DNA from: Opitutaceae bacterium EW11
Lineage (GTDB): Bacteria; Verrucomicrobiota; Verrucomicrobiia; Opitutales; Opitutaceae
Direction: 5' to 3'
Assembly (NCBI GenBank): GCA_003054665.1
Contig: QAYY01000001.1
Location: 62,001 to 126,000 of the forward strand
Length of the DNA stretch: 64,000 bases
Both the position numbers and the translations under genes were made by a program. A model generated the notes under the pieces. It had not been told where the DNA came from, did no database searches, and was given only the letters and a program-made list of their open reading frames with translations. Shown here one piece after another: positions 1-64,000 of the stretch (its first letter is position 1; each line of letters opens with the position of its first letter).

Positions 1-1
1 G

Positions 2-3000
2 TCCTTCAGGAACCCGCAACGGAACTACTCCCGTATCCAGGAACTGACGACCTACGACCCGGCAGCCCCTGTGCCCGCCGCGGGACTCCAACTGCCCGTC
101 CGGCGCACGCCTTCCGCCATGCCGCCGCGCAACGAAGTCGCGGATTCCCCGGAGTCGCTTTCCACCCCGGCCTTCCTCCCCGGATATGTCAGCTGGGAGC
201 ACGCGATCGGGCATCACGATCCGGTCACGGACGTCTTTTCGCTCGGCCTCCTGCTTGCGAGCCTCGCCTGCAATCTGGACTTCACTCGCCTCGAAGACCT
301 GAAGCGCTTCGCAAAACACCGCGAAAACCTCTTCGAACTCAACAAGCGACTCCACCCGGTCGTTTCGCGCGTGATCGTGCAGATGACGGAGCTCGACCGC
401 CACGAGCGGGCACCGGATCTCGGTCAGATCATCGGAACGCTCGAGACTTACCGGGACCAGCCGGTCGACTTCGATCTTTCCGGGTACGAGGCGTCGACGC
501 CTGCCGACCGGCGCCGGCTGATCCGCGACACTCTGAGGGACCGGCTTTTCGAAATCTCCCGCCGCAACCGTCTGCTCTATTTCCGCGACACGCTGCAGAC
601 GCTGAATCTCACCATCGCGTCCGTCCCGATCGTGAGCAATCCAACCAGCATCCGGCCGGAGCAGCTTTTCGTCTGGCAATCGGAGGTCGCCGCGGACCTT
701 TCCCAAGGCCATCCCCTCTCGCTCGGCAAATGGCTGCGGTTGGAGGACTCGCCCTACATTCCCAGCGTCCTCGACAAGATCATCACGGAAGCCCGCCGGG
801 ATCGCGCGGAATTCGGCTTCGCCCAGCTCCGGCTGGTGCTCTGCTTTTTGCGCTGGCACAACCTGAAGGAGGCGCCCGAGGAACGCATCCACTCACCGCT
901 TCTGCTGCTCCCGGTGGAGCTTTCCAAGCGCCGAGGCGTGCGAGACGCCTACGTGCTGGCTCCCGTTTCCTCCGAGGCGGAGGTGAATCCCGCGCTGCGC
1001 CATCATCTGAAAACGCTCTATGGGATCGCGCTTCCCGAATCGATCGACCTCCAGCAGACATCGCTCGAGGCCTTCCACGCCCGGCTGCAGGAGCAAATCC
1101 GCGCGTCGGAGCCGGGAGTGACCCTCGACAAGCTCGACAGCCCGCGGATCGAGGCGCTGCACACCATTGCACGCCAACGCGTCGAACAGTGGCGCAAGCG
1201 GCTCCGGTCTCAGGAAACGGCGAACCCGCGCATGGAGGCTGAATCCGCCGGCGGCATCCTCAGCTCCGCATCAGCCGCCGAGACCGCAACGTCCTACCCG
1301 CCAACCGAGGACGTGCTCGCGGCCGAGGAGCCTCCGCGGCGGCGCACCGCGCCGCGGCCGGACGACCCACACAGCGGGAATCCGTATCGCTGGGCGTTCG
1401 ATCTCTGCAATCTCACGCTCGGCAATCTCCACTACCGGAAAATGACGCTCGTGCGGGATTACGCGAATCTCGCCGAGGAGGGCGTCTCGAGCGCGGGTTT
1501 CGACGCCGTCTTTTCCGTCGAGCCCAAGAACGCCGACGAGCCGTGCGACGACTCCTTCCCGCTTCGAGATCAATATCCGATCATACCGTGCGATTCGGCC
1601 CAAGCCGCCGCGGTTGCCCGTTCGCGCCGCGGCACGAGCTTCATCATTCAGGGCCCGCCGGGAACGGGGAAATCGCAGACGATCACCAACCTAATAGCCG
1701 ACTACATCGCCCGAGGACAACGCGTCCTTTTTGTCTGCGAGAAGCGCGCGGCCATCGACGTGGTATTCCACCGCCTTCGTCAGCAGGGCCTGGACGAGCT
1801 GTGCTGCCTGATCCACGACTCGCAGAACGACAAAAAGACGTTCATCCAAAACCTTAAGGAGACCTACGAACGCTGGTTGGCGGAGCCGGTGGACGAGGAG
1901 GCCGAGCGCAGTCGCGAACAGACACTCCACGCCATCGAGCACGACGTGGAAGCGCTGGACAGATTCTCCCGGGGAATGACCCACACGGCTCAGGTCGCCG
2001 GACTGCCGACGCGCCGCCTCATCCATCGCTTGGTCGAACTCACCGATCGCCGGACTTCACTACAACCGGAGACCGAGGAGCTGATCACCCCCTACTCCCT
2101 CTGGCTCACGCACGGCGCCGTGGTCGAGCGACTCGACCAGGCGGTGCGCGCACTTGGCCAGGAAAACGTTTTCGCACGCCATCCATTCCGCTGGCTTGCC
2201 CGCGATGCGATTCTCTCGCCGAGGCCGCTGGAGTACGTCCAGCAACGACTCGATACGATCGAGCCCCTCCTCGATGCGCTGGAAAGCAGCCTGGAGCTGT
2301 CGGGCCTGCCCGAGGGTGTCTGGGACACGCTTCCGGACATCGAAGCCATCCTGAACTACTCGCGGCGGATCCTGCCGCTGGCAGAGCGGGCTCTGCTGTC
2401 CCTGCTGGAGCCGTCCAGCCCCCTCTCCGCCCAACTCCACCAGTCGATCGCCGACATCGACGCCGCGGAGAAGGCCTGGACGGCGGCGAAAAAGGCAACT
2501 CAGCACTGGCGATCCCGTCTCGAACCTTCCGATACGGTAAACGCCCTCGAAGTCGCGCGCCGTTACGAGGGCAGCGCTCGGCGTTTTCTCCATCCCAGTT
2601 TCTGGCGGCTCCGTCGGGCCGTGCATCAGCGCTACGATTTCGACGCCCACGCCGTCCCGCCGACCCTCCGCCGGGTTCTGGAGGATCTCCACGTCGAGCA
2701 ACTCGCGGAAAAAGCGTTTCTCGACCAAAAGGCGAAATTCATGGCGACGTTTGGCGAGCCGACTCCTGCCGGAATCGTTTCCCTCGTCGGCGAAGCCCGG
2801 GGCACTGAAGCTCCCCTCAAAGCGCCGGTGAGTGCATTCCGTCGCGCTCTCGTTGAAAACGCGGACGGCGCGACGGTCGTGCGCAGTCTGGCGGAATTGC
2901 AGCCGTCGTTTGCCCGGCTCCAAACGCTCCTGTCGGAGCTGCTCTGGCTGCACGAGCTGCTCGACGTCGAGGGACTCCGACAGGTGATCACGCACCTGCG

Positions 3001-5227
3001 CCGCGATGCCCGCAGCCTGCCCGATCTGATCCCGTTGCTGAGCGAGCTGATCGAAGCGCCGGAGTCTCTCCGCTACGCCTTGGCCAATGTCGACGTGCGC
3101 CTGGATCAGTTCGAAGCCGCCTCGGCCGACAAGACGCTCGTCTCGCTCTACCGCGCCGACACGGCGTTGACGCGTTTCGACGGCCGCATGCTCGATGCCT
3201 ACCGCGAGCGCCTGGAGAAACATTACCGGACGCTTCTGAAGAAAAACGCTTCCGTCATCCGGAACCGGGTGCGCCGGAGTTTTCGGGAGCACGTCCAGCT
3301 TTCGGGAGTGCCCACCGCGCAACTCACGGAAGAACAGATCGAGTTCAAGAAGGCGTATTCGTCGGGTCGGCACGATCTAGAGCACGAATTCGGGAAAACC
3401 GTCCGCTATCGTTCCATCCGCGACCTCGTGGCCGGCCCAAGCGGGAAGGTCGTGCGCGACCTGAAACCGGTCTGGCTGATGAGCCCGCTCAGCGTTTCCG
3501 ATACGCTGCCGCTGGACCCGGACGCCTTCGATGTGGTGATCTTCGACGAAGCAAGCCAGATCCCGGTCGAAGAGGCCGTGCCCGCCGTCTACCGCGCCAA
3601 GCAGGTGATCGTTGTGGGCGATCAGATGCAGCTCCCGCCGACGACGTTCTTCTCGAGCAGCCGCGACATTTCGGAGCCGCTCGAGACGGAGTCGGGCGGC
3701 GAACGGGTCGAGGTCGATCTCGACGCCGACAGCTTCCTCGCCCAATCGGAGCGCAATCTCCCGTCCACGCTCCTGGCCTGGCACTACCGGAGCCGCTATG
3801 AATCGCTCATCAGCTTCTCCAACGCCGCATTCTACGCCGGGAACCTGCTCACGATTCCCGACCGGCACCTCGCGTCGTCCCACGAAAACCCGCTGCTGAT
3901 CACCAGTCACGAACAGGCGCCCGCCAACGTAGAAGCCCTGCTCGCCCGGAGCATCAGCTTCCACTTCCTGGAAAACGGGATCTATGAGCAGCGCCGAAAC
4001 GGGCCGGAAGCGCGCTACATCGCCGAAACGGTTCGCGAACTGCTCCGCCGAAACGCCAAACAGAGCATCGGCATCGTCGCTTTCTCAGAGGCGCAGCAGA
4101 CCGAGATCGAGCGGGCCATGGACGCGCTTGCGGAGGAGGACAAGGAGTTCGGCGCACGCCTTGAGGCCGAGGTGAGTCGAGAGGAGAACGACCAGTTCTG
4201 CGGACTGTTCGTGAAGAACCTGGAGAACGTCCAGGGCGACGAACGCGACATCATCCTCCTCAGCATCTGTTACGGCAGGGATCGCTACGGTCGCATGTTG
4301 ATGAACTTCGGCCCGATCAACCAGCGCGGCGGCGAAAAGCGGTTGAACGTGATCTTCTCCCGCGCCCGCCACCACATGGCCGTCGTGTCGTCGATTCGCC
4401 ACGACGACATCACCAACGAATACAACGACGGGGCGAACGCCCTTCGGCATTTCCTGCGGTACGCCGAGAGTCTCTCCCGCGGAGATGTCCTCGACGCCCG
4501 CAGCGTGCTCGAGAATCTGAATCCCCTGAATCGTCGGACGCTCGCGCCGCCCACGGGCCGCGACGCCGTCGTCGAGCAGATCGCGCTGGCCCTCCGCCGG
4601 CGCGGGCACAGCGTCGACATCAACGTCGGGCAATCGCGATTCCGCTGCGATCTCGCCATCTGCTCGACGGATGGCAACACGTACGCGCTCGGCATCTTCG
4701 TCGACACCGACGCTCACTACGAGAACACCAACCTGATCGACCGGTATCTCACGCGTCCGTCGATCCTCGAGGCCTTCGGCTGGGAGGTGCTGATCGTTCT
4801 GAGCAAAGACTGGCTGCACGAACCCATGGCCGTCCTCGAACGCATCGAGCGCAGCCTGCGCGGGGAGACGTCGGAGGCCGCGAAGCTGCCGCAGATTCCG
4901 GCGGCGGTTCGCTCCGCACCCGCTCAATCGCCGGCGCAGTCCGCGGAGCCCACGGCCCCCGCAGCAGACTCCGAGCCGCGGCGCGGGAGCAAACGCCCCG
5001 CCGCCGCGGGCGCCATTCATCGGTATCTCGAATACCGCGACGCAGACACGCAGAAGTTCTGGGAAATCACCGTGTCCGGCGAAAGCTTCACGGTTCGCTT
5101 CGGTCGGGTCGGCACCGCGGGCCAGACTCAGCAGAAGCAGTTCCCTTCGGCCGAGAAGGCCACCAACGCCGCGCTGCAGCTCGTTCAGGCGAAACTGAAC
5201 AAGGGATTCCTGGAGTTGCGGCGGTAG
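2..5227 (+). CDS. Kinase-like / DUF4011 / SF1 helicase / endonuclease-like / WGR protein (5' end cut by window)
   Basis: The frame is open to the left edge, so the true start lies outside; the GTG at 71 is only the first start-like codon inside. Counting residues from that GTG, the order is: a protein-kinase C-lobe-like piece (about 38-130, with DVFSLGLLL like kinase subdomain IX; any catalytic loop would be upstream); DUF4011 (about 145-460, beginning RDRLFEISRRNRLLYF); a superfamily I helicase with Walker A GPPGTGKS near 528, a DEAS box near 1157 and NVQGDERDIILLS near 1386; a Vsr/MTES_1575-like endonuclease domain (about 1495-1598, with FRCDLAI and LGIFVD); and a WGR domain (about 1650-1715). 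Helicases of this group (COG1112) occur in known anti-phage systems such as Mokosh, which also pairs a kinase-like domain with a helicase. A defence role here is inference. The stop is followed by a bidirectional terminator, so no partner gene is co-transcribed downstream. Confidence 0.85.
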   Translation, partial: SFRNPQRNYSRIQELTTYDPAAPVPAAGLQLPVRRTPSAMPPRNEVADSPESLSTPAFLPGYVSWEHAIGHHDPVTDVFSLGLLLASLACNLDFTRLEDLKRFAKHRENLFELNKRLHPVVSRVIVQMTELDRHERAPDLGQIIGTLETYRDQPVDFDLSGYEASTPADRRRLIRDTLRDRLFEISRRNRLLYFRDTLQTLNLTIASVPIVSNPTSIRPEQLFVWQSEVAADLSQGHPLSLGKWLRLEDSPYIPSVLDKIITEARRDRAEFGFAQLRLVLCFLRWHNLKEAPEERIHSPLLLLPVELSKRRGVRDAYVLAPVSSEAEVNPALRHHLKTLYGIALPESIDLQQTSLEAFHARLQEQIRASEPGVTLDKLDSPRIEALHTIARQRVEQWRKRLRSQETANPRMEAESAGGILSSASAAETATSYPPTEDVLAAEEPPRRRTAPRPDDPHSGNPYRWAFDLCNLTLGNLHYRKMTLVRDYANLAEEGVSSAGFDAVFSVEPKNADEPCDDSFPLRDQYPIIPCDSAQAAAVARSRRGTSFIIQGPPGTGKSQTITNLIADYIARGQRVLFVCEKRAAIDVVFHRLRQQGLDELCCLIHDSQNDKKTFIQNLKETYERWLAEPVDEEAERSREQTLHAIEHDVEALDRFSRGMTHTAQVAGLPTRRLIHRLVELTDRRTSLQPETEELITPYSLWLTHGAVVERLDQAVRALGQENVFARHPFRWLARDAILSPRPLEYVQQRLDTIEPLLDALESSLELSGLPEGVWDTLPDIEAILNYSRRILPLAERALLSLLEPSSPLSAQLHQSIADIDAAEKAWTAAKKATQHWRSRLEPSDTVNALEVARRYEGSARRFLHPSFWRLRRAVHQRYDFDAHAVPPTLRRVLEDLHVEQLAEKAFLDQKAKFMATFGEPTPAGIVSLVGEARGTEAPLKAPVSAFRRALVENADGATVVRSLAELQPSFARLQTLLSELLWLHELLDVEGLRQVITHLRRDARSLPDLIPLLSELIEAPESLRYALANVDVRLDQFEAASADKTLVSLYRADTALTRFDGRMLDAYRERLEKHYRTLLKKNASVIRNRVRRSFREHVQLSGVPTAQLTEEQIEFKKAYSSGRHDLEHEFGKTVRYRSIRDLVAGPSGKVVRDLKPVWLMSPLSVSDTLPLDPDAFDVVIFDEASQIPVEEAVPAVYRAKQVIVVGDQMQLPPTTFFSSSRDISEPLETESGGERVEVDLDADSFLAQSERNLPSTLLAWHYRSRYESLISFSNAAFYAGNLLTIPDRHLASSHENPLLITSHEQAPANVEALLARSISFHFLENGIYEQRRNGPEARYIAETVRELLRRNAKQSIGIVAFSEAQQTEIERAMDALAEEDKEFGARLEAEVSREENDQFCGLFVKNLENVQGDERDIILLSICYGRDRYGRMLMNFGPINQRGGEKRLNVIFSRARHHMAVVSSIRHDDITNEYNDGANALRHFLRYAESLSRGDVLDARSVLENLNPLNRRTLAPPTGRDAVVEQIALALRRRGHSVDINVGQSRFRCDLAICSTDGNTYALGIFVDTDAHYENTNLIDRYLTRPSILEAFGWEVLIVLSKDWLHEPMAVLERIERSLRGETSEAAKLPQIPAAVRSAPAQSPAQSAEPTAPAADSEPRRGSKRPAAAGAIHRYLEYRDADTQKFWEITVSGESFTVRFGRVGTAGQTQQKQFPSAEKATNAALQLVQAKLNKGFLELRR

Positions 5228-5288
5228 CCGTCGGGCAGCGCTGCGGAGTTCGCAGCGCCGTGCGACTCGCAACCGGGAAGGCACAAAA

Positions 5289-5326
5289 AAAGGCCGGGAC
5301 CAGCAACGCGGGTCCCGGCCTTTGTT

Positions 5327-5328
<2 letters not shown>
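5289..5328. terminator. Bidirectional Rho-independent terminator
   Basis: A perfect 13-bp stem (5289-5301 with 5311-5323) has a 9-nt loop. A T-rich tail follows on the plus strand (5321-5328), and a run of seven A on the left gives a U7 tail on the minus strand. It lies between two convergent genes, the helicase ending at 5227 and asnS ending at 5327, and can stop transcription from both sides. The asnS stop codon falls at the edge of the structure. Confidence 0.9.
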
Positions 5329-6715
<1,387 letters not shown>

Positions 6716-6876
6716 GGTTTTTTGCCGCTGAACGAAGCGGGCCGGCACGCGGGTGGCAAACATGGAACGCAGCGGGGCTGGCGGCATAACTCCCCGAATA
6801 TCCGCGGTTTTGACCGGCTAATCGGGCGGGCCGCGCGCAGCTCGGACGCCAGTCCCGCCGAACCCGCCCCCCGGGG

Positions 6877-7593
6877 CTACGCGTTGCCCTCGGCGTAGGC
6901 GCGCAGCTTCTGGCTGTCCATCACCGTGATTTTCGAACCGGCGACACGCAGGATGTTTTCGTCCCGGAACCGGGCAAAGGTCCGCGAAAGGGTTTCGCCC
7001 GCCACTCCCAGCTGCCCCGCCAGGACTTTCTTGGCGATCGGCAAGGTGAATACGGCCGGGCAGCCCGCGGCGGCAGCCGGACTCTGCTGCAAGAGCCAAT
7101 CCGCCAGGCGAGCCTCGATCTGGCGGCCGCGCGAATCGCGCAGCAACGTCACCAGCGTCTTCAGGTGCATGCTCATCGCCGCGAGCATGCGCAGGGCGAG
7201 GTCGGGCTTGCGCACGATCAGTTCGCGGAAGTGGGCTTTGCGAACCAGGATGACGCGCGACGGCTCCAGCGCGGTGGCGTTGGCGGGATAATTCTGGGCG
7301 GTCGCCAGCGCGATTTCGGCGAAACTCTCCGGCGGACGAAAAACACAGATGGTCCGTTCGCGTCCGTCGGGATTCAGGACCGAGATCGCGATCTGCCCCT
7401 GCTGGACCACGTAAAAGCCCTCGGCCGGATCGCCCTCGCGAAACAGCGTTTCGCCTTTCTGGAGCGACCGAACGTGGCAGCCGGCGGCGATGGCCTCGAT
7501 GTCCTCACTCGAGAGCGTGGCAAACGCCTGGCTCTGCCGCAGGCTCGCCAGAAGGGTCGTCTGGCGGTGGTCGTTCAGGGTTTCGGCAAGCAT
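6877..7593 (-). CDS. Crp/Fnr-family transcriptional regulator
   Basis: A 238-residue regulator with a cyclic-nucleotide-binding-like sensor domain (about 15-130, with LFREGDPAEGFYVVQQG) and a C-terminal winged helix-turn-helix (AGQLGVAGETLSRTFARFRD, about 170-195). It has none of the four clustered cysteines of oxygen-sensing FNR; only a single Cys lies near the N-terminus, which is more like the DNR/NnrR type that senses NO through haem. That assignment is inference. It is the last gene of a minus-strand run (double DUF2249 protein, membrane protein, DUF59 protein, regulator), and FNR-type boxes stand in front of this run and of the nos genes, so it may regulate both. The ATG at 7593 was chosen over an upstream start that adds unrelated residues. 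Confidence 0.9.
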   Translation of the reverse strand: MLAETLNDHRQTTLLASLRQSQAFATLSSEDIEAIAAGCHVRSLQKGETLFREGDPAEGFYVVQQGQIAISVLNPDGRERTICVFRPPESFAEIALATAQNYPANATALEPSRVILVRKAHFRELIVRKPDLALRMLAAMSMHLKTLVTLLRDSRGRQIEARLADWLLQQSPAAAAGCPAVFTLPIAKKVLAGQLGVAGETLSRTFARFRDENILRVAGSKITVMDSQKLRAYAEGNA

Positions 7594-7816
7594 GCTCGCC
7601 GTGAAATCTGGGTGATTGCACCAGCGTGGCAACTGCGACGAGCGAGCGGCGGCGTATCAACCGATCCGTCGGCCGCGGACAGGATCGTCGTGCGGCCGTA
7701 CGTCTGGGCACGGCGGGGCGTGCGACGACGGCACGGGCGGCAACGCCGTGCGGCGCAGCCGGGCCAACCGCGGCATGCCGACGCCAACGATGGAGGTCGA
7801 CTCGATCTCGCAACCG

Positions 7817-8128
7817 CTAGGCGCGGCCGAGCTGCTTCTTCGCTTCCTCGCTCAGCATCTCCGGCGTCCAGGGCGGTTCGAACACCAGTTGGATGTCGGC
7901 CGTCTTCTGTCCTGCCAGGCTGGATACCATGTTCTTCACGCCTTCGTAGATCCAGGAGCCAGAGGGACACGACGGCGTGGTCAACGTCATCACCACGTTC
8001 ACCGCCAGGGGCGTGCACTCCACGCTGTAAATCAGGCCGAGATCCACGATGTTCACGCCGAACTCGGGATCCGGGATCGTGGCGAGCGCCTGCCAGACCG
8101 CTTCGGGATTGGGCCAATCTTCACTCAT
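7817..8128 (-). CDS. DUF59 / MIP18-family metal-sulfur cluster assembly protein
   Basis: A 103-residue one-domain protein of the MIP18/PaaD/SufT group, which helps mature iron-sulfur proteins. Family hallmarks are DPEFGVNIVDLGLIY near residues 20-34, the cysteine-bearing MTLTTPSCPSG around 47-57, and the C-terminal FEPPWTPEML. The start codon overlaps the stop of the upstream membrane gene in an ATGA arrangement at 8125-8128, so the two are translationally coupled. The same frame stays open far upstream only because it runs antisense-like through that gene; those residues are not real. The client protein is unknown; the neighbourhood suggests a respiratory metalloprotein. Confidence 0.9.
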   Translation of the reverse strand: MSEDWPNPEAVWQALATIPDPEFGVNIVDLGLIYSVECTPLAVNVVMTLTTPSCPSGSWIYEGVKNMVSSLAGQKTADIQLVFEPPWTPEMLSEEAKKQLGRA

Positions 8129-9480
8129 GGGGAAACTCCCGTTCGCGCGACGCCGCGCAGAGGGGCGGCCGGTGCGGTCAAGGGCCGCCACAGATGCCGC
8201 AGCACTCCGACGAGATCCGCGATGAGAAAACCGACGCCGATCGCCAGCAGCCAGGCTCCGGCGCGCAGCAATTCGATATCCAAAAACCAAACACCGTACA
8301 CGAGCGGCGCCACCGCGATCCATTGCAGGGTCAAACCCACTCGGTGCAGCCAGGGTCGCGCGAGCGAACCCGCCGGCGGCGTCGGGCCGCGACCGACCTT
8401 CGGGCCATAGGCGCGCATCCAGACGAGAAACGGCACGATCTTGCACATCATCCCGCCGATCGCGGGCAGGAGCCCGCCCGCGACGATCACCACTCCGTAA
8501 ACCATGGCGTTGAATCCCCCCGCTGCCGAGCCGCCTGGCACCGTCGGCAGCGCCAGCACAAAGCCGATCACGGCGGCCAGCGCCAACCCGGCCATCCCGC
8601 AAAGGAAGAATTTCAGCCCCGGATCCAGCGCTCGTTTCTTCCGGGTCGCCAACGTCCGCGCAAGTCCCCACCCCGACGCGGCGAAACTCACCACGACCAC
8701 AAAGGCAAAAAGCGCCGACGCGGCACGCCAATGGAACGCGAGCGCCGGTGCGAGACCGAGCAGGCCCGCCTGGGTCAACCAGAGCCCCGACTTCACCGGA
8801 CGCCAGTTCGGAACCTCCCCCAGCGTGAACATCGGCACGAGCCGGAAACTCACGCCCTGAAGCAGCGTCGCGAAAAAGCCCACCAATCCGAGGTGCGCGT
8901 GGGCTCGCAACAGCGCCACGGGATCCGCAGGGATGAAGAACGTCGCGCGATTCGCCGCCAGCAACAGACCGACCAGCACCGTCACGACCAGCCAGGCCGG
9001 AGCCAGAATCAGGGACCATGCCACGGGATCCGTTTTTCGCGAACGGCGCACCGTCACCCAGGCGTTCACCGCGAAGAGGAAAACACCCACGGCCACCAGA
9101 GTGCCGAACGCTCCGAGCAACGGCAGATTCCACGTCCAGAATCCCGCCACCATCCCGGGCACGCCCATCCCGTGCAGTCCCAGGTGCCACCAGCCGGCGC
9201 GCTCGCTCCAAAGCGTCGTGCCGAGCGCCACCGGAGCCAGCTGGTAAACGGCTCCGCAGGCCACGGTGACGAAAAAGCCGAGTACCCAGGCATGCGTCAG
9301 CGCAATCACCCCGGGGTGAACGTGAGGAAGCCCCAATAACCCCGGCTGAAGCGCAAGTAGTCCGCTCGCCGCGGCGAGCCAGACAAGGCCCAGCCCCATG
9401 AACGCCAGCGGCAGCCGGCCCTGCGAAGCCAGCCAGCTGCCGGGAAGTGGCGCCGCCGAGATGTTGGGTCGCGGCGTCAC
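8125..9480 (-). CDS. Polytopic membrane protein, NnrS / haem-copper-oxidase-subunit-I-like
   Basis: A 451-residue integral membrane protein with about twelve hydrophobic helices. Conserved-looking histidines sit inside membrane segments (LPHVHPGV at 51-58, LTHAWVLGF at 61-69, LLRAHAHLGLVGF at 190-202), a pattern seen in haem-binding proteins of the NnrS group and in distant relatives of cbb3 oxidase subunit I. I cannot name the subfamily with certainty. The start is a GTG at 9480, only 4 nt after the stop of the DUF2249 gene; the downstream end overlaps the DUF59 gene by 4 nt. Operon membership with a Crp/Fnr regulator, behind an FNR-type box and beside nos genes, points to a role in nitrogen-oxide metabolism or NO tolerance. 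Confidence 0.8.
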   Translation of the reverse strand: MTPRPNISAAPLPGSWLASQGRLPLAFMGLGLVWLAAASGLLALQPGLLGLPHVHPGVIALTHAWVLGFFVTVACGAVYQLAPVALGTTLWSERAGWWHLGLHGMGVPGMVAGFWTWNLPLLGAFGTLVAVGVFLFAVNAWVTVRRSRKTDPVAWSLILAPAWLVVTVLVGLLLAANRATFFIPADPVALLRAHAHLGLVGFFATLLQGVSFRLVPMFTLGEVPNWRPVKSGLWLTQAGLLGLAPALAFHWRAASALFAFVVVVSFAASGWGLARTLATRKKRALDPGLKFFLCGMAGLALAAVIGFVLALPTVPGGSAAGGFNAMVYGVVIVAGGLLPAIGGMMCKIVPFLVWMRAYGPKVGRGPTPPAGSLARPWLHRVGLTLQWIAVAPLVYGVWFLDIELLRAGAWLLAIGVGFLIADLVGVLRHLWRPLTAPAAPLRGVARTGVSP

Positions 9481-9484
9481 GGAA

Positions 9485-10027
9485 TCAGACGCGGCTGAGA
9501 ACGGTCACCCAGCTGCCGTCCGCTTGAGCGCGGCTCTCCGCGGAAAATCCGCGGGTCTTCGCTTCACCGAAAAGATGGCAGGGCTCGCGATCCGTCCAGG
9601 CGCGGAGCTTCTTCTCCGACGGCAACGATTCGAGCGCGTCGAGGATGCGGATGAGGGGCTCCGGCGGTTCGAGCCCGCGGGCGTCGACGTCGAGCGTTTC
9701 GCCGCAAGCGGAAGGCGCGGACTTCGTCGCCGTGGGATTGCCGAAACCGGCCGGCACCTCGACCGCCGCAAACTTTGTGATCTTCACGCGGAAATCCTCG
9801 GGTCCGCGTTCGATGTAATCCCAGCCGAAGGCGTTCCCGAATTCCGCTTCGAACTGATAACGGAGAGGGAGGGGATCGTGGTCGTTGAGGAGGACAAAAT
9901 AGCCTCCCACCGGAAGACCGAACCAGCGTTGGAAAATCTGCCGGTGCTTCACGCGGCAGGGAATCGGGCGAACGTCGAAGACCGCCTGCTCATCCGCAGC
10001 GGCCGGAGTGTGATTGTGCGTATTCAT
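9485..10027 (-). CDS. Protein with two DUF2249 domains
   Basis: A 180-residue soluble protein made of two DUF2249 units (about 17-84 and 112-178), each beginning with an FDVRPIPC / LDVDARGLEPPEP-type strand and containing the helix-turn typical of this TusA/SirA-like fold. DUF2249 proteins are often found with denitrification and haem-copper genes, but their biochemical role is not established. It is the first gene of a four-gene minus-strand operon. The ATG at 10027 (MNTHNHTPAAAD) is preferred over an upstream start. An FNR-type box centred 63 nt upstream suggests induction at low oxygen or by NO. Confidence 0.85.
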   Translation of the reverse strand: MNTHNHTPAAADEQAVFDVRPIPCRVKHRQIFQRWFGLPVGGYFVLLNDHDPLPLRYQFEAEFGNAFGWDYIERGPEDFRVKITKFAAVEVPAGFGNPTATKSAPSACGETLDVDARGLEPPEPLIRILDALESLPSEKKLRAWTDREPCHLFGEAKTRGFSAESRAQADGSWVTVLSRV

Positions 10028-10083
10028 GGAAAAATGGCGCTCTTGGCGTGGACGCACTCTCGCAGATTCCCGTCCGGCGCGGT

Positions 10084-10097
10084 TTGATTCAGGTCAA
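10084..10097 (-). promoter_or_regulatory. FNR/DNR-type box before the DUF2249 operon
   Basis: TTGATTCAGGTCAA matches the FNR consensus TTGAT-N4-ATCAA at nine of ten half-site bases. It lies in the 258-bp gap between the end of nosY and the start of the DUF2249 gene, centred 63 nt before the ATG at 10027. That would allow class II activation with a leader of about 22 nt. No good -10 hexamer could be picked out. Confidence 0.7.
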
Positions 10098-10285
10098 ACG
10101 GGAACGGCAAAGACGGAGAAAAATGCTTTCGGTCCGCGCGGGGAGGAATCCGCGCCCACATCGGAACGAAACACGGCAGCTCCGGGCATCTCACCGGCAT
10201 CCGATTCGGATGCCCAGGCGCGGACAGCGCCGCGCCCTCCAGCGCCACATTCCGCGAATGGACGACGCGACGGTGCTGGCGCGCC

Positions 10286-11095
10286 TCAACCGTCCGTCCG
10301 GCGGCGGGCGCCGAGCCAGGCGGCGACCGCGGCGGCGAGTAACCAGCTACTCACTACGGCTCCAAGCCAGACGGCGGCATGCGTCACCCACCAGCCGGCG
10401 AGCCGGCCGGCGTCGAGACCGCTGAAGGCCGCGCGCTCCGCGGAAAAGAGCACCGTCACGCGAAAAGCATCCAAGGGATTCGCCATGAGCGGCAGCACCC
10501 AGACGTCCGGGTGTTGCTGCAGGACCGGCACGCCTGCGATGCCGAGCAGCAGCAGGTCGGTGCCAAACAGCGCCGCAAACCAAAGCGCAATCGTGGCGAT
10601 CAGACCGCGCACGCCGTCCCGCACCCAGAAACCCACCGCCAAACCCGCGAGAGCGCAGACGCCGCTCACGCCGGCCGCCCCCGCGCCGACCAGAAGCAGT
10701 TCGCGCGAGCCTCCTCCGGCCACAGCGGCAGGAACGATCAACAGCGACGCGCTTGTCGACACCAGCAGGGCAAGCGCCGCCGCTTTTCCCGCCAGCCACG
10801 GGCCGATTCCCGCCGGCTGGCCGATCAGCCAGGAAAACTCCTCCGCCTCCGCGTGCGCCGAACTGAGACCGAGGAGCAGAGCCGAAAGCGACACCGCGTA
10901 GAGCACCGCATGGAGGATCCAGTACCCGGCACCGCTCATGAGCCCCTCGCCAGGAGTGAGCAGCGGCAGGAATCCCGCCGCGACCAGGAGCAGAACGTGC
11001 GCATGGAGAAACCGGTTCAAACGATGACTCAGCCATTCGCGGCGAGCCGCGGCCCGGGCCACCTGCAGGAACGAAGGAATGGGGCGTGCGCTCAT
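10286..11095 (-). CDS. nosY: NosY-type ABC transporter permease
   Basis: A 269-residue inner-membrane protein with six hydrophobic helices, an ABC-2-type permease. With NosF it forms the transporter that, together with NosD, supports assembly of the copper-sulfide centre of nitrous oxide reductase in the periplasm. The family is assigned from helix pattern, length and position directly after nosF; the start ATG overlaps the nosF stop by 4 nt (11092-11095). It is the last gene of the nos run, and no nosL follows inside the window. The next gene downstream has its own FNR-type box. Confidence 0.85.
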   Translation of the reverse strand: MSARPIPSFLQVARAAARREWLSHRLNRFLHAHVLLLVAAGFLPLLTPGEGLMSGAGYWILHAVLYAVSLSALLLGLSSAHAEAEEFSWLIGQPAGIGPWLAGKAAALALLVSTSASLLIVPAAVAGGGSRELLLVGAGAAGVSGVCALAGLAVGFWVRDGVRGLIATIALWFAALFGTDLLLLGIAGVPVLQQHPDVWVLPLMANPLDAFRVTVLFSAERAAFSGLDAGRLAGWWVTHAAVWLGAVVSSWLLAAAVAAWLGARRRTDG

Positions 11096-11901
11096 GACTC
11101 GACAACGACGGGGCCGACCGAAAGAGCGCGCGCCTCAGCGGCCGCTCCGCGGCGTTGTATCCGTTCCTCGGACACCGTTGCACCGGGCAAGACGTTTCTC
11201 TCGCATCGCTCCGCAGCAGCGCGGACATGCCCGACCCCGCCGAAGAACCCGTCGCGCAAACGTTCGGGAGCCAGTTCGCCGGCGCAACGCCCCTCCTCGA
11301 TCAGCAGGCAACGATCCGCCCTGCCCTCCCACTCGCCCAGCAGGTGCGTCGCGACAACGACCGTGCGTCCCCGCTTCGCCTCCCCCGTGAGGAAGTCCTG
11401 CAGTCGCTGGCGCCATTCCGGATCCAGACTCAAGCCAGGTTCGTCGAGCAAAAGGACCGGCGCCTCGGCGAGCGCGAATACCGCCAGCGCCAACCGCTGC
11501 CGCAGCCCTCCGGAGAGCTTCGCGGTCGGCGTGCGGGCAAACTCCGCGATACCCCACGCCTCGAGCGCGGTGGGCACACGTTTCGCTTCTCGCCCTCTCA
11601 GCTCGGCATAAAACGTGGCTACCTGACCGACGGTGAGGCGCGGGTGAAACCGGGGCGCCTGCGGAAGAAACGAAATCTGGCTGAGCGCCTCGCGACGCTG
11701 CGTCCTCAGGTCGAAACCTCCGATTCCAATCGTGCCGGAATCCGGCTCGGCCAATCCCGCCAGCAGACGCAGCGTGGTGCTTTTCCCGGCGGCGTTGGCT
11801 CCGACGACAAGCGTGATCGCGCCAGGCTCCGCGACGAGATCGAGGCCGCGGAGCACGGCGCGCGAGCCGTAGGATTTCTGAAGGTCTCGGGTAAAAATCA
11901 T
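11092..11901 (-). CDS. nosF: NosF ABC transporter ATP-binding protein
   Basis: A 269-residue ABC ATPase at the cytoplasmic face, partner of NosY in maturation of nitrous oxide reductase. Walker A appears as VGANAAGKSTT (about 33-43), the signature as KLSGGLRQRLAL, Walker B as PVLLLDEPGLSLD, and the switch histidine in VVATHLLGEWEG. It lies 30 bp downstream of nosD and overlaps nosY by 4 nt. The last 40 or so residues after the ATPase core are not conserved in any way I recognise. Confidence 0.92.
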   Translation of the reverse strand: MIFTRDLQKSYGSRAVLRGLDLVAEPGAITLVVGANAAGKSTTLRLLAGLAEPDSGTIGIGGFDLRTQRREALSQISFLPQAPRFHPRLTVGQVATFYAELRGREAKRVPTALEAWGIAEFARTPTAKLSGGLRQRLALAVFALAEAPVLLLDEPGLSLDPEWRQRLQDFLTGEAKRGRTVVVATHLLGEWEGRADRCLLIEEGRCAGELAPERLRDGFFGGVGHVRAAAERCERNVLPGATVSEERIQRRGAAAEARALSVGPVVVES

Positions 11902-11931
11902 GGGGAAAAGGCGTCCTGGGCGCGTGTCAGC

Positions 11932-13236
11932 TCATCGTGCGACCTCGTTGGCGCGAATGAGCGGGCGCGGATCCGTCACGCCAGGAATCCCGGGCAGCGC
12001 GATCCGCCGGTGAATAAACCGCACGAGCTGCTCGCCGGGACTGGCAGAGAGGAGACCGATGGCCGGAAAGGTCCGGCGCCAACCGCCGAAAAGATCGGGT
12101 TCGTGGTGCGGTACATCCGCGATCCCGTCGCGGTTCAAGTCCAGCGCGACCTCGCCGTCCCAGTGGTTTCCGCGGCCGGCGGCGGCCCAGACGTTGGCGG
12201 AATTCGTTCCACTGGTATCGATCGGGTGGATATTGCCGGAGAAATCGTTCTCGAAAATCCGCGCTCCCTGAGTGCTGTCGCTCAGGCGGAGGCCGACGTA
12301 GTTTCCCGCGACGCGGTTTTTCGAGATCGAGAGGTTGTTCGAATTCTCGATGTAGAGGCCGAGCGTGTTGCCCTCGATCCGATTGGACTCGATGCGCGTG
12401 TCGTCGATGGCCTGGAGGAGCAACCCGTAGGCGCGCTGACTGCGGTTCGAAACAAAGCGATTCCCGCGCAGGACGAGCCGCTTCGAAAACATCAGCGCCG
12501 CACCGGCGGCGTTTTCGGTGAAGGTGTTCCCGTCGAATTCGTTGTCGTCCGAGTACATGTAGTGCAGTCCGTAGCGGACGCGCTCGACCCGGTTTCCCCG
12601 CACGACGGTTTTTTTGGTGAACGAGAAATATACGCCGTCGCGAGTCCCGCGGATGATGTTGCCCTCGATCAGGTGCCCCGAGGAATTCCAGAGGTGAATC
12701 CCGTTGCCCCGGCGGTCCTGGCTCAACGGCTCCGCGCAGAACTCGCCGCTCGCGGCGTCGGCAGGATTGAGTCCGGACCGGAGAGGATCGTCGATCGTTT
12801 CGCGAGAAGCGCTGTCGCCGAGCACGACGTTGCGCAGGATCCGGCAGCCGTCCGCTTTTCGCACGTAGATGCCGTGCAGCATGTCGAGCACGCGATTGTC
12901 GCGAATGACGGCGCGAGCGCCGGAGATGTGGATGGCGGCGTTGTCGTCGCTGAGGCTCCGACCGGAGCCGCGGACCAGAAAGCCCGCGAGTTCCACGTCG
13001 GCGGCGCGGATGGTGACGACATTGCCGGTGCCGTCGCCGCGAAGGATCGCTCCGGGCGCGCCGATCAGATGGAGCGGTTTCTCGATCACAAACAGCCCCG
13101 CGTAGTCGCCCGCCGGCACGTTCAGAACCGCGCCCGGGGCCGACTCGGTGATCTGGCGCCGGAGCACGTCGCCCGCCGGGTTGCCAAAGCCGGCCAGGGG
13201 CAGCGCGGCGAAGAGGAGCAACCCGCGGAGGCGCAT
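11932..13236 (-). CDS. nosD: NosD periplasmic copper-centre maturation protein
   Basis: A 434-residue secreted protein with an N-terminal signal peptide (MRLRGLLLFAALPLAGFG) followed by a right-handed parallel beta-helix built from many short repeats of the type IxxNxIxGNxxGLYIENS. NosD is required with NosF and NosY to build the CuZ site of NosZ. The start ATG at 13236 shares one base with the stop of the preceding gene (TGATG), so the two are translationally coupled; the frame open upstream of it is a shadow of that gene. Residue pairs such as GIYVRKADGCRI and GLHYMYSDDNEFDGN are typical of the family. Confidence 0.93.
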   Translation of the reverse strand: MRLRGLLLFAALPLAGFGNPAGDVLRRQITESAPGAVLNVPAGDYAGLFVIEKPLHLIGAPGAILRGDGTGNVVTIRAADVELAGFLVRGSGRSLSDDNAAIHISGARAVIRDNRVLDMLHGIYVRKADGCRILRNVVLGDSASRETIDDPLRSGLNPADAASGEFCAEPLSQDRRGNGIHLWNSSGHLIEGNIIRGTRDGVYFSFTKKTVVRGNRVERVRYGLHYMYSDDNEFDGNTFTENAAGAALMFSKRLVLRGNRFVSNRSQRAYGLLLQAIDDTRIESNRIEGNTLGLYIENSNNLSISKNRVAGNYVGLRLSDSTQGARIFENDFSGNIHPIDTSGTNSANVWAAAGRGNHWDGEVALDLNRDGIADVPHHEPDLFGGWRRTFPAIGLLSASPGEQLVRFIHRRIALPGIPGVTDPRPLIRANEVAR

Positions 13237-13853
13237 CAGGCGGTCTCCTTCCGCGACAGGATCATCGCGACGATCAGGAAAACCGGAAAGAGGGCGAACA
13301 GCCAGGCGCCGGGTTCCGGCAGGCTGGTCTGCACGAAATTCGCGATCCGCTGGCTGCCGATCATCACGGGAGTGAACGGCTGGATACGCATCGGCGCGTG
13401 CGGATTGAGCTGATGGCCGTACGTGTAGAGCCGGTAGTAGAAGCTCCCCAGCGAGAACGCGCCGAAATAGAGGAAAAGCACGCCGAGATCGATCAGGCTG
13501 ATCATCCGGCCCAGCACCGCGGCGCGCAGGGCCAGCAGGGCGAAGACTCCGAAGGCGAACGGCATCCACTTCATCTCGAGGAAATCCGCCTGTTCGAGGG
13601 GCTTCATCCCGATGTAGTGGTTCAGCGTATTGATTTCCTGGAGATCCTGCCCTTCGTGGCCGCCGACGAGCTGGTAGGCGTAGATGCGGAGGCTTAGTCC
13701 CTCCTGATACTGCGGTGCGACCAGACTGATCCGCCAGAGCGGCAGAAACACCGCCGACACCACCGCGGCAGCCGCCGCGATGAGGAAGAGCCTCGACCAC
13801 AGGTTGAGCGGCTGATGAAGGAAACGAATCTCGCGGTGGAACAGATCATTCAT
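13236..13853 (-). CDS. NosB-like membrane protein of clade II nos loci
   Basis: A 205-residue membrane protein with four clear hydrophobic helices: one near the N-terminus (LFLIAAAAAVVSAVFLPLW), two in the middle, and one at the C-terminus (WLFALFPVFLIVAMIL). A periplasmic loop follows the first helix. Clade II nos clusters typically carry a membrane protein called NosB beside nosZ. Position, size and topology fit, but the name is inferred because I recognise no sequence motif. The ATG at 13853 was chosen; a GTG at 13871 would add six residues. It is coupled to nosD by a TGATG junction. A strong terminator lies between it and nosZ. Confidence 0.75.
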   Translation of the reverse strand: MNDLFHREIRFLHQPLNLWSRLFLIAAAAAVVSAVFLPLWRISLVAPQYQEGLSLRIYAYQLVGGHEGQDLQEINTLNHYIGMKPLEQADFLEMKWMPFAFGVFALLALRAAVLGRMISLIDLGVLFLYFGAFSLGSFYYRLYTYGHQLNPHAPMRIQPFTPVMIGSQRIANFVQTSLPEPGAWLFALFPVFLIVAMILSRKETA

Positions 13854-13939
13854 GGCAAAAATGGGAGGCACGGCGGGCCGAATCCCGACCCCGGCAGGAG
13901 CACTGCGGCGGCCGGACGCCGCGCGCGTCGGCGGCGCTC

Positions 13940-13998
13940 AAAAAAAAGGGGGCTGGGAGCTTTCTCTGTCCGGGTCTGGCCTGCCGCTCCCAGCCCCC
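13940..13998 (-). terminator. Strong terminator directly after nosZ, inside the nos run
   Basis: On the minus strand a perfect 13-bp GC-rich stem (13998-13986 pairing with 13960-13948) with a 25-nt loop is followed by eight U (13947-13940). It begins 6 nt after the nosZ stop codon. Transcription of azurin-nosZ should largely end here, leaving the NosB-like, nosD, nosF and nosY genes dependent on read-through or on a promoter in the 80 bp that follow. Confidence 0.88.
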
Positions 13999-14003
13999 GC
14001 GTA

Positions 14004-15908
14004 TCACTTTGCAGCGACTTCTGCGGGCTGCACCGCTAGATAACCCTGCATCTCCTGGTGCAACGCCGAGCAGAAGTTGGTGCAGTAGAACGGAAACACG
14101 CCGGACTTCGTCATCTTGAGGCGCACCGTCTTGGTTTCGCCGGGATCGATCACGACGTTCACGTTCTGCTCGACGATGCCGAGGCCGTGGATCATGTCGG
14201 GCGTCTGCTCGACATTGGTCACGTGGATGACGAGTTCGTCGCCCACCTTGGCGTCGACGCGGTCGGGAATGAAACGGCTGCGGATGGCGATCATCTTAAC
14301 CTCGACGACCTTCCCCTTGCGCACGACGCCGGCGTCCTTCTGGTCCCAAACCGCGTCGGGATCCTTGTTCTCAGCTTTCGGATACACCTCGATCGGCTTG
14401 GCGTCGGAAACCTTCAGGATCTGGGCGAAGTGAGGCTCGGGCTCGGTAAACGTCTCGTACAGCATCTGCATCTTCGAACCGGTGATATCGATCAGCTCGC
14501 TGTCCTCGGGCTGGGAGGGCCCGACGGAGACGTGGCGGCCCTTGGACATCTTGTTCATCGCGACCAGATACTGGCCGTACGGCTTGCGCGTATCGCTGCC
14601 GCCGATCACGAGGTGGCCGATGTTGTAGTGAACCGCGATCTTGTCGAGGACGACCTTGTTGAGATCGGCGCGCTCCTCGGGAGACCAGGGAGGCAGCTTC
14701 CATTTCGCGACCGCGGACTCGATGAAAAGCGAGGTGTAGGCGTTGCCCTGACCGTCGTATTGCGTGTGAAGCGGCCCCAGTCCGACCGGCACTTCGCCTT
14801 CGAGCACCGACTCGTATTTGATGATCGGAACGCCGCGGAATTCGCCGTCGAACGCCTTCTTCGCGATCGCGTCCTGGATCTTGTTGAAATCGAAGACCGA
14901 GGCGACGGGCTGCAGCTTTCCGGAGGCGACGATCCAGCGGCCAGACGGGTCGGTGTCGATGCCGTGCGGCGATTTCGGAACGGGCAGGTAATAAAGCACG
15001 CCCGGCACCTTCGCGGGATCGATCATCGGCACGCCGTCCATCGTGCCGGCGCGGCCTTCGCGCACGGCGGTCTCGGCGGCACGCCAGTTGACGATCGCGG
15101 CATAGTCGCGGTCCTTCTGCGTCGAGTTGGCCTCGAGCGTGTCGTGCGCCATCTCGGTGTTGTAAGACGTCCAGAACGCCCAACCGCTGCTCGGCCCCTT
15201 GCCGGTCGAGCCGAGATCCCAGTCGAACGGCGGCGTGAGAATCTGCCAGCCGACGCTCATCTCGCCCGACTTCGGGTCGACGCGGATGCCGCTCACGGCG
15301 CCGTTGAACTCCTTCTCGTAATCCGCGGGATCGGCGTAGCGCCCCTTCGGAAGCGGCACGGAGAAGCGTGTCGCGACGAGCACGTATTCGGTGTTGTCGG
15401 TGACAAACGATGAACCGTGATTACCCATCGAGTTCGGGATGGGGCCGAGAATCTGCTTGGTCTTGAAGTCGCGCAGATCGATCCGGGCGATGCGGTTGTT
15501 GGCGTTGTCGTTCACGAACAACCAGCGGCCGTCGTAGAGGCCGTCGGTCTTGGAGAGGCCCGGATGATGGACGTCGCCCCAGGTGTAGTCGCCGAGCATC
15601 GCCTTCGTCTCCTCGTCGAAGCCGTAACCGGTTCCGGGATACTTGGCGAAGACCGGAATCGTGGTGATATGCCGCATCGAGGGCAGCCCCGCGACGTAGA
15701 CCTGGCCGGAGTGGCCGCCGGAATAAAACAGGTAATACTCGTCTTTCTGTCCCGGGGCGACCCAGGTGCGTTCGGCGGCGCTCTTGCCTTCCGAAACCGA
15801 GGCGGTTCCGGCGGCGGCGCTGGCGGCGCCCGGCGGTTTGCAGGCGGGCAGGGTCAACAGCGTCGCCGCGGCGGCGCCGGAAAGGAGGAAACGGACGGTG
15901 TGTTTCAT
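14004..15908 (-). CDS. nosZ: Nitrous oxide reductase, clade II (Sec-type, putative lipoprotein)
   Basis: A 634-residue periplasmic copper enzyme that reduces N2O to N2. The seven-bladed propeller carries the histidines expected for CuZ: H114 and H115 (DVHHP), H164 (GNHGS), H255 (MAHD), H315 (SPHG), H381 (LHTQYD) and H432 (IGHLV). The C-terminal cupredoxin domain carries CuA ligands H574, C609, C613, H617 and M620 in CTNFCSALHQEM. The signal peptide lacks a twin-arginine motif, which places the protein in clade II. It contains LLTLPAC, a plausible lipobox with Cys23, so the mature enzyme may be membrane-anchored. It lies 18 bp downstream of an azurin-like gene and is followed at once by a terminator. 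Expression is probably driven by the FNR-type promoter before the azurin gene. Confidence 0.97.
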   Translation of the reverse strand: MKHTVRFLLSGAAAATLLTLPACKPPGAASAAAGTASVSEGKSAAERTWVAPGQKDEYYLFYSGGHSGQVYVAGLPSMRHITTIPVFAKYPGTGYGFDEETKAMLGDYTWGDVHHPGLSKTDGLYDGRWLFVNDNANNRIARIDLRDFKTKQILGPIPNSMGNHGSSFVTDNTEYVLVATRFSVPLPKGRYADPADYEKEFNGAVSGIRVDPKSGEMSVGWQILTPPFDWDLGSTGKGPSSGWAFWTSYNTEMAHDTLEANSTQKDRDYAAIVNWRAAETAVREGRAGTMDGVPMIDPAKVPGVLYYLPVPKSPHGIDTDPSGRWIVASGKLQPVASVFDFNKIQDAIAKKAFDGEFRGVPIIKYESVLEGEVPVGLGPLHTQYDGQGNAYTSLFIESAVAKWKLPPWSPEERADLNKVVLDKIAVHYNIGHLVIGGSDTRKPYGQYLVAMNKMSKGRHVSVGPSQPEDSELIDITGSKMQMLYETFTEPEPHFAQILKVSDAKPIEVYPKAENKDPDAVWDQKDAGVVRKGKVVEVKMIAIRSRFIPDRVDAKVGDELVIHVTNVEQTPDMIHGLGIVEQNVNVVIDPGETKTVRLKMTKSGVFPFYCTNFCSALHQEMQGYLAVQPAEVAAK

Positions 15909-15926
15909 GTGGGGCGGAAAAACGGC

Positions 15927-16475
15927 TTACTCGACGATCAGCTCGCCCTTCATCCCCACCTGCATGTGGCCGGGATAGGTGCAGAGAAACGGGTACCGTC
16001 CGGGTTGCTTCGGCGCGTAGAAGAGGGCGGTGTCGGATTCCTTGGGCCCGAGCAGTTTCGTCGAGGCGAGGATGCGATCCTTGAACGAGGCCGGGATGTA
16101 TTCGGTCGTGGCCGCCTCGATCGCCGCCGCGGTGACGGCGTTCAGGTCGGTGCCCGCCGTCATCAGCACCCAGTTGTGTCCCATCGAAAACTTCGGAACG
16201 GTGCCTTCGTTGGTAAGCGTAACGGCCAGCGCCTCTCCCGGCTTGGCGTGGATTTCGGTGACGCTGAACTTCATCGTGTCGTTCGCCGTGATGGCGACGG
16301 CGCGGCCGGACTTGGGCTTCTCGGCGGATGCGGCCGGGGCTGCGGGGGCGCTCGCGGCGGCGGCCGCATGCTGCGCGTGAGCCGACTCGGAGGGCTTGTC
16401 CGACTGGCCGCAGCCGGTCAGGCCGAGGATCGCTGCAACAAAGGAGACAAACAGGACAGGTGATACGGGTTTCAT
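15927..16475 (-). CDS. Azurin-like blue copper lipoprotein
   Basis: A 182-residue cupredoxin with a lipoprotein signal peptide (AILGLTGC, Cys22) and an alanine-rich linker to about residue 58. Type 1 copper ligands are visible: H100 in SMGHNW, and C165, H170 and M175 in CTYPGHMQVGM. Azurins are small electron carriers; being the first gene of the transcription unit that ends with nosZ, it is the likely electron donor to the reductase. This partnership is inferred from position. The gene starts 40 nt downstream of a perfect FNR-type box, and no Shine-Dalgarno sequence is evident. Confidence 0.92.
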   Translation of the reverse strand: MKPVSPVLFVSFVAAILGLTGCGQSDKPSESAHAQHAAAAASAPAAPAASAEKPKSGRAVAITANDTMKFSVTEIHAKPGEALAVTLTNEGTVPKFSMGHNWVLMTAGTDLNAVTAAAIEAATTEYIPASFKDRILASTKLLGPKESDTALFYAPKQPGRYPFLCTYPGHMQVGMKGELIVE

Positions 16476-16486
16476 GACTGGGAATC

Positions 16487-16528
16487 ACGATAGCCCCCCT
16501 ACCCGCCTCGGACCTTGATCCACATCAA
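16487..16528 (-). promoter_or_regulatory. FNR/DNR-activated promoter of azurin-nosZ
   Basis: TTGATGTGGATCAA (read on the minus strand, 16528-16515) is a perfect TTGAT-N4-ATCAA palindrome. A -10-like TATCGT lies at 16492-16487. With the box centred at -41.5 the hexamer falls exactly at -12 to -7, the geometry of a class II FNR promoter. The implied transcription start near 16480 leaves only about 5 nt before the azurin ATG. Confidence 0.85.
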
Positions 16529-16668
16529 GACGGCCCGAGTTTGTTCCCCAAACCGAACCTCCCGCCGGAGCAGACCGGCCACCCGGACGGCTCGTCGGAC
16601 CCGCGGAATCCGTCGTTCGGAAGAGCGGCCTCGGGAGCCTTCCGCCTCCGTGAAGGCGGTTGCGCCGC

Positions 16669-17040
16669 TCAGCGGCGGCGCTCTTCCAGGAACTCGCGGA
16701 GGACGACGGCGCAGTTGTGCTCGGTTTCGCGAGAACTGAAAAGCAGCGTCACGTTTCCCGACTTCGACGCCTCGAGCAGCGCACGCCAGGCCTCCGGGGC
16801 CGCGTCCAATTCGGCGCGGTAGCGTCGTTGAAACTCGGGCCATTTGCCCGGGTCGTGCGCGAACCAGGTCCGCAGCTTCGCGCTGGGCGCCACCTCCTTC
16901 AACCACGCCTCCATCTTCAGATCCGTTTTCTTGATACCGCGCGGCCAGAGCCGCTCGACGAGAAAACGGCGTCCGTCCGCCTCGGCGGCGGGTTCGTAGA
17001 CGCGTTTGAGAGCAACGGCGGAAGACGGGGCGCGGCGCAT
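16669..17040 (-). CDS. DUF488-family protein
   Basis: A 123-residue single-domain protein of the DUF488 (COG3189) family. Recognisable parts are the N-terminal KRVYEPAAEADGRRFLVERLWPRG (positions about 12-35), then KMEAWLKEVAPSAKLRTWFAHDPGKWPEF, and the C-terminal LLFSSRETEHNCAVVLREFL. The biochemical role is unknown. The frame is open for hundreds of codons further upstream, antisense to the next gene; the ATG at 17040 gives the family's usual length. It is divergent from the glycan locus and sits behind the azurin promoter, but it is read toward the nos genes and does not belong to them functionally. Confidence 0.85.
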   Translation of the reverse strand: MRRAPSSAVALKRVYEPAAEADGRRFLVERLWPRGIKKTDLKMEAWLKEVAPSAKLRTWFAHDPGKWPEFQRRYRAELDAAPEAWRALLEASKSGNVTLLFSSRETEHNCAVVLREFLEERRR

Positions 17041-17277
17041 GGCGAAGCGCGGCCGCCGGCGGCGGCGGGCGCACGAGGAAACTAACCGCGTTTTCCCGAG
17101 CCGCGAGGCGGGCAGATCGAAAAACGCCGCGCGCTGCGCCGAAAATAGGGGAAGAAACGGGGGGCGAGTCTCTGCAGGATTTCGCCCCACCCGTCCAGCG
17201 GAGCGCCGCCCGCTGTCGGGTGCGCGGCGGGTGTGCAATAGTCGCGGAGACGGGGCGAATCTCCGTCCGCTCCCACG

Positions 17278-18381
17278 ATGAAACTCGTCATCTTCGGTCT
17301 CACCGTCAGCTCCTCGTGGGGCAACGGGCATGCAACGCTCTGGCGCGGACTCTGCCGCGCGCTCGGGGACCTCGGGCATACGGTCGTGTTTTTCGAGCGG
17401 GACGTGCCCTACTACGCGGAACACCGCGACCTCACCTCGCTGCCGGGGGCCCGGCTCGAACTCTTTCGCGACTGGGAGGAGGTGCTGCCGCTCGCCCATC
17501 GGGAAGTCGCGGACTCTGACGTCGCGATGGTCACGTCGTATTCTCCGGACGGAGTCGCCGCGTCGGAACTGATCGTGGAGGCGGGCGGCGGCCTGCGGGT
17601 TTTCTACGACCTCGATACGCCCGTCACGCTCGACGAATTCAAGCACGGCCAGCCGATCAGCTACCTGGGGCCGCGCGGGCTCGCGGACTTCGACCTGGTG
17701 CTCAGCTACACCGGCGGAGAAGCGCTGGAGCAACTGAAGACCCGTCTCGGCGCGCGACGTGTGGCGCCGCTCTACGGCAGCGTGGATCCGGACGTCCACC
17801 GACCGGTGGAGCCGGCGCCCGAAATGCTCTGCGACTTGTCCTACCTCGGCACCTACGCCGCGGATCGTCAGCCCGCGTTGGAGGAGCTTTTCGTCAAGCC
17901 CGCCCGCACGCTTCCCGACCGGAAATTCCTGATCGGCGGGGCGCAATATCCTGCGGATTTTCCCTGGACGCCGAATCTGTATTTCCTCCGCCATGTCGAA
18001 CCGCGGCGGCATCCGGCGTTCTACTGCTCCTCCCGAGCGACGCTCAACGTGACCCGTCGCGCGATGAAACAGATGGGGTACTGTCCGTCAGGCCGTTTGT
18101 TCGAAGCCGCCGCTTGCGGCACGCCCATCCTCAGCGACGACTGGGAGGGCTTGGGGGAGTTTTTCCGCGTCGGAGAGGATATTCTCGTCGCCCGTTCCGG
18201 CGAGGAGGTCGTCGCGGCGCTGGAGCGGTCACCGGAAGACCTTCGCCGAATCGGACATCAGGCGCGGGAGCGCGCCCTGGCCGAACACACCGCAGCCCAT
18301 CGCGCGATGGAGTTGCTCTCGATCCTGGAGAACGTCCGGACGCAGGCCGTCGAACGCGGCTCGATGCTGGAGGCTCGCTGA
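17278..18381 (+). CDS. CgeB-like glycosyltransferase (first gene of the glycan locus, plus arm)
   Basis: A 367-residue GT-B-fold glycosyltransferase of the CgeB/Glyco_trans_1_2 type. The N-terminal Rossmann half starts MKLVIFGLTVSSSWGNGHAT. The C-terminal half contains LNVTRRAMKQMGYCPSGRLFEAAACGTPILSDDWEG, the usual nucleotide-sugar-binding block (about 258-293). Its start and middle are closely similar to those of the gene at 28978-30075 in the opposite arm, indicating paralogy. The stop overlaps the next start by one base (TGATG). Donor and acceptor sugars cannot be read from the sequence. Confidence 0.87.
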   Translation: MKLVIFGLTVSSSWGNGHATLWRGLCRALGDLGHTVVFFERDVPYYAEHRDLTSLPGARLELFRDWEEVLPLAHREVADSDVAMVTSYSPDGVAASELIVEAGGGLRVFYDLDTPVTLDEFKHGQPISYLGPRGLADFDLVLSYTGGEALEQLKTRLGARRVAPLYGSVDPDVHRPVEPAPEMLCDLSYLGTYAADRQPALEELFVKPARTLPDRKFLIGGAQYPADFPWTPNLYFLRHVEPRRHPAFYCSSRATLNVTRRAMKQMGYCPSGRLFEAAACGTPILSDDWEGLGEFFRVGEDILVARSGEEVVAALERSPEDLRRIGHQARERALAEHTAAHRAMELLSILENVRTQAVERGSMLEAR

Positions 18382-19187
18382 TGTGGGGAATCATTCCAGC
18401 CGCCGGGGCGGGAAGCCGCATCCAGCCGCTCGCGTTTTCCAAGGAGCTCCTGCCGGTCGGCAGCCGCCTGGAAAACGAAGTGGAACGACCGCGTGCCGTG
18501 AGCGAATACCTGGTCGAGCGGATGGTGGCCGCGGGCGCGACGCGGATCTGCTTCGTCATTTCTCCCGGCAAGTCCGACATCCTCGCCTACTATGGCGGCA
18601 GCGTCGGTTCGGCCCAGCTGGCGTACGTAGTGCAGCCGCATCCGGCCGGACTCTGCGACGCGATCTTCCGCGCCGCCCCGCTCATCGCCCCGGACGAACA
18701 CGTCCTGATCGGGCTGCCGGACACGATCTGGTATCCGGAGGACGGATTCTCGCTGCTGCCCGACGACGTGCTCTCGTTTCTGCTCTTCCCCGTCGCGCGC
18801 CCCCAGTTCTTCGACGCCGTGGTGGTGGACGAAGGCGGTCGGGTCGAGCAGATCCAGGTGAAGCAGCCGAATCCCAAGTCCTCCTGGATCTGGGGCGCGA
18901 TCAAGATGCCCGGATCGGTCCTGCATTTCCTTCACGAGCTCTGGCGCGAGCCGGGCCGGAGAGACGAATATTTCGGCACGCTGGTGAACGCGTATCTCGC
19001 CCGCGGCGGCGCCGCCCAGGGAATCGCGGCCGGAGAGGCCTACGTGGATGTCGGCACCCTCCACGGCTACCGCGAGGCCCTGAGGCTGCTGAGCGAACAG
19101 GTGCCGGCGAAAAGCTCGCTGCTCGCCGCGGCGCCTGACGGAAAAGTCCGGTCCTCGAGCCCTCCCATCCTTCTGCATCATGGTTGA
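18381..19187 (+). CDS. Sugar-1-phosphate nucleotidyltransferase
   Basis: A 268-residue nucleotidyltransferase of the RmlA/GlmU-like superfamily, expected to make an NDP-sugar from NTP and a sugar 1-phosphate. The signature GAGSRIQPLAFSKELLPV lies at residues 8-25, and the product-site GLPDTIW follows near 111. It is shorter than RmlA and has no C-terminal acyltransferase repeats. The start codon shares one base with the preceding stop and its end overlaps the next gene by 8 bp, so the arm is tightly coupled. The activated sugar is probably the donor for one of the glycosyltransferases around it (inference). Confidence 0.87.
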   Translation: MWGIIPAAGAGSRIQPLAFSKELLPVGSRLENEVERPRAVSEYLVERMVAAGATRICFVISPGKSDILAYYGGSVGSAQLAYVVQPHPAGLCDAIFRAAPLIAPDEHVLIGLPDTIWYPEDGFSLLPDDVLSFLLFPVARPQFFDAVVVDEGGRVEQIQVKQPNPKSSWIWGAIKMPGSVLHFLHELWREPGRRDEYFGTLVNAYLARGGAAQGIAAGEAYVDVGTLHGYREALRLLSEQVPAKSSLLAAAPDGKVRSSSPPILLHHG

Positions 19188-20118
19188 TTCGATCATGTTC
19201 TGGAACGAGCCCAACAACAAGTCGCATTGGGCTTTCGAGATCGATCCCGAGTGGCGCATCTTCGCCGAAATGGTCAAGGGCGCCGCCCGCGCCGTGGCGG
19301 CGGAGAATCCGAAGCTGCTGCGCGTGCTCGGAGGCTTGTCGCCGATCGACGCCGGCTTTGTCTCCAACATGGCGCTACAGGGCGTGCTGGACCACATGGA
19401 CGTCGTGGCGGTGCACGGCTTCCCGCTCGATTGGAACCACTGGCAGATCAACGACTGGCCCGCGAAGCTGCAGGAGATCCAGTCCGTCACGCCGCTGACC
19501 ATCTGGGTTTCGGAAGTGGGCGTGTCCACCTTCGGCGCCGACGAGGTGCAGGTGTTCGGACTGGACCGCACCGCCGAGCTGCTCGTCGGACGCGTGGCCC
19601 GCATCCACTGGTACAGCCTCTTCGATCTGCCCAAAGCCTGGCCCGCCACCACCCGGCACAAGGAGGCGGAAGGCTCCTCCTACTACCGCCATTTCTACAT
19701 GGGCCTGATCCGCGAAGACGGCACGCCGAAGCCCGCGCTCGAGCATTTCCGCAAGCACGCCCCTTCCCTCGGCATCTGCCAGTGGTTTCATTTCGAGGAC
19801 CACCGCCTCGAGGACGCCGTCGAATGGCTCCGGATGCTCGGCGTCCGTCACCTTCGGACCGGCCTGAGCTGGGCCGACAGCTTCCGTCCCGGAGCGCTGG
19901 ATTGGTTCGACCGGCAGATGGACGCCCTCGCGGAGTTCGAGGTCACGCTCACGTTCTGCTTCACCCCCGAGCACCGCGGTATCCAGCCGCATCACACGAG
20001 TCCCCCGCAGGCCATCGAGGAATACGCCGCGTTCTGCGCGGAGATGGTCCGCCGCTACACCGCACCGACGCGGACGACCCCGCCAACGCTTACCACCTCC
20101 GAAACGGTGGTAGTCTAG
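19180..20118 (+). CDS. Clan GH-A glycoside hydrolase-like protein, apparently circularly permuted
   Basis: A 312-residue protein with the catalytic signatures of a TIM-barrel glycosidase: acid/base E10 in FWNEPNN and nucleophile E112 in TIWVSEVG. The order is odd. The NEP strand, normally beta-4 in the middle of the barrel, lies at the very N-terminus. The part from about residue 200 to the end (FHFEDHRLEDAVEWLRMLGV, then RTGLSWAD, TFCFTPEHRG and FCAEMVRRY) looks like beta-1 to beta-3, which normally precede NEP. No signal peptide is present, so it would act in the cytoplasm, perhaps as a transferase or hydrolase on the glycan intermediate. It overlaps the upstream gene by 8 bp and is followed after 2 bp by the deacetylase gene. 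Confidence 0.75.
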   Translation: MVDSIMFWNEPNNKSHWAFEIDPEWRIFAEMVKGAARAVAAENPKLLRVLGGLSPIDAGFVSNMALQGVLDHMDVVAVHGFPLDWNHWQINDWPAKLQEIQSVTPLTIWVSEVGVSTFGADEVQVFGLDRTAELLVGRVARIHWYSLFDLPKAWPATTRHKEAEGSSYYRHFYMGLIREDGTPKPALEHFRKHAPSLGICQWFHFEDHRLEDAVEWLRMLGVRHLRTGLSWADSFRPGALDWFDRQMDALAEFEVTLTFCFTPEHRGIQPHHTSPPQAIEEYAAFCAEMVRRYTAPTRTTPPTLTTSETVVV

Positions 20119-20120
20119 CC

Positions 20121-21017
20121 ATGCCTCCACGCGACCCCGCCGAATGCCAGAACCTGCTCGCCCGACTCTGCGGCCAAACCGGCGACGAAGGTCCAGAACC
20201 TCGCACGCTTTTTGTCTTCGCCCACCCGGACGACGAAACCGTCGGGGCGTCCTTCCTGGTCTCCCGCCTGCCCGACTCGCTCCTCGTCTATGTCACCGAC
20301 GGCGCTCCGAGGGACGGCCTCGACGCCAAGGCATCGGGCTTCGCCACGGCCGGAGCCTACGCGCGGGCGAGGCGGCGCGAGACCGCCGCCGCCCTCGGGC
20401 ACGCCGGCGTCCCCGCCGGCCATATCCGTTTCCTGGATATCGTCGACCAGGAGGCGGTGCACAACCTCGGCCCGCTCACGCGCGAACTGCTGGCGCTGAT
20501 TCGCGATTTCGCCCCCGAGGCCATCCTCACCCATCCCTATGAAGGCGGGCACCCGGACCACGACGCGACGGCCTTCGCCGTCCACGCCGCCTGCGCGCTC
20601 CTCGAACGCGAGGGTAGAGCGGCCCCGGCGATCATGGAGATGACCTCGTACCATAACCGGAACGGCGCGTTCGCCTTCGGCGATTTCCTGGACAATTCCG
20701 AGTCCGAGGTGATTCACGTCCCTCTGGAAAACGGGCAGCGGGAGCTCAAGCAGCGGATGATCGACAGCCATCCGAGCCAGAACCGGGTGCTCCGCAGCGT
20801 GGCCGTGGCCTTCGAGCGATACCGGGTCGCTCCGGCGTACGACTTTTCCCGGCCGCCGCACTCGGGACAGCCGCTCTACGAACTCCTCTGCTGGAACATG
20901 TCGGGGTCGCGCTGGCGCCGGCTCGCCCTGGCCGCCGGTGAGGAACTCGGACTCGTCGATCCGTACGCTGCACTGCAGTCAATGAATTCCGACGCCGGCT
21001 CGCGGCGCGAACGCTGA
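20121..21017 (+). CDS. PIG-L / LmbE-family N-deacetylase
   Basis: A 298-residue zinc-dependent deacetylase of the PIG-L family, which removes acetyl groups from N-acetylglucosaminyl compounds (PIG-L, MshB, BshB). The zinc and catalytic motif AHPDDE lies at 34-39 and the second metal motif GGHPDHDA near 142-149. The ATG at 20121 begins the family-like sequence; the longer open frame upstream is a shadow of the glycosidase-like gene. The next gene, a GT4 glycosyltransferase, starts 3 bp after its stop. Together with Ino1 and the acyltransferase this recalls the enzyme set of mycothiol synthesis, though the ligase step is missing. Confidence 0.9.
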   Translation: MPPRDPAECQNLLARLCGQTGDEGPEPRTLFVFAHPDDETVGASFLVSRLPDSLLVYVTDGAPRDGLDAKASGFATAGAYARARRRETAAALGHAGVPAGHIRFLDIVDQEAVHNLGPLTRELLALIRDFAPEAILTHPYEGGHPDHDATAFAVHAACALLEREGRAAPAIMEMTSYHNRNGAFAFGDFLDNSESEVIHVPLENGQRELKQRMIDSHPSQNRVLRSVAVAFERYRVAPAYDFSRPPHSGQPLYELLCWNMSGSRWRRLALAAGEELGLVDPYAALQSMNSDAGSRRER

Positions 21018-21020
21018 GCC

Positions 21021-22091
21021 ATGACGCTGACCGTGCTGAGCGTCGCGTATCCGTTCGCCGCGGTCGGACCCGATGCGGTCGGCGGCGCCGAACAGATCCT
21101 CTGGCAACTGGATCGGACCCTCGTTCGCGCCGGTCATCGCTCGCTGGTTCTGGCCTGCGAGGGCTCCCGGGTCTCCGGCACGCTGCTTCCGTTTCGTCTC
21201 CCCCGCAGCGCGCTGACTGAAACGATGCGCTCAGAGGTCCATCGACGCTACCGCGACGCGCTATCCGGCGCTGTTTCTGCCGAGCGCATCGATCTGGTCC
21301 ACCTGCACGGCATCGATTGCGCCGCGTACCTGCCTCCCCCGGGTCCGCCGACATTGATCACGCTCCACCTCCCGCCGTCGTGGTATCCCGAGGAGGTGTT
21401 TACCCTCCAGCGGCCGCAGACTTGGCTGCACTGCGTTTCCCACGATCAGCAGGCGTCCTGCCCTTCCGGCAGCCGACTGCTTCCCGCGATCGAAAACGGA
21501 GTGCCGTTCGACGAACTCCAGGCCAGCTACGCCAAACGCGACCACTTCCTTGCGCTGGGCCGCATCTGCTGGGAAAAAGGTTTCCATCTGGCCCTGGACG
21601 CCGCCCGGGAAGCGGGCGTGCCGCTGGTGCTGGCGGGAAACGTCTTCCCGTATTCGGCACATCGCGACTACTTCGAGCGTCAGATCGCCCCCCGGCTCGA
21701 CCGGAGCCGGAGGTTTCTCGGCCCCGTCGGTTTTGTCCGGAAGCGGCGCCTGCTCACCACCGCACGCGCCCTGCTCGTTCCGAGCCTCGTCGCCGAAACG
21801 AGCTCGCTCGCGGCGATGGAGGCGCTCGCCTGCGGCACACCCATCGTCGCCTTCCGCAATGGTGCCCTGGCGTCCATCGTTGAGCACGGAAAGACCGGTT
21901 TTCTCGTCGGCTCCGCGGAAGAAATGGCCGCCGCCCTCCGTGAGGTGGGCGAACTGAAGCCCGACGACTGCCGCGAAGCGGCGCGGCGGCGTTTCTCCGC
22001 GGGTCGAATGACGAGCCGCTATCTGCAGCTCTACGCCCAGCTCGCTCTGGACGGCCCCGTCCATTCCCATGCCGACCCGCACGCCGCGTGA
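21021..22091 (+). CDS. Glycosyltransferase family 4
   Basis: A 356-residue GT4 enzyme with a two-Rossmann GT-B fold. The N-terminus has VGGAEQILWQLDRTLVRAGH, typical of the family, and the C-terminal donor site reads ETSSLAAMEALACGTPIVAF (about 255-274), with the E(x)7E spacing of retaining GT4 enzymes. It lies directly between the deacetylase and the acyltransferase, the position an MshA-like enzyme would hold if the pathway resembled mycothiol synthesis; substrate identity is not shown by the sequence. The end overlaps the next start by 23 bp. Confidence 0.9.
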   Translation: MTLTVLSVAYPFAAVGPDAVGGAEQILWQLDRTLVRAGHRSLVLACEGSRVSGTLLPFRLPRSALTETMRSEVHRRYRDALSGAVSAERIDLVHLHGIDCAAYLPPPGPPTLITLHLPPSWYPEEVFTLQRPQTWLHCVSHDQQASCPSGSRLLPAIENGVPFDELQASYAKRDHFLALGRICWEKGFHLALDAAREAGVPLVLAGNVFPYSAHRDYFERQIAPRLDRSRRFLGPVGFVRKRRLLTTARALLVPSLVAETSSLAAMEALACGTPIVAFRNGALASIVEHGKTGFLVGSAEEMAAALREVGELKPDDCREAARRRFSAGRMTSRYLQLYAQLALDGPVHSHADPHAA

Positions 22092-23106
22092 GTCCGCACC
22101 CGCGGATTTCTCCCTCGAGGAGCTTCGCTCGTTGGAAGAGCTGGAGCGGCTGCGCGAGGACTGGCGCCAGCTGTGGCAACGCGCCGCTGCCGCCACGCCC
22201 TTCCAGTCGCCCGAGTGGGTGCTGGCGTGGGCGCACCATCTGCGTTCGGGCGAGCCTTGGGCGTTCGCCATCCGACTCGGCGAACGGCTCGTCGGGCTCG
22301 CGCCGTTCTGCCTGGCGCCGGACGGCGAGGGCCGCAGGCGGGTGACGCTGATGGGTACCGGCGTTAGCGACTATCTGGATACGCTGGCGGAGCCCGGCTT
22401 CGAAAGCACGGTCGCCGCCATGATCTACAACCACCTGGACGAGCGGGCGGACCTCTGGGATTGCGCCGATTTTCAACAGCTGCGCGCCGAATCGCCTCTA
22501 CTCGCCCAGGACTTCGGCCCGACCCGCCACGCGCCCGTCGAACTGCAGGAACAATGCCCCGTCCTCCACGCGGAGCCCGACGGCGGCTGGCCGGTGCCGT
22601 CGGCTTTCATGCAGAAGCTCGCGTACGAACACCGCCGCCTCTCGCGCGAAGCCCAGCTTTCGTTTGTCACGGCCGACGAGCGCACTTTCGACCGCGCGTT
22701 CGATGCCCTGCTCCGGCTCCACGGCGCGCGCTGGCGGCGGCGCGGCGAAGCGGGCGTTCTTTCGGACCGCGCCGTCGAGCGTTTCCACACCGACGCCGCC
22801 CGGGCGCTCCTCGGGCGCGGCGTGCTGCGCCTCCATGTCGCTTACGATGCCGACCGGCCGATCGCCTCGTTCTACGGCTTCCAGCACCGCCGAAGAACCT
22901 ACTACTATCTCGGTGGCTTCGATCCGGAGTACGAGAGGCACAGCGCGGGCAATCAAGTTGTCCGCCACGCGCTGGAGCGCGCGCAGCACGAAGGCGCCAC
23001 CACCTTCGATTTTCTCCGAGGGCAGGAACCGTACAAATACCGGTGGGGCGCGGTCGATCATCCGACCTACCGCCGGCAACTGGCCTGCGATCGGCAGGTC
23101 AGCTGA
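22069..23106 (+). CDS. BcsL/CelD-type GNAT acyltransferase
   Basis: A 345-residue protein of the BcsL/CelD (FemAB-related) acyltransferase group. Family features are the N-terminal [16 protein letters not shown] (about 43-58) and, near the C-terminus, [15 protein letters not shown] and [15 protein letters not shown]. Such enzymes transfer acyl or aminoacyl groups in polysaccharide and envelope pathways. It follows the GT4 gene with a 23-bp overlap and precedes ino1 by 43 bp. A natural role is N-acylation of the amine released by the PIG-L deacetylase; this is inference. Confidence 0.83.
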
Positions 23107-23149
23107 CAGGGCGCGCGGCCTGCCGCGGCTCCTTTCATCCCCAACGATC

Positions 23150-24382
23150 ATGAAGACTCCCGACGATCCGCTCGCATCCACAAAAACTCCAACCACCGCC
23201 CGCGGGAGAAAAGTGCGCGTGGCCGTCGTGGGCGTCGGCAACTGCGCCAGCTCCCTGGTGCAGGGCGTGGAGTTCTACAAAAACGCGAGCGAGACCGACT
23301 CCGTTCCGGGACTCATGCACGTGAACCTCGGCGGCTACCACATCCGCGACATCGAGTTCACGGCGGCGTTCGACATCGACCGCAACAAGGTCGGCAAAGA
23401 CCTTTCCGAAGCGATCTACACGGCGCCGAACAACACGTATCGGTTTGCCGACGTGCCGCGGCTCGGGGTGAAAGTCCATCGCGGCATGACCCACGACGGG
23501 CTCGGAAAGTATCTCAGCCTGAAGATCGACAAGGCGCCGGGGCCGACGGACGACATCGTCTCCATCCTCCGGCGAACTCAAACGGACGTCGTGGTTTCCT
23601 ACCTGCCCGTCGGCTCCGAGATGGCGACGAAGTGGTACGTCGAGCAGGTGCTCGAAGCCGGCTGTGGTTTCGTCAACTGCATCCCGGTGTTCATCGCTTC
23701 GCAGCCGTATTGGCAGCAGCGCTTCCGGGACCGCGGCCTTCCGATCATCGGAGACGACATCAAATCCCAGGTCGGCGCCACCATCACGCATCGCATGCTG
23801 GTGAACCTTTTCAAGGAGCGCGGCGTGCGCCTCGACCGCACCTACCAGCTGAACTTCGGCGGCAACACGGATTTCCTGAACATGCTCGAACGGGAGCGCC
23901 TCGATTCGAAAAAAATCTCGAAGACCAACGCCGTCACGAGCCAGCTGGGCTCGCCCATGCCCGCGGAAAACGTCCACGTCGGTCCGAGCGATTACGTACC
24001 CTGGATGGCGGACCAGAAGTGGTGCTACATCCACATGCACGGAACGACGTTTGGAAACGTCCCGCTGAAGTGCGAGGTGAAGCTCGAGGTATGGGACTCG
24101 CCCAACTCAGCGGGGGTGGTGATCGACGCGATCCGCTGCGCCAAGCTCGCGCTCGACCGCGGCATAAGCGGCCCGCTTCTCGGTCCCGCGAGCTACTTCA
24201 TGAAGTCTCCGCCGGAGCAATACAACGACCACGTCGCTCGCGAGAAGGTGGAGGCTTTCATCCGCGGTGACGAAGCGCACGACGCAGTTCCCGGCAACGG
24301 GGCCAGTCCGCAACCCAAGCCGGCGGAGGTACCGGCGGCCGAAGACGTCGTTTCGCCCTCGACGAATCCGGCGCAGGTGTAG
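23150..24382 (+). CDS. ino1: Inositol-3-phosphate synthase (actinobacterial/archaeal type)
   Basis: A 410-residue NAD-dependent enzyme that converts glucose 6-phosphate to 1D-myo-inositol 3-phosphate. The N-terminal [19 protein letters not shown] (about 24-42) is the dinucleotide-binding site, followed by [18 protein letters not shown] and an NAD-contacting [12 protein letters not shown]; the middle has [13 protein letters not shown] and [11 protein letters not shown]. These match the short Ino1 form of actinobacteria rather than the eukaryotic form. A proline-rich tail follows residue 380. Inositol synthesis is uncommon in Gram-negative bacteria, so its place inside a glycosyltransferase operon strongly suggests an inositol-containing product. 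Confidence 0.94.
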
Positions 24383-24626
24383 CACGGGAAGCTGCTGCGC
24401 GCTTCCCCGGGTGGCGCGGGCACCGGATCCCATCCTTCTTGGTGCGGGCGGGACACCCGCACTCCCAGGGCGCCGTGGCGGAACGGCACATCCGAACCGC
24501 GGTGTAACGACTTCGCGGCGCGCGGGCGGCAGCAATCTCTCGCCTCGCGCTGGCTCGCTGCTAGAGGCTGTCCCCACTTCCAAATCCGAACTGCCAACTT
24601 CCCCGCGCCGAGAGGCGCGGGTCCCC
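24383..24626. repeat. Non-coding spacer with a GC-rich intergenic element
   Basis: No gene is seen. It contains GTGCGGGCGGGACACCCGC at 24442-24460 followed by ACTCCCAGGG, which resembles the GCGGGC...GCTCCCAG element at 53875-53925. A short inverted repeat (GCGCCGAGAGGCGCGG) lies just before the histidine phosphatase start. Confidence 0.45.
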
Positions 24627-25229
24627 ATGACCCGCTTTTTTCTCGTACGCCACGGACAAAAAACCACGCCCGATCCGCTGCTCGTCGGCCGCACGCCCGG
24701 CATTCACCTCAGCGAGCACGGCCGAGCGCAGGCAGACGCGATCGCCGAACGCCTCGGAGCCGAGGAGATCGCCCGCGTCGTTTCCAGCCCGCTGGAGCGC
24801 GCGCGGGAAACCGCCGAGCCTCTGGCCCGGCTGAAGGGCCTGAAGGTCGAAACGATGGCGGAGTTTCACGAAACCGATTTCGGCGAGTGGACCGGCCACA
24901 CCATCGACCAGCTCGCCGGCGTGTCGCAGTGGCGGCGCTACAACGAATTCCGTTCCGCAACGCCCGCGCCCGGAGGCGAAACGATGCTGCAGATGCAGCA
25001 GCGTTTTGTTTCCGGCATGCTGACCCTGCGCGGCCGCTACCCGAGCCAGGGTGTCGCGATCTTCAGCCACGGCGATCCGCTCCGCGCCGCCATCGCCTAC
25101 TTCGCCGGAGCCCCCGTGGATTTCTGGCATCGCTTCGAAATCGGCGTCGGCTCGATCTCCGTCGTGGACCTCGGAGACGACTGCGTGAAGATCCAAAAGC
25201 TGAACGACGTCCCGCTCCCGAATCCATAG
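24627..25229 (+). CDS. Histidine phosphatase (phosphoglycerate-mutase-like)
   Basis: A 200-residue branch 1 histidine phosphatase. The catalytic LVRHGQ lies at 6-11, with SSPLERARETAEPLA near 53-67 and the second histidine in IFSHGDPLRAA. The ATG at 24627 begins the family-like sequence. It is the last gene of the plus arm, 244 bp after ino1, and could remove phosphate from an inositol or sugar phosphate intermediate; a general metabolic role is equally possible. Only 6 bp separate its stop from the stop of the convergent GT9-like gene, with no room for a terminator between them. Confidence 0.85.
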   Translation: MTRFFLVRHGQKTTPDPLLVGRTPGIHLSEHGRAQADAIAERLGAEEIARVVSSPLERARETAEPLARLKGLKVETMAEFHETDFGEWTGHTIDQLAGVSQWRRYNEFRSATPAPGGETMLQMQQRFVSGMLTLRGRYPSQGVAIFSHGDPLRAAIAYFAGAPVDFWHRFEIGVGSISVVDLGDDCVKIQKLNDVPLPNP

Positions 25230-25235
25230 AGTGCC

Positions 25236-26147
25236 TCAAAGGCGCGGTCGCGACGCCGACTTCGTTCTCACCCACTTCGCCAGCTCCAGACCGACGCGGC
25301 TGCAGACGGTTTTCCAGTCGCCGGCAGTCTCCTGGCGGAAAAGCCGCATGGTCGGGTACCACGGGCTGTCGTCGCGGCCCAGCATCCAGCGCCAGTCGGG
25401 CTCCGAATGCAGCAACGTCCAGGTGGGCACGGCCAGGGCGCCGGCGAGATGCGCCGGCATGCTGTCCACCGTGATCACCGCATCCAGACTCCGCATACGC
25501 GCGGCGAGCACGGCGGGATCGTCGTGCCCGGAATCGGCCCCCAGCGCGTTCGTCCACTCCGCCAAGGCTTCTCCGCGCTGCAACGCGTGCAGGCGCAGTC
25601 CGGGGATCCGGGTCCACGGCACGAGTTCGCGCAGCGGGACCGACCGGCGGCTGTCCCACGCTCCCGATTGCCAGACGACACCGACCTCCAGCGTCGACCG
25701 CCGGCCGTGGAGAAATGCGGTCTCCGGCTCGGCGGACAGATACGGCACGTCCCGCGGCAGATTCTCCAGCGTGGAGCGGAATACGTGGGGCAACTCCATC
25801 AATTCGACCTCCACATCGTATTCGAAATCGGGCGCGCCGTCGTGGAGCGGATACACCTCGGACACGCCCCGCACCTTCCGCATCAGCGGCAGCAGCGCGG
25901 GTTGGGACCAGAGGACGAAGGTACAGCCACGGTCCGCGAGCAGGGATGCGTAGCGGACAAATTGCAGCGTGTCTCCCAGCCCGTGATAACAACGGACCAG
26001 AACTCTCCGGCCGTCGAGCGGCGCGCCGTCCCAGACATGCTGCAGATGACGGGGCCAGTCCCAGCACGGTTTGCCCGCGCGACGGCGGAGCACTTCGTCG
26101 GAGATGCGCCACGCCGCGGCGAAGTCCCCGCGGCGCATCGCCTCCAT
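25236..26147 (-). CDS. GT9-like (ADP-heptose transferase-related) glycosyltransferase
   Basis: A 303-residue protein resembling the GT9-like module often attached to TPR proteins. Typical segments are RCYHGLGDTLQFVRYASLL (about 51-69), VVWQSGAWDSRRSVPL, and the C-terminal VDSMPAHLAGALAVPTWTLL with DSPWYPTMRLFRQ. No TPR repeats precede it, only about 45 residues. The ATG at 26147 was chosen; a GTG at 26162 is an alternative, and the much longer open frame upstream is a shadow of the ABC exporter gene. It is last in the minus arm and convergent with the plus arm. Confidence 0.82.
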   Translation of the reverse strand: MEAMRRGDFAAAWRISDEVLRRRAGKPCWDWPRHLQHVWDGAPLDGRRVLVRCYHGLGDTLQFVRYASLLADRGCTFVLWSQPALLPLMRKVRGVSEVYPLHDGAPDFEYDVEVELMELPHVFRSTLENLPRDVPYLSAEPETAFLHGRRSTLEVGVVWQSGAWDSRRSVPLRELVPWTRIPGLRLHALQRGEALAEWTNALGADSGHDDPAVLAARMRSLDAVITVDSMPAHLAGALAVPTWTLLHSEPDWRWMLGRDDSPWYPTMRLFRQETAGDWKTVCSRVGLELAKWVRTKSASRPRL

Positions 26148-26191
26148 CCACGGATCGCCCACGGAGGAGGCCGCGGCTGCGGTTGCCGTTT

Positions 26192-28024
26192 TCAGGCGTG
26201 GTACTCCCGCGCCGGCATGCGCAGGGCCTCCGTGTCGTTCTCGATCATGCCCCGGGTCTGTCGTTTCACGAGCGAGGCGTAGTAGCCGTCCAGCTTCATC
26301 AGTTCGCGGTGATTTCCCCGCTCCGCGATCCGGCCGTCCTTCAGCACGATGATCTGGTCGGCGTTGACGACCGTCGACAGGCGATGAGCGATCACGAAGG
26401 TCGTGCGGTCCCGCATCAGCCGCTCGAGCGCTTCCTGCACGAGCCCTTCCGACTCCGCGTCGAGCGAGGAGGTCGCCTCGTCGAGAATGATGATCCGCGG
26501 ATCCTTGATGATCGCGCGGGCAATCGTGAGCCGCTGTCGCTCGCCCACCGACAGCCGGCCGCCGCGCTCGCCGACGATCGTTTCGTAGCCCTCCGGCATG
26601 CGGCAGATGAAATCGTGGGCGTTGGCCGCCCGCGCCGCCGCCTCGACCTGCGCGAGCGTCGCCTCGGGACGTCCGTATGCGATATTGCTCCGCACGGTGT
26701 CGTTGAAAAGCAGCGGATCCTGGAGCACGACGCCGACGTGGCGGCGCACCGAACTCTGACGGAGCGTGCGAAGATCGCGCCCGTCGAGGCGGATCACACC
26801 GACGCCGGGATCGTAGAAACGCATGAGCAGCGCCATCAGCGTGGTCTTGCCCGAACCGCTCGGGCCCACGATCGCGATCGTCTGGCCTGCTTCCGCCTTG
26901 AGCGACACCCCGGCGAGAAGCGGCCGGCCCGTGCCTTCGTAGCGAAACTCCACGTTTTCGAATTCGATTCTTCCTTCGACCGAGGCGACGTCGACCGCAT
27001 CCGGAGCGTCGCCGAGGTGCTCCTGCACATCGAGGATGCGGAAGATTTCGTCGAGCGAAGACGACGCCCGCTCGATCGTCTGGTAAACACCGCTCAGCCC
27101 CTGCACGGGACCGAAAAGCCCGCCGACGTATCCGAGCATCGCCACCAGCGTGCCGACGCTCGTCTGACCGCGGACGACAAAAATCCCCCCGAGGCAGATC
27201 AGGGCGAACCGCGCGAGCATCACGACGAGGTTTCCCGCGGCCCCGTACCCGCTGTCGACGCCCACACCGCGGATCACGAGCTGATTGGCCGCATTCACTT
27301 CTTTGAGGAAGCGCTGCTTCTCGGTGTCCTCCATCACGAAGCTGCGCACGGTGATGATGCCCGACAGGACCTCGTTGAACCGCGAGTAGATCTTGGCCCA
27401 CTGGTCGAGTAGGACTCGCTCGCGGGTCGACTGCTCGGGCGCCGCCACTGCGGCGATGATCGCCGGAATCGGAGCAAACGCCAGGACGAGCAGGGCGAGC
27501 CGCCAGTCCATCTGAAGCATGATCGCGAGCGAGATCACGAGGTAGGTCACCGCCGGCAGGACGTTGAACAAGATCTGGCTCACGGCGTTGATGAATCCCT
27601 GGATGCTGCGATCCAGGCGGGTGAGGATCGCGCCCACGCCCTCCGACCGCTGCATCCGGAGCGGCATCCGGTGGAGCCGTCCCACCGTCGCCTCGAGCAG
27701 TCCGTAATGAATCCCGAGCCGCGTCCGCCAGGTTAGCCAGTTGCAGACGCCGCCGATCGCCTCGCGCGCCAAACCCAGGAGAAGAAGCAGGCCGACGCTC
27801 GCGAGCAGCGCCTCGATCTTTCTCGGCCCGGCGGCCGCGAGCCCGTCGAAGATGTGCTTCAGCACGACCGGCTCGGCCGCGTTCACCGCCGCAAGCACGA
27901 GCGTGAACGCGAGAATCGCGGCAACGGCCCCGCGGTGGGGGCGCGCGAACTCCAGTGCTCGACGCAGTCGGGTTCGATTCGTCGGCGTACTCGGAGCTGA
28001 AATCGATTCGACGGAGGCCACCAT
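26192..28024 (-). CDS. MsbA-like ABC exporter (fused permease and ATPase)
   Basis: A 610-residue half-transporter expected to act as a homodimer. The N-terminal membrane domain (about 20-310) has six helices; the ATPase domain has Walker A VGPSGSGKTTLM, signature LSVGERQRL, Walker B IIILDEATSSLD and the histidine loop FVIAHRLSTV. This architecture is shared by lipid and glycolipid flippases such as MsbA. Inside a glycosyltransferase operon it is the natural exporter of the finished glycoconjugate (inference). The ATG at 28024 was preferred over a GTG at 28054 that adds ten residues. Confidence 0.92.
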   Translation of the reverse strand: MVASVESISAPSTPTNRTRLRRALEFARPHRGAVAAILAFTLVLAAVNAAEPVVLKHIFDGLAAAGPRKIEALLASVGLLLLLGLAREAIGGVCNWLTWRTRLGIHYGLLEATVGRLHRMPLRMQRSEGVGAILTRLDRSIQGFINAVSQILFNVLPAVTYLVISLAIMLQMDWRLALLVLAFAPIPAIIAAVAAPEQSTRERVLLDQWAKIYSRFNEVLSGIITVRSFVMEDTEKQRFLKEVNAANQLVIRGVGVDSGYGAAGNLVVMLARFALICLGGIFVVRGQTSVGTLVAMLGYVGGLFGPVQGLSGVYQTIERASSSLDEIFRILDVQEHLGDAPDAVDVASVEGRIEFENVEFRYEGTGRPLLAGVSLKAEAGQTIAIVGPSGSGKTTLMALLMRFYDPGVGVIRLDGRDLRTLRQSSVRRHVGVVLQDPLLFNDTVRSNIAYGRPEATLAQVEAAARAANAHDFICRMPEGYETIVGERGGRLSVGERQRLTIARAIIKDPRIIILDEATSSLDAESEGLVQEALERLMRDRTTFVIAHRLSTVVNADQIIVLKDGRIAERGNHRELMKLDGYYASLVKRQTRGMIENDTEALRMPAREYHA

Positions 28025-28142
28025 AGCCGCTCGGGGTTCAAGCCAATGCCGCACACAGAGTCGCAGCCCGGAAGACGGGCAAGCCGCGGAGGCAGAAAGG
28101 ACGGCCGGCGGCTGACAAGCGCCGACAGCCGTATCCGGATTC

Positions 28143-28973
28143 CTACTGCGTGGCTGCGCTCGCGGCGCCGGGGATCCGTCCGCAAGCGGACGCCAGCTCC
28201 GCCGGATCGTACGTCCGCGCGTCCGCCGCCGAGCGGCCGGCAGGCTCGCAAACGTAGATTTCGTGAGCCGCTCGCGCCGTAACTCTCAGGCCGCAGGTGC
28301 GCAGCAGGGCGAGAATGGCCGCGTGGTTCGGCGCCCACCAGTTCGTCGGGTCGCTGGCGAGTTCCTTCTCTATGAACGCCATCTTCGGCCAGCCGCCCTG
28401 CAACATCTGTTCCCGCTCGTTGAGGTCGAGATTCTCGGGCGCCGCCGCGTCCTCCTCTCCCGGCAGGGTCAGAGTCTGGAAGACCATCAGCCGGCCGACC
28501 TTCTCCGCCACCATATCCAATCCAAGAAGCGGATACCGGAGGTGGTAGAAAACGCCCAGGAAGAGAACGAGATCAAAGCGCTTGGTCCAGCCTGCAAGGT
28601 CGTAAACTTGCGCCTCCGCCACCGTCACACGGTCGCCCAGCTTGTATTTGTCCACCGCCCATTTCGCCTGGCGGAGAAAGTGCGGATCCTTGTCGATCGC
28701 GGTGACTTTCGCGCCGCGCTTCGCGAGCTCGATGGCGTAGAAGCCCGAGTTGCAGCCGATATCCAGCGCCGACCAGCCGGTGAGGTCCTCAGGCAGGTGG
28801 CGGGCGATGTCCCGCCACTTGAACGCCGGGAAGTCTCCCAGCGGATGATCCGGCGCAGTCTGCGAGCCATCCGGCAGATGGAGGTTGTGAAACCACGGCG
28901 CCAAGGCGGCGGCCTCTTCGGCCAAGCCGGTCCCCGGTCGCGAAGGGCGGGTCATGAAGGCGGCGTCTCCCAT
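28143..28973 (-). CDS. SAM-dependent methyltransferase
   Basis: A 276-residue class I methyltransferase. The SAM-binding motif I is ALDIGCNSGFYAIELAKRG (about 69-87), followed by an acidic residue in VTAID, and LVLFLGVFYHLRYPLLGLD is motif IV-V. The sequence looks like the small-molecule methyltransferase group found near glycosyltransferases (TIGR04290-like); that name is from memory and unverified. It starts 4 bp after the stop of the upstream CgeB-like gene and lies 118 bp before the ABC exporter start. It probably O-methylates a sugar or inositol of the product (inference). Confidence 0.87.
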   Translation of the reverse strand: MGDAAFMTRPSRPGTGLAEEAAALAPWFHNLHLPDGSQTAPDHPLGDFPAFKWRDIARHLPEDLTGWSALDIGCNSGFYAIELAKRGAKVTAIDKDPHFLRQAKWAVDKYKLGDRVTVAEAQVYDLAGWTKRFDLVLFLGVFYHLRYPLLGLDMVAEKVGRLMVFQTLTLPGEEDAAAPENLDLNEREQMLQGGWPKMAFIEKELASDPTNWWAPNHAAILALLRTCGLRVTARAAHEIYVCEPAGRSAADARTYDPAELASACGRIPGAASAATQ

Positions 28974-28977
28974 GGCG

Positions 28978-30075
28978 TCAAACGGGCGCGAGATGCGCGG
29001 TTCGCGGTTCGTGGTTGTGAAGCGCTTCCCGGAGGAAGCCTTCGAGTTCGGCGGCGCGATGCGCCGCGGTGTGCTGGGCGAGCACGCGGTTGCGCGCCGC
29101 CTCGCCGATGGCGCGCCCCCGGGCCGTCGGCAGGTGGTGAAGGTAATCGAGCATCTCGTCCGTGCTCCGCGCCACGAGGATCTCCGAACCGATCTCGAAA
29201 AACGTCTCCAGTCCCGCCCAGGCGTCGCTGACGATGGGAACGCCGCAGGCGGCGGCCTCGAACAGACGCACGCTCGGCGAGTAGCCCGCCGCGATCATGT
29301 CGGCCCGGGTGACGTTCAGCGTGAACCGCTGTTGGTTGTAGAAGCGGCGATGCCCGGCCGGCGGCAGATGGTGCACACGTTCGACGTTTCCCGGCCATCG
29401 GAGATCGTCCGGATATTGGGGTCCCGCGACGACAAAACGCCCCGTCGGCCAAGCCTCCGCCGGCCGGAAGAGGAACTTGTCGAGCGACGGCTGCCGGTCC
29501 GTGCTGTAGGTGCCGATGTATCCGAGATCCCACTTCACCGGGACGTTTTCGGGGTGATAGGCCTTGGGATCGACGGCGCAATAGAGCGGGCGCGCCATCG
29601 GCGAACCGAAGTCGCGCTCGAGCCGCTGGAGCGTCGGCCCGCCCGTGAACGAGAGATAAAGCGGGTAACGGCGGATCAGCCCCCGGGTCACGTAATCGCA
29701 GTCGTCACGGCGCAGCCGCGACAGCGTCACCGGGGTATCGATGTCGTAGAACACAGCGAGGCCCTGCGCCGTGGCCAGGACCCACTCTCCGACCGCGGCT
29801 CCGTCCGGCACATACGAGCCGACGATCACGGCATCGGCCCGGCGGACGTCTTCCGCATGGCGCCGTTTCAGTTCCTCCAGCGAACCGTAGAGCGCGATTT
29901 CGGCGTACGGCAGCTTCGGCGCGTCGCGGTTCTCGGCGTACCAGGGAACGTCCCTCTCGAGAAACAGGAGCGCGTGGCCGCGTCCCGCGAGTTCCCGCAG
30001 CAGAGCCCGGTAGGTCGTCGCGTGGCCGTTGCCCCACGAGGAGGTGATCGAGAGTCCGAGGACGACGATTCTCAT
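28978..30075 (-). CDS. CgeB-like glycosyltransferase
   Basis: A 365-residue GT-B enzyme starting MRIVVLGLSITSSWGNGHAT, nearly the same N-terminus as the first gene of the plus arm. The donor-binding half has LNVTRADMIAAGYSPSVRLF and EAAACGVPIVSDAWAGLE, again matching that gene, so the two are paralogues placed in opposite arms. The start overlaps the preceding stop in an ATGA junction. Substrates are unknown. Confidence 0.87.
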   Translation of the reverse strand: MRIVVLGLSITSSWGNGHATTYRALLRELAGRGHALLFLERDVPWYAENRDAPKLPYAEIALYGSLEELKRRHAEDVRRADAVIVGSYVPDGAAVGEWVLATAQGLAVFYDIDTPVTLSRLRRDDCDYVTRGLIRRYPLYLSFTGGPTLQRLERDFGSPMARPLYCAVDPKAYHPENVPVKWDLGYIGTYSTDRQPSLDKFLFRPAEAWPTGRFVVAGPQYPDDLRWPGNVERVHHLPPAGHRRFYNQQRFTLNVTRADMIAAGYSPSVRLFEAAACGVPIVSDAWAGLETFFEIGSEILVARSTDEMLDYLHHLPTARGRAIGEAARNRVLAQHTAAHRAAELEGFLREALHNHEPRTAHLAPV

Positions 30076-31193
30076 GAGGATACCGGCGCGGCCTCCAGGG
30101 CGGTCCGCGCATCACCGCGCCCCTCGAGGAGTTGTTCGAGCTGCTCCACCCGTCGCGCATACGTGTGCTCCGCCAGGATGCGCCGAAGCGCCGCCTGGCC
30201 GATTTCGCGCGCCCTCGCCGGATTCAGTTCGGAGAGATGTCGGACGACGTCTTCGGCGTTGCGCGCCACCAGCACTTCGCGGCCGGGCTCCAGAAACATC
30301 TCGATGCCCTCCCACTCGTCCGTGATGAGGCACGCGCCGGCTCCGGCGGCCTCGAACACGCGCGTCGGTGGAGAAAACCCGTAACGCGCCATGCTCTCGC
30401 GGTTGATGTTGAGCACGGCGGTCGGCGTGCAGTTGAACGCGTTGTGGTCCCGAGTGTAGACGTGGCCCACGTAGCGCACGTTCGGCGTCTGCGGTTTGTC
30501 GAGCCAGCCGCTGCCGCCGAGGAGGAAGGTCCGCTTCGGCAAAAGCGCGGCCGTTCGGAGAAAAAACTCCTCCACGCGCTTCTCCCGGTCTGGGAGCCGG
30601 TTGCCGAGAAAACCCACGTCCGCCTGGAATCGCGGCTCGGGCGCGACGGGAAAATGCGTGTGCGGATCGAGTGCGTTGTAGATGGGAACGCAGTCGCGCG
30701 CTCCGAGCTCGCGATACGCCCGCACGACGGGATCTCCGCCGCCGTACGTGAGCACGAGGTCGAAACGCGGGATGAGCGGGCGAAACGCGTCGAGCAGATG
30801 ATGCATCACGCGATCCAGCGTCGCGGGGGCGTCGACGTCCCAGAAAACGACCGACGTTGAGGGTCCCTGCAGCTCTAGCACCGCCTGCTCGAGCAGTTCG
30901 TCGAACACGCCCACGCCGCTGGCCTTGATCACGAGATCGGCCCCGCGCGCCTGCCTCACGGTGGCGAGGACTCCGTCCGCGTTCTCGGCGGAATAGACCA
31001 CGACCCGCGCCCAGCTCGGATCGGGGATGTCGCGGTTCTGCTGACGTCCGTAGGCGTCGGGCTCATAAAACGTGATGCGGTGCCCGCGCTCGGAGAGCGC
31101 TCGCACGACGCCGCGATAGTACGTCGCCGCCCCGTTCCAGTAGGCGGAGACGAGGCTCGAACCGAAGAAGGCGATTTCCAGTGGGGTTTTCAC
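30072..31193 (-). CDS. CgeB-like glycosyltransferase
   Basis: A 373-residue member of the same CgeB-like group, more divergent than its neighbours. The N-terminus reads IAFFGSSLVSAYWNGAATYY and the donor half LNINRESMARYGFSPPTRVF followed by EAAGAGACLITDEWEGIEMF. It begins with GTG at 31193, 21 bp after the upstream glycosyltransferase, and overlaps the downstream one by 4 bp. Three such genes in a row suggest stepwise addition of similar sugars (inference). Confidence 0.86.
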   Translation of the reverse strand: MKTPLEIAFFGSSLVSAYWNGAATYYRGVVRALSERGHRITFYEPDAYGRQQNRDIPDPSWARVVVYSAENADGVLATVRQARGADLVIKASGVGVFDELLEQAVLELQGPSTSVVFWDVDAPATLDRVMHHLLDAFRPLIPRFDLVLTYGGGDPVVRAYRELGARDCVPIYNALDPHTHFPVAPEPRFQADVGFLGNRLPDREKRVEEFFLRTAALLPKRTFLLGGSGWLDKPQTPNVRYVGHVYTRDHNAFNCTPTAVLNINRESMARYGFSPPTRVFEAAGAGACLITDEWEGIEMFLEPGREVLVARNAEDVVRHLSELNPARAREIGQAALRRILAEHTYARRVEQLEQLLEGRGDARTALEAAPVSS

Positions 31194-31214
31194 GGTTGGG
31201 TGGATTGCTGAAAG

Positions 31215-32396
31215 TCACGGAGTCGCGAGCGCGTCGGCCGAGGAGCTGGAGTCGTCGGCAGGGGCGTCGTTTTCGAACGTGTCGCCGCGGATTTCGGCGT
31301 AGATCCGGCCGAGCTCGTCCACCCGATGCGCGCAGGTGTGGCGGTTCCGGATACACTCCAGGCCGTGCCGCGCCAAAGACCGGAGCCGTCCGCGATCGGA
31401 AACCAGCTCGCGGAGGAGCCGGGTCATCTCCGCACCGTCGCGCGCGACGAGAAAATCGGCTCCCGGTTCGAAAAGACGCTCCGTGTCGTGCCACGGCGAA
31501 CACACGAGCGGAATGCCGCAGGCGAGCGCCTCGAATGGCCTGATGGTGGGAATGCCTCGAAGCGCCTGCACATACGGGCGCCGCGGGACGTGGACGGTGA
31601 CCTTGAAACGCGCGAAAACCTCGGGCGCCTCGAAATTCGGCAGCCATCCTGCGTATTCGATTCCGGCGTCGGCGAGCTCCGCCCGGGCGGACTCGGGATA
31701 ACGCACGCCGTAAACCCGCGTTTTCAAGCCCAGCGTCCTCGCCGGCTGGATGAGGAACTCGCGCAGCTCCTCCGTCCGTTCCTCGTCGCCCCAATTCCCG
31801 ATCCACACCAGGTCGCCGTCGGCCGCGCGGCTGGCGCCATCCGGAACGAGGATGGAGCCCGGACGCGGATAAAACACCCGCGTGTCGGCGGCCTCGTGCC
31901 AGGTCCAGGCGCGGCGCGCGATACCTTCGGAAAGATACAGCTTCCGCAGCACCTCGCCGTAGGCCAGCACGCCGTCGTAGTGCCGGAGATCGTACGCCCG
32001 CATCGCCCCGGGGTCCGTGACGAGCCGGTGGTGCGTATCGTGAAACAAAAGGACGAAATCGCTCGAGGCACGCAGTTCGCCCACGCGCCGGACCAGTTCG
32101 GGGGCGCTCCACTCATGGACGAGGACGAGGTCCGCACCGTCGAGCGCCCCTGCGAGGTCGAAGTCGCCAAGATCGTACGCCACGCTCTCCAGCCCGGGGT
32201 ATGCCCGCCGGAAACGACGGAGGGGCTCCTCGCCGTGTTCTCGGCGCAGGTTCTCCAGGCTCCACGAGTCCCTCGGCTCGAAGACCACGACGTCGTGCCC
32301 TCGCCCCTTCAGCTCCGAGACGACGCCGCGAAGGAAATGCGCGTTGCCGTGGTTCCAGTCCGAGAGGAGCGAGTGATAGAAGAGCCGGACGTTCAT
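31215..32396 (-). CDS. CgeB-like glycosyltransferase
   Basis: A 393-residue CgeB-like enzyme. The N-terminal half begins MNVRLFYHSLLSDWNHGNAH and the donor half carries VHVPRRPYVQALRGIPTIRP with FEALACGIPLVCSPWHD. The ATG at 32396 overlaps the stop of the upstream GT4 gene by 4 bp; the open frame beyond it is antisense-type shadow. A serine- and acid-rich tail (DDSSSSAD) ends the protein. Donor and acceptor are unknown. Confidence 0.87.
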   Translation of the reverse strand: MNVRLFYHSLLSDWNHGNAHFLRGVVSELKGRGHDVVVFEPRDSWSLENLRREHGEEPLRRFRRAYPGLESVAYDLGDFDLAGALDGADLVLVHEWSAPELVRRVGELRASSDFVLLFHDTHHRLVTDPGAMRAYDLRHYDGVLAYGEVLRKLYLSEGIARRAWTWHEAADTRVFYPRPGSILVPDGASRAADGDLVWIGNWGDEERTEELREFLIQPARTLGLKTRVYGVRYPESARAELADAGIEYAGWLPNFEAPEVFARFKVTVHVPRRPYVQALRGIPTIRPFEALACGIPLVCSPWHDTERLFEPGADFLVARDGAEMTRLLRELVSDRGRLRSLARHGLECIRNRHTCAHRVDELGRIYAEIRGDTFENDAPADDSSSSADALATP

Positions 32397-33526
32397 GAGA
32401 GCAAAGTGGCGGTTTCGGGCAAAGACGGCCCGCCGGCACGCGTCCCGCCGCAGAGGCAGGCATAGGTGTCGAGATACGAGCGCGTCATCCGCTCGTTCGT
32501 GAAACGTTCCGCGCGCATTCGGGCCGCGTCCGCGTAGTGCCTCTGCAGCGACGGGTCGTCGATCAGGCTCTTCAAGGCACGGTGCAGCTCCCACGAGTCC
32601 CCCGGTGCGACGAAGACGGCGGAATCGCCCCAGACTTCGCGCAGGCTCGGAATGTCGCCCAGGACGAGCGCGCAGCCGCACTGCGCCGCCTCCAGCGCGG
32701 AAAGGCCAAACGGTTCGTAATGCGCGGGCAGCGCGTAGATCGAAGCGCGACGGCAGAGCCGCACCGCCTCGTCGGCGTACTGGTACCCGAGGAACCTCAC
32801 GTTGGGCGGTTCGACGGAGGTGCCGTCCGGCCCCCGCGCATCCCCCGCGACAAACACCGGCCACGGCAGGCCTTTGGCGGCTTCGGCCAGGGTCAACACA
32901 CCCTTCGCCTCGTCCCAGAGCCGGCCGAGGCTGAGGATCATCGGTTCCTTCGCCGAGCGGTGCGATCTCGGAAGGGTGCGGGCGTTGGGGACGATCCGCC
33001 AGTGCGCTAGAGGACCGTAAAACTGCTGGAGCTGGTTCAGCATCCACGAGGTGGGAGCCAAGACCATATCCGCCGCCCGAATACCCGTGCGGACCCGCTG
33101 CCGGTAGGAGTCCCAGGATTCGGGCGCGTCTTCTCCCTTCACGGCTCGCCACCAGGAGAGCACGCAGGAATGACCGACGACCAGCGCCGGCACGGTCCAG
33201 GGCAGCGCCGCGTGGGCGTAGCCGTTGAGATGAACGACATCGGGGTGGTGGCGCTGCTCGAGTTCGAGCAGCCAGTCCCCCGCCCGGTCGACGTCGTCCC
33301 ACGGGTCTTCCATCCATTCGAGCGCGAAGCCGCTCTCTTCCAGGACGACGTTGCGCAATCCTGCCAGGGCCCGACGCTGGTCGGTACGGAGCGGAGCGCC
33401 CATCGTGGCGAGGACCACCTGCACGTCGCGCTCGCCGAGGCCGCGGCAGAGTTCCACCGCGTAGGTCCAGACTCCGCCCACGGTGTCCGCGCTCATCAGC
33501 ACCCGATTGATCTCCGGCAGTTTCAT
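32393..33526 (-). CDS. Glycosyltransferase family 4
   Basis: A 377-residue retaining GT4 enzyme. It starts with the family-like VLMSADTVGGVWTYAVELCR, has VVHLNGYAHAALPW in the N-terminal domain, and ends the donor site with HYEPFGLSALEAAQCGCALV, the E(x)7E motif. It overlaps the upstream oxidoreductase and the downstream CgeB-like gene by 4 bp each, so it lies inside a tightly coupled operon. It is the first of four consecutive glycosyltransferases in this arm. Confidence 0.9.
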   Translation of the reverse strand: MKLPEINRVLMSADTVGGVWTYAVELCRGLGERDVQVVLATMGAPLRTDQRRALAGLRNVVLEESGFALEWMEDPWDDVDRAGDWLLELEQRHHPDVVHLNGYAHAALPWTVPALVVGHSCVLSWWRAVKGEDAPESWDSYRQRVRTGIRAADMVLAPTSWMLNQLQQFYGPLAHWRIVPNARTLPRSHRSAKEPMILSLGRLWDEAKGVLTLAEAAKGLPWPVFVAGDARGPDGTSVEPPNVRFLGYQYADEAVRLCRRASIYALPAHYEPFGLSALEAAQCGCALVLGDIPSLREVWGDSAVFVAPGDSWELHRALKSLIDDPSLQRHYADAARMRAERFTNERMTRSYLDTYACLCGGTRAGGPSLPETATLLS

Positions 33527-34566
33527 GGCGCGCGTCCGTAAAGGCGGTCGAGAGTGCGCGCGACGGTGACCAGGTGTTCAATCTCCGGGTCGAAGGCGCG
33601 AGAGATCGTCAACCGACGGGCCCAATCGACCGCGGCCCGGCCGCCCCAGGCATCCGGCGGCTGCACCAGCACCCGGCGCGAGCGGTCCGGGAGAAAATGC
33701 TCCGCGATGAACTCGTAGAAGGAGCCGTTCAGGTTGCGGAAGGAGGCCCCGCCTTCCGTGCCGTAGAACGAAATCTCGATCCGGGCGTCGCAGCCGGCGG
33801 CGAGTTTCCACGAGCAGGCGAGCTGGACCGGTGCCCCCGTCGAAAGCTGAAGCAGCCCGGCGGCATAATCCTCCACTCCGGGATTCGAGAGCCCCCACGG
33901 GCGGCCCCGGCTGGTCAACACTCCGGCCGATGCCTCCACTCCGGGAAAGCCCAGGCACCAGAGCACTGCATCGACCAGATGGATACCGAGGTCGAGCAGG
34001 CAGCCTCCTCCGGCCAGGGCGGCGTCGTAGAACCACGTCTTGTCCGGACCGTACGCGTTGTGAAAAACGGCTTCCACCGCGTAGAGGTCTCCCAGCGCGC
34101 CGGACTGCACGAGTTCGCGCACGGCCTGGAGCGCGGTCGTGTGCCGGTAGGAAAGATCGACGCCCAGCAGCCTGTCCGCGGAACGCGCCGCGTTGATCAC
34201 GTCGAGCGTCTCGTCGCCGGTCCTGGCGAGCGGCTTCTGACAGAACACCGCCCGCCCTCGTTCGAGCGCGGCGACGCACTGCTGCGCGTGCAGCGCGCTC
34301 GGCGTCGCGATGACCACGCCGTCGAGATCGAGCGAGAGCAGTTCGTCGAAGCCCGGGCAGCGCACCGCCTCGGGCGCATGCTCGGCGGCCTTGGCCAGGG
34401 CTTCGGGACTGGGATCGCTGATGGCGGCGATTTCGGCGAGGCCGCTGAGTGCCACCGCTTCCAGGCGGCTGCGGCCGATCCAGCCCACGCCTGCAAAGCC
34501 AAGCCTCGGCGTTCCGGCGCGCGGCGTCCGCGTCTGTGAGAGGGCGAGTGTCTCCGCTTCAGTCAT
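33523..34566 (-). CDS. Gfo/Idh/MocA-family oxidoreductase
   Basis: A 347-residue NAD(P)-dependent dehydrogenase. The Rossmann motif GFAGVGWIGRSR lies at 23-34, the catalytic-lysine region is FCQKPLAR, and the C-terminal domain contains GGGCLLDLGIHLVDAV with the usual Asp and His. The family acts on inositols, sugars and their derivatives; the presence of ino1 in the same locus makes an inositol or NDP-sugar substrate attractive but unproven. It overlaps the upstream alcohol dehydrogenase by 8 bp. Confidence 0.88.
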   Translation of the reverse strand: MTEAETLALSQTRTPRAGTPRLGFAGVGWIGRSRLEAVALSGLAEIAAISDPSPEALAKAAEHAPEAVRCPGFDELLSLDLDGVVIATPSALHAQQCVAALERGRAVFCQKPLARTGDETLDVINAARSADRLLGVDLSYRHTTALQAVRELVQSGALGDLYAVEAVFHNAYGPDKTWFYDAALAGGGCLLDLGIHLVDAVLWCLGFPGVEASAGVLTSRGRPWGLSNPGVEDYAAGLLQLSTGAPVQLACSWKLAAGCDARIEISFYGTEGGASFRNLNGSFYEFIAEHFLPDRSRRVLVQPPDAWGGRAAVDWARRLTISRAFDPEIEHLVTVARTLDRLYGRAP

Positions 34567-35524
34567 ACATCACCACCGATTTGAGGAAGCTGCCGGAGCG
34601 GTCGCTCATCGCATCGAGGGCCCGCGGCAGATCGTCGAGGCCGAACCGGTGCGTGTAGAGTGGCGTCGGATCCAGCGTGCCCGCGGCCACCGCCTCCGCG
34701 GCGGCGCGGATGCCTTCCACGTAAACGCGCGGATCGCGTTCGTGGGCGTTTATCACGTCGAGCCCGCGCCAGTTCCAGAGCTGCATGTTCACCTGCCTCG
34801 GTCCGTCCTGATGGTAGCCGGCCACGACGAGACGTCCGCGCTCGGCCGTCAGTTCTCCCGCGAGATCCAGCGGCTGTTGTTGCCCCGTTGCCTCGATCAC
34901 CCGTTCGCACCCCGCGCCGCCGGTGAGTTCGAGCACCGCCCCGATGCAGCGCGCCGGGTCGTCCATCGCGATCGTTTCGGCCGCTCCCATCCGCCGCGCG
35001 ATCTCGAGGGCGAACGGGCGGCGGGAAAGGGCGACAACCCGGGCGCCGGCTGACGCCGCGAGGCTCACGAGAAGCGCACCAAGAAAACCGATGCCGACGA
35101 TCGCGACCGTCTGGCCCCGGGAAATCTCGGAACGACGAAACACGTTCATCGCGCAGCCGAGCGCTTCGCCGGGGAACGGCCGGCCGCGCAGCGCCTCGGG
35201 CAAGCGCACGAGGTGGTCGCTCTCCGCCACGTCGTATTCGGCAAAGGCGTTGTAGGAAAGGAGTGCCACGCGATCGCCCTCGCGGACCGTCGACACCGAC
35301 GCGCCTACGGCGTCCACGACGCCCCACCCCTCGTGCCCGGGGGCCCCCGCCGCGAGCGGATAGGTGAACCACGGACGGCCTTCCCACACCGGGAGGTTCG
35401 ATCCGCACACGCCGCAGCCTTCCAGGCGCACGCGCACCCGGGTGGGCGCAAGCTCGGGCAAGGCTGCGCGCTGAAACGCGACGGAGCGCGGAGCGGTCAA
35501 GACGGCGGCTCGGTGGGTCCTCAT
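34559..35524 (-). CDS. Zinc-type (MDR) alcohol dehydrogenase
   Basis: A 321-residue medium-chain dehydrogenase. The catalytic-zinc region has GCGVCGSNLPVW (about 36-47) and GHEGWG (about 63-68), and the cofactor site is VAIVGIGFLGALL. The four-cysteine structural zinc lobe of classical alcohol dehydrogenases is absent. Such enzymes oxidise polyols and sugars. It probably acts with the adjacent Gfo/Idh/MocA enzyme on the same intermediate, as the two coding regions overlap; this is inference. A 91-bp gap precedes it, so a new promoter may exist there. Confidence 0.86.
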   Translation of the reverse strand: MRTHRAAVLTAPRSVAFQRAALPELAPTRVRVRLEGCGVCGSNLPVWEGRPWFTYPLAAGAPGHEGWGVVDAVGASVSTVREGDRVALLSYNAFAEYDVAESDHLVRLPEALRGRPFPGEALGCAMNVFRRSEISRGQTVAIVGIGFLGALLVSLAASAGARVVALSRRPFALEIARRMGAAETIAMDDPARCIGAVLELTGGAGCERVIEATGQQQPLDLAGELTAERGRLVVAGYHQDGPRQVNMQLWNWRGLDVINAHERDPRVYVEGIRAAAEAVAAGTLDPTPLYTHRFGLDDLPRALDAMSDRSGSFLKSVVMYD

Positions 35525-35615
35525 GTTCGGCCGGGAAATCTCCCCTGGATTCGCGGCCGCGCCCCGGACAGCGCCGGATGGGTGCAGTTCGTGCGGGAAA
35601 TCCTGGTTTGAGGCA

Positions 35616-36761
35616 TCAGGAGCCGGACAGAGCGGACGCGGGAAACGCCTCGAGATCCTCGGGCGCGGGCGAGGCCGCGCTCAGCGTGCGATCGCGGGAG
35701 AACCGGTTTTCCGCCAGCCAGCCGTACAGCTGCGTCACGCCGGAGCGCACGCTCACGCGCGGCTTCCAACCGGTCGCGGCGGAAAAGCGCCGTGTATCCG
35801 AAACGTAATACCGCTGGTCCGCGGTGCGCCATCCGGAGAACTGGAGTTCCAGCGCCTCCCCGTGGATCTCCGAGATGAGATTCGTCAGCTCCAGAAGGCT
35901 GGTCGTGTTCTCAGGCCCGCCCCCCATGTTGAACGCCTGCCCGGCGAGGTCGCCGATCCGGGATTCGGCCAGCAGGAACGCCCGGACCAAATCGTCGGCG
36001 AAGAGGATGTCGCGCACCTGCCTTCCATCGCCGTAGAGCGTGATCGGCTGGCCTTCCATGGCCCGAATGGCGAAATGCGCCACCCACCCCTGGTCCTCCG
36101 TCCCGAACTGATGCGGACCGTAGATGCAGCTCATCCTGAACACGCAGCTGCGCAGCCCGAACGTGTGGGCGTAATCGATGACGTACTGGTCCGCCGCGCC
36201 CTTCGAGCAGCCATACGGGCTGTGGAAGCTGAGCGGGCACTGTTCGTCAAACCCGTGCGTCGCCTCGTCGAGGTCGACCGGCTCGTACCGCAGCTTCCGG
36301 GGCGCCAGTTCGACCCCGTCCATGCGGCCGTAGACTTTGTTCGTCGAGGTGAAGACGAGCGACGCGTCCGGCGCATGGCGGCGCACCGCCTCGAGAACGT
36401 TGAGCGTCCCGCGGCCGTTGACGTCGAAGTCGGTCGCCGGATCCGTCAGGCTCGTCGTCACCGCCACCTGAGCGGCAAAATGGAAGACGTGCGACGCGCC
36501 CCGCACGGCCTCGGCCACGACCTGTGCGTTTCGGACGTCGCCGATTCTCACCTCCAGCAGTTCGGGATGCCGCGCGCGGAGCCACTTCACGTTCTGCTCC
36601 ACGCCGGGCCGCGATAGGTTGTCCAAGAGGACGACGCGGCGCCGCATCGAGAGAAGGCGATCGGCCAGGTTCGTGCCGATAAAGCCCGCGCCGCCGGTGA
36701 TCAACGTCGGCCCTACCCCGGCCGGCACGTCTTCCGCAGGTGGAATTCCGTTCTTCTTCAT
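35616..36761 (-). CDS. NAD-dependent epimerase (CDP-paratose 2-epimerase-like)
   Basis: A 381-residue extended short-chain dehydrogenase that modifies NDP-sugars. The NAD motif is TGGAGFIGTN (about 23-32). The catalytic residues are in TSTNKVYG and in YGCSKGAADQY (YxxxK), and FRMSCIYGPHQFG with GDGRQVRDIL follows. The YGCSKGAADQY/SCIYG pair is typical of CDP-paratose/tyvelose epimerase-like proteins, though the true substrate is uncertain. The start overlaps the stop of the first epimerase in an ATGA junction. Confidence 0.88.
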   Translation of the reverse strand: MKKNGIPPAEDVPAGVGPTLITGGAGFIGTNLADRLLSMRRRVVLLDNLSRPGVEQNVKWLRARHPELLEVRIGDVRNAQVVAEAVRGASHVFHFAAQVAVTTSLTDPATDFDVNGRGTLNVLEAVRRHAPDASLVFTSTNKVYGRMDGVELAPRKLRYEPVDLDEATHGFDEQCPLSFHSPYGCSKGAADQYVIDYAHTFGLRSCVFRMSCIYGPHQFGTEDQGWVAHFAIRAMEGQPITLYGDGRQVRDILFADDLVRAFLLAESRIGDLAGQAFNMGGGPENTTSLLELTNLISEIHGEALELQFSGWRTADQRYYVSDTRRFSAATGWKPRVSVRSGVTQLYGWLAENRFSRDRTLSAASPAPEDLEAFPASALSGS

Positions 36762-37876
36762 ACCGTGAGCCCCCGGAGGTTGAGTTCGGCGCGCGCCTGC
36801 TGCGAACGGCTGACCGCGATCTGGCCCTGCAGCCATTCCGCCAGCTCGCCGAGCCCCTCCTCGAAGCTCACGCGCGGTTTGTACCCCAGGATTCTCCGGG
36901 CAAAGGAAATGTCGGCGAAACAATGGCGCACGTCCCCGGTGCGATACTGCTCGGTGATCTCGGGCTCCATGTGTTCCTTCCCGAGCAGGCGAGCCATGCG
37001 CTCCGCCACCTCGCTCACCGTCGTCTGGGTGCCGCTGCCGACGTTGAAAACGTGCCCCGCCGCCTCGGGCACCTCGAGGGCGAGGCGACAGGCCTGGGCG
37101 ATGTCGGCGACGTTGACGAAGTCGCGCTGCTGCCCGCCGTCTTCGAAGATCACCGGCGGCAGGTTGTTCAGGAGCTGGGAGGCGAAGATCGCCAGCACCC
37201 CCGTGTAGGGGTTGGAGAGCGCCTGCCGGGTGCCGAAGACGTTGAAAAACCGGAGCGCGACCGCGGGGATGTTGTAGGCCCGCCCGACGATCAGGCACAT
37301 GCGTTCCTGATCGTATTTTGAAAGCGCATACACCGACGCCAGCGCCGGCTGCTTCGTCTCGGGCGTCGGCACGGGCGAGAGAATCTGGTCCCGAGCGTTG
37401 CGGAGCTCCCAATTGCGCTCCTTCAGCTGGGAGAGCGGACGTTCGCTGCCGGCGACCAGCGTGCCGTCGGGCTCCCGGTAAAGGCCCTCGCCGTAGATGC
37501 TCATGCTGGACGCGACGATCAGCCGCTCGACCGGCCGCTCGACGAGCGCCTCGAGCAGAACGGCCGTGCCCTCGTTGTTCGCCGCCGTGTAGTCGACAAT
37601 CTGGTACATGCTCTGCCCCACCCCGACCTTTGCGGCCAGATGGTAGACGGCATCCACGCCCCGGAGGGCCCGGCGCACGAGGTCGCGGTCGCGCACGTCG
37701 CCAACCCAGAGCTCCACCTCCGGATCGAGATAATCCGGCCGTTCCATCGACGGCCCGTGAACCTGCGGCAGCAGGCAGTCGAGCGCGCGGACTTCGTAGC
37801 CGTGCTGCAGAAGATCGTCCGCCAGATGTGATCCGATGAATCCTGCACCGCCTGTGATCAAAACTCGTTTCGACAT
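36758..37876 (-). CDS. NAD-dependent sugar epimerase/dehydratase
   Basis: A 372-residue extended short-chain dehydrogenase, related to UDP-glucose 4-epimerase and dTDP-sugar dehydratases. It starts VLITGGAGFIGSHLADDLL, has catalytic SSMSIYG and YALSKYDQE (YxxxK), and RFFNVFGTRQ and DGGQQRDFVNV in the sugar-binding part. It is the first gene of the minus arm; 589 bp without a gene lie upstream and should hold the arm's promoter. It likely supplies an NDP-sugar for the glycosyltransferases that follow. Confidence 0.9.
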   Translation of the reverse strand: MSKRVLITGGAGFIGSHLADDLLQHGYEVRALDCLLPQVHGPSMERPDYLDPEVELWVGDVRDRDLVRRALRGVDAVYHLAAKVGVGQSMYQIVDYTAANNEGTAVLLEALVERPVERLIVASSMSIYGEGLYREPDGTLVAGSERPLSQLKERNWELRNARDQILSPVPTPETKQPALASVYALSKYDQERMCLIVGRAYNIPAVALRFFNVFGTRQALSNPYTGVLAIFASQLLNNLPPVIFEDGGQQRDFVNVADIAQACRLALEVPEAAGHVFNVGSGTQTTVSEVAERMARLLGKEHMEPEITEQYRTGDVRHCFADISFARRILGYKPRVSFEEGLGELAEWLQGQIAVSRSQQARAELNLRGLTV

Positions 37877-38465
37877 AAAAAGGGCGACGACGCGGAGAAC
37901 CGTTCTCCGGCGGACGTCTGTTGAATTTTCTGGCTCTCGGGTTCAGCCGCTCACTCGCGAGCCGGAAGGCGGCCGAGCGGGCCTGCACTTCGCAGAGCGA
38001 GCGGAAATCGCCGGGCTGAACTTAGGTGGGCTTCATGAGACTTCGCCGTTTGGCGCCCCCGCTTCAGCTTAACACAAGCCACCTGGTATGTTCCTTCGCA
38101 CCTCCCTCGTAATGCGGAGCTAAGAAATTTGCGCCTCCCGCCGGGGGCCGCCCCGGTTCTATGCAAAATGCAGGCGCCGGTGCGGGCGCCCGTTGCATCA
38201 CGCACCCGGCCGCAATTCGCGTGCGTAGTCGAAATTTGGTGACACCGGTCGGGCGCGCCCCATTCCCCGCTGCGCGCTTCCATCGGAATCGGCGCGCGCG
38301 TCTACGCTAGGCGTTGGCTGGCGCTCGAGGAGCGCCGCAGAGACGCGTCGCTCCACCCGCAAGCGCTTGTCCAAGCCGACAGCGTCGTCCGTTGTTCCTC
38401 TGGTAGTCTCGGCGCGGACGGAGCGCGCTCCCGCTACATTTCCGTCCGCAGAGTGGCCCGATCTC
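37877..38465. other. 589-bp region without a recognisable gene
   Basis: No convincing coding frame or RNA gene was found. It lies between the first epimerase gene (read leftwards from 37876) and the end of the symporter gene, so it should carry the promoter of the minus glycan arm. One clear structure is an inverted repeat at 38168-38198 (ATGCA plus GGCGCC on the left, GGCGCC plus TGCAT on the right, with a 3-nt bulge). Around 38060-38130 the sequence is relatively AT-richer than its surroundings. Confidence 0.4.
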
Positions 38466-40304
38466 TCAATCCGTCGCCTTCTCGAGCCGGTCGTACCAGT
38501 TGAACTTCATGTACACGCTCGTGGCGACCAAGAGCGCCAAGATGCCGCCGACCCAGCTCCATTGCCGGAGCACGAGGTAGATCGGAAGGGTCACGAGGCA
38601 AAGCTGCCACACGATGCCGATGGCAACATTGGAAAGGTCGTGCGCCGCGCCGCGGTTCGGCACGAACGACGGATCTTCCGCCATCACCTGCTCGCGAATC
38701 GGTTTCCACCAGCCCCAGGGGTTCACGGTCTTGTAGAACCTCTTCAGCACCGCGTCCTCCTCGGGCTTCGTCAGGAGTGTGCCGAGCAGGCAACCGGCGA
38801 GCGAGACGACGAACAACACGGGGAACGTATAGAGCATGTTGAAGCCGTGGCCGACGATCGCCTCGCCCACGGGCGGCACCACCATCGCACCGCCGATGCC
38901 CGCGACCATGCCCCAGAAGTAGCCGTAGCCGTTGAACCGCCACCAGTACCACTTGAGGACGTTGGCGACGACAAAGCCGCTGTAGAGCGAGCCGACGAGC
39001 CACATCATCACGTCGGTGATGCGGTTCGTCAGCAGACCGAAGCCGATGCCGATCGCGAGAAAGACGAGCGAGAAGATACGGCTGAGTCGCACTTCCTTCT
39101 TCCCGCCGGCGTTTTGGTTGATGAAGCGTTTGTAGATATCGTTCACCACGTACGCGGGGGCGGCGTTGAGCGTCGCGGCGAAGTTCGACATGAAGGCCGC
39201 GGCCAGACCAGCGAGGAGAAAACCCACGACGCCGGTCGGCACCTGCTCGCTCAACACCAGCGGCAGGATTTTTTCGAAATCGGGCTTCGCTTGCGACTGG
39301 AGCTCCGGCATGCAGAAGGCCAGGGCGAGCACGGCAATGCCGGCGATCATCATGTACCGCGGGAACATCAGCACGACCGTGACCATGCCGTTCATCAGCG
39401 AGGCCTCGCGCGGATTCCGCGTCGCGAGGATGCGCTGCATGTCGTAGTTGGGCGCCGGACCGGCCAGGCTGGCGAGCACGCCCTTGAAAAACATCAGGCC
39501 GAAAACGATCGAGAACAGCTCGTTGCCGTCCTGGGACAGCGCCTGGTTGGCGGTGTTGAGGATGCCATCCCAATTCAGGTCGAGCCGCCACCCGAAGAAC
39601 GGGCTCATCCAGCCCGCCGGAATATTGTGCGCGATCATCTCCGGCGAAACCTTCATCAGGGCGATCACGCCGATGGTCAGCGCCGTCAAAGTCAGGATGG
39701 TGAACTGCATCACCTCCGTAATCACCACGCTCAGCATTCCGCCCTTGATCGCGTAGAGCGACGTCAGGCCCATCAGGATCATCGCGTAGATATTCTCGTC
39801 GGTGAAAACGCCGCTCGTCGCTCCGCTAAACCGCCACGGCAGCATCACCACCGCGAATTTGCCGATGCCCTTGAACGCATAGGCGAGCAGCCCGATGACG
39901 TTGACGAGCGCAAAAAGCACCACGCTCAAGTGCGCGAGCAGCGCGCCGCGATCCGTGCCGAAACGCGTCTGCATCCACTGCGCACCCGTCAGGACGTTCG
40001 AGCGGCGAAGCCACGCGCTCATGAACATCATGAGGAAGATCTGATTGAAGGTCGGCCAGACCCACGGCAGCCACACGCTTTTCAGCCCGTAGAGGAAAAG
40101 CACATATACGAGCCACATCGTCCCGCTGATGTCGAACATCCCGGAGGCGTCGGAAATGCCGAGGACGTACCACTTCAGCGATTTTCCCCCGAGGAAATAG
40201 CTGTCGAGGTCCTTCGCCCCGCGGCGCGAGACCCAGAGTCCGATCAGGACCACAACGACAAAATATCCGACGATGATGCCGATATCGAGGGCGTGCAGAT
40301 GCAT
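38466..40304 (-). CDS. Sodium:solute symporter
   Basis: A 612-residue inner-membrane protein of the SSS family with 13 or more helices. It begins HALDIGIIVGYFVVVVLIGL and includes the family-like SYFLGGKSLKWYVLGIS, the sodium-site region of helix 1-2 (SDASGMFDISGTMW) and GLAAAFMSNFAATLNAAPAY in helix 8. It takes up a sugar, polyol or acid with sodium. The GH78 rhamnosidase gene lies 164 bp upstream on the same strand, so uptake of the released sugar is plausible. The ATG at 40304 places the first helix normally; the open frame upstream is not family-like. Confidence 0.9.
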   Translation of the reverse strand: MHLHALDIGIIVGYFVVVVLIGLWVSRRGAKDLDSYFLGGKSLKWYVLGISDASGMFDISGTMWLVYVLFLYGLKSVWLPWVWPTFNQIFLMMFMSAWLRRSNVLTGAQWMQTRFGTDRGALLAHLSVVLFALVNVIGLLAYAFKGIGKFAVVMLPWRFSGATSGVFTDENIYAMILMGLTSLYAIKGGMLSVVITEVMQFTILTLTALTIGVIALMKVSPEMIAHNIPAGWMSPFFGWRLDLNWDGILNTANQALSQDGNELFSIVFGLMFFKGVLASLAGPAPNYDMQRILATRNPREASLMNGMVTVVLMFPRYMMIAGIAVLALAFCMPELQSQAKPDFEKILPLVLSEQVPTGVVGFLLAGLAAAFMSNFAATLNAAPAYVVNDIYKRFINQNAGGKKEVRLSRIFSLVFLAIGIGFGLLTNRITDVMMWLVGSLYSGFVVANVLKWYWWRFNGYGYFWGMVAGIGGAMVVPPVGEAIVGHGFNMLYTFPVLFVVSLAGCLLGTLLTKPEEDAVLKRFYKTVNPWGWWKPIREQVMAEDPSFVPNRGAAHDLSNVAIGIVWQLCLVTLPIYLVLRQWSWVGGILALLVATSVYMKFNWYDRLEKATD

Positions 40305-40468
40305 GGAGGTGCCGTGGAGGGGGGAACGTCGCGCGAGCCGCCCATGCAACGGATGAAACGCACCGCTGAGCAAACAAAACATCCGGTCTCTCGGTAGAGT
40401 GGCGCGCCGCCGCTCGACGCCGTCCCCGGGAAGAGCCGGGCGGGAGGTTCGCCCGCTGTTCTCGCCGC

Positions 40469-43400
40469 TCAGCGCGGAGCCGCGAAATCGTATTGGCCGG
40501 AGCCGACCGCGAACACCGCGTAGCCTTCCTGAACGCGCAGCAGGCGAAGTCCCGGGCGGTTCACCGCGGGCTCGCCGCTCTCCTCCACCAGCTGCGGCAC
40601 GGACGTCGGGATCCAGACTTCGCCGGTCGCGTTGGCCGGAACCTCCGCGCGCAGGACAAAACGCTTGGCGTCCCGCCGCCAGGAAACCGACGCCCGTCCT
40701 CGCGGCGTTTCGTGGCTCGCCCGCGCCCACTCGACTCCGTCCACCGGTTGGGGATGAAAGACGATGCGCTTGAATCCCGGCTGGGCGGGATCCGGCGCGA
40801 GGCCGGCGAGATCGTGGTAGAACCACTCCATGATCTGCCCGAGCATGAAATGATTCTGCGAGGAACGCGGATCGGCGTTCCACGCCTCCGTCAGGCTCGT
40901 GCAACCGTGCGCGAGCTGATACCCGTATCCAGGCTTATCCGACTGATTGGTCATCGCGACGATCACGTCGGAGCGACCGGCCTCCGCCAGGGCGCGGAGC
41001 AGATAACGGTAGCCGACATCGCCCGCCGTGATCGCGTGGTCGCGCGCCTCCACTTCCCGCACGAGCTGCGTGACGACATTCTTCCTGAAATCGGGCGCCA
41101 CCAGATCCAGGGCCAGCGGCATCGCGAGCGCCGTCTGCGAACCCGTGGCGTAACTCCCCACGGCGTTGTTGAAGAATCTCCGGTTAAACGCGGCCTTGAT
41201 CCTTTCCGAAGCGGCGGCGTAACGCCGCGCGTCGTCTGTGCGGCCGATTCGCTCCGCGATCTGCGACAGGGTCCGATTGCATTCGAAGTAGATCGCCGTC
41301 GCCGTCAGCGGAATCGGGGTCAACTGGGCGTAGCCGGGACGGCCTGGACCGACGTCGTACCAGTCGCCCAAGCCGTACGAAACGATGTCTTCCTGCGCAC
41401 GGCTTCCGAGGTAAGCCACGTACTTTTCCATCGCGGGAAAATGCCGGCGAAGCACCGAATCGTCCCCCGTCCACACGTATTGCTGCCAGGCGGCGAGAAC
41501 GATCGCCGACCCCCACTCCGGCGAATCCCGGAAGTCGCCGGGAAACGCGATGTATTCGGGCGCGATGCTGGGGACGAGGCCGTTCGCCAGCTGCGAGTCG
41601 TCCATGTCCTGGAAGGTCTTTGCGTAGAGTCGCCCGAGGTCGAATTCGTACCGCAGCGAGGGTCCGTTCAGGTGATACTGCTCCAACCAGCCGAGCCGCT
41701 CGCGATGCGGGCAATCGGTCAGGACGTGCGCCAGGTTGCTGCGCTGAGCCCAGCGCACGAGAAGCCGGATTCGGTTGAACAGCTCGTTCGAACAGGCGAA
41801 CTCGCCGACCGCGGGAGAATCGGAATGCACCACGACGCCTTCGATCGCCTCGACCGTGGGGAGCCTGCCGGAAGGCGAGGTCAATTCCACCTGAAGGTAA
41901 CGCGAGCCGTGGTAGAAAAAGTCGGGCTCCCAGCTCTCGCCGCCGGGCGCGCCGGTGAGCGTATAATTCCAGGAGGCCTCCACGTCGCCATGGCTGCACG
42001 ACGACCGGTCGACCGTGCCGTCCTCCCGCGTCAGCTCCGCGGGAATCACCTTCACCCGCGAACCCGCGACGCCTCGGACGCGCAAACGCAGCATGATCGA
42101 GGCGTTTTGTCCGAGATCGTACACGCTGACGCCGGAGCGGATCGTTTTGGACGAAACCGGTTTTAGGGTCTCGTGAGCGACAAAGGCCGGAGAGCTATGC
42201 GAGGCTCCGCGCAGGATGCCACCCGGCCCGTCCACCACCGCGGCCTTCGCCCACGTCTTTTCGGAGAAACCAGCCCGACGCCAGCCAAGGGGTTCGGCGC
42301 GGGCGTCGTAGTCTTCCCCGCCATACATATTCGCAAACGTCGCCGGCCCGGGAGCCGCGCGCCACGAATCATCCGTCTTCACCAGCTCGACGGAGCCGTC
42401 GGCATATTCGAGCCGGAGCTGGGCCAAGGCGATCAGGGGGCGGAACGGCGTGACGAACTTCACGTAACGTCCCTCCTGCACGTTGTACATCCCCCCAGCC
42501 AAGCAGAACGCGAGCGCGTTGGCGCCCGGCGAAAGCTGGGCCGTGACGTCGCGCGAATCGTAGAGGCACGTGCGCGCCGTGTTCGTCCACCCCGGCGTCA
42601 GCAGCGAGGCATCCGGGCGTTTTCCGTTCACCCAGACGTCGCTCTGGCCGAGCCCGCAGCTGAACAGCAGCGCGCGCTTCAGTCCCGGCTTCACAGTGAA
42701 ATCGCGCCGGAGGAGCACCGTGCGGTTGGCGAGCGGGTTGCTCTCCGGCACCCCTAGCCCGTCGACGACCGACCCGGCCGACCAGCTATCGCGTTCCCAG
42801 CTGTCGCTCGCCGTGACGGGTTTGCGCACCGCAACGTTTTTCCCGTGCGAGATCACCTCGACCTGGCTCAACGCCAGGAAGGCAACGCCGTCCCGGAGAT
42901 TCAGTTTTGTCGCCGTCAGCCTGACGTAGCGCCCGCTGGAGCGCCGCCCCGGGATCTCCACGAGCGTCGCCCAGGGATTCGGGTAATCGCCGGCCGTATA
43001 ATCGGCGAGCACCGCCGGCTCGCGAAACGACGGCTCGTCGGACACCTCCACTTTGAAACGGTCGGGAAACCCGATCCGCTCCGGGACGGTGTGCCGCAGC
43101 GCATGGAGCCTCACCGCTGCGACGGGCACCTCGGCGCCGAGGTCGATTTGTATCCATTTCGTCTCCGCCTGGTTTTTCGTTTCCTGCGAGTGGTAGCCGA
43201 GCTTCGACCGGACGTAATTCAACGATTCGGGAAGCGCTATCCACCGCGCCGTCCAATCGGCCGGAGTAAGCAGCCCCATCGTCCAGCTCGCCGGGGCGCT
43301 CCACCCGCTGGCGTGGCCGTGGGCGTCCCAGACCCGCACTTTCCAAAAAACCCGTTCGGCCGATTTCAAAGCGCGGCCGCCGTACGGAACGTTGAATTGG

Positions 43401-43723
43401 TCGTCGCCCTCGACTCTCCCGCTCCTCCAGCGATCGCCTTCGCCGCGCGCCAACGCCTCGGTGGAAGAGGCAACGAGGATTTCCCACGCGGTCTGACGAA
43501 GGTCGCGACCGTCGCCCACGAGCTTCCACGACAGATGCGTCGGCGCGGAATCGATCCCCACCGGATCGGTCATCCCGTCGCACGCGAGCGCCACCGGCGC
43601 CAGATCGGACGGCTCGCCGCCGGAAGCTCCATCGTCAGCCATGGCCGCACAAGGCAGCACACTGCCCGCGATCAGCAAGGCCACCCATCGGACCGCCCTC
43701 GGAAGAACAGATTGAATGCTCAT
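40469..43723 (-). CDS. Alpha-L-rhamnosidase, glycoside hydrolase family 78, with F5/8 type C insertion
   Basis: A 1084-residue secreted enzyme that releases terminal L-rhamnose. A signal peptide (about 1-29) is followed by N-terminal beta-sandwich domains. An F5/8 type C (discoidin-like) domain is inserted at about 175-325 (KWIQIDLGAEVPVAAVRLHA and GRYVRLTATKLNLRD). Then come the rhamnosidase sandwich domain and the (alpha/alpha)6 barrel. The catalytic region reads LTDCPHRERLGWLEQYHLNG; the Asp and Glu of the DCPxRE block are present, but the position usually held by Asp in GWTGD is here in GWLEQ. The ATG at 43723 has a good Shine-Dalgarno site (GGAGGG) 7 nt upstream, rare in this window. It precedes the symporter gene. 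Confidence 0.9.
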   Translation of the reverse strand: MSIQSVLPRAVRWVALLIAGSVLPCAAMADDGASGGEPSDLAPVALACDGMTDPVGIDSAPTHLSWKLVGDGRDLRQTAWEILVASSTEALARGEGDRWRSGRVEGDDQFNVPYGGRALKSAERVFWKVRVWDAHGHASGWSAPASWTMGLLTPADWTARWIALPESLNYVRSKLGYHSQETKNQAETKWIQIDLGAEVPVAAVRLHALRHTVPERIGFPDRFKVEVSDEPSFREPAVLADYTAGDYPNPWATLVEIPGRRSSGRYVRLTATKLNLRDGVAFLALSQVEVISHGKNVAVRKPVTASDSWERDSWSAGSVVDGLGVPESNPLANRTVLLRRDFTVKPGLKRALLFSCGLGQSDVWVNGKRPDASLLTPGWTNTARTCLYDSRDVTAQLSPGANALAFCLAGGMYNVQEGRYVKFVTPFRPLIALAQLRLEYADGSVELVKTDDSWRAAPGPATFANMYGGEDYDARAEPLGWRRAGFSEKTWAKAAVVDGPGGILRGASHSSPAFVAHETLKPVSSKTIRSGVSVYDLGQNASIMLRLRVRGVAGSRVKVIPAELTREDGTVDRSSCSHGDVEASWNYTLTGAPGGESWEPDFFYHGSRYLQVELTSPSGRLPTVEAIEGVVVHSDSPAVGEFACSNELFNRIRLLVRWAQRSNLAHVLTDCPHRERLGWLEQYHLNGPSLRYEFDLGRLYAKTFQDMDDSQLANGLVPSIAPEYIAFPGDFRDSPEWGSAIVLAAWQQYVWTGDDSVLRRHFPAMEKYVAYLGSRAQEDIVSYGLGDWYDVGPGRPGYAQLTPIPLTATAIYFECNRTLSQIAERIGRTDDARRYAAASERIKAAFNRRFFNNAVGSYATGSQTALAMPLALDLVAPDFRKNVVTQLVREVEARDHAITAGDVGYRYLLRALAEAGRSDVIVAMTNQSDKPGYGYQLAHGCTSLTEAWNADPRSSQNHFMLGQIMEWFYHDLAGLAPDPAQPGFKRIVFHPQPVDGVEWARASHETPRGRASVSWRRDAKRFVLRAEVPANATGEVWIPTSVPQLVEESGEPAVNRPGLRLLRVQEGYAVFAVGSGQYDFAAPR

Positions 43724-44001
43724 GAACACCCTCCGGCCGGCCACGACATGCGGCATCCGGAGACCCGTCAACCGAAGCGGCGGACGACCATAAGTCCATG
43801 TCTTTTTACCCGTACGGTCGGCCCCCGCGAATTGCACGCCGGCCGCGGCGCCCTGTTGCAGTATGCCAACCGGCGGCCGAAACGCGTCGTATCCAAAAAC
43901 GTAAGTCGCTGGTTCGGACGGCGGGGATCCAGACGTCGCCGGGCACGCTTCAAGCAAAGCGTGGGGCGCCGGCTTCCCAACTCCCAAACAAAAGGAATCC
44001 C

Positions 44002-44571
44002 ATGCAGCAGGACCTAAACGGAAAGAAAGTAGCCATTCTCGTGGCCGACGGCTTTGAGCAGTCGGAATTCGAAAAACCGCGCCAGGCGCTCGACGACGCC
44101 GGAGCGCGCACGTTTGTGATCTCGCCCAACGACGACGAAGTCACCGGTTGGGACGGGGAAGCCGGCGATTTCGGCGATTCGTTCGACGTCGACCTCACCA
44201 TCGGCGATGCGAAAGCCGACGATTACGACGCGCTCCTCCTCCCGGGAGGCGTGATGAATCCAGACACTCTGCGCCAAATACCGGAGGCCGTCTCCTTCGT
44301 TCGAGCGTTTTTTGACGCCGGCAAGCCAGTCGCGGCCATTTGCCACGGTCCGCAGATGCTGATCGAGGCCGACGTCGTCCGCGGTCGGCACCTCACATCG
44401 TATCCGTCGCTCAAAACGGATCTGATCAACGCCGGCGCAAACTGGACCGACGACACCGTGGTGGTCGACCAAGGCCTCGTCACGAGTCGAAAGCCGGACG
44501 ATATCCCGCGCTTCAACGAAAAGATGTTGGAGGAATTCGCCGAGGGCGTTCACGCCGGCCAACGGCCTTGA
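44002..44571 (+). CDS. DJ-1/PfpI-family protein (glyoxalase/deglycase type)
   Basis: A 189-residue single-domain protein of the PfpI branch. The nucleophile elbow AAICHGPQML carries the conserved Cys near 115 followed by His, and the N-terminal VAILVADGFEQSEFEKP carries the conserved Glu near 21. Members act as glyoxalases or general stress proteins in the cytoplasm. The ATG at 44002 has AGGA 6 nt upstream. It is divergent from the rhamnosidase gene, with a 278-bp shared upstream region. A terminator lies about 100 nt downstream. Confidence 0.92.
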   Translation: MQQDLNGKKVAILVADGFEQSEFEKPRQALDDAGARTFVISPNDDEVTGWDGEAGDFGDSFDVDLTIGDAKADDYDALLLPGGVMNPDTLRQIPEAVSFVRAFFDAGKPVAAICHGPQMLIEADVVRGRHLTSYPSLKTDLINAGANWTDDTVVVDQGLVTSRKPDDIPRFNEKMLEEFAEGVHAGQRP

Positions 44572-44925
44572 GCCGCAGAGCGGATCGCACCGCTCCTCCC
44601 GTCAGCCGCCCCGCACGCATTTCGGCCGAGAGTCGCCGCCAGGGTCGAGGATCCCCGTTGGGGTGCCTCTCGCTCGTCGCCGTTCGGGACACCCCCGAAC
44701 GGCGCGAGTTTTTCGCGGAGTCTCAAGGCAGGAGTCGAACTTCCTGGCACGCCCGCCCCGCAATGGGATGCCTGCCCGGGTTTCCCCGACCGCAAGCGCT
44801 GACCAACCCGATCGTCCGAGGTCCTCCAGCGCCCCACCGGCGCAGCGGCGGATCTCCCGATGGCGGAGGCTTGGCCCAACGGAGTACGCTGGTTTTGCCG
44901 ACGGAACCCCACTCTCGGCCTTTTC
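44572..44925. other. 354-bp spacer with terminator, no gene
   Basis: Apart from the terminator at 44673-44713 no gene is seen. The stretch at 44727-44746 (GGCAGGAGTCGAACTTCCTG) resembles the T-arm of a tRNA on the minus strand, but no cloverleaf can be built around it. Confidence 0.4.
44673..44713 (+). terminator. Rho-independent terminator after the PfpI gene
   Basis: An 11-bp stem (44678-44688 with 44694-44704) is extended by four more pairs across a one-base bulge (44673-44676 with 44705-44708). It has a 5-nt loop and is followed by TTTTT at 44709-44713. Confidence 0.8.
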
Positions 44926-45642
44926 ATGCATTCTCCGTCGTTCAACACCATTCCCTACCGGGACCGAGCCGCCGCGGGGCGGTGGCTCGCCAAGGAACTC
45001 CAAACGCTCCGCAGCGCTGAAGACCTCGTCGTCCTGGGCATTCCCCGAGGCGGCTTGATTGTCGCTGCGGAGGTGGCGCGCCTGTTGCGCGCACCGCTCG
45101 ACGTTTTTGTCGTGCGCAAGATCCGCATCGGCGGGGAAGAGCCGCATCAGATCGGCGCCATGGCGTCCGGGGGCGTCTGCGTGTTGAACCAGGAGGTTCT
45201 TCAAACCACCGAAGCCGAGGCGTTGCGGATCGCAGAAGCCATCGCCGAGATGCGCGACCTCGTGCTCGAGGAGGAAAACCGTTTTCGCCAATCCCGGCCG
45301 GCAACCCCCTTAGAGGACCGAAACGTCGTTCTGGTCGACGACGGCGCCGCCACCGGCGGCAGTCTGCGCGCGGCCATCGCCGCCCTGCGCTCCCTTTCGC
45401 CGGCCTCGATCACGGTCGCGCTGCCGGTGGCCTCCCCGGAGGCGTCGAAGCAGCTTTCGGATGAAGCCGAGGATCTCGTATGTCCGTTCGTGCCGGATCC
45501 GTTTTATTCGATCGGTCTCGCCTACGAACGATTCCCCCGGGTGTCGGAGGAGCTCGCCAGCAACAGCCTCGAATCCGTGCGGCAGGGCGCGTATCTGAAC
45601 TCCCCTTACACGAAGTCGCCCTACTCCGACGGCCAACGCTGA
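44926..45642 (+). CDS. Phosphoribosyltransferase-family protein
   Basis: A 238-residue type I phosphoribosyltransferase-fold protein. The N-terminal VVLGIPRGGLIVAAEVARLL (about 35-54) is characteristic of the uncharacterised group often fused or linked to dienelactone hydrolases. The PRPP loop is seen as NVVLVDDGAATGGSLRAA (about 134-151). The true substrate is unknown. The ATG at 44926 begins the family-like part. It is convergent with the DUF326 gene, separated by only 6 bp. Confidence 0.87.
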   Translation: MHSPSFNTIPYRDRAAAGRWLAKELQTLRSAEDLVVLGIPRGGLIVAAEVARLLRAPLDVFVVRKIRIGGEEPHQIGAMASGGVCVLNQEVLQTTEAEALRIAEAIAEMRDLVLEEENRFRQSRPATPLEDRNVVLVDDGAATGGSLRAAIAALRSLSPASITVALPVASPEASKQLSDEAEDLVCPFVPDPFYSIGLAYERFPRVSEELASNSLESVRQGAYLNSPYTKSPYSDGQR

Positions 45643-45648
45643 AATCGT

Positions 45649-46098
45649 TCACGCCCCCATCGGCGGGCTTTCGAGTGGATCGGCGGGAATCGTCCCCGAA
45701 GACGAGATCTGACCGAGCAGCCGATTGCAGGCCTCCTGGCAGCGCCGGCACGCGTCGGCGCACATCCGGCAGTGCTCGAGTTCGTGGAGATCGCATTCCT
45801 CCGCGCAAAGCTGACACGCCATGATGCAGGCGTGGAGTTGTTGGCGGACCATTTCCGCCACGGTCCCGGTGTGCCTCGCGATCAACCGCAGCGTCGCGTC
45901 GCAGATGTCGGCGCAATCCTGATTCGCCCGGATGCAGCGGCGCAGCTTCTCAAGCTGCGGCTCGGCGAGGCAGGCATCGGCGCAGATCGTGCAGGCCTCG
46001 ATGCAGGCGAGGAGCGCGTCGCTTGCGACGTTGGAATCGTCGATGGGAAGCGTGCCGGAATTCGGATGCGTGCGGAGAATGCGGTCGACGGATTTCAT
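45649..46098 (-). CDS. Cysteine-rich four-helix bundle copper-binding protein (DUF326)
   Basis: A 149-residue protein with the cysteine spacing of DUF326/Csp-like copper storage proteins: ACIEACTICADACL, CIRANQDCADICDA, CIMACQLCAEECDLHE and CRMCADACRRCQEAC, each on one helix. Such proteins bind many Cu(I) ions inside the bundle. No signal peptide is present, so it would act in the cytoplasm. Either of two starts is possible: the ATG at 46098 fits the family N-terminus (RILRTHPN), while a GTG at 46128 has GAGG a few bases upstream. Copper handling links it loosely to the copper enzymes NosZ and azurin elsewhere in the window. Confidence 0.87.
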   Translation of the reverse strand: MKSVDRILRTHPNSGTLPIDDSNVASDALLACIEACTICADACLAEPQLEKLRRCIRANQDCADICDATLRLIARHTGTVAEMVRQQLHACIMACQLCAEECDLHELEHCRMCADACRRCQEACNRLLGQISSSGTIPADPLESPPMGA

Positions 46099-46223
46099 GG
46101 GCGTCAGTGGTTGTGCGTGCAGACTCACTCTGCCTCGAATTCCGCCGCCGCGCCATCGGCCCGCCGCCCGAGGCGCGCACGGGAGCGCGGCCCTACAGGC
46201 GGTTCGTCGGGACGGACGGCGGA

Positions 46224-46250
46224 TAGTTGGTAGTTGGTAGTTGGTGACCT
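46224..46250. repeat. Short tandem repeat TAGTTGG x3
   Basis: Three perfect TAGTTGG units run from 46224 to 46244, followed by TGACC. A related array (TAGTTGG twice plus diverged copies, followed by TGACG) lies at 56744-56781. Both are intergenic, at the 3' side of a gene. Confidence 0.75.
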
Positions 46251-46294
46251 CAGCGAGCCACCCTCCTCATCCGCCGCCAAACGATCACCACCGA

Positions 46295-47260
46295 CTACGC
46301 ATCGCGCTCGGAGGCCTCCCGCTCCGTGTCCTTCGCCTCCTGCACCAACGCCTTTCGGCGATCGCCGGTTTGTCCCTGGAGCGCCTCGGGATCTCGGCCG
46401 CCGTGCGTCAGATCGTGGATACGGGTGACTTCGGCGCCGATGAAGACGATCTGTCCCGCATAGTAGCTCCAGAGCTGGAGCAGGATGAGAGAGCCTGCCA
46501 CGCCGTAGGAGGAAGCGACGTTGCTATGAGCGAAATACACGCCGAGAGCCGATTTGCCGGCATCGAACAGCAGCGCCGTGATCACTCCTCCGCGCAGCGC
46601 GGCCCGCCAGCGCACCGGTACGTCGGGCAGGAACTTGAAGATGACCGTGAATAGGAACGAAACGACCACGAACGAGACCGCGATATTCACCCATTCCATC
46701 AGCTCCGGAGGCCAGTTCATGCGGTGAGCCGCGTTTTCGGCCAGCCAGTTGAGCACGGCGGAAAGGATGAGCGAAACGATGAGCAGGAACCCGGTGCCGA
46801 GAACCGTCGCGAAGGAAAACAGCCGGCGCTTCAATGTCGCTAGCCAGGGTTCGGCCGGCTGCTCCGGCGCCCGCCAAATCGTGTTCAGAGCATCCTGGAG
46901 TTGCAGGAAGACGCCGAAGCCACCGAAAAGCAGCGTGGCCAAGCCCACCGCCGTCGCGATGCGGTGGGTCGTCGGCGTCCCAGAGTTTTCAACCGCCTGA
47001 ATGGCCCGCCCGGCGTCCGCGCCTGCCAGCCGCTGGACTTCCCCGATCACCCGCTGACGAGCTGCATCCTCTTCGAAAAGAAGGCCCGCGAGCCCGATCG
47101 CCAGAACCAGAAGAGGTGTGACGGCAAAGGTGGTGTAATACGCCAACGCAGCCCCTAACCGCGGCACTTTGTCGTCGAAATACGCCTTCACCGTCTCGCA
47201 GACGAGCACCCAGGTACGGCGGGGGAGCTCGGACCACGGCGATGTAGGGCTTGGCGACAT
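46295..47260 (-). CDS. YihY/BrkB-family membrane protein
   Basis: A 321-residue inner-membrane protein with six helices. Family landmarks are RLGAALAYYTTFAVTPLLVL near 34-53, LFGGFGVFLQLQDALNTIW near 111-129 and GVAGSLILLQLWSYYAGQIVF near the C-terminus. The family was once called ribonuclease BN by mistake; its function is unsettled, with links to envelope processes. A charged tail of about 35 residues follows the last helix. It is divergent from pyrH. Confidence 0.9.
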   Translation of the reverse strand: MSPSPTSPWSELPRRTWVLVCETVKAYFDDKVPRLGAALAYYTTFAVTPLLVLAIGLAGLLFEEDAARQRVIGEVQRLAGADAGRAIQAVENSGTPTTHRIATAVGLATLLFGGFGVFLQLQDALNTIWRAPEQPAEPWLATLKRRLFSFATVLGTGFLLIVSLILSAVLNWLAENAAHRMNWPPELMEWVNIAVSFVVVSFLFTVIFKFLPDVPVRWRAALRGGVITALLFDAGKSALGVYFAHSNVASSYGVAGSLILLQLWSYYAGQIVFIGAEVTRIHDLTHGGRDPEALQGQTGDRRKALVQEAKDTEREASERDA

Positions 47261-47532
47261 ACGCGGAGCGCCGGGCAGACCGTGAGGCCCGCACGCAGTT
47301 CAGCCGGGCTTCGCCCACGTCCGAAACGACGGGGGGACCGCCGCTTCCGGAGCAGCCGATCGAGGGGGACGTGCCGCGAGACGCCCGGCCGGGCGTGGGC
47401 CCGGAGCGGATCTCGATATTGGCGGCGCAAGGTTCAGCCTCTCGGAAGCCGGTCTACGATGCGCGTTTCTTGCACAAACGCTCCATTCTCAGGCATTGAC
47501 GCTGATTTTAACCCGCCGTTTTTTTGACGCTC

Positions 47533-48273
47533 ATGAACCCAACCGAGACGGCCCAGCCGTCCGCCAAGTACAAGCGCATCATTCTGAAACTCAGCGGCGA
47601 AGTTCTTCGCGGCGGAAAATCGGGAGATCCGATCGACGGCGGCATTCTCTCCAGCGTCTGTGTACAGGTGAAGGAGATCCACGATCTCGGAGTGCAGGTG
47701 TGCTTGGTGATCGGCGGCGGCAACATCTTCCGTGGCTTGGCGGGTGAGAAACGCGGCGTCGACCGGACGACGGGCGACTACATGGGCATGTTGGCGACGG
47801 TGATCAACTCGCTGGCCCTGATGGACTGCCTGGAAAAGATGGGCGTCACGACGCGCGTGCAGACGGCCATTCCGATGAATCAAATCGCGGAGCCGTTTAT
47901 TCTCCGCCGCGCGCAGCGCCACCTCGAGAAGGGTCGCGTTGTGATCTTCGCCGCCGGAACCGGCAATCCGTATTTTTCGACCGACACCACCGCCGCTCTG
48001 CGGGCGAGCGAGATGCACGCCGACATCATCATGAAGGCGACGAAGGTGAACGGGATCTACGACAAGGATCCGAAGAAGTTTCCCGACGCCGTCCGATACG
48101 ACGAGATCTCGTACATCGAGGCGCTCAAACAGCGCCTGAACGTGATGGATTCGACCGCGTTTTCCCTCTGTCTCGACAACAACGTCCCGATCCTGGTGTT
48201 CGACCTCAACGAAAAGGGCGCCATTCGGAAAGCCGTGTTCGGCGAAAAAGTCGGCACGCTGGTCCGCGCCTGA
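47533..48273 (+). CDS. pyrH: Uridylate kinase
   Basis: A 246-residue cytoplasmic UMP kinase that makes UDP from UMP and ATP. The amino-acid-kinase fold is clear from [14 protein letters not shown] near 14-27, [10 protein letters not shown] near 60-69 and [17 protein letters not shown] near 140-156. The ATG at 47533 was chosen; a TTG at 47524 is in frame. It is followed after 33 bp by frr, the common bacterial pyrH-frr pair, and is divergent from the YihY gene. Confidence 0.96.
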
Positions 48274-48306
48274 TTGTCCTCTCCTCATCCTTAACCCCTC
48301 ACTTCC

Positions 48307-48864
48307 ATGTCTCATCCCGTCATCAACGACATGCAGGCGCGCATGAAAAAGGCGCTCGATTTCTGTCTTCACGAATTCAGCAGCATCCACACCGGCAAGG
48401 CTTCGCCGGCCATGGTCGAGGGCGTCATGGTGGAGGCCTACGGCTCCCAGATGCGCATCCGCGATTGCGCCGCCATCACCACGCCTGACGCGCGGCTCAT
48501 TCAAATCCAGCCGTGGGACAAGGGCCTGACCAAAGCCATCGAGAAAGCCATCCAGACGGCCAACCTCGGGCTGAATCCGGCCGTCGACGGCAACCTCATC
48601 CGCGTTCCGCTTCCCGAGCTCAGCCGCGAGCGCCGCCAGGAATTCGTCAAGGTGGCCAACCGCATGGCCGAAGAAAGCCGCGTCCAAGTCCGCAACATCC
48701 GCCGCGACGCCCTCGACGCGCTGAAAAAGGCAGAGAAGGACGGCAAGATCTCGGAAGACGACCTGAAGCGTTTCGAAAAAGACGTCCAGACCGCAACCGA
48801 CAAGACGATCAAGGACATCAACGACAATCTCGCGAAGAAGGAAAAGGAACTGCTCACGGTCTGA
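48307..48864 (+). CDS. frr: Ribosome recycling factor
   Basis: A 185-residue protein, the standard RRF length, that with EF-G splits post-termination ribosomes. Typical features are the KASPAMVEGVMVEAYG segment near 32-47, IQPWDKGLTKAIEKAI near 71-86, NPAVDGNLIRVPLPELSRERR near 92-112 and a C-terminal lysine-rich coiled-coil domain. It forms an operon with pyrH. Confidence 0.97.
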   Translation: MSHPVINDMQARMKKALDFCLHEFSSIHTGKASPAMVEGVMVEAYGSQMRIRDCAAITTPDARLIQIQPWDKGLTKAIEKAIQTANLGLNPAVDGNLIRVPLPELSRERRQEFVKVANRMAEESRVQVRNIRRDALDALKKAEKDGKISEDDLKRFEKDVQTATDKTIKDINDNLAKKEKELLTV

Positions 48865-48976
48865 GCCACTGCGGCTCAGGCCTGATGGAGAGGAAGAATG
48901 CAGAGTGCGCCGGAGCGTCGGCATAACGCCGCTCGGTTCAGCCAGCACCACGAGCCCGTGAACGTTTCGATTCAGC

Positions 48977-49010
48977 AAGCATTCTTCATTCTTCATTCAC
49001 CCTTCTTCAT
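48977..49010. repeat. ATTCTTC microsatellite in the frr-proB spacer
   Basis: GCATTCTTCATTCTTCATTC begins at 48979 and is followed by a diverged copy ending CTTCTTCAT. The complementary string GAAGAATGC occurs 90 bp earlier, near 48892, so the spacer could fold back on itself. No gene is present in the 167 bp between frr and proB. Confidence 0.6.
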
Positions 49011-49031
49011 CAGGCGCCCTGCGCCGTAAAT

Positions 49032-50147
49032 ATGAACCTCCCCATCAACGCCCATCCGCGCCGCGTCGTGGTGAAGCTCGGCACCGGCGTCCTGACGTCG
49101 GGTATCGGCGAGCTCAATACAGAGCGGATCGCCGCGGTTTGCGCGCAACTCGCCGCGCTCCGCAAGGCGGGCACCGAAGTCATCGTGGTCAGCTCCGGCG
49201 CGGTCGGTCTCGGCATGGGGCGGTTGGGCTTGGCGAAAAAGCCGAAGGAAGTCTCGAAAAAGCAGGCGTGCGCGGCCGTCGGCCAGAGCCTCCTGATGCA
49301 GACGTGGCAGCGCGGCCTCGATCCCCACGGCCTCACCGCCGCACAGGTGCTCCTCACTCATGAGGACCTCCGCGTCCGGAGCCGGTATCTCGGCGTGAAG
49401 GAAGCGCTGGGGCGGTTGATCGACTACGGGACGATCCCGGTGATCAACGAAAACGACACCGTCAGCGCGGCCGAGATCAAATTCGGCGACAACGACACGC
49501 TCTCCGCCATGGTCGCGAGCCTCAAGGGCGCGGAGTACCTTTTCATCCTCTCCACCGCCCCGGGGCTCATCGACATGAAGGGCACCGGCGAAATCGTGCC
49601 CGTCGTCGAGAAGATCACGCCCGAGATCGAGGCCATGGCGGGAGGCACCACCAGCGAGACCGCGACAGGCGGCATGATCAGCAAGATATCCGCCGCGAAG
49701 CTGGCGACAAAGGCCGGCTGCGGCGTGTTCATCGCCAGCGGCGCCGAGCCGGACATCCTCGCGCGGCTCCTGGCGGGTGGCGGGCCCGGCACGTTTTTCG
49801 TCCCGAGCGGCCTCCCGATGCATGCGAAGAAGCGCTGGCTCGCTTATTTCCAGCGGCCGACCGGCACCATTTACGTCAACACCTGCGCCGTGCCCGTTCT
49901 TCGCGAACAGGGCCGCAGCCTGCTCGCCATCGGCGTGACCGGCTCGCGCGGCGATTTCTCCGCCGGCGAGGTGGTGAACATCGCCCTCGAAGGCGGCGCC
50001 GCCCCGCCTTTCGCCCGCGGCAAGACGGGTTTCGGAAGCGACGAGATCCGCTCGATCGCCGGCCGGACGAGCGACGAACTGCGCCCGTTGTATCCGGCGC
50101 GAAAACACCTCGAGGTCGTTCACCGCAACGATCTGGTGCTGCTGTAG
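49032..50147 (+). CDS. proB: Glutamate 5-kinase with PUA domain
   Basis: A 371-residue enzyme for the first step of proline synthesis, phosphorylating glutamate. The amino-acid-kinase domain shows VVKLGTGVLTSG near 10-21, VVSSGAVGLGMGRLG near 54-68 and INENDTVSAAEIKFGDND near 137-154. The C-terminal PUA domain covers about 285-371. It follows frr after a repeat-bearing spacer and is probably transcribed separately. No proA is seen in the window. Confidence 0.96.
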   Translation: MNLPINAHPRRVVVKLGTGVLTSGIGELNTERIAAVCAQLAALRKAGTEVIVVSSGAVGLGMGRLGLAKKPKEVSKKQACAAVGQSLLMQTWQRGLDPHGLTAAQVLLTHEDLRVRSRYLGVKEALGRLIDYGTIPVINENDTVSAAEIKFGDNDTLSAMVASLKGAEYLFILSTAPGLIDMKGTGEIVPVVEKITPEIEAMAGGTTSETATGGMISKISAAKLATKAGCGVFIASGAEPDILARLLAGGGPGTFFVPSGLPMHAKKRWLAYFQRPTGTIYVNTCAVPVLREQGRSLLAIGVTGSRGDFSAGEVVNIALEGGAAPPFARGKTGFGSDEIRSIAGRTSDELRPLYPARKHLEVVHRNDLVLL

Positions 50148-50361
50148 CGCCCGGCGGAAGCCGCGCCGCGGCGTGGGGCCTCCCTCGCCCGCGCGCCGCG
50201 GGGGCGATCTTCCGTATCGATTTTCTCGGTACACACCACCCCGCGTCCGCTCTGTCGTTTGAGCCATTCGGACAGGTGTCCTGAAACGGCGCCAAAATTC
50301 ACACAGCATATGACAAGCCGCGCGGAGCCCGCGTGCGCTAGGTCGCGTAGGCTGTCATGTG

Positions 50362-50377
50362 GCCGGCAAATGCCGGC
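50362..50377. repeat. Perfect inverted repeat before an unknown gene
   Basis: GCCGGCA-AA-TGCCGGC is a 7-bp perfect stem with a 2-nt loop. It ends 16 nt before the ATG at 50394, where it could act as an operator or as a structure near the ribosome-binding region. Confidence 0.4.
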
Positions 50378-50393
50378 ACAACTCCCCGCGGCT

Positions 50394-51173
50394 ATGAAAC
50401 CCTACCTCTACCTGTCGCTGTTGCCGGAGGCTTTGGTTGCCTCTCATCTCGCCCCCGACGACTACGGCTCCTATCTCGCCACTGGCTCCAAGAAACGCTC
50501 TCGCGGCCAGGCGATTTTCTTCAAGCTGACCGACGCCTATGCGGAAACCATGCTCCGCAAGCTGGGCATCGATCCCAGTCTGGACCGGACGGTCGGCCAG
50601 CCCGCGAGGAAATCGGCTTACCTGTCGATTTACCGGGTGCTGGAGAGCACGCCGGTGGATGCGATGGAGTCGCTTCACTTGGTGACGGAGGACGGCCGGG
50701 TGCTGACGCTCAAACCCACCGACTACAATCCGGACACCACGAAGCGCTTCCACCTCTACCAGGAGTTCTGCCCGGTGATGCCGCGCGTCGTGTCGTCGCT
50801 CGAGCCCCAGGCTTTTGCGAAGTGGGTGACGGATACGACCCAGCCCATTTCGGTGCCCGCGATGGTCTATGCCGAACTCAAGCTCGAGCGGCTCGCGGAC
50901 GATCCCGAAGCGGTCGCGGTCGACAATCTCCCCTATCCGAATCTCGAGCACTTGCGGGACTGCTTGCGCGAGCTGAAGGCACGCCCGAGCAAGAGCACGA
51001 AGACCGTGATCCGCTTCCTGCAGCAAGACGTGCTCTTCCGCACGCTGCGGGGCGGCTTCTACGTCGCGGCGACGGGTGGCGGCTTCCGCTACTTCCCGAT
51101 CCCGAGCCGCGATGAACTGGAGACCATCTACTATCCGTGGTGGCGCTCCGCCCTGTCGTCCTTCGGTGGCTGA
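50394..51173 (+). CDS. Conserved-looking protein of unknown function
   Basis: A 259-residue soluble protein I do not recognise. It starts MKPYLYLSLLPEALVASHLA and is read through without frame breaks at the GC-rich codon bias of its neighbours, so it is very likely real. Notable segments are GSKKRSRGQAIFFKLTDAYA near 31-50, a middle part rich in aromatic and charged residues, and GGFYVAATGGGFRYFPIPSR near the C-terminus. No signal peptide, membrane helix or known motif is seen. The ATG at 50394 was chosen as the first residue of the well-behaved part. It lies 22 bp before hppA and may be co-transcribed with it. Confidence 0.75.
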   Translation: MKPYLYLSLLPEALVASHLAPDDYGSYLATGSKKRSRGQAIFFKLTDAYAETMLRKLGIDPSLDRTVGQPARKSAYLSIYRVLESTPVDAMESLHLVTEDGRVLTLKPTDYNPDTTKRFHLYQEFCPVMPRVVSSLEPQAFAKWVTDTTQPISVPAMVYAELKLERLADDPEAVAVDNLPYPNLEHLRDCLRELKARPSKSTKTVIRFLQQDVLFRTLRGGFYVAATGGGFRYFPIPSRDELETIYYPWWRSALSSFGG

Positions 51174-51195
51174 AATCCTCGATCCTGCTTCTCCC

Positions 51196-53751
<2,556 letters not shown>

Positions 53752-53799
53752 GCCGAAGCATTTCTCGCCCTACAGAGAAGGATTGTTGTTGTGTGTGCA

Positions 53800-53832
53800 C
53801 GAGGCCGACCGTAGGGGCGGCCTCGTTTTTTT
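53800..53832 (+). terminator. Rho-independent terminator of hppA
   Basis: An 8-bp stem (CGAGGCCG at 53800-53807 with CGGCCTCG at 53818-53825) has a 10-nt loop and is followed by seven T (53826-53832). It is 49 nt past the hppA stop. Confidence 0.9.
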
Positions 53833-53863
53833 GTGCCCGTAGGGGTCGTTCAATTACGGGCAC

Positions 53864-53940
53864 CTTCAAGCGCGGGCGTCCCGCCCGCAGTCGACAAGGT
53901 GCGGACCGGAGGCCCGCGCTCCCAGCGGCGGCGATGCCCG
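53864..53940. repeat. GC-rich intergenic element
   Basis: GCGCGGGCGTCCCGCCCGC at 53871-53889 is followed by GTGCGGACCGGAGGCCCGC and GCTCCCAG, ending about 53926. It contains several nested inverted repeats. Related strings occur at 24442-24470 and, less clearly, at 62906-62920. It separates hppA from a convergent gene. Confidence 0.5.
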
Positions 53941-53942
53941 CC

Positions 53943-54446
53943 CTACGGCTGGACGTAATTCGCGAGCTTCTGGACGAGCTCCGTTACGGAATTCAACCGG
54001 CCGCCGCCCTGCTCGAGCCACTCCGGACTGGTGCCGACGCCGTAGTAGTGCACGACCTGCTGGTCGCCCGCGGGCTCAATTGTCCAAACGACCCAGGTGT
54101 CGGGAAGCCCGCCGGTGTGGGTCAGCATCTTGTTCGGGACGTAGCTGAGTATCTTGTTTCCCTCCATGCCGCGGCGACCCGCCGGATTGTTTGGCCAATA
54201 CAGGTACTCATAAGCACCGCCTGGCTTCAGATCGACCACGGCGCGTTTGGCGGCCCACCGCGCGAGTTCGTCGCGATTCGTCAACGCACGCCAGAGTTTC
54301 GTCGGGGAGGCGCTGGTGAGGAAAGAAACATGCACGATCAATTCGCCCGACATCGTGGTGGTCACGTCGCCCGTGGCCTCCGGCGGCTCCGCCCGGAGCG
54401 TGCCGAGCAGGAGCAAAGCAGCAGCAGCGATCGAGAGCAGCTTCAT
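53943..54446 (-). CDS. Secreted SRPBCC (START-like) domain protein
   Basis: A 167-residue protein with a cleavable signal peptide (MKLLSIAAAALLLLGTLRAE) and a single SRPBCC/AHSA1-like lipid-binding fold: VHVSFLTSASPTKLWRALTN near 42-61, LARWAAKRAVVDLKPGGAYE near 65-84, and a C-terminal helix (LNSVTELVQKLANYV). Most relatives are cytoplasmic; export is unusual. Function is unknown, possibly binding of a hydrophobic ligand in the periplasm. The ATG at 54446 gives the best signal peptide. It is divergent from the helicase gene. Confidence 0.83.
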   Translation of the reverse strand: MKLLSIAAAALLLLGTLRAEPPEATGDVTTTMSGELIVHVSFLTSASPTKLWRALTNRDELARWAAKRAVVDLKPGGAYEYLYWPNNPAGRRGMEGNKILSYVPNKMLTHTGGLPDTWVVWTIEPAGDQQVVHYYGVGTSPEWLEQGGGRLNSVTELVQKLANYVQP

Positions 54447-54725
54447 CACAGCGCGAAGCAAATCACGGCCGACAACACGGGCGAGTCTTAACGTCCGCCC
54501 CGAACCCTAGTCGCACGATGCGCATCGCGGGACTGCGCCCGTCACGACGTCCGGCGGCAGAAACACCGCTCCGCAAATCGCGGCGCATTTCCGGGACCGG
54601 CACCGCTCGGACTGCGCTGCTTCTCGCACGCCCGCACAACCGCCCTTCGCGCCTTCAGAAAGGGGCCTCTGCCATACCGGATTTTGCTTTGCCCTTTTTC
54701 TCTCGTTCTGCGCTCTGACCGCCAA

Positions 54726-56738
54726 ATGGATTTCGTGCTGAATGACTCGCCCCGCTCGGAGTTCTCGATCCCGCCGATCGATTTCCGGGCGCAGCTCAAC
54801 GATGAGCAGTTCGCCGCCGTGACCGCCCCGGCCGGACCTCTCCTCGTGCTGGCAGGCGCGGGATCGGGAAAAACGCGCACGCTCACCTATCGCGTCGCCT
54901 ACCTGCTTTCCCAAGGGGTGAAGCCGGGCGAAATCCTGCTCCTGACGTTCACGAACAAGGCGGCCAAGGAAATGCTCCATCGCGTGTACGACCTCACCGG
55001 CGTGGAACCTTCGCGGTTCTGGGGCGGCACCTTCCACTCGATCGGCCACCGCGCGCTGCGCATCTACGGCGAAGCGATCGGCCTGCCGCGCAACTTCACC
55101 ATCCTCGACGCCGAGGAATCCGAGAGCCTGCTGAAGCAAGTGGTCGAGTCCGAGGACAAGCTGTTCTTCAAGGACAAGACGAACCCGCGCCCCGGGCCGC
55201 TCTTCGACGTGCTCTCCCTCGCGCGCAACACCCAGGAGTCCGTCACCGCGACGGTCGAGAAGCAGTTCCCGCAGTACGACGAAATCAAACATCGCTTTCC
55301 CGCATTCGCCGCGGCGTACGCCAAGAAGAAGCGCGAACAAAACGTCTGCGACTACGACGACCTGCTCGAGCTCTGGCACGACCTGCTGAAGAAGATGCCC
55401 GACGTGGCCCAGTATTTCGCCCACCGGTTCCGGCATGTATTGGTCGACGAATACCAGGACACCAACACGCTCCAGGCGGGCATCGTCGACGCGATCGCGT
55501 CCCACCACTGCATCATGGCCGTCGGCGACGACGCGCAGTGCATCTACTCCTGGCGCGGGGCGAATTTCGAAAACATCATCAGCTTCCCCGAGCGGCACCC
55601 CGGCACGGTAATCCACCGGATCGAGACGAACTACCGGTCGACGCCCGAGATTCTCAACCTTGCCAACGGCGTCCTCCTGGCGCAGCCCAAGGGCCGCCAT
55701 TTCGACAAGGAGCTCCGCGCTTCCCGCGGCCACTCGCAGAAGCCGTTTGTCGTTCAGGCCATGGACGACCGCGAGCAGGCCGAGTTTCTCATCAAGCGCA
55801 TCCGCGCCCTGGTCGAGGACGAGGGCGTTTCGCTCAACGAGATCGCAATCCTCTACCGGTCGCACTTCCTCGCCCTCGAAGCTCAGCTGGCGCTTTCGCG
55901 CGCCGGTATTCCTTATCACATTACAAGCGGCGTGAAATTCTTCGAGCGGCAGCACATCCGGGACCTGGTCGCCCTGTTGCGGTTCGTCTACAATCCGGCG
56001 GACGAACTCGCGTGGATGCGCATCGCCATCCTTCTTCCGAAGATCGGCGAGAAAGGCGCTCAGAAGATCCATGCCGCGGCGGCCGATCATGCGCGCCTCA
56101 TGCAGCGCGACTTCATCGACGCGCTCGCAACCGACGACGTGAAGACCAAGGTCGCCAAAGACGCAAAAGCGGACTGGGACCAGTTCTGTGCCTCGCTCAA
56201 GCAAGTCGCCGAGGTGATGCGCGAGGCCAAGCCCAGCGATGCCGTCGAGACGGCGATCGACGGCTGGTACGGCGACTACCTGAAGGGAGCGTTCGCCGAC
56301 TACATCGAGCGGCTCGAGGAACTGAAGGCGCTGGTGGGCTTCGCCGCGCGGTTCGATTCGATGCAGGATCTGCTCGCGCAGATCGTGCTGCTCAACGGCG
56401 AAACGAGCGACCGTCAGGTCGATCCCGACGCGGAGGCCGTCAAGCTCACCACGGTGCACCAGGCCAAGGGACTCGAATACGACGTTGTCTTCCTCATCGG
56501 CCTCGCCGACGGCATGTTCCCAGGCCGGCGTTCCATCGAGGCCGGCGACGTGGAGGAAGAGCGGCGGCTGTTCTACGTCGCCGTCACCCGCGCCAAGAAC
56601 GAACTTTATCTCTGCTATCCTCGCGTCGCGACCCGGGGCGGTCCCGGCGGCATGCTGCTGACGCCGAGCCGGTTCCTCGCCGAACTCTCAAACGACCTCT
56701 ACGAGCCGCTGAGGATCAAGCGCAACTACGGCTGGTAG
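54726..56738 (+). CDS. UvrD/PcrA/Rep-type superfamily I DNA helicase
   Basis: A 670-residue ATP-dependent 3'-5' DNA helicase. Motifs in order: Q motif LNDEQFAAV near 24-32, Walker A AGAGSGKT at 43-50, TFTNKAAKEM (Ia), VDEYQDTN (II) near 240, GDDAQCIYSWRGA (III), ETNYRSTPEIL (IV), TTVHQAKGLEYDVVFL (V) and VAVTRAKNELYL (VI). The length fits Rep or PcrA better than full UvrD, and I cannot decide between them. It begins after a 279-bp divergent region and ends with a repeat-bearing spacer. Confidence 0.92.
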   Translation: MDFVLNDSPRSEFSIPPIDFRAQLNDEQFAAVTAPAGPLLVLAGAGSGKTRTLTYRVAYLLSQGVKPGEILLLTFTNKAAKEMLHRVYDLTGVEPSRFWGGTFHSIGHRALRIYGEAIGLPRNFTILDAEESESLLKQVVESEDKLFFKDKTNPRPGPLFDVLSLARNTQESVTATVEKQFPQYDEIKHRFPAFAAAYAKKKREQNVCDYDDLLELWHDLLKKMPDVAQYFAHRFRHVLVDEYQDTNTLQAGIVDAIASHHCIMAVGDDAQCIYSWRGANFENIISFPERHPGTVIHRIETNYRSTPEILNLANGVLLAQPKGRHFDKELRASRGHSQKPFVVQAMDDREQAEFLIKRIRALVEDEGVSLNEIAILYRSHFLALEAQLALSRAGIPYHITSGVKFFERQHIRDLVALLRFVYNPADELAWMRIAILLPKIGEKGAQKIHAAAADHARLMQRDFIDALATDDVKTKVAKDAKADWDQFCASLKQVAEVMREAKPSDAVETAIDGWYGDYLKGAFADYIERLEELKALVGFAARFDSMQDLLAQIVLLNGETSDRQVDPDAEAVKLTTVHQAKGLEYDVVFLIGLADGMFPGRRSIEAGDVEEERRLFYVAVTRAKNELYLCYPRVATRGGPGGMLLTPSRFLAELSNDLYEPLRIKRNYGW

Positions 56739-57118
56739 CGCGCAGTTGGTAGCTGGCGATTTGTAGTTGGTAGTTGGTGACGTTCCGTGTTGGGACGATG
56801 CTGCGGCGGAGGCCTCCTGGGCATCCCCGCTCGCTAACCAGACCGCACCTTCAGCGGACCAACGTCCGATATCCAACGTCTCCGCGCGCAACGCGGTCTT
56901 CGCGGTCAGGTGTCCTTATGCACGTTGACAATTCTCCTAATGTCGCTCCGGTGTGGGGCCGCTAGGCGCTGTTCTTCCCCCCCCAGGACCCCACCCCACG
57001 ACTCACGGCGCAAGGCTCGTTCGCGTTTTCCAGGACGGGGAGCCTTTTGCCGTTTTCGCGGGCACGTGTCCGCTCACGAGGGGCTGGGGCGCCCCGCGCG
57101 CCCCAAACCGCATCACCC
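56739..57118. other. 380-bp spacer with TAGTTGG repeats, no gene
   Basis: The first 45 bp carry AGTTGGT, AGCTGG and two perfect TAGTTGG units (56764-56777). The rest shows no gene; it precedes the TonB-dependent receptor and should hold its promoter. A run of eight C lies near 56977-56984. Confidence 0.5.
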
Positions 57119-60100
57119 ATGACACTCGCCCACTGTCTTCGCTTCGGACTCATCCGGCTCCGGATGAGTCTTGGTCTCGCCTCGCTCGCGTTCACTCTGC
57201 CGGTCGCTGCCTCCGCGCAGCAGGCCGGCGCAATCACCGGCCGCGTCGTCGACGCCGCGACTGGAAAATACCTCGAAGGCGCCGAAATCTCCGTCGAGGG
57301 ATCGAAGATCCGCACGGTCACCCAACGAGCCGGCGTATTCAGTCTGACCAACCTTCCCGTTGGACCGCAGCGAGTCGTGGTCGCCTACCCCGGCCTGGAA
57401 ACGAAAACCGAGTCCGTCACGATCGAGCCTGGAAAGCCGACCGACATCACCGTGCGCCTCTCGTCCGGCGACATCATCACCCTGGCCGAATACCGCGTCG
57501 AAAGCGCCAAGGAAGGCATGGCCCAGGCAATCGCCCTCCAAAAGGTCTCGATCCAGAGCAAGCTCGTGGCGGCGAGCGATCAGTTCGGTCCGATCAGCGA
57601 GGGCAACGTCGGCGAGTACCTGAAATACCTTCCCGGCATCAGCATCGACTACAACGCCAACGACGCGCGCGGCGTGAGTCTCCGAGGGTTGAATACCTCG
57701 TTCACCGTGGTCGCCGTCGACGGCACGCCGATGGCCGCGAGTTCCTCCATCTCCGACACCCGGCGTTTCGAGTTCGAGCAGATCGCGATGAACAACGTCG
57801 AGACGACGGAGCTGTACAAGACGATGACGCCCGACATCCCCGCCAACGCCACCGGCGGCTTCGTCAATTTCGTCACGAAGAGCGCCTTCGACCGCCAGGA
57901 AACCAGCCTGCTCACCTACGACCTCTCCTTCGTCGTCCCGAGCACCAATTTCTCCCTCGGCAAGAAGTCCGGCGTCTGGGGCAACGATTCTCACTACCTG
58001 GTTCGGCCGAACCTGGAGATGAACTACGCGCGCCGGATCACCGACAAGATCGGCATCAACTTCAACTACCGGTTTTCCGAACGCTACGACGATTCGCCGC
58101 GCATCGAGTACGGCTGGGTGACCGCCACGCCGGGCGGCGCGTCGACGAGCCTCTGGTCGGCCCCCCGGCTCGCCAGCCTCAACGTCCGCACCGAACAGAA
58201 ACTCACGCACCGCGAGGCCTTCGCCACCAAGCTCGACTACCACGTCAGCGACGACACGAAGCTGATCCTCTCGGGCCAGTGGAACTGGTACGACCTTCAC
58301 TTTCATCAGCGCGGGCCCCAGTTCGCGTTTGGAAACGCCTCGACGCGCTCCGGTCTCGGCACCGACACCGAGTCGACGTTCACCTCCGCCTCCACCGGCT
58401 ACTCGGTCGGAAACAACGTTCTCTATCGAAACAAGTACGGCACGACCTGGCACTTCAACGGCACGCTGAGTCACGACTTTTTGAATGCATCCAAGGCCTG
58501 GATCACGGCCTACTGGTCGCGGGCCGACGGACAATACCGCGATGTTCAGAAAGGCTGGATCGGAAACCTCCAGCCCGCCCTGAACGCGTCGCTCTACAAC
58601 AGCTTCACGTTTTCTCACGTCTTCGATCGCGAGCTTCCGGACATCTCGCTCGCGCTGAACGGCTCTCCGGTTCCCCTCGACGCCATGCGCTCGCTGGCAA
58701 ACTACACGTTGAGCGGCACGCTCGCCAACGCCGAGCGGCCCTGGACGGCAAATGAAACGAAAGACGGAGTCAGCGGCCACTACCGCTTCGAAATCCCCAA
58801 CACGCCGGTCCCGGTCTCGCTCCAGGTCGGCGCGGCCTACGACAAAACAAAACGCGACATCGAGCGCGCCGTGATCACGGGCGCGCTTCCCTCCGCCGTC
58901 ACCGGCACGAGCCTCGCGTCGATGCTCGACGAAGGATTCAACAAGGACGTCGCCTACGGTTTCGGGACGTACCAGGTGATGGACCCCTACGAGGCCTTCA
59001 CGCAGTACGGTTCTCTGCTCACCCGCGTCGCGAACGACTTCTATCGCAACTTCGACGAGGACAACACCGCGATCTACCTGCGGGGGGATGTGAATGTCAC
59101 ACCGGACCTTCTGCTGGTGGGCGGCGTCCGCTGGGAACAACACAAGCTCGACGGCACCGCCGTGGACCGCGCAAATCCTCGCTCGAAACCGGCCGCGACG
59201 GACCTCAAGTACGACTCGTATTACCCTTCACTCCAACTGAAGTACAATCCCGCCGCACTGAAGCCGCTGGTCGTTCGTGCGGGAGTCAGCCGCACCGTCG
59301 GGCATCCCGACTACGGCGAGATCCTTCCCAACGTGACGGAGGGCGACGTCGGCCGAGCAAACGGGGTGATCACCATTCCCACTCCCGGACTCAAGCCGTA
59401 CTACTCCACCAACTACGATGTCGCGGTGGATTTTTACCTCCACAACACCGGCGTGGTCGGCGTGGCGTTATTCCGGAAGGACGTGAAGAATTTCATCATC
59501 TCCCGGCCGATGACGTCCGCGGAAATCGCCGCGTACGCCGCGGAGTTCAACGTTTCGGCCGCGGACATCGGCTCCGGCAACTTCGTCGTCAATGGCCCCG
59601 ACACCAGCGTGCAGGGCGTGGAGTTGAGCTACGCCCAGACGCTCAGCTTCCTGCCGAAGCCGCTGAACGGTCTGAGTATCCAGGCGAACATGACGCTGAC
59701 CGACGCCAGTTCCAGCAGCAACGATGCCCTGCTCGCCCAGATGCGAGGCGCCGCTCAGAAGACGGCGAATCTCGTGATCGGCTACCGCTACGGACGGTGG
59801 GCCCTGACGGCGTCGACCAACTGGACGGGCGACACCGAGTTCAGCGGCGCGGTCAACACCGATTGGTTCACCGGAACGGCGAATGCCGATCCGAACCTCG
59901 ACACTCGGTTGGTCTCCGTCAAACGCGCCACGACCACGACCAACGTGAAGATCGAGTACCAGTTGGATCGACGGTTCACGTTGTATTTCCTCGTGAACAA
60001 CATCTTCAACGAAGGCCGCGACGACTACCTGCGCGGCTATCTGCCGGAGCACGCGAGCTTCGAGCTGCCGCGCACGCACTACCACTTCGGCGAGCCGTAT

Positions 60101-60130
60101 CTGAGCCTCGGTGTCCGGGGCGCTTTCTGA
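57119..60130 (+). CDS. TonB-dependent outer-membrane receptor
   Basis: A 1003-residue outer-membrane transporter. A signal peptide (about 1-34, ending ASAQQ) is followed by a carboxypeptidase-regulatory-like beta-sandwich (about 36-118, GAITGRVVDAATGKYLEGAE), then the plug domain (about 150-275, YLKYLPGISIDYNANDARGV and VVAVDGTPMAASSS) and a 22-strand-type barrel ending in the terminal phenylalanine of LGVRGAF. This form is abundant in polysaccharide-using Verrucomicrobiota and Bacteroidota. No adjacent SusD-like or enzyme gene identifies the ligand. The ATG at 57119 gives the signal peptide directly. Confidence 0.93.
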   Translation: MTLAHCLRFGLIRLRMSLGLASLAFTLPVAASAQQAGAITGRVVDAATGKYLEGAEISVEGSKIRTVTQRAGVFSLTNLPVGPQRVVVAYPGLETKTESVTIEPGKPTDITVRLSSGDIITLAEYRVESAKEGMAQAIALQKVSIQSKLVAASDQFGPISEGNVGEYLKYLPGISIDYNANDARGVSLRGLNTSFTVVAVDGTPMAASSSISDTRRFEFEQIAMNNVETTELYKTMTPDIPANATGGFVNFVTKSAFDRQETSLLTYDLSFVVPSTNFSLGKKSGVWGNDSHYLVRPNLEMNYARRITDKIGINFNYRFSERYDDSPRIEYGWVTATPGGASTSLWSAPRLASLNVRTEQKLTHREAFATKLDYHVSDDTKLILSGQWNWYDLHFHQRGPQFAFGNASTRSGLGTDTESTFTSASTGYSVGNNVLYRNKYGTTWHFNGTLSHDFLNASKAWITAYWSRADGQYRDVQKGWIGNLQPALNASLYNSFTFSHVFDRELPDISLALNGSPVPLDAMRSLANYTLSGTLANAERPWTANETKDGVSGHYRFEIPNTPVPVSLQVGAAYDKTKRDIERAVITGALPSAVTGTSLASMLDEGFNKDVAYGFGTYQVMDPYEAFTQYGSLLTRVANDFYRNFDEDNTAIYLRGDVNVTPDLLLVGGVRWEQHKLDGTAVDRANPRSKPAATDLKYDSYYPSLQLKYNPAALKPLVVRAGVSRTVGHPDYGEILPNVTEGDVGRANGVITIPTPGLKPYYSTNYDVAVDFYLHNTGVVGVALFRKDVKNFIISRPMTSAEIAAYAAEFNVSAADIGSGNFVVNGPDTSVQGVELSYAQTLSFLPKPLNGLSIQANMTLTDASSSSNDALLAQMRGAAQKTANLVIGYRYGRWALTASTNWTGDTEFSGAVNTDWFTGTANADPNLDTRLVSVKRATTTTNVKIEYQLDRRFTLYFLVNNIFNEGRDDYLRGYLPEHASFELPRTHYHFGEPYLSLGVRGAF

Positions 60131-60188
60131 GGGTTCAACCGCCGCCGCTTGGCGCCGTTCGGGCCTATCCCGGCGGCGCAGTTCGCGG

Positions 60189-60356
60189 TCATTCGACGAG
60201 CTTGCGAGCCACTTTCCAGCCGGCGTAAACGCCGAGCAGGCTGCCCGCGCCGCTGAGGAAAAAACATCCGACAAACTCCAGGCCGATCAGCTCGCCCAAA
60301 GCCCAGAAGGCATAACCGCCGACAGCGCTTCCGACGAAGATGAAGAGTTTGTTCAC
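60189..60356 (-). CDS. Small two-helix membrane protein (55 residues)
   Basis: A short frame begins with GTG at 60356, gives 55 residues and stops at 60189. It encodes two hydrophobic helices with small-residue packing: LFIFVGSAVGGYAFWALGEL and VGCFFLSGAGSLLGVYAGW, ending in the positively charged KVARKLVE. The clean hydrophobic pattern, glycine motifs and GC-rich third positions support a real gene. An in-frame stop four codons upstream rules out a longer form. It is convergent with the TonB-dependent receptor gene. Function is unknown. Confidence 0.7.
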   Translation of the reverse strand: MNKLFIFVGSAVGGYAFWALGELIGLEFVGCFFLSGAGSLLGVYAGWKVARKLVE

Positions 60357-60583
60357 GGTTGACCGTCTTCATCGGGTCGAGCCCGGGCCGACTTTAGCCA
60401 AGCCAGCGTTTTTCCCGGATTTGCCGCGCCAAAGCCGTCCGAAGGATCGGCCGCTCGGTGCCATTGGGGCCGAGCGGTCCTCAGACTCCCGAACCCGCGC
60501 TGGCCACCCACGCCAGCCGGCGGAGTTCTCTCGCTTCCGCTGCGGGAGAAAGGGCTTACGCCTCCCGTTACGGTTCCTATTGC

Positions 60584-61078
60584 CTAAAACTGATCGGCCC
60601 GGGCCTGGGCGGAGAAGTGGTCGAGCAGCGACGAAACCGGTTGGTGCACCAGATCCTTCGACACCACTCGCTGCAATCTTGCGCGCGCGGCCGACGGCAC
60701 TCCTTCCAGAAATGAACGCTCGAGTTCGGCAGGAGCGGCGAAATCCCAGGTGGCTTCCGGCCGCTCTCTGAGAAAGGCGTCGATCCGGCGGGATATCTCC
60801 TCGTTTCTGCGTCGGTCGATCTCGCGATGCATCGGCAGTCGCTCGTCGATCGACATGCCGGTGCGCCGCGCGGGCGCACCGGGGGCGGAAGCTCGCGAGC
60901 GGGAGCTCTGAAAACGCCCAGCCCTGTCGGCGTCGTTCTCTGCATAGCTTTTTACCCCCAGAGGAAAGTCGAGGGACTCCACCTCGCGAAGCGAAGGCCG
61001 CATCTGCTCGGGCGTCTGCGTCCGGACGAAAAAACGGAGATGTCCCTGGTCGGCGACGATGACGTAATGATCGCTCAT
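60584..61078 (-). CDS. Host-attachment / eRF1-like family protein
   Basis: A 164-residue cytoplasmic protein resembling the host-attachment (Host_attach, baeRF-like) family. It starts MSDHYVIVADQGHLRFFVRT, the family's usual first strand, followed by a basic disordered stretch (SSRSRASAPGAPARRTG) and a helical C-terminal part with LLDHFSAQARADQF. Relatives have been linked to plant attachment in Agrobacterium and to release-factor-like folds; the role here is unknown. The ATG at 61078 was chosen as the family-like start. Confidence 0.75.
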   Translation of the reverse strand: MSDHYVIVADQGHLRFFVRTQTPEQMRPSLREVESLDFPLGVKSYAENDADRAGRFQSSRSRASAPGAPARRTGMSIDERLPMHREIDRRRNEEISRRIDAFLRERPEATWDFAAPAELERSFLEGVPSAARARLQRVVSKDLVHQPVSSLLDHFSAQARADQF

Positions 61079-61605
61079 GATGCTAGAATTGCGGGTTGAG
61101 ACGAATGGTCCCGCGCCGGGCCGTCGCGGCCAGCGCGCCTTCGCGAAGGACCGAGAGGCTTCGCAACCGTTCCGCCCGGGCGGGCAATACGTAGCGGCCG
61201 TCCAACTACACCGGACGGCCGCCCCGTGACGCGACGGGAATCGCGGGAACCCTGCCGACGGGCGGCGCGACGGCACGCCAGCCATCGTTTCCCGACTATC
61301 CCGCGAGCGGTGGCGCTGGCCGATTTCGGTCAAAGACTCGCTCGCTGGCAGGTTGGCATCCGTCCTGCTTAGTTATTTTTCAGTCTACGGTTTCTTCCGT
61401 TCAGCGGAAGTTAGGGGTAAACAAGAACACAACGAGCGGATCGCTTAGGGGTAGGCGATCCGCTCATCTTGTTTCCCTTGGACGGTCGCCCGCCGTGCTT
61501 GTCCGCGAAGCCTGTATCCACAAAGCAAGTTTCGCCCGCCGTACAATAATGCGTAGCGCCGGGCACTTGGCTCTCCTGCGGCGGGCTCTACTCTCCCGCG
61601 CAGCC
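61079..61605. other. 527-bp region without a gene, holding a large hairpin
   Basis: Apart from the hairpin at 61419-61474 no gene or RNA was recognised. A GC-rich palindrome (CCGCCCGGGCGGG, about 61172-61184) is also present. Part of the region must serve as promoter for the esterase gene at 61606. Confidence 0.4.
61419..61474. terminator. Long two-part hairpin, possible bidirectional terminator
   Basis: An inner perfect 11-bp stem (61434-61444 with 61455-61465, 10-nt loop) is flanked by an outer 8-bp stem (AAACAAGA at 61419-61426 with TCTTGTTT at 61467-61474). The left side of the internal loop is ACACAAC and the right side a single A. The loop contains TTAGGGGTA, also present just before the structure at 61411-61419. 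The tails are only moderately T-rich. Confidence 0.6.
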
Positions 61606-62487
61606 ATGAAATCACCCCTCGTCTGCCTTGGGCTCGTCTTGTGCACGGTTTTGCCCGGCTTTGCCGCCGCAGCCGAAACCGCCGCGTCCCCGTTTCCGGC
61701 TCACATGATACCGGATTCGGAATTGCGCGTGCTTCCTAAAACCTCCGCCGGCCGGCAGTACCAGTTGCACGTTGGCCTTCCGGCAAGCTACCGGAAAGAG
61801 CCACAACGTCGCTATCCCGTCGTGTACGTTACCGACGCGTATTGGGACTTCCAGAAGATCACCGCGATCGAAGGCAGCCTCGTCTATGACAAGGTCGTCC
61901 CGGAGTTCATCACCGTCGGCCTCGGCTACGCCGGAGAAAACCTCGATTACGGTTCCATGCGGCTGTGGGAGCTCTCGCCGGCTCCGTTCGGCTCCAACGC
62001 CGCCACGGGGCACGCCGCGGATTTTCTGAAGACAATCGAGAAGGAAATCATTCCCTTCGTGGAACGGGAGTACCGGGCCGACCCGGCACATCGTGTCCTG
62101 GCGGGAGCATCGCTGGGCGGCTTGTTCACGCTGTACGCGATGTACACCACCCCGGATCTATTCCAGGGCTATGTCGCAGCCACGCCCGCCGTGGTGGTCG
62201 GAAACGACTGGCTTTTCGGCTACGAGGAGGACTTCGCCAAATCCGGAAAGCCGATCAACGCCCGCGTCTACGTCGCCGGCGGCGGCAACGAATCGCCGAG
62301 CTTTCTGGGCGGCGTTCTGCGGATGAACCAGCGTATCGTATCTCGGCACTACAAGGGTCTGGCTTACGATTTCCGGATCATCGACGGCGAGCGTCACGCC
62401 GGCATGCAATTCGAAGCGTACGTCCGCGGCCTGCGGTTCGTGTTCGCCCCGCTCGCGCCTGAGAACGGTCCTTCGACCAGCCCGTAG
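61606..62487 (+). CDS. Secreted alpha/beta-hydrolase, esterase D / IroE-like
   Basis: A 293-residue exported hydrolase with a signal peptide (MKSPLVCLGLVLCTVLPGFA). The nucleophile elbow is LAGASLGGLFTLYAMY (Ser near 169), with RYPVVYVTDAYWDFQ near 69-83 as the early strand and oxyanion region, and the histidine in DGERHAGMQ near the C-terminus. Relatives cleave trilactone siderophores, acetyl-xylan or feruloyl esters; the sequence does not decide. The upstream open frame has no family features, so the ATG at 61606 is used. Confidence 0.88.
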   Translation: MKSPLVCLGLVLCTVLPGFAAAAETAASPFPAHMIPDSELRVLPKTSAGRQYQLHVGLPASYRKEPQRRYPVVYVTDAYWDFQKITAIEGSLVYDKVVPEFITVGLGYAGENLDYGSMRLWELSPAPFGSNAATGHAADFLKTIEKEIIPFVEREYRADPAHRVLAGASLGGLFTLYAMYTTPDLFQGYVAATPAVVVGNDWLFGYEEDFAKSGKPINARVYVAGGGNESPSFLGGVLRMNQRIVSRHYKGLAYDFRIIDGERHAGMQFEAYVRGLRFVFAPLAPENGPSTSP

Positions 62488-62543
62488 AGGTCGGACTTCG
62501 CCTCCTCCTCGTCACCGCGCCGAACCCACGCGCGGTGCCGAGT

Positions 62544-62804
62544 TCAGGGTTTCCGCTTTTTGCTCCAGTAGGTCAGCGGATCCTCAAAACATGTGCCCGG
62601 CAACTCTTCCACCCGGGCGCGGAAAAACGACTCTGCGTCTTTCACCCCCTGATTGTACGCAAAGGGGGCAACCTCCTTCAGAAAATAACTGAGCACGAAG
62701 CCGGACTGCATCTCGCTGAGATCGACTTCGAGTTCCTCCCGAAAAAACCGCCGGATCGACGCCGCGGTCTCCGCAACTTCCTGTTTGTTCAGTTCAATCG
62801 CCAT
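62544..62804 (-). CDS. DUF2164-family protein
   Basis: An 86-residue helical protein of the DUF2164 family. It shows ASIRRFFREELEVDLSEMQS near 15-34 and FLKEVAPFAYNQGVKDAESF near 41-60, the core of the family, and ends with a basic tail. Function is unknown. It is convergent with the esterase gene, 57 bp apart. Confidence 0.88.
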   Translation of the reverse strand: MAIELNKQEVAETAASIRRFFREELEVDLSEMQSGFVLSYFLKEVAPFAYNQGVKDAESFFRARVEELPGTCFEDPLTYWSKKRKP

Positions 62805-63217
62805 GCCCCGAGTCAGACGAGCCCGCCCAGCAGTTCAAGCGACTCCGCGGCGGGCGTGAAGCGGAGGATTTGATACCGCTCCGGCCGCCCATGCGCTCTT
62901 CACGCGGTGGGCCCGCAAGCGGGCGTGGCATCCACGCATCCACGTCGGCAGTACAACGGAGGCCCTGAACACGCCCTGACAGAAACGAAGCTGGCCTCGG
63001 CGGGAGCATTCCCGCCCTCACGTCGATCGGAGACTCCGGCGGGATCGCGTGAGCCCGCCGACCGAGTTCATCGATCAAGCAGTCGCGCTGGCCCGCCGCG
63101 GACAAGAGCGACGTCCGCCTCGGCCCACGTCGTCCAACCCGCCAAACGAACGAGGAGCCTGGTAGCCCAGGCTCCTCGCAGTGAAAATCGGTTATCCGGC
63201 CGATCGAAACAGGCGGA
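62805..63217. other. 413-bp spacer with ssb terminator and repeat-like sequence
   Basis: No gene is seen. GTGGGCCCGCAAGCGGGC at 62906-62923 and nearby strings resemble the GC-rich intergenic elements elsewhere in the window. The ssb terminator lies at its right end (63151-63178). Confidence 0.45.
63151..63178 (-). terminator. Terminator-like hairpin after ssb
   Basis: A perfect 12-bp stem (63151-63162 with 63167-63178) with a 4-nt loop lies 40 nt past the ssb stop. The following minus-strand sequence TTCGTTT is only weakly T-rich. Confidence 0.7.
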
Positions 63218-63700
63218 TCAAAACGGTACGTCCTCGTCGATATCCTGCGACGGAGCGGCGGGAGCATTGCGGGAGGCGCCGCGCGGCGGCGGGACGTTGC
63301 GCTCGGCGGGAGCGGTCTGATCGACCCCCTCGTCGGAACCCGCGGCGCCGCCTCCACCCGCGCCGCCACGGCCGGAGAGGAACTGAACGTTTTCCAGCAC
63401 GACCTTAAGCTTGCTGCGCTTTTGTCCGCTCTGTTTGTCCTCCCAAGAGTCGAACTTCAACCGTCCTTCCACCATCGCGGGGCTGCCTTTGGTCAGATAC
63501 TTCGAAACGAGTTCGCCCTGTTTGCCCCAGGCTTCGATGTCGATGAACGCCGTCTCGTCGCGCGTCTGGCCGGACTCGTCTTTGAACTGGCGGTTCACCG
63601 CCAGGCCAAACTGGCAGATGGCCGTGCCTTTGGGGGTTACGCGAAGTTCGGGATCGCGCGTCAGATTGCCGATGAGAAAAACCTTATTGAGGTAGGCCAT
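63218..63700 (-). CDS. ssb: Single-stranded DNA-binding protein
   Basis: A 160-residue protein with an N-terminal OB-fold (about 1-110: MAYLNKVFLIGNLTRDPELR, then AFIDIEAWGKQGELVSKYL and SPAMVEGRLKFDSWEDKQ), a glycine-, proline- and alanine-rich linker, and the acidic tail DIDEDVPF that recruits replication and repair partners. It binds single-stranded DNA as a tetramer. The ATG at 63700 is the family start. The gene is followed by a hairpin terminator. Confidence 0.97.
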   Translation of the reverse strand: MAYLNKVFLIGNLTRDPELRVTPKGTAICQFGLAVNRQFKDESGQTRDETAFIDIEAWGKQGELVSKYLTKGSPAMVEGRLKFDSWEDKQSGQKRSKLKVVLENVQFLSGRGGAGGGGAAGSDEGVDQTAPAERNVPPPRGASRNAPAAPSQDIDEDVPF

Positions 63701-64000
63701 GGTAGAGAGTGCCGAGGATTAGTTGGGCGAGACTTGGCTTGGCAAAATGGCGCCTCAAGGAAAATCACCGGACGGGCCGGTGAGCCTCCGGCCAAGGTCA
63801 CGCGTGGAACGGTGAGGCAGGAAGCCGGGAGGCCCGATGCCTGTCAATGTTTTACCACCGGCCATATCGGGCCCTCCGCATTCCGATGCCGTTTCCGTTC
63901 CTGCTGCCCTGGCCGCGGTTTCAAACGGTGGCGGAGATCGCCGACAATCGCGTCAACAAAAAGGCCGGCTCCAAAAGAGGAGCCGGCCGACAAGATCTGG
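63701..64000. other. 300-bp edge region, no gene apart from a terminator
   Basis: No convincing gene is seen between ssb and the right edge. The ssb promoter must lie here. A short open frame from the ATG at 63838 lacks coding character. Confidence 0.4.
63958..63988 (-). terminator. Minus-strand terminator of a gene beyond the right edge
   Basis: A perfect 10-bp stem (GGCCGGCTCC at 63963-63972 with GGAGCCGGCC at 63979-63988), with a 6-nt loop, is followed on the minus strand by five T (63962-63958). It implies a minus-strand gene ending just outside the window. Confidence 0.85.

What the first reader, a model, noticed from the sequence alone, without database searches (positions are those of the whole stretch)
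2..5227. One-protein defence candidate: kinase-like + DUF4011 + helicase + endonuclease-like + WGR
Five domain types are seen in one chain of more than 1718 residues. COG1112 helicases with DUF4011 are found in anti-phage systems, and in Mokosh a kinase-like domain accompanies the helicase. Here a Vsr/MTES_1575-like nuclease and a C-terminal WGR domain (known in DNA-damage-sensing PARPs) are also present. A sensor-kinase-helicase-nuclease fusion ending in WGR would be a distinct architecture. The role is inference.
Basis: partly seen in the sequence, partly recalled or inferred. Interest (0 to 1): 0.72.

Follow-up and report, generated by a model that had tools for sequence, protein, structure and literature searches.

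The report
Protease-partnered giant helicase, here partnerless
The finding is the greater part of one very large bacterial DNA/RNA-helicase protein that carries a dead half of a protein kinase and a probably disabled nuclease; in every relative whose contig reaches far enough upstream it sits beside a gene for a protein-cutting enzyme, and the copy in this genome has lost that partner, which makes a new kind of helicase-controlled protease system, possibly antiviral, testable.

Summary
The domain reading is right, but its meaning changes. The complete gene (C11:61792-67227; the window holds all but the first 70 codons) encodes an 1811-aa protein: kinase-like lobe, DUF4011, SF1 helicase, MTES_1575 nuclease fold, WGR.

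The "kinase" is only a C-lobe. The N-lobe is missing, and the catalytic HRD is A-P-L, with no Asp in any of 82 relatives. The nuclease lacks the acid of the canonical IECDG motif in all 71 relatives that cover it. The helicase motifs are intact.

A scan of about 85,000 species genomes found 112 relatives; the best 80 were studied. They come from at least five phyla. In 78 of 80 a soluble M48 zinc metalloprotease gene lies on the same contig, usually directly upstream with a 4-bp overlap; the two exceptions are contig edges. So the unit is normally a two-gene protease-helicase operon. It is patchy (4 of 252 family genomes).

The window genome lacks the family protease, and its protein alone lacks a YSY...PLG linker motif found in the other 81. 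That suggests a docking or cleavage site (one case only).

Defence is plausible but unproven. Best reading: an orphaned member of a helicase-gated metalloprotease system. Known relatives (Hhe, ProA, PDC-S37, Mokosh) differ.

The parts
2..5227 (+). Gene for the 1811-aa protein; residues 71-1811 and the stop lie in the window. The first 70 codons lie upstream (from C11:61792).
   Evidence: relatives start at the same methionine
2..457 (+). Pseudokinase C-lobe (residues 8-222, window part 71-222): APE-type Glu136 (81 of 82), Asp147 and Gly152 of the D-x-x-S-x-G helix, Arg203 and Arg206 (82 of 82) kept; HRD replaced by A49-P50-L51; no N-lobe
   Evidence: AlphaFold model; Z 14-15 to PknB; column counts
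542..1009 (+). DUF4011 domain, residues 251-406
   Evidence: PF13195 E 1.4e-12; in 74 of 74 family members
1175..1411 (+). Linker, residues 462-540, that lacks the family motif (D/E)YSY-x(4-7)-PLG found in the other 81 members
   Evidence: no frameshift remnant
1592..1942 (+). Helicase RecA-like domain 1 (AAA_11), residues 601-717; Walker A QGPPGTGKSQT at 1649-1681
   Evidence: PF13086 E 1.9e-18; invariant motif
1949..3361 (+). Long, weakly conserved, probably helical insertion between the helicase motifs, residues 720-1190 (function unknown)
   Evidence: alignment A1; secondary structure not tested here
3530..4393 (+). Helicase motif II (IFDEASQ, residues 1250-1256), motif III and RecA-like domain 2 (AAA_12, residues 1322-1534); all motifs conserved
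   Evidence: PF13087 E 6e-17
4574..4855 (+). MTES_1575 (Vsr-like) nuclease fold, residues 1595-1688. D1620 kept; the Glu of canonical I-E-C-D-G is Phe1636 here (window 4697-4699) and never Glu in 71 relatives
   Evidence: PF18741 E 6e-15
5021..5215 (+). WGR domain, residues 1744-1808 (present in 40 of 68 scorable relatives)
   Evidence: PF05406 E 1.3e-15, 6e-17

Best explanation
The gene is a member of a distinct family of giant SF1 helicases. Its normal form is a two-gene operon: a soluble M48 zinc metalloprotease followed by the helicase (pseudokinase C-lobe, DUF4011, helicase, degenerate MTES_1575 nuclease fold, optional WGR). Most likely mechanism (inferred): the helicase is the sensor and motor. 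It surveys DNA or RNA, helped by the catalytically altered nuclease fold and the WGR domain as nucleic-acid-binding modules. When it engages abnormal nucleic acid, such as replicating or damaged phage DNA, ATP hydrolysis releases or positions the metalloprotease, which is the effector. The pseudokinase lobe and the YSY...PLG linker are candidate protease-docking or regulatory elements. In the window genome the protease and the linker motif have both been lost, so this copy is an orphan: still an intact helicase, but probably unable to work in the ancestral way. Shown: family membership, the pairing, the dead kinase half, the missing nuclease acid, intact helicase and protease motifs, and absence of partner and motif in this genome. 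Inferred: sensor and effector roles, the docking role, and defence as the purpose.
For: Pairing: a family M48 gene is on the same contig in 78 of 80 loci, the other two being contig edges with 305 and 3 nt upstream. It lies within three genes upstream in 71 of 73 testable loci, 50 of them with a 4-bp overlap, and about 8 kb away in a Planctomyces clade. Distance matrices correlate, r 0.886 against at most 0.17 permuted. An independent single-chain fusion of an M48-family domain to a COG1112 helicase with MTES_1575 exists in G029. Protease competence: H-E-x-x-H and downstream Glu and Asp conserved in 96-100%; soluble M48 fold, Z 9.8 to 3c37, 9.4 to ZMPSTE24, 9.2 to BepA. Nuclease acid lost in 71 of 71 but kept in 10 of 11 unpaired DUF4011 helicases examined. 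Kinase Asp absent in 82 of 82. Helicase motifs invariant. Orphan state: no family protease in G000; a profile search gives only a 21-bit match inside one of three ordinary M48 genes. Linker motif absent only in G000. Defence hints: nearest models are anti-phage families; type XIII retron directly downstream in four loci; patchy presence, 4 of 252 and 7 of 383 genomes.
Against: No experiment. Most neighbourhoods show few known defence genes, and the window locus shows none of note. The tree follows phyla to a fair degree (8 label changes, least possible 4, shuffled mean 30), so transfer is less rampant than in typical defence genes. D1620 and D1638 persist in the nuclease fold, so residual or altered nuclease activity is possible. 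Motif loss together with partner loss rests on one genome (about 1 in 75 by chance).
Confidence: 0.45

Rival explanations
1. Genome maintenance rather than immunity: the pair clears proteins stuck on DNA. The helicase, with WGR binding breaks, unfolds or exposes a DNA-protein crosslink or blocked complex, and the metalloprotease cuts the protein away, in the manner of the eukaryotic SPRTN/Wss1 proteases.
For: A zinc protease paired with an SF1 helicase and a WGR domain fits. The protease has a weak SprT-like match (E 7e-5, below cut-off, in one member) and a DNA-protein-crosslink protease structure appears far down the fold list. Neighbourhoods are mostly ordinary and phylum-level inheritance is fair.
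Against: Presence in under 2% of relatives is unusual for a repair pathway. Best structural matches are M48, not SprT. The nearest helicase families are anti-phage. Repeated adjacency to retrons.
Confidence: 0.25
2. One reading: a self-contained single-protein defence enzyme in which the helicase unwinds foreign DNA and the C-terminal nuclease cuts it, as proposed for Hhe-like or Mokosh type II proteins.
For: The MTES_1575 fold is clear, D1620 and D1638 are kept, helicase motifs are intact, and single-gene relatives such as PDC-S37 and Hhe exist in defence databases.
Against: The acid of IECDG is never Glu in 71 family members but is kept in 10 of 11 controls. The protease association would be unexplained.
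Confidence: 0.17
3. The window copy is simply decaying: after the protease was lost the helicase has no function here and is on its way out.
For: Partner absent, linker motif lost, changes at 9 of 296 strongly conserved positions (3.0% against a family median of 0.7%), long branch 0.62.
Against: The 5.4-kb frame is intact with all helicase motifs and a WGR domain, which would not persist long without selection; several paired members deviate more.
Confidence: 0.12

Closest known systems
Anti-phage protein ProA (NCBIfam NF058533) and PADLOC candidate PDC-S37
   Same: DUF4011-type SF1 helicase core plus MTES_1575-like C-terminal part; best-scoring named models (694 and 700 bits)
   Different: 694 bits is far below the ProA cut-off of 1500; the best match starts only at residue 579, so the pseudokinase lobe is not covered; no model of a defence protease matches the partner in PADLOC or, above its cut-off, in NCBIfam
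Hhe (NCBIfam NF042953, PADLOC Hhe)
   Same: DUF4011, SF1 helicase, nuclease fold in one chain
   Different: 468 bits against a cut-off of 2000; the canonical IECDG acid is lost here
Mokosh (MkoA, MkoC)
   Different: The best stretch of the MkoA match covers helicase only; no phospholipase D domain found; kinase half has no N-lobe and no catalytic Asp
Hachiman HamAB (PMC12278908)
   Same: Proposed logic: a sensor helicase constrains and then activates a separate effector enzyme on DNA damage
   Different: Hachiman's effector is a nuclease, whereas here the candidate effector is an M48 protease; analogy only, no homology claimed
SPRTN/Wss1/SprT DNA-dependent metalloproteases (own knowledge)
   Same: Zinc metalloprotease working on DNA with helicases
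   Different: Best fold matches are M48 peptidases; SprT-like match weak and below cut-off
Type XIII retron (HEAT-like, SWIM and reverse-transcriptase genes)
   Same: Lies directly downstream in L067, L081, L082 and L095
   Different: A separate system; not present at the window locus

Membership tests
M48-paired pseudokinase-DUF4011 helicase family (defined here) | Full-length homology including the N-terminal C-lobe and DUF4011 | tested here: met
   48-52% identity over residues 5-1809 in G323, G251, G315; A1; 112 relatives
M48-paired pseudokinase-DUF4011 helicase family (defined here) | Family M48 metalloprotease gene alongside | tested here: not met
   Present in 78 of 80 relatives; the profile gives only one 21-bit match in G000, inside an ordinary M48 gene
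M48-paired pseudokinase-DUF4011 helicase family (defined here) | YSY...PLG linker motif | tested here: not met
   Recognisable in the other 81 of 82
Protein kinase | C-lobe fold | tested here: met
   Z 15.3 to PknB 1o6y, 161 residues, rmsd 4.2
Protein kinase | N-lobe with glycine loop and lysine | tested here: not met
   Upstream in-frame stop; relatives start at the same point
Protein kinase | Catalytic HRD aspartate | tested here: not met
   Leu in 80 of 82, never Asp; assignment by sequence pattern and fold
SF1 helicase (Upf1-like, COG1112) | Walker A, motif II DEAS, motifs III, V and VI | tested here: met
MTES_1575 nuclease | Profile match above cut-off | tested here: met
   55.5 bits, cut-off 38.2
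MTES_1575 nuclease | Acidic residue of I-E-C-D-G | tested here: not met
   0 of 71 relatives; 10 of 11 controls have it
WGR | Profile match above cut-off | tested here: met
   57.7 bits, cut-off 22
ProA (NF058533) | Equivalog cut-off 1500 bits | tested here: not met
   694 bits
Hhe (NF042953) | Equivalog cut-off 2000 bits | tested here: not met
   468 bits
Mokosh | Full-length MkoA or MkoC, including kinase or PLD part | tested here: not met
   Best matched stretches lie in the helicase; no PLD family found
Anti-phage defence system | Location in defence islands | tested here: inconclusive
   Retron XIII in 4 of 80 loci, otherwise few defence models
Anti-phage defence system | Protection against phage | not testable with these tools
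   needs plaque assays

The most novel reading that the evidence does not exclude
A previously undescribed two-gene immune system in which a nucleic-acid-sensing helicase, carrying a half pseudokinase and a disarmed nuclease, gates a soluble M48 metalloprotease through a YSY...PLG linker; the window genome shows what remains after the effector is lost.
Probability: 0.35. Interest if true: 0.78.

Novelty: new variant of a known kind. Interest (0 to 1): 0.56.

Why it matters
Helicase-nuclease defence systems are known; a helicase locked to a metalloprotease across at least five phyla is not in the databases searched here. If the protease is the effector, it would add proteolysis to the outputs that DNA-sensing helicases can switch on. 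The family also offers a rare kinase relic: a kept C-lobe with no N-lobe. The orphan in this genome gives a natural experiment that points to one short linker motif as the likely contact or cut site, which can be tested directly.

Tried and rejected
Active kinase: rejected. Missing left part of the gene hiding a kinase N-lobe: rejected by fetching the contig.

Protease remnant upstream in G000: tblastn gave only noise, best E 0.006 in the part shown. Frameshift hiding the linker motif: none in any frame.

Carriage on plasmids: no match to the Denitromonas protease by tblastn or to its protease-helicase DNA by megablast; only generic helicase matches. Viral contigs: no relative found with P0001 as a single query.

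ProA and the M48 pairing in the literature: nothing found in the held library, so I could not read how ProA was defined.

A first count of four Planctomyces loci as protease-less was wrong: in three of them the M48 gene is several kb upstream (about 8 kb), and the fourth is cut by the contig edge.

Defence enrichment of neighbours was not compared with a matched control set, so it is descriptive only. The unusual 181-aa nucleotidyltransferase-like and 109-aa genes inserted between protease and helicase in L120 and L082 were not pursued. A direct profile comparison of the C-lobe with one bacterial kinase gave only a short 30-column match around the D-x-x-S-x-G helix; the fold comparison was the decisive test.

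Full report
WHAT IS THERE. The window is G000:C11:62001-126000. The open frame at its left edge was completed from the contig. The protein has 1811 residues from ATG C11:61792; an alternative ATG with an AGGAGG site lies at C11:61720. An in-frame stop stands about 220 nt upstream of the first of these. Pfam finds DUF4011, AAA_11, AAA_12, MTES_1575 and WGR, all above cut-off. No kinase family is found, not even among 74 relatives.

THE KINASE-LIKE PART. A model built from 74 relatives (A3) is confident (pLDDT 89). Residues 1-224 align with Ser/Thr kinases at Z 14-15 (PknB, IRAK4), and the tighter alignments run from PknB residue 97 onward, that is, along the C-lobe. The relatives begin at the same methionine, so the N-lobe is absent from the family. 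Where kinases have (I/V)-H-R-D the family has V-A-P-L: Ala in 82 of 82 and Leu in 80 of 82, never Asp. The structural residues of the lobe are kept (Glu136, Asp147, Gly152, Arg206). This is a half pseudokinase.

THE NUCLEASE PART. In 10 of 11 unpaired DUF4011 helicases that I could read, the motif is R-(I/L)-(D/N)...I/V-E-C/G-D-G (one has I-V-C-D-G). In this family the Glu is Leu, Phe, Val, Met, Ile or Gln in 71 of 71 members that cover the site; Phe1636 here. D1620 (58 of 71) and D1638 remain. The active site is therefore altered and probably weak or dead; its activity was not tested.

THE HELICASE AND WGR. All SF1 motifs are intact and nearly invariant. WGR is optional: 40 of 68 scorable members; the G265 member ends right after the nuclease fold.

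THE PARTNER. In five of the first six full relatives the gene is preceded, with a 4-bp overlap, by a gene of about 390-420 codons with an HExxH motif; the window genome is the sixth. Pfam calls it Peptidase_M48. Its model (pLDDT 95) matches M48 structures best (3c37 Z 9.8, ZMPSTE24 9.4, BepA 9.2). A scan of genome contigs with the N-terminal alignment A2 gave 112 relatives, of which 80 loci were kept, from Verrucomicrobiota, Planctomycetota, Pseudomonadota, Bacteroidota and Myxococcota. An M48 gene of this family is on the same contig in 78 of 80; the two others are cut off by the contig edge 305 and 3 nt upstream. It lies within three genes upstream in 71 of 73 testable loci, 50 of them with the 4-bp overlap, and in a Planctomyces clade it is kept about 8 kb away. 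Protease and helicase distances correlate at r 0.886 against a permuted maximum of 0.17; shared vertical descent contributes to this. In G029 a second locus fuses an M48-family domain (profile E 4e-27) directly to a COG1112 helicase with an MTES_1575 domain. The active-site residues of the protease are conserved.

THE WINDOW COPY IS AN ORPHAN. The G000 genome (completeness 99.99) has three M48 genes of the ordinary kind. The single-sequence search for the partner finds nothing; the profile search finds only a 45-residue, 21-bit match (E 3e-4) inside one of those ordinary genes. No remnant lies upstream. The helicase of G000 departs from the family at 9 of 296 strongly conserved positions, four of which lie in one linker motif, (D/E)YSY-x(4-7)-PLG-x-x-(L/M/I)F. 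The motif is recognisable in the other 81 members and gone only here (79 of 82 by the strict pattern, two more with ASY or FSY), with no frameshift remnant. The pattern is absent from 675 unrelated proteins of the same loci. One event is not proof, but partner and motif going together suggests that the motif contacts, or is cut by, the protease.

DISTRIBUTION AND CONTEXT. Presence is patchy: 4 of 252 genomes of the family, in four genera, and 7 of 383 in the class. The tree keeps phyla largely together, with 8 label changes where 4 is the least, so transfer is occasional. Four loci have a type XIII retron (HEAT-like, SWIM, reverse transcriptase) directly downstream. Otherwise few neighbours match PADLOC models, and the window locus, beside asnS and a nos cluster, has no defence neighbours of note: the two models that matched (mad3, AriA) fit ATPase-type genes and no complete system.

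MECHANISM. By analogy with Hachiman, where a sensor helicase unleashes a separate effector (PMC12278908), I propose that the helicase senses abnormal nucleic acid and gates the metalloprotease. The substrate, the trigger and the purpose are unknown. DNA-protein crosslink repair is the main rival. For the orphan, either a reduced helicase-only role or decay is possible.

NAMED FAMILIES. PDC-S37, ProA and Hhe are the nearest models, but scores are far below the curated cut-offs for ProA and Hhe in every member tested, and none of the libraries searched gave a system pairing such a helicase with M48.

LIMITS. Genes in relatives were called by my own script. Many are metagenome bins, so contig edges and mis-binning occur. 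Selection of loci used N-terminal motifs, so relatives without the C-lobe would be missed. The neighbour tally had no matched control.

Noticed in passing
L066:3205-8916 (G029:C9): Single 1903-aa protein joining an M48-family protease domain, a partial DUF4011, a COG1112 helicase and MTES_1575, next to an N6 methylase and an HSP90-like ATPase gene; looks like a related, fused system.
   Followed up: partly
L024:15708-19210 and L025:4482-5768 (G029); also L067, L081, L082: Type XIII retron genes (HEAT-like, SWIM_XIII, RT_XIII) directly downstream of the helicase.
   Followed up: partly
window 6877-16475: Nitrous-oxide-reductase cluster (nosZ propeller, NosD, ABC transporter parts) with a Crp/Fnr-type regulator, in a Verrucomicrobiota-type genome.
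   Followed up: no
L116, L124, L129: In a Planctomyces clade the M48 gene and the helicase gene are separated by about 8 kb of metabolic genes, yet both are kept.
   Followed up: partly
L120:9280-9825 and L082:4986-5315: Small genes (nucleotidyltransferase-like, and a 109-aa protein) inserted between protease and helicase.
   Followed up: no
window 1949-3361: Large, poorly conserved insertion within the helicase between the first helicase motifs and motif II, of unknown role.
   Followed up: no
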